Notes under the pieces: model-generated
Seen by the model: only the letters and a program-made list of their open reading frames with translations
What the model was told of the DNA's origin: nothing
Database searches by the model: none
Part shown: positions 1 through 9,913 of the stretch, one piece after another
Layout of the letters: the number at the start of each line of letters is the position of its first letter
How positions within the stretch are numbered: the first letter of the stretch is position 1
Source of the DNA: Candidatus Poribacteria bacterium
GTDB lineage: Bacteria; Abyssobacteria; SURF-5
Direction of reading: 5' to 3'
NCBI GenBank assembly: GCA_016215705.1
Contig: JACRIR010000177.1
Coordinates: forward strand, 1 to 9,913
DNA length: 9,913 bases
Translations under genes and position numbers: made by a program

Positions 1-194
1 ACTCCTTCATGCGCTCTTTCAAACTCGACTATTTGACGTTTCATCCAGGTGAATCGGTCGATGGAATCGGGGCTCTCCCGCCAGCGCGGGAACTCCCAAA
101 TCTTGATGGTGAGAGGCTTCCGGTCCGCGCCACAACCGATGAAAATGGCTGCGCAGATCAGAGGGAAAAGCAAAAGACGGCGTTGCGCGGCCAT
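1..194 (-). CDS. Partial ABC-transporter solute-binding lipoprotein (N-terminus only)
   Basis: An open frame begins at the ATG at 194 and runs off the left edge, giving 64 codons and two further bases. The product starts MAAQRRLLLFPLICAAIFIGC: a positive n-region, a hydrophobic core and a lipobox-like FIGC with Cys21 as the likely lipidated residue. The mature part has the segment PLTIKIWEFPRW and then IVEFERAHEG. A beta strand with an I-W pair followed by a helix ending in 'EFE..H.G' is typical of the start of family 1 extracellular sugar-binding proteins of ABC transporters, so that is the proposed role: capture of a solute on the outer face of the inner membrane. No in-frame ATG, GTG or TTG was found just upstream, and no clear Shine-Dalgarno precedes the ATG. 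The gene lies 110 bases after the transglycosylase gene on the same strand. No permease or ATPase is visible, so the substrate is unknown. The assignment rests on a short N-terminus. Confidence 0.65.
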   Translation of the reverse strand, partial: MAAQRRLLLFPLICAAIFIGCGADRKPLTIKIWEFPRWRESPDSIDRFTWMKRQIVEFERAHEG

Positions 195-232
195 AACACG
201 AAATTGGATGAGAGTAGCGCCGATAACACGAA
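193..232. repeat. Two 10-bp direct repeats overlapping the start of the solute-binding gene
   Basis: ATAACACGAA occurs at 193-202 and again at 223-232, a 30-base period or about three helical turns. The first copy overlaps the start codon of the lipoprotein gene. The spacing fits a regulator binding one DNA face, but no regulator gene is nearby and the repeat could be chance. Confidence 0.3.
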
Positions 233-304
233 GAAAGAGCTTAACGTAGTCAAGTGAGTCTCGGGGGGGGACGTTCCTATTGAAGCCAAAGGCAGCGTTT
301 GCAG

Positions 305-2257
305 TCATGGGAGCTTCGCTATATGCTCTTGCCTGACAAAAATCTTGCCGCTGTCCGATTTCAGCCAAATGCCTCCTGTAGCTTTCTCATATGCGTTTCC
401 TCGCATGGTATTGCCGTTCTTCAAACGGATAATCACGCCGCTAGCCGGCGCCGACGGCTCGGGCAGCCTTGGGAACGAGATGACTTCAGTGACTGTTTCA
501 ATCTCTTCTTCATAAGTCTCCGGTTCCGGCAAATAGTCCATCGCGGGCTTCTTGTTGAGCGCCACCGTGAGCTTCACGGGTTTCGTGTCGTATTTGTACT
601 TTTCGTAGTAACTCAGCACCTTAGGCACGTAATCTTTTGTCTCTCTGTACGGCGGAATTCCGCCGTACCGAAGGACGGCGCCGGGTCCGGCGTTGTAGGC
701 CGCGAGCGAAAGCTTGAGGTCCCCATTGAAAAGCTCGAGCATTCGCGAAAGATATTGGACGCCGCCCCCAACGTTTTGTATGGGATCAAATATATCCTCA
801 ACCTGCATGTCGAGAGCAGTCGAAGGCATGAGCTGCATGAGGCCGCGGGCTCCGCATCTTGATACAACATATGGGTTGAAATCAGATTCGACCTTCATCA
901 CAGCCTTCACAAGAGCAGGCGCCACTGCATATTCGCGCGAGTATAGTTTTATTATTTCCTCGAGATCGAACTCTTCGGTCTGAGGCTGGCCTTCGACCCT
1001 CTTGACAACCTTTGTCCTCGTGATTTTCTTTACCGGTTCGTAATTTATGAGAACATAATCGTCTCCAACGTCCTTTGGCTCGCTCGTGAGAAGCAGTAGT
1101 CCCGATTTGTTCTCATAGATGAAGATGTCGGGACTCTTTCCCTCTTTCCCATACAAGGAACGGGGCACTTTGCGTTTGGCAGCCGACTCTTCCTCTTTTT
1201 GCTCGGGCTCGCGCGCGACACGGTCGTCACACGTGCGCTTGCGGTCGCTGATCGATGCAGACTGCGGGTCAACGCGCCCGGCGAGATCGTATATCTGTTT
1301 TGTCTGCGCGCTGCACGAAAGATTGAAGAACTCCTGGCCCACGAGAGTCGGCGTGAGAGGAATCCGCCTCCCTTCCTTCTCGAGCGCGTGTAAGGCGCCG
1401 TGCACGTCTTCCAAATATCCCTTGGCCGACGAATATCGAATCTGGCTCATATAGTAGTCCAGGCGGTCGCGGGTGGGGGTTGACATTGGCCTGGCGTCCT
1501 TCGAGAGAATAGTCATCCAAACATTCGTGACGGCCTCGACGGCCCTCCTGAACGAAGGAACAACAACATCGTCTTTGCACGCCCGATATCCCGCTCCGCC
1601 GAGGTATTTGTTCCTGACAAAGTTTTCTGACTTACGGGCCTCACTCGATTTGCGGTCGATATAGGTGTCGGGATACGAGAGACACATGGTGGACACACTG
1701 CGGACCTTCAGCGAATCGATGTCGCCGTCGATGTCGCTTTCCAGTTTGCCTTGCAGCACTTTGTCCGATGGGTCGGATGAACAAGAAAACGGCAACGTCG
1801 AATCTGCAACGGCACGGCTGAGCACGCCCAGGCGGTAGGCATAATAATGCGAAAGTTCGTTGCCGTTGTGCGGAAGAAGCGTGAGTAGTTGGATGTCAGC
1901 CTTCGGGTCCTGATCGGCCGTGACGCCGTTCTGTGTCGGCTTCTTCCCATTCTCCTGGCCGGCGGCATCCAGAATATCACTCTCATAGCGAATGATTTTC
2001 CCCTGGTAGGATGCGGGAAGTTGTTCGAGGGCAAGTTCCGCAATCTTGCGGTGAGTGCGTTCCCCCCATGCAGACACATTAGCAGGAAGCAATAAAACGA
2101 CGCCCGCAATCGCAACTGCAAGCATCATGCCCCTAATTCGGGGACACGATGCCTCCTTAATATGGGGACACGATGCGACATCGTGTCCCCATATTAAGGA
2201 AAAGAGCCGCCAACTTCTTGAAAGCGTGGCGAAAAACCTCCTCTTTGGCAAGGTCAT
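305..2257 (-). CDS. Exported lytic transglycosylase (SLT domain) with phospholipase C/S1-P1 nuclease-like N-terminal region
   Basis: The 650-residue product probably acts in the periplasm or envelope, cleaving peptidoglycan glycan strands. The SLT domain (about 430-555) has the expected marks: catalytic Glu457 in VMKVESDFNP, GLMQLMP at 472-478, AAYNAGPGAV at 519-528 and TKDYVPKV at 540-547. Upstream, about 364-407 resembles the DUF4124-like segment (IFIYENKSG) often seen before SLT domains. Residues 44-63 form a hydrophobic signal sequence ending NVSA, so the mature protein would begin WGERTH. A mature N-terminal Trp with His at position 6 matches the zinc ligands of S1/P1 nucleases and relates to zinc-dependent phospholipase C. 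A later ADSTLPFS keeps the Asp and Pro of that family's helix but lacks the usual His residues, so this region may not be catalytic. Residues 605-650 form a small beta-rich tail (RLKNGNTMRG). The start is uncertain: ATG 2257 has AAGGA directly against it, while ATG 2128 or 2125 begins at the signal sequence, after a palindromic element. Confidence is high for SLT, moderate for the N-terminal fold. Confidence 0.88.
   Translation of the reverse strand: MTLPKRRFFATLSRSWRLFSLIWGHDVASCPHIKEASCPRIRGMMLAVAIAGVVLLLPANVSAWGERTHRKIAELALEQLPASYQGKIIRYESDILDAAGQENGKKPTQNGVTADQDPKADIQLLTLLPHNGNELSHYYAYRLGVLSRAVADSTLPFSCSSDPSDKVLQGKLESDIDGDIDSLKVRSVSTMCLSYPDTYIDRKSSEARKSENFVRNKYLGGAGYRACKDDVVVPSFRRAVEAVTNVWMTILSKDARPMSTPTRDRLDYYMSQIRYSSAKGYLEDVHGALHALEKEGRRIPLTPTLVGQEFFNLSCSAQTKQIYDLAGRVDPQSASISDRKRTCDDRVAREPEQKEEESAAKRKVPRSLYGKEGKSPDIFIYENKSGLLLLTSEPKDVGDDYVLINYEPVKKITRTKVVKRVEGQPQTEEFDLEEIIKLYSREYAVAPALVKAVMKVESDFNPYVVSRCGARGLMQLMPSTALDMQVEDIFDPIQNVGGGVQYLSRMLELFNGDLKLSLAAYNAGPGAVLRYGGIPPYRETKDYVPKVLSYYEKYKYDTKPVKLTVALNKKPAMDYLPEPETYEEEIETVTEVISFPRLPEPSAPASGVIIRLKNGNTMRGNAYEKATGGIWLKSDSGKIFVRQEHIAKLP
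2130..2200. repeat. Palindromic (REP/MITE-like) element inside the 5' end of the transglycosylase frame
   Basis: A perfect 22-bp inverted repeat lies at 2154-2175 and 2179-2200 around a 3-base loop (CGA). A third, partial copy adjoins it: GGGGACACGATGC occurs at both 2140-2152 and 2164-2176. The outer left part, CCCCTAATTCGGGG (2130-2143), is itself a short palindrome. The core GGGGACAC with AT-rich flanks resembles repeats scattered in environmental genomes, which I recall being linked to REP-associated (RAYT/Y1) transposases; no transposase is present here. The element is open in the gene's frame and encodes about residues 20-43, including the internally repeated ASCPHIK / ASCPRIR. Confidence 0.8.
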
Positions 2258-2310
2258 TCCTTGGACTTCAGATTCTGTCCGGCTGTGGTTTCACGATGTT
2301 CCTGAACAAA

Positions 2311-4785
2311 TTAGCGTGTAATGCCTTCGCCGGAGGCGGCAAATACCGTGATCTTCGTTGGGCCGCCCCCAACTTCTATTGTGTTGACGACATTGAGACT
2401 GTCGGCGCTGATGACCGAGGCGTTGTTATCGAAGCGATTCGTCGCGTAGATATACCGGCCGTCCGGACTGACTGCGACTCCGCTCGGCCCATTGCCTAAC
2501 GAGACTTCCCGAATAAGCGAAATGGTCTCGGTGTTGATGACCGAAAGCGTCTTTGAGAGGAAATTCGCACAGTATAAATACTTGCCGTCAGGCGAGAGCG
2601 CGATGGCTTCGGGCCGGTCTCCGACTCGAATCTCACCCACTATTTCCGAGTTCGCCTTGACCACGTATACGCGGTCGTCGATGGAATCGCTGACATATAT
2701 AGTGGCGTCATCCGGGCTCAAGGCAATCGCGTTCGGCGAATGGCCGACTCTTCGCGTTGAGATAACCTGGTTAATGCGAGTGTCGATGGCCGAAAGCGTC
2801 GCTGAATCCCTGTTTACGCAATACAGCTTGCTGCCGTCGTGCGAGACAGCAAGCGCCACAGGACCGTTCCCGACATTGATCGTTGCTTGCACTCCTGACT
2901 GCGCCCCCGCCTGCAACACCCCGACAACCGCAACCGTCGAGTCAGCATCGTTCGTCACATAGACTACCTGGCCATCCGGTCGCACCGCCAACACGCGCGG
3001 CGATCCTCCGATGGACGTCCTCGTAATCGAGCCGTCGCCCTTTGCATCAATGGTAAGTAACGAATCACCGTACTTCATAGTCACATAGAGGTTGCGGCCT
3101 TGCGGGTCGACGGCCACGTCCTCGGGACGGTCCCTCAGACTGAACCGGGAGACAACCTGGTTCGTCCGGGTGTCAACAGTCACGATTTCGCGAGTATCAG
3201 CGCTTACGATGATTGCGCTTCCGGGCGTCAGCCCCACGCCTCCGACTCTTGCGTCCAGAACCGCAGCCCTTCTCTCGAGCGCGGGCACCAGGTGAGCAAC
3301 ATCAAAGCGCTCAGGCCGCTCGGTTCCAGAGTCCGCTTCACTCCGGGCAAACTCAGGCTCGCGCGCGCCGCCGGCAGACTTGTCGGCTGCCACAGTCGCC
3401 GACCCATTTGGCGCGCCCGTGCGAGGCTCAGTCTGTTTATCGTTCCCCTGTTTGTCATTCCCGCGAAGGCGGGAATCCATAGGTTCCTCCAGCTCGCTCG
3501 TGTGAGGCGCAACCGGGACCGGCGTCTCGCTCGGTTTTGCAGGTGCGACATGCCGGGACCAGCGCGCTTCTTTCTCAGCAACAGATCTCTGGTCCTCTTT
3601 CTCATCCTCTACGACGCGACTCGTCTCTTTGTGAGTTTCAGGAAACCCCACCGCGCTGACCGTGCCAGGCGAAGATGGTAGCCGGTCGGCTAAAGGCGCT
3701 GAAACCGTTGAATTGATAACGGAGGATTCAGTCTTCTGGCTTGCCGCCACAGCGCCCGTGAGGATGTCAGGTGGCAGCATCTGCAATTGGTTGGCTCCTC
3801 CGACGCTTATCACCGCCGCCCCACTGCCTGGAATCATGGCAATGTGGGACGGAGAGTCCCCGATCAAGATTTCGGAGCATCCGGTTCTTGACGGGTCCAC
3901 AACGGCCAAGGTGTCGCTTTCCCTGTTGACTACATAGACCTTCGAGCCGTCATCGCTCGTCGCAACGGAAATAGGTCCCTTGCCAACCTTTGTCGCGCGC
4001 ACGACTACAAGATTCTCTGTATCAATAGATAGAAGCCTGCCGGTATGGTAATCCACAACAAACAATCGGTCACCTTTTGGAGAAAGAGTCATCGCGCGCG
4101 GGAATCCACCCGTCTCTATGGCTTTGACCGGCTTCCCAGTGGCCAGATCAATCACAATGACGGCTGCCTCTTCGCGAACCGAAACGAAAAGCCGACTCCC
4201 GTCGGATGAGACCGCCAACCCTTGCGGATAATCATTCAATGGGATGATCGCCAGAGCTTTTCCTGCCGCTGCGTCTATCACGGTTACGCTCTGTCCCATC
4301 AGATTCGCCACGTAGAGCTTCTTGTCATCCGGCGAAAAAGCTACTCTCGTCGGGCCGTCGCCCACTTCAACCTTCGCCGCAACCTTATCAGTCCGCGGAT
4401 CGATGAGCCAGACGTCCCGCGAAAGAAAATTCGCGACCGCGAGCAGCGAGTTGTCGCTCGCAATGGAAAGAGCCACAGGCCCGTCACCCGCAGGTATGTC
4501 CTTCACTTTCGAGAACTTCGCCAAATCTGTGATACTCAGGTTGTCCGAGCTGAAGTTTGCGACATAAGCGTAGGCGCTGTCTCGCGTGACAACTACATCC
4601 TGTGGATTTTCGTTTACAGCTGCGGAAGTAATGGGCAAGTTTCCTGCCAATACAGGGTTGGAAAGGAGAGATTGACATGCGGCAATGGCAATAATGCCAA
4701 AGACGACAGCAGAACGAAGACCAAAGCGCCTCAGAAGACTTCGATAGCCGACCATATTGCAGGGTCTGAGATTCTGTGTAATCAA
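2311..4785 (-). CDS. Exported double YVTN beta-propeller protein
   Basis: From the preferred start the product is 824 residues. It contains many repeats of about 42 residues with the pattern 'GDGP..VA.SPDGK.LYVAN....TVSVID', the YVTN/lactonase-like beta-propeller blade. With residues counted from the TTG at 4878, the first propeller spans about 88-375, a Glu/Lys/Pro-rich linker about 376-540 and the second propeller about 545-850. Each stretch is long enough for about seven blades. Such proteins usually serve as extracytoplasmic binding or surface proteins; no catalytic residues are evident. The N-terminus has RRFGLRS and then a hydrophobic stretch with IAAC, which fits a lipobox, and further on NPVLA-GN, which fits signal peptidase I cleavage. 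The start was chosen as TTG 4785 because GAGGAG lies 6 bases upstream. The longer frame from TTG 4878 has no Shine-Dalgarno and would translate repeat DNA (MDSRESGNDE). ATG 4755 is another option. The gene ends 53 bases before the ATG 2257 start of the transglycosylase frame. Confidence 0.9.
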   Translation of the reverse strand: MITQNLRPCNMVGYRSLLRRFGLRSAVVFGIIAIAACQSLLSNPVLAGNLPITSAAVNENPQDVVVTRDSAYAYVANFSSDNLSITDLAKFSKVKDIPAGDGPVALSIASDNSLLAVANFLSRDVWLIDPRTDKVAAKVEVGDGPTRVAFSPDDKKLYVANLMGQSVTVIDAAAGKALAIIPLNDYPQGLAVSSDGSRLFVSVREEAAVIVIDLATGKPVKAIETGGFPRAMTLSPKGDRLFVVDYHTGRLLSIDTENLVVVRATKVGKGPISVATSDDGSKVYVVNRESDTLAVVDPSRTGCSEILIGDSPSHIAMIPGSGAAVISVGGANQLQMLPPDILTGAVAASQKTESSVINSTVSAPLADRLPSSPGTVSAVGFPETHKETSRVVEDEKEDQRSVAEKEARWSRHVAPAKPSETPVPVAPHTSELEEPMDSRLRGNDKQGNDKQTEPRTGAPNGSATVAADKSAGGAREPEFARSEADSGTERPERFDVAHLVPALERRAAVLDARVGGVGLTPGSAIIVSADTREIVTVDTRTNQVVSRFSLRDRPEDVAVDPQGRNLYVTMKYGDSLLTIDAKGDGSITRTSIGGSPRVLAVRPDGQVVYVTNDADSTVAVVGVLQAGAQSGVQATINVGNGPVALAVSHDGSKLYCVNRDSATLSAIDTRINQVISTRRVGHSPNAIALSPDDATIYVSDSIDDRVYVVKANSEIVGEIRVGDRPEAIALSPDGKYLYCANFLSKTLSVINTETISLIREVSLGNGPSGVAVSPDGRYIYATNRFDNNASVISADSLNVVNTIEVGGGPTKITVFAASGEGITR
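3457..3476. repeat. REP-type palindrome inside the propeller linker
   Basis: ATTCCCGC (3457-3464), loop GAAG, then GCGGGAAT (3469-3476) form a perfect 8-bp stem. This is the common repeat that appears in translations as CHSREGGNP, PAKAGIH or DSRLRGND. Here it is read in frame by the propeller gene as MDSRLRGND in the linker between the two propellers, where an insertion would be tolerated. Confidence 0.8.
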
Positions 4786-4791
4786 AGAACT

Positions 4792-4797
4792 CTCCTC
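4792..4797 (-). promoter_or_regulatory. Ribosome binding site deciding the propeller start
   Basis: On the minus strand GAGGAG is followed by AGTTCT and then TTG (4785-4783). The 6-base spacing is near ideal. It favours the non-ATG start at 4785 over the longer frame that reads through repeat DNA. Confidence 0.6.
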
Positions 4798-4827
4798 AGA
4801 AACTGACGCTGGAATCATGTTTTGTTC

Positions 4828-4907
4828 GTCATTCCCGCTTTCGCGGGAATCCATGTTTTCTGGTCGCGACCCTTTCAAGAATTGATTCCCGCCTTCGCGG
4901 AAATGAC
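4828..4907. repeat. Inverted pair of REP palindromes between leuS and the propeller gene
   Basis: The first copy has ATTCCCGC (4831-4838), loop TTTC, GCGGGAAT (4843-4850). The second has ATTCCCGC (4885-4892), loop CTTC, GCGGAAAT (4897-4904) with one mismatch. They face opposite ways: GTCATTCCCGC at 4828-4838 can pair with GCGGAAATGAC at 4897-4907 (10 of 11). The pair lies just downstream of the leuS stop. It resembles the BIME arrangement of paired REP sequences, which in other bacteria can slow transcription or protect mRNA 3' ends. It has no T tract typical of an intrinsic terminator. Confidence 0.75.
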
Positions 4908-4919
4908 AAAAAGTTGTGG

Positions 4920-7388
4920 TTATTTCGCAACTATATTCACCAGTTTCCTGGGGACCACAACGATTTTCTGGACATTCCTGGAATTCACATGGCTTGCGAC
5001 TCTCGAATCGTCCATCACGGCCTTCTTCAGGTCTTCTTCACTACAATCAGACGGAACGGTGACGTGGCTGCGCACCTTGCCGTTCACCTGGACGACTATC
5101 ACCATTTCGTCGGCTGCTATTGCATTTTTGTCGTAGCCCGGCCATTGTTCCCTCAGCAGGCTCTTCGTGTGTCCGAGCCGCGACCAGAGCTCTTCGCAGA
5201 TATGCGGCGCCATCGGATACAAAAGCGCAACCAGCTTTTCGAGAGCCTCCCTCAGAACCGCCGGCCTCGCGCCTTCGAGGTTGAGCGTATACATCGCGTT
5301 GACCAATTCCATCAAGGCGCTTATGGCGGTGTTGAAATGGAAACGCTCTTCGATGTCTTCTGTGACTTTCCGGGTGGTCGCGTGTGCGATCCGTCTCAAC
5401 TCACGCTCGGAGTCAGTAAGCTTAGGCGGAATCTCGGAGTTGCCTTCTCGCAGTTTATCCAGATGCTGGTGCACGAGCCGCCAGACACGGCCAAGGAACC
5501 TATACGCGCCCTCGACCGCGCGGTCGTTCCATTCGGCGTCTTTGTCCGGCGGTCCGATGAAGAGGGTATATACCCGCACGGTATCGGCGCCATACTTTGT
5601 GATAAGCGCGTCGGGCGAAACCACGTTGCCTTTGGACTTCGACATCTTCGCGCCGTCTTTGATTATCATGCCCTGTGTGAAAAGATTCGAGAACGGCTCA
5701 TGGAAATTGATCAGTCCGAGATCGCGTATGACTTTCGTGAAAAAGCGAGAATACATCAGATGAAGGATCGCATGCTCGATGCCGCCGATATATTGGTCGA
5801 CTGGAAGCCACTTATTGACCAGATCCGAATCGAAGACGCGCTTTTCATCGTGCGGCGAGAGGTAGCGCATGTAGTACCAGCTCGAGTCCACAAACGTGTC
5901 CATCGTGTCGGTTTCGCGCTTCGCCGCACGACCGCAATTCGGACACGTCGCATTCACGAACTCTGGCGAGCGCGCGAGCGGCGACTCGCCCGTCGGCTTG
6001 AACTCGACGTTTTCAGGCAGATAAACGGGCAGGTCTTTCTCGGGTACGGAAACAGTCCCGCAGGTCTCGCAATAAATTATGGGAATCGGTGCGCCCCAAT
6101 AGCGCTGGCGCGATATGAGCCAGTCGCGCAGACGATAATTGACCGTGCGCTTGCCGATGCCCTGCTCCTCCATCCAAACGCCGATCTTCTCGATGGTCTC
6201 GCGGCTCGGAAGTCCCTCGAACTGGCCGGAGTTTGCAAGGAACCCTTCGTCCTCGTAAGCCCTCTCCATTGTCGATTCGGAGAGATTGCGCTCGGGATTC
6301 TGAATGACGACCTTGATCGGCAAGCCGAACTTCTTGGCAAACTCGAAATCGCGCTGGTCGTGCGCGGGCACGGCCATGACTGCGCCAGTGCCGTATTCCA
6401 TGAGCGCGTAGTTGGCTATCCACAACGGAACAATGTCGCCATTGACCGGATTCTTGATGTGCTTGCCGATGAACATACCTTCCTTCTCGAGTTCGGCTGA
6501 AGTGCGTTTGATCCGGTCGATGCGGCGGCAGCGCTCGACGAAGTCGGCCACTTCTTTCTCGATTGATGTTCCGGCTGTCAGACGCGCCACAAGAGGGTGC
6601 TCCGGCGCGAGCACAAGATAAGTCACTCCGAAGATAGTGTCGGGCCGGGTCGTATAGCAAGGGATCGCTTCGCCGGTTTCGGCAAGCCGGAAGTCTATCG
6701 TCACGCCGTGGCTCTTGCCGATCCAGTTGGTCTGCATGGTCTTGACGCGCTCGGGCCAATCGCCGAGGTGACTCATGTCAAGAAGCTCTTCGGCATAGGC
6801 GGTAATCTTGAAGAACCACTGCTCGAGGTCGCGCTGGGTCACACCTGTGCCGCAGCGCTCGCATTCTCCGTTTATCACCTGCTCATTCGCGAGAACAGTC
6901 GCGCACGACGGGCACCAGTTCACCGCCGCCTTCTTCTTATATGCGAGCCCTTTCTTATAGAACTGGAGAAAAAGCCACTGAGTCCACTTGCAGTACAGCG
7001 GCTCGCACGAGGCAAACTCGCGGTCCCAGTCGTACTCGACGCCCCACTGGCCAAGTTGTTTCTTCATTCGCCCTATATTGTTCCACGTGCTGATCTTGGG
7101 ATGAATGTTCAGCTTGATGGCGGCGTTCTCGGCCGGAAGCCCGAATGCATCCCACCCCATCGGCGCAAGCACATTGAATCCCTTCATAACCTTATAGCGC
7201 GCAAGCACGTCGCCGATGATGTAGTTCCGGCCATGTCCAACGTGCAGTTCAGCCGACGGATACGGGAACATCATGAGACAATAGAACGTCGGCCTCGGCG
7301 AGTCCGGGTGCATCTTGAAAAGCTTGTTTTCACGCCAATGGCTCTGCCATTTATGCTCTATTTCTTTGAAATTATACTCAGCTTCCAT
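4920..7388 (-). CDS. leuS: Leucyl-tRNA synthetase
   Basis: The 822-residue cytoplasmic enzyme charges tRNA(Leu) with leucine using ATP; the length is normal for bacterial LeuRS (about 800-880). Class I signatures are present: HVGH at 49-52 (HIGH motif) and KMSKS at 581-585. The CP1 editing domain, which hydrolyses mischarged tRNA, carries TTRPDTIFG (246-254) and GTGAVMAVPAHD (333-344), including the conserved Asp344. Cysteine pairs typical of zinc-binding insertions are at 159/162 with 176/179 and at 440/443 with 482/485. The C-terminus (about 755-822) shows the expected tail with VVQVNGKVR. The ATG at 7388 follows GGGGAAAG on the minus strand at a plausible Shine-Dalgarno distance, and the product starts with the usual YNFKEIEHKWQ. 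It is 137 bases downstream of the membrane-protein gene and probably has its own promoter. All catalytic motifs are intact. Confidence 0.98.
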   Translation of the reverse strand: MEAEYNFKEIEHKWQSHWRENKLFKMHPDSPRPTFYCLMMFPYPSAELHVGHGRNYIIGDVLARYKVMKGFNVLAPMGWDAFGLPAENAAIKLNIHPKISTWNNIGRMKKQLGQWGVEYDWDREFASCEPLYCKWTQWLFLQFYKKGLAYKKKAAVNWCPSCATVLANEQVINGECERCGTGVTQRDLEQWFFKITAYAEELLDMSHLGDWPERVKTMQTNWIGKSHGVTIDFRLAETGEAIPCYTTRPDTIFGVTYLVLAPEHPLVARLTAGTSIEKEVADFVERCRRIDRIKRTSAELEKEGMFIGKHIKNPVNGDIVPLWIANYALMEYGTGAVMAVPAHDQRDFEFAKKFGLPIKVVIQNPERNLSESTMERAYEDEGFLANSGQFEGLPSRETIEKIGVWMEEQGIGKRTVNYRLRDWLISRQRYWGAPIPIIYCETCGTVSVPEKDLPVYLPENVEFKPTGESPLARSPEFVNATCPNCGRAAKRETDTMDTFVDSSWYYMRYLSPHDEKRVFDSDLVNKWLPVDQYIGGIEHAILHLMYSRFFTKVIRDLGLINFHEPFSNLFTQGMIIKDGAKMSKSKGNVVSPDALITKYGADTVRVYTLFIGPPDKDAEWNDRAVEGAYRFLGRVWRLVHQHLDKLREGNSEIPPKLTDSERELRRIAHATTRKVTEDIEERFHFNTAISALMELVNAMYTLNLEGARPAVLREALEKLVALLYPMAPHICEELWSRLGHTKSLLREQWPGYDKNAIAADEMVIVVQVNGKVRSHVTVPSDCSEEDLKKAVMDDSRVASHVNSRNVQKIVVVPRKLVNIVAK

Positions 7389-7450
7389 TCACACTTTCCC
7401 CGACTGCTGACAGATAACATTTCTTCGCATAACCCCTTCAGATTCAACTA

Positions 7451-7479
7451 ATTTATCATATTCGCCGGCTCTTTCGCAA
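7451..7479 (-). promoter_or_regulatory. Candidate sigma70-type promoter for leuS
   Basis: On the minus strand TTGCGA (7474-7479) is followed after 17 bases by ATAAAT (7451-7456), in an otherwise non-coding 137-base gap. An overlapping TATGAT (7455-7460) is an alternative -10 but with a spacer of only 13. It would leave a leader of roughly 55-60 bases before the leuS ATG. I see no T-box-like structure in so short a leader. Confidence 0.4.
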
Positions 7480-7525
7480 GAAAATTCAGAAAAGAATCGG
7501 AGCGCGAGTTCACGGTTCGTATTCC

Positions 7526-8161
7526 TTAAATCCATTTCAGCAGCGCGCCGAACACGACTAGGCACACAACGTCCAATCCAAGTAAGGTCACAACCGTAAC
7601 GATTTTCCTTCTAACGGTTTTCATATCATAAACCCAGATGGAGCTTGAAACCAACGGCAGATAGGCGACGAGAAAGATGAGCCATGGCGCACGCGCATTC
7701 CACCAGGAATAGTCCCATGTGAGCGCGTTTACCGAGTTGAGAAGTATCTCGATGAAAACGCAGATGATCGCGTAGACAACCGCGAAGAAGGGTCGATTCG
7801 GGACCCCCAGCACTTTCAAGCTCTTGTCCGGCGGCAGCATTTTGGCGAACACGATGCCGAGGATGGCGAAATTCAAACAGATTTCGATGTTCAGGCCGAT
7901 GAGAGGCAGGTACGCCGTTTTGCCCGGCGCGCCCCACAATGGGGTGTAATTGGTGAAATGGAATACGAAAGAGTTTAAGATTTCGAAGAACCAATCCGTC
8001 GTCCAGAGCATCAGACCCGCGAACACGAGATTCCAGTTCCTGCGTTCGATCTCACAGGCATAGACATACATCACCAGCACAAAAATCGGTATCACATACC
8101 ACTGAAACTGACTGCCGTCTCTGAGAATGCTCAAAGCTCGCTGCGCTGAAGGGGTGGGCAT
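7526..8161 (-). CDS. Unidentified integral membrane protein, six predicted membrane segments
   Basis: I do not recognise this 211-residue protein. It shows six hydrophobic stretches likely to cross the inner membrane: about 21-37, 44-66, 85-107, 124-144, 158-177 and 187-209. Loops are short and rich in Trp and aromatic residues (WTTDWFFE at 53-60, WDYSWWNARAPW at 149-160). Acidic residues lie within segments 2, 3 and 4 (Asp56, Glu60, Glu93, Glu138), which could mark a ligand or ion site. A positively charged KTVRRK before the last segment suggests that loop is cytoplasmic. The ATG at 8161 follows AGAGGAG with 7 bases between, a good Shine-Dalgarno. There is no signal peptide. It heads the minus-strand series, 137 bases before leuS, but no sequence link to leucine charging is seen. 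No enzyme motif was found and no function is proposed. Confidence 0.85.
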   Translation of the reverse strand: MPTPSAQRALSILRDGSQFQWYVIPIFVLVMYVYACEIERRNWNLVFAGLMLWTTDWFFEILNSFVFHFTNYTPLWGAPGKTAYLPLIGLNIEICLNFAILGIVFAKMLPPDKSLKVLGVPNRPFFAVVYAIICVFIEILLNSVNALTWDYSWWNARAPWLIFLVAYLPLVSSSIWVYDMKTVRRKIVTVVTLLGLDVVCLVVFGALLKWI

Positions 8162-8326
8162 GATGACTCTCCTCTCTTCTTGTCTCCGCGAAGCCTGTCC
8201 TCGACTCCGATCGAGGAGCGCGAATCCGTTATTTCAGTTCCTATGACTCCGTTGAGGGGCAATGGTGTCGGCACCCGGGCCTAACGGGAGGCGAACGTCG
8301 CCAGTGTGCATTCTTGCAGTTTGAAT

Positions 8327-8336
8327 GCAAATTTGC
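8327..8336. promoter_or_regulatory. 10-bp perfect palindrome, possible operator
   Basis: GCAAATTTGC lies in the divergent region, about 165 bases upstream of the minus-strand ATG and 115 bases upstream of the plus-strand -35 box. It overlaps two mutually exclusive hairpins (8308-8313 with 8323-8328; 8313-8318 with 8334-8339). Its role as an operator is inferred only from symmetry and position. Confidence 0.25.
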
Positions 8337-8452
8337 AAGAAGAAAAGAAAAAGAGGGATCACGAATAGCATCAAGAGCGAATGATACGAACAGGGAAGAA
8401 GAGAGATGGAACCGCCGATGGACGCGGATGTTCCGCAATTCTGCAGGTCTCT

Positions 8453-8481
8453 TTGACTTTTGGAGTATGCCGATGTAGTAT
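8453..8481 (+). promoter_or_regulatory. Sigma70-type promoter for the conserved hypothetical gene
   Basis: TTGACT (8453-8458) is followed after exactly 17 bases by TAGTAT (8476-8481). Both boxes are one or two bases from consensus. Transcription would begin near 8488, leaving a leader of about 60 bases before the ATG at 8548. Confidence 0.55.
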
Positions 8482-8547
8482 TCTGGCAAGAACGATCAAG
8501 GCGCAGCACCGTTTGAGAAGATACTGAAAATGAGGGGACCTACTGCC

Positions 8548-9132
8548 ATGCCCGTAACCTACAGGAACAGATACGGCAAGACCTATTTCCTTCATGGGGG
8601 CAAGACCAAGACCGGCAAGGATAAGTATTACTTCTCTTTGAAGGAACAAGGCGCTCTTGCGGACGGGATACCTGACGGATACGAGGTATATGAGAATCCC
8701 CATGCGCAGGTGTTTCTGCGGAAAAGGCTGGTGACGCTGCTGAAGGAGGTCGAAATAGAGACACTTGACAGCAGCATAAAGGAATGCGCATCACTGAAAC
8801 CATATCAGTACAAGATTGATTACAATAAGGACACTATGACAGTGTACTTACTCGATGACGATTTCGACAAAGTGGTTCAGACAATCAATCCGCACTACAA
8901 ATACGATGAGAAGAAAAAGATAGACTGGGCCAAAAGGTACGGCGTTTATACTGCGATGATGCGATTCCGTCTCGTTGACGAAAAAGATCGCGTATTTGAA
9001 GCTGAGCGATATTGCTTCCTCGGAAGCATAGATGAGTGGATATCCATCGGCGCTCCCGGCAAATTGAAGCCGCTCGCAAGAAAATATGTCCGCCACCTGG
9101 GCAAGGATTCCTTTTACCAGATCGATCTATAG
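8548..9132 (+). CDS. Conserved hypothetical protein (MPVTYRNRYGKTYFL-type)
   Basis: The product is 194 residues from ATG 8548, or 200 from the upstream in-frame ATG 8530. I prefer 8548 because GAGGGG (8532-8537) precedes it, although the 10-base spacing is long, and because the family-like sequence begins at MPVTYRNRYG. The N-terminal 60 residues, with YRNRYGKTYFLH, KTKTGKDKYYF and IPDGYEVYENP, resemble an uncharacterised family of soluble proteins found sporadically in bacteria; I know no function or domain name for it. The C-terminal part (about 125-190) is likely alpha/beta and aromatic, with WAKRYGVYTAMMRFRL, RYCFLGSIDEWI and KYVRHLG. No signal peptide, membrane segment, DNA-binding motif or catalytic signature is seen. 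G+C is lower than in its neighbours (24 of 60 at 8821-8880), which fits acquisition by transfer. It is alone on this strand, with its own promoter. Confidence 0.88.
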   Translation: MPVTYRNRYGKTYFLHGGKTKTGKDKYYFSLKEQGALADGIPDGYEVYENPHAQVFLRKRLVTLLKEVEIETLDSSIKECASLKPYQYKIDYNKDTMTVYLLDDDFDKVVQTINPHYKYDEKKKIDWAKRYGVYTAMMRFRLVDEKDRVFEAERYCFLGSIDEWISIGAPGKLKPLARKYVRHLGKDSFYQIDL

Positions 9133-9160
9133 GAGCGATACAGAGGGAATGCTGGAGGCT

Positions 9161-9297
9161 GCGACTGTATGAGTCGCATGAGCTTTGATGCCAGATCAAA
9201 GATTTGGCCGTCGCCTGGAGGGACGTGTTAAGTGCCCCCTTGGTCGAAGTTGGGGAACTTCTCTTTCAGCCGCCCGACAGCGGAGCGTAAGCTGAAA
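9161..9297. other. Cluster of four potential hairpins, possible structured RNA
   Basis: Downstream of the hypothetical gene lie four stem-loops in a row. GCGACT (9161-9166) pairs with AGTCGC (9172-9177), and CTTTGAT (9183-9189) with ATCAAAG (9195-9201). AAGT-CCCC (9230-9233, 9235-9238) pairs with GGGG-ACTT (9252-9255, 9257-9260) around one mismatch. TTTCAGC (9264-9270) pairs with GCTGAAA (9291-9297), with CGC/GCG nested inside. No T tract follows, so it is not a plain terminator. It matches no RNA family I recognise; a decayed repeat or chance pairing is possible. Confidence 0.3.
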
Positions 9298-9499
9298 CGC
9301 GACCCTCTTGGCTAGCTCCCTTTCCCTTCACGTTCGGGATTGATAGATATTACAAAGTCAAACCCAGCATTACTCGTGTCCAAGATAACAGAAAGGAATC
9401 CTCGAAAGAGCCAGTCACTACTGAGCAACACTGACATGCATGAACCAGGAAACCTCTTTCTCATAAACAGCAAAGGCGAAACAACTTGCACAAATTATC

Positions 9500-9589
9500 A
9501 ACCGCAGAGTACGCTGAGGACACTGATGGCATTGGTTTCTCTTTGTTTTCCTCTGCGCCCCTCCGCGTCCTCTGCGGTTCAGCTTTTTT
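9500..9589. repeat. 80-base imperfect inverted repeat followed by a T tract
   Basis: Bases 9500-9519 pair with 9560-9579 at 18 of 20 positions; the outer 10 bp (AACCGCAGAG / CTCTGCGGTT) are perfect. The motif 'CCGCAGAG...CGC.GAGG' is a familiar intergenic repeat of environmental bacterial genomes, best seen as a small non-coding element. TTTTTT at 9584-9589 follows after a few bases, so the plus-strand RNA could form a long hairpin plus U tract and end transcription. Whether it does is inference; it lies 370 bases after the last plus-strand gene. Confidence 0.65.
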
Positions 9590-9913
9590 GTTTCGGACAG
9601 CAGTGACCCAGCATATCACATCACCCTTGAATCTCCAAAATCCTTAACGCGCTCAGACGCCACAGGTACACCATATCCGCGCAAATCCCACCAGCGGGGT
9701 ATAGGGGGACACACGACCAGAGAAATTGAACACTCTCTCGCTCCAGCCCCACATTTTTGCGGGAAAAAGAAATTTGGAGGAATCACTCCCCTCAAGATGC
9801 CTCTCCCTTTCTTCCAGTTGGAGTCTCTTTGGGCGGGTGCGTCATGGGAGTGGCCCAACCACGACGGGTCAACGCGAAGCGTAGAGTTGAAAACGAACTC
9901 TTGAGTCGCCGAG
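9590..9913. other. Non-coding stretch to the right edge
   Basis: I see no supported gene here. A minus-strand open frame (9616-9858) has no Shine-Dalgarno I can identify, odd composition and no recognisable motif. AGGGGGACACACGA near 9703-9716 shares the GGGGACAC core of the element at 2130-2200 but not its symmetry. Near the right edge GAGTT and AACTC (about 9884-9901) could form a small hairpin. The stretch looks like decayed or repeat-derived DNA. Confidence 0.4.

Follow-up and report, generated by a model that had tools for sequence, protein, structure and literature searches.

The window, i.e. the whole stretch of 9,913 nucleotides of Abyssubacteria DNA that was analysed, carries on its minus strand a leuS gene (4920..7388, −) at the head of a conserved gene order, a gene for a double YVTN/lactonase-type beta-propeller (2311..4878, −), a gene for an exported-type fusion of a phospholipase C (PLC)-like domain, a TPR-like stretch and an SLT lytic transglycosylase domain (305..2128, −; 607 aa plus stop, homologues L003 and L004), and the 5' part of a gene for an ABC importer in which a solute-binding protein is fused to a permease (SBP::permease; 3..368, −), cut by the contig end. 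Dispersed repeats of type GTCATTCCCGCGAAGGCGGGAATCCA, in direct as well as inverted orientation, occur at 3448-3480, 4823-4854 and 4881-4913, inside the propeller gene and at its 5' end. Two further ORFs, at 7526-8161 (−) and 8530-9132 (+), showed no significant Pfam or NCBIfam match; the former resembles a multi-span membrane protein.

The frame of the fusion gene is open further upstream to an ATG at 2257, which gives a 650 aa long form with 43 extra residues before the signal peptide. The earlier note had placed the gene at 305-2128, which stands for the 607 aa short form, where the mature N-terminal Trp is residue 21, but its residue range 64-300 belongs to the numbering of the 650 aa form. 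A signal peptide was predicted by inspection in residues 1-20 (2069..2128, −), with cleavage at ANVSA^WGERTH, and, again by inspection, the A-x-A^W arrangement before the Trp is shared by the homologues and by most of the 30 family loci compared. A palindromic repeat with 22-nt arms and a 3-nt loop, together with a half copy, is present at 2131-2200, within the 5'-terminal part of the ORF, and separates the two candidate start codons. The 27-nt core of the repeat matches the genome about 250 times per strand at ≤3 mismatches, as against 0 for a control pattern, and the homologues lack the repeat. The repeat is apparently a REP/MITE-like element, inserted in frame into the signal-peptide region.

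Profile matches and alignment placed a degenerate zinc-dependent PLC-like domain in mature residues ~1-195 (1484..2068, −) and a TPR-like helical stretch in mature residues ~196-289 (1202..1483, −). Profile positions ~200-286 of the latter match TPR-type proteins in many genomes, and the stretch lines up with the first part of the TPR tails in a sister family described below. A linker and a small segment (953..1186, −) precede the SLT domain; by eye this part was DUF4124-like, an assignment which is unsupported for residues ~315-392, as no Pfam match was obtained even at E 10. The SLT domain (residues 393-497; 638..952, −) was the sole Pfam match of the 607 aa protein (PF01464, E 2.6e-28, 98.4 bits against a cut-off of 21.3). 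The expected motifs ES (E414), GLMQLMP and AYNAGPG are all present, as the earlier note had read, and solved enzymes, Slt70 and MltC among them, are matched across these motifs by the profile of the domain. The domain is apparently intact, and its muralytic activity is predicted. The protein ends in a small all-beta domain (LKNGNTMRG.., about 5-6 strands; 308..450, −; model pLDDT about 60-82), which is kept in 3/3 fusion copies and found no match in a Pfam search.

The 289 residues from WGERTH onwards matched no Pfam or NCBIfam model at E≤1, neither PF00882 nor PF02265 being hit directly by the N-domain, and a PDB profile search with the N-domain alone gave matches at chance level only. We ran a profile of the three Abyssubacteria N-domains over 386 bacterial genomes, and it retrieved intact stand-alone Zn_dep_PLPC proteins of one genus (L008-L010) at E-values, reckoned per genome, of 4e-14 to 2.6e-13. 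Two of these stand-alone proteins, when tested, matched PF00882 at 1.5e-15 and 8.6e-19, and L008 matched the solved phospholipase C of Bacillus cereus at about 3e-4, with HYxxD-QPxH-FHSKxE aligned. Comparison of the three-sequence profile with the intact set by hhalign gave E 1.7e-13 over 187 columns, and a broader seven-sequence profile gave E 6.8e-15 over 189 columns. By this chain of sequence comparisons, rather than by fold, the N-domain is judged homologous to PF00882 through its intact members. Of the profile searches proposed in the earlier note, both Zn_dep_PLPC and S1-P1 were negative as direct Pfam matches, and the link to Zn_dep_PLPC came from the comparison of profiles with intact PF00882 members. 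An AlphaFold model of the N-domain, made from a two-sequence alignment, was all-helical with a pLDDT of 48. The C-terminal half, treated alike, reached 39, its fairly confident part being the last 45 residues or so, that is, the small beta domain. Since even the well-known SLT domain failed to be modelled there, the low pLDDT of the N-domain is no evidence against a PLC/P1 fold, and its model is no evidence for one either.

With PF00882 (B. cereus PC-PLC, 1AH7) and the S1-P1 nucleases (PF02265) the N-domain shares the mature N-terminal Trp and H6, the LGxLxxxxxD...P helix followed by a KxE segment, and a collinear domain of ~190 residues; it differs from both in that five of its nine zinc ligands are not conserved, in its fusion to TPR-like and SLT parts, and in lying below Pfam detection. 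The ligands of P1, whose numbering is used here, are W1, H6, D45, H60, H116, D120, H126, H149 and D153, and H14 is a further Zn3 ligand in B. cereus PLC. In the latter enzyme, Zn1 is bound by D55, H69, H118 and D122, Zn2 by H128, H142 and E146, and Zn3 by W1 and D122 (PMC10420013). Alignment of the fusion copies to the intact proteins revealed that W1, H6, D120 (mature D89) and E153 (mature E110) are kept in 3/3 copies. The H116 position is R, L or V in the three copies, the H126 position S, A and (depending on gap placement) A or P, and the H149 position Q, Q and R; the equivalent of H60 is lost in all three, and the D45 position is N or D and not conserved. H74 and H67 were considered as the H60 equivalent and rejected: one copy has Arg in place of H74, and the family His lines up with neither residue. 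The balance is 4/9 canonical ligands kept, namely the full Zn3 set and one Zn2 ligand, and the complete trinuclear zinc site (D45, H60, H116, D120, H126, H149, D/E153) is absent in 3/3 copies. That Zn3 is complete whereas the catalytic sites are incomplete is suggestive only, being read from nine positions in three sequences; by the same measure, 'invariant' within the fusion refers to three sequences and is a weak test.

These data bear out most of what had been read from the sequence at first sight. Trp1 and His6 of the mature N-terminus WGERTH are both invariant in two homologues from the same phylum (45-54% identity), so that the poor conservation of these residues, named in advance as evidence against the idea, was not found in any of the 3/3 copies. 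The segment ADSTLPFS keeps its Asp and Pro and has lost the flanking His residues (R85, D89, P93 and S95 in mature numbering of the window copy), and the description of a degenerate zinc-hydrolase domain is upheld by the PF00882 homology together with the five lost ligands.

As five of the nine metal ligands are not conserved, the N-domain is probably a pseudoenzyme in which the catalytic trinuclear site is gone, and from which no phosphodiester hydrolysis would be expected. The retained E153, together with N or D at the D45 position, may denote a different metal site. To our knowledge, no pseudoenzyme has been described in the PLC/P1 family, and none turned up in a search of the literature. 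Other PF00882 family members, judged by two matches above cut-off (G000:C120, L023; G000:C184, L035), coexist with the degenerate fusion in the window's genome. We consider it unlikely that the N-domain is still an enzyme, for example a mono- or di-metal phosphodiesterase or phosphatase of teichoic-like polymers or lipids, which would catalyse through W1, H6, D89 and E110 along with D31, D58, H67, D112, D114 and D116 as the SLT domain cleaves glycan. The invariance of four canonical ligands and several other Asp/His residues in 3/3 copies is in keeping with such an activity, but H60, H116, H126 and H149 have all been replaced, no two copies having the same residue at H116, and the sister family keeps the domain while losing nearly all the remaining ligands.

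Among 60 genomes searched, the full fusion was found in 2 further genomes only, both of them Abyssubacteria and one of them Ca. Abyssobacteria SURF_17 (QZKI01000072.1). Their N-domains are 54% and 45% identical to that of the fusion in the window. The fusion gene is thus present in 3/3 Abyssubacteria genomes of the searched collection, and scans of genome-contig and viral-contig collections found SURF_17 alone. No published mention of a PLC-like/SLT fusion was found in the literature searched; to that extent the earlier view of an undescribed architecture stands, and the fusion is retained throughout its phylum.

The three-sequence Abyssubacteria profile also found proteins with TPR-like tails in two genomes of a second phylum (that of G278), at 2e-22 to 3e-19. 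These are not mere TPR cross-hits, as the matches cover model positions 1-285, in contrast to the ~200-286 of TPR-only matches. With the seven-sequence profile, the domain was found in 66/68 genomes of the second phylum, nearly always as two paralogues. All other matches at E≤1e-3, from outside the two phyla and the genus of the intact proteins, are confined to the TPR-like part (about 170-286). It is plausible that the second phylum is Hydrogenedentota, because the original description of Abyssubacteria placed them inside the candidate phylum Hydrogenedentes (PMC6121073).

The sister family (L037-L066 and others) consists of exported-type degenerate PLC-like proteins with TPR parts and an invariant mature Trp. 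In 32 aligned sister sequences, W1 is present in 32/32, H6 in 0/32, D120 in 8/32 and E153 in 1/32, while the P of DxxxP is found in 31/32. The residues preceding the W fit signal-peptidase cleavage, with A-x-A^W in most. Thus, the sister proteins have the same degenerate N-domain and conserved mature W1 as the fusion, but differ from it by loss of H6 in all sampled and of D120 in most, and by a TPR-like tail (in those tested) in place of SLT, no SLT domain being found in the ORFs of 30 sister loci. Four sister N-domains, when tested, matched no Pfam model. Over seven sequences of the two phyla, 18 columns are invariant, W1 and G2 among them. In a tree of 38 sequences, the domains of the three Abyssubacteria copies come together in a single clade (97/100), which groups with four sequences of one sister paralogue type (91/99; the program flags long branches). 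The persistence of W1 in the alignment, where the other zinc ligands have been lost, hints that the exposed N-terminal Trp may have a role apart from catalysis. It appears improbable that the N-domain is a mere maturation or stability cap, or a spacer for SLT, which binds no partner. The degenerate domain is carried on a wholly different tail (TPR) in the sister phylum and its function is inferred only, both of which would suit a cap or spacer, but the 18 invariant columns across two phyla and the W1 of all 32 sister sequences suggest a specific constraint. It is very improbable that the N-domain has no Zn_dep_PLPC homology and has converged on a helical bundle whose N-terminus bears a WG..H motif: this reading could draw on the lack of a direct Pfam match at E≤1 and on the N-domain pLDDT, but the matches to clear PF00882 members are collinear over 187-189 columns, at E 1e-13 to 1e-15.

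The neighbourhood of the fusion gene was compared in the three Abyssubacteria genomes, the propeller gene lying upstream of it in the same order in 3/3 and the importer gene downstream. Contig C59 continues the cluster of the window through an exact 141-nt overlap. The order in SURF_17 is leuS, double YVTN propeller, fusion, SBP::permease, permease, SPOR/SpoIID, NamZ, GH3, AnmK and Amidase_3, and it is the same in the third genome (G001). On C59 of the window's genome, the order is SBP::permease, permease, SpoIID/LytB, NamZ, NagZ, AnmK and an Amidase_3-type protein, with NagZ, AnmK and SpoIID/LytB above the NCBIfam curated cut-offs. SpoIID, NamZ, NagZ, AnmK and Amidase_3 are thus co-located in order in 3/3 Abyssubacteria genomes. 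The importer of the cluster is a sugar-type ABC importer; the binding protein and its own ABC permease are fused in one chain (L005, 9761-12226; L075, 2-2221). An AmpG model found AmpG in 0/3 Abyssubacteria genomes, and the same search found it in the E. coli control. MurQ (MurNAc-6-P etherase) gave no match above cut-off in the three genomes (G000, G001 and G002), though AnmK is present.

The genes of the cluster nearly touch, which makes their co-transcription likely. NamZ and NagZ appear by eye to have no signal peptides, and therefore breakdown would be cytoplasmic after import. The conserved cluster suggests a role of the fusion in peptidoglycan recycling, membership being no proof of it. 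A NamZ-NagZ muropeptide recovery cluster is known in Bacillus subtilis, where NamZ, NagZ and amidase genes stand together as in Abyssubacteria. Peptidoglycan recycling through an ABC importer has a precedent in YejBEF-YepA (PMC9790009), which, like the Abyssubacteria cluster, has an ABC importer in place of AmpG. As compared to both these systems, the Abyssubacteria cluster adds the SLT fusion, SpoIID, AnmK, the SBP::permease fusion and the propeller, and it differs in the apparent lack of signal peptides in NamZ and NagZ.

A complete SLT domain is common to the fusion and to family 1 transglycosylases such as Slt70 and MltC (PF01464). The N-terminal part of Slt70 is a U-shaped helical superhelix, and MltC and MltF have N-domains of their own. 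In contrast, the N-terminus of the fusion consists of a PLC-like pseudo-domain and a TPR-like stretch, and an extra beta domain is present at the C-terminus. The earlier note had proposed the N-domain as a binding or targeting module for envelope polymers; this is an inference, which the recycling cluster makes more specific. We consider it likely that the protein is an exported lytic transglycosylase of a recycling operon, with an N-domain derived from a PLC/P1 enzyme that serves as a docking or anchoring module. After Sec export, cleavage at A-x-A^W would leave Trp1 exposed as the mature N-terminus. There the Zn3 set of W1, H6 and D89, with E110 close by, could bind one structural metal at most, pinning the N-terminus; Zn1 and Zn2, the catalytic sites, are lost. 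The pseudo-domain and the TPR-like stretch would then dock or anchor the SLT domain either to the envelope or to partner proteins, for which the propeller and the importer are candidates; the dead N-domain would probably act as a holder or targeting part, not as a second blade. The SLT domain would cut glycan strands to 1,6-anhydro-MurNAc products, which the co-encoded Amidase_3 and SpoIID may trim, the co-encoded ABC transporter would import in place of AmpG, and NamZ, NagZ and AnmK would degrade in the cytoplasm.

Beyond the earlier note, the present analysis adds the homology evidence, the ligand balance, the phylum-wide conservation, the sister family in which W1 is constant, and the recycling cluster. 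We tentatively put forward, as a possibility, that a PLC/P1-type fold became a non-catalytic, Trp-defined envelope module before the two phyla parted, steering an SLT enzyme in AmpG-independent recycling through an ABC importer in Abyssubacteria, and serving as a near-universal, two-copy, TPR-linked protein in the other phylum. A probable PLC/P1 pseudoenzyme is kept in nearly every genome of one phylum, and in a neighbouring lineage it is joined to a cell-wall enzyme. Abyssubacteria are bacteria of the deep subsurface, and the gene cluster represents a predicted AmpG-free route of peptidoglycan recycling for these uncultured subsurface bacteria.
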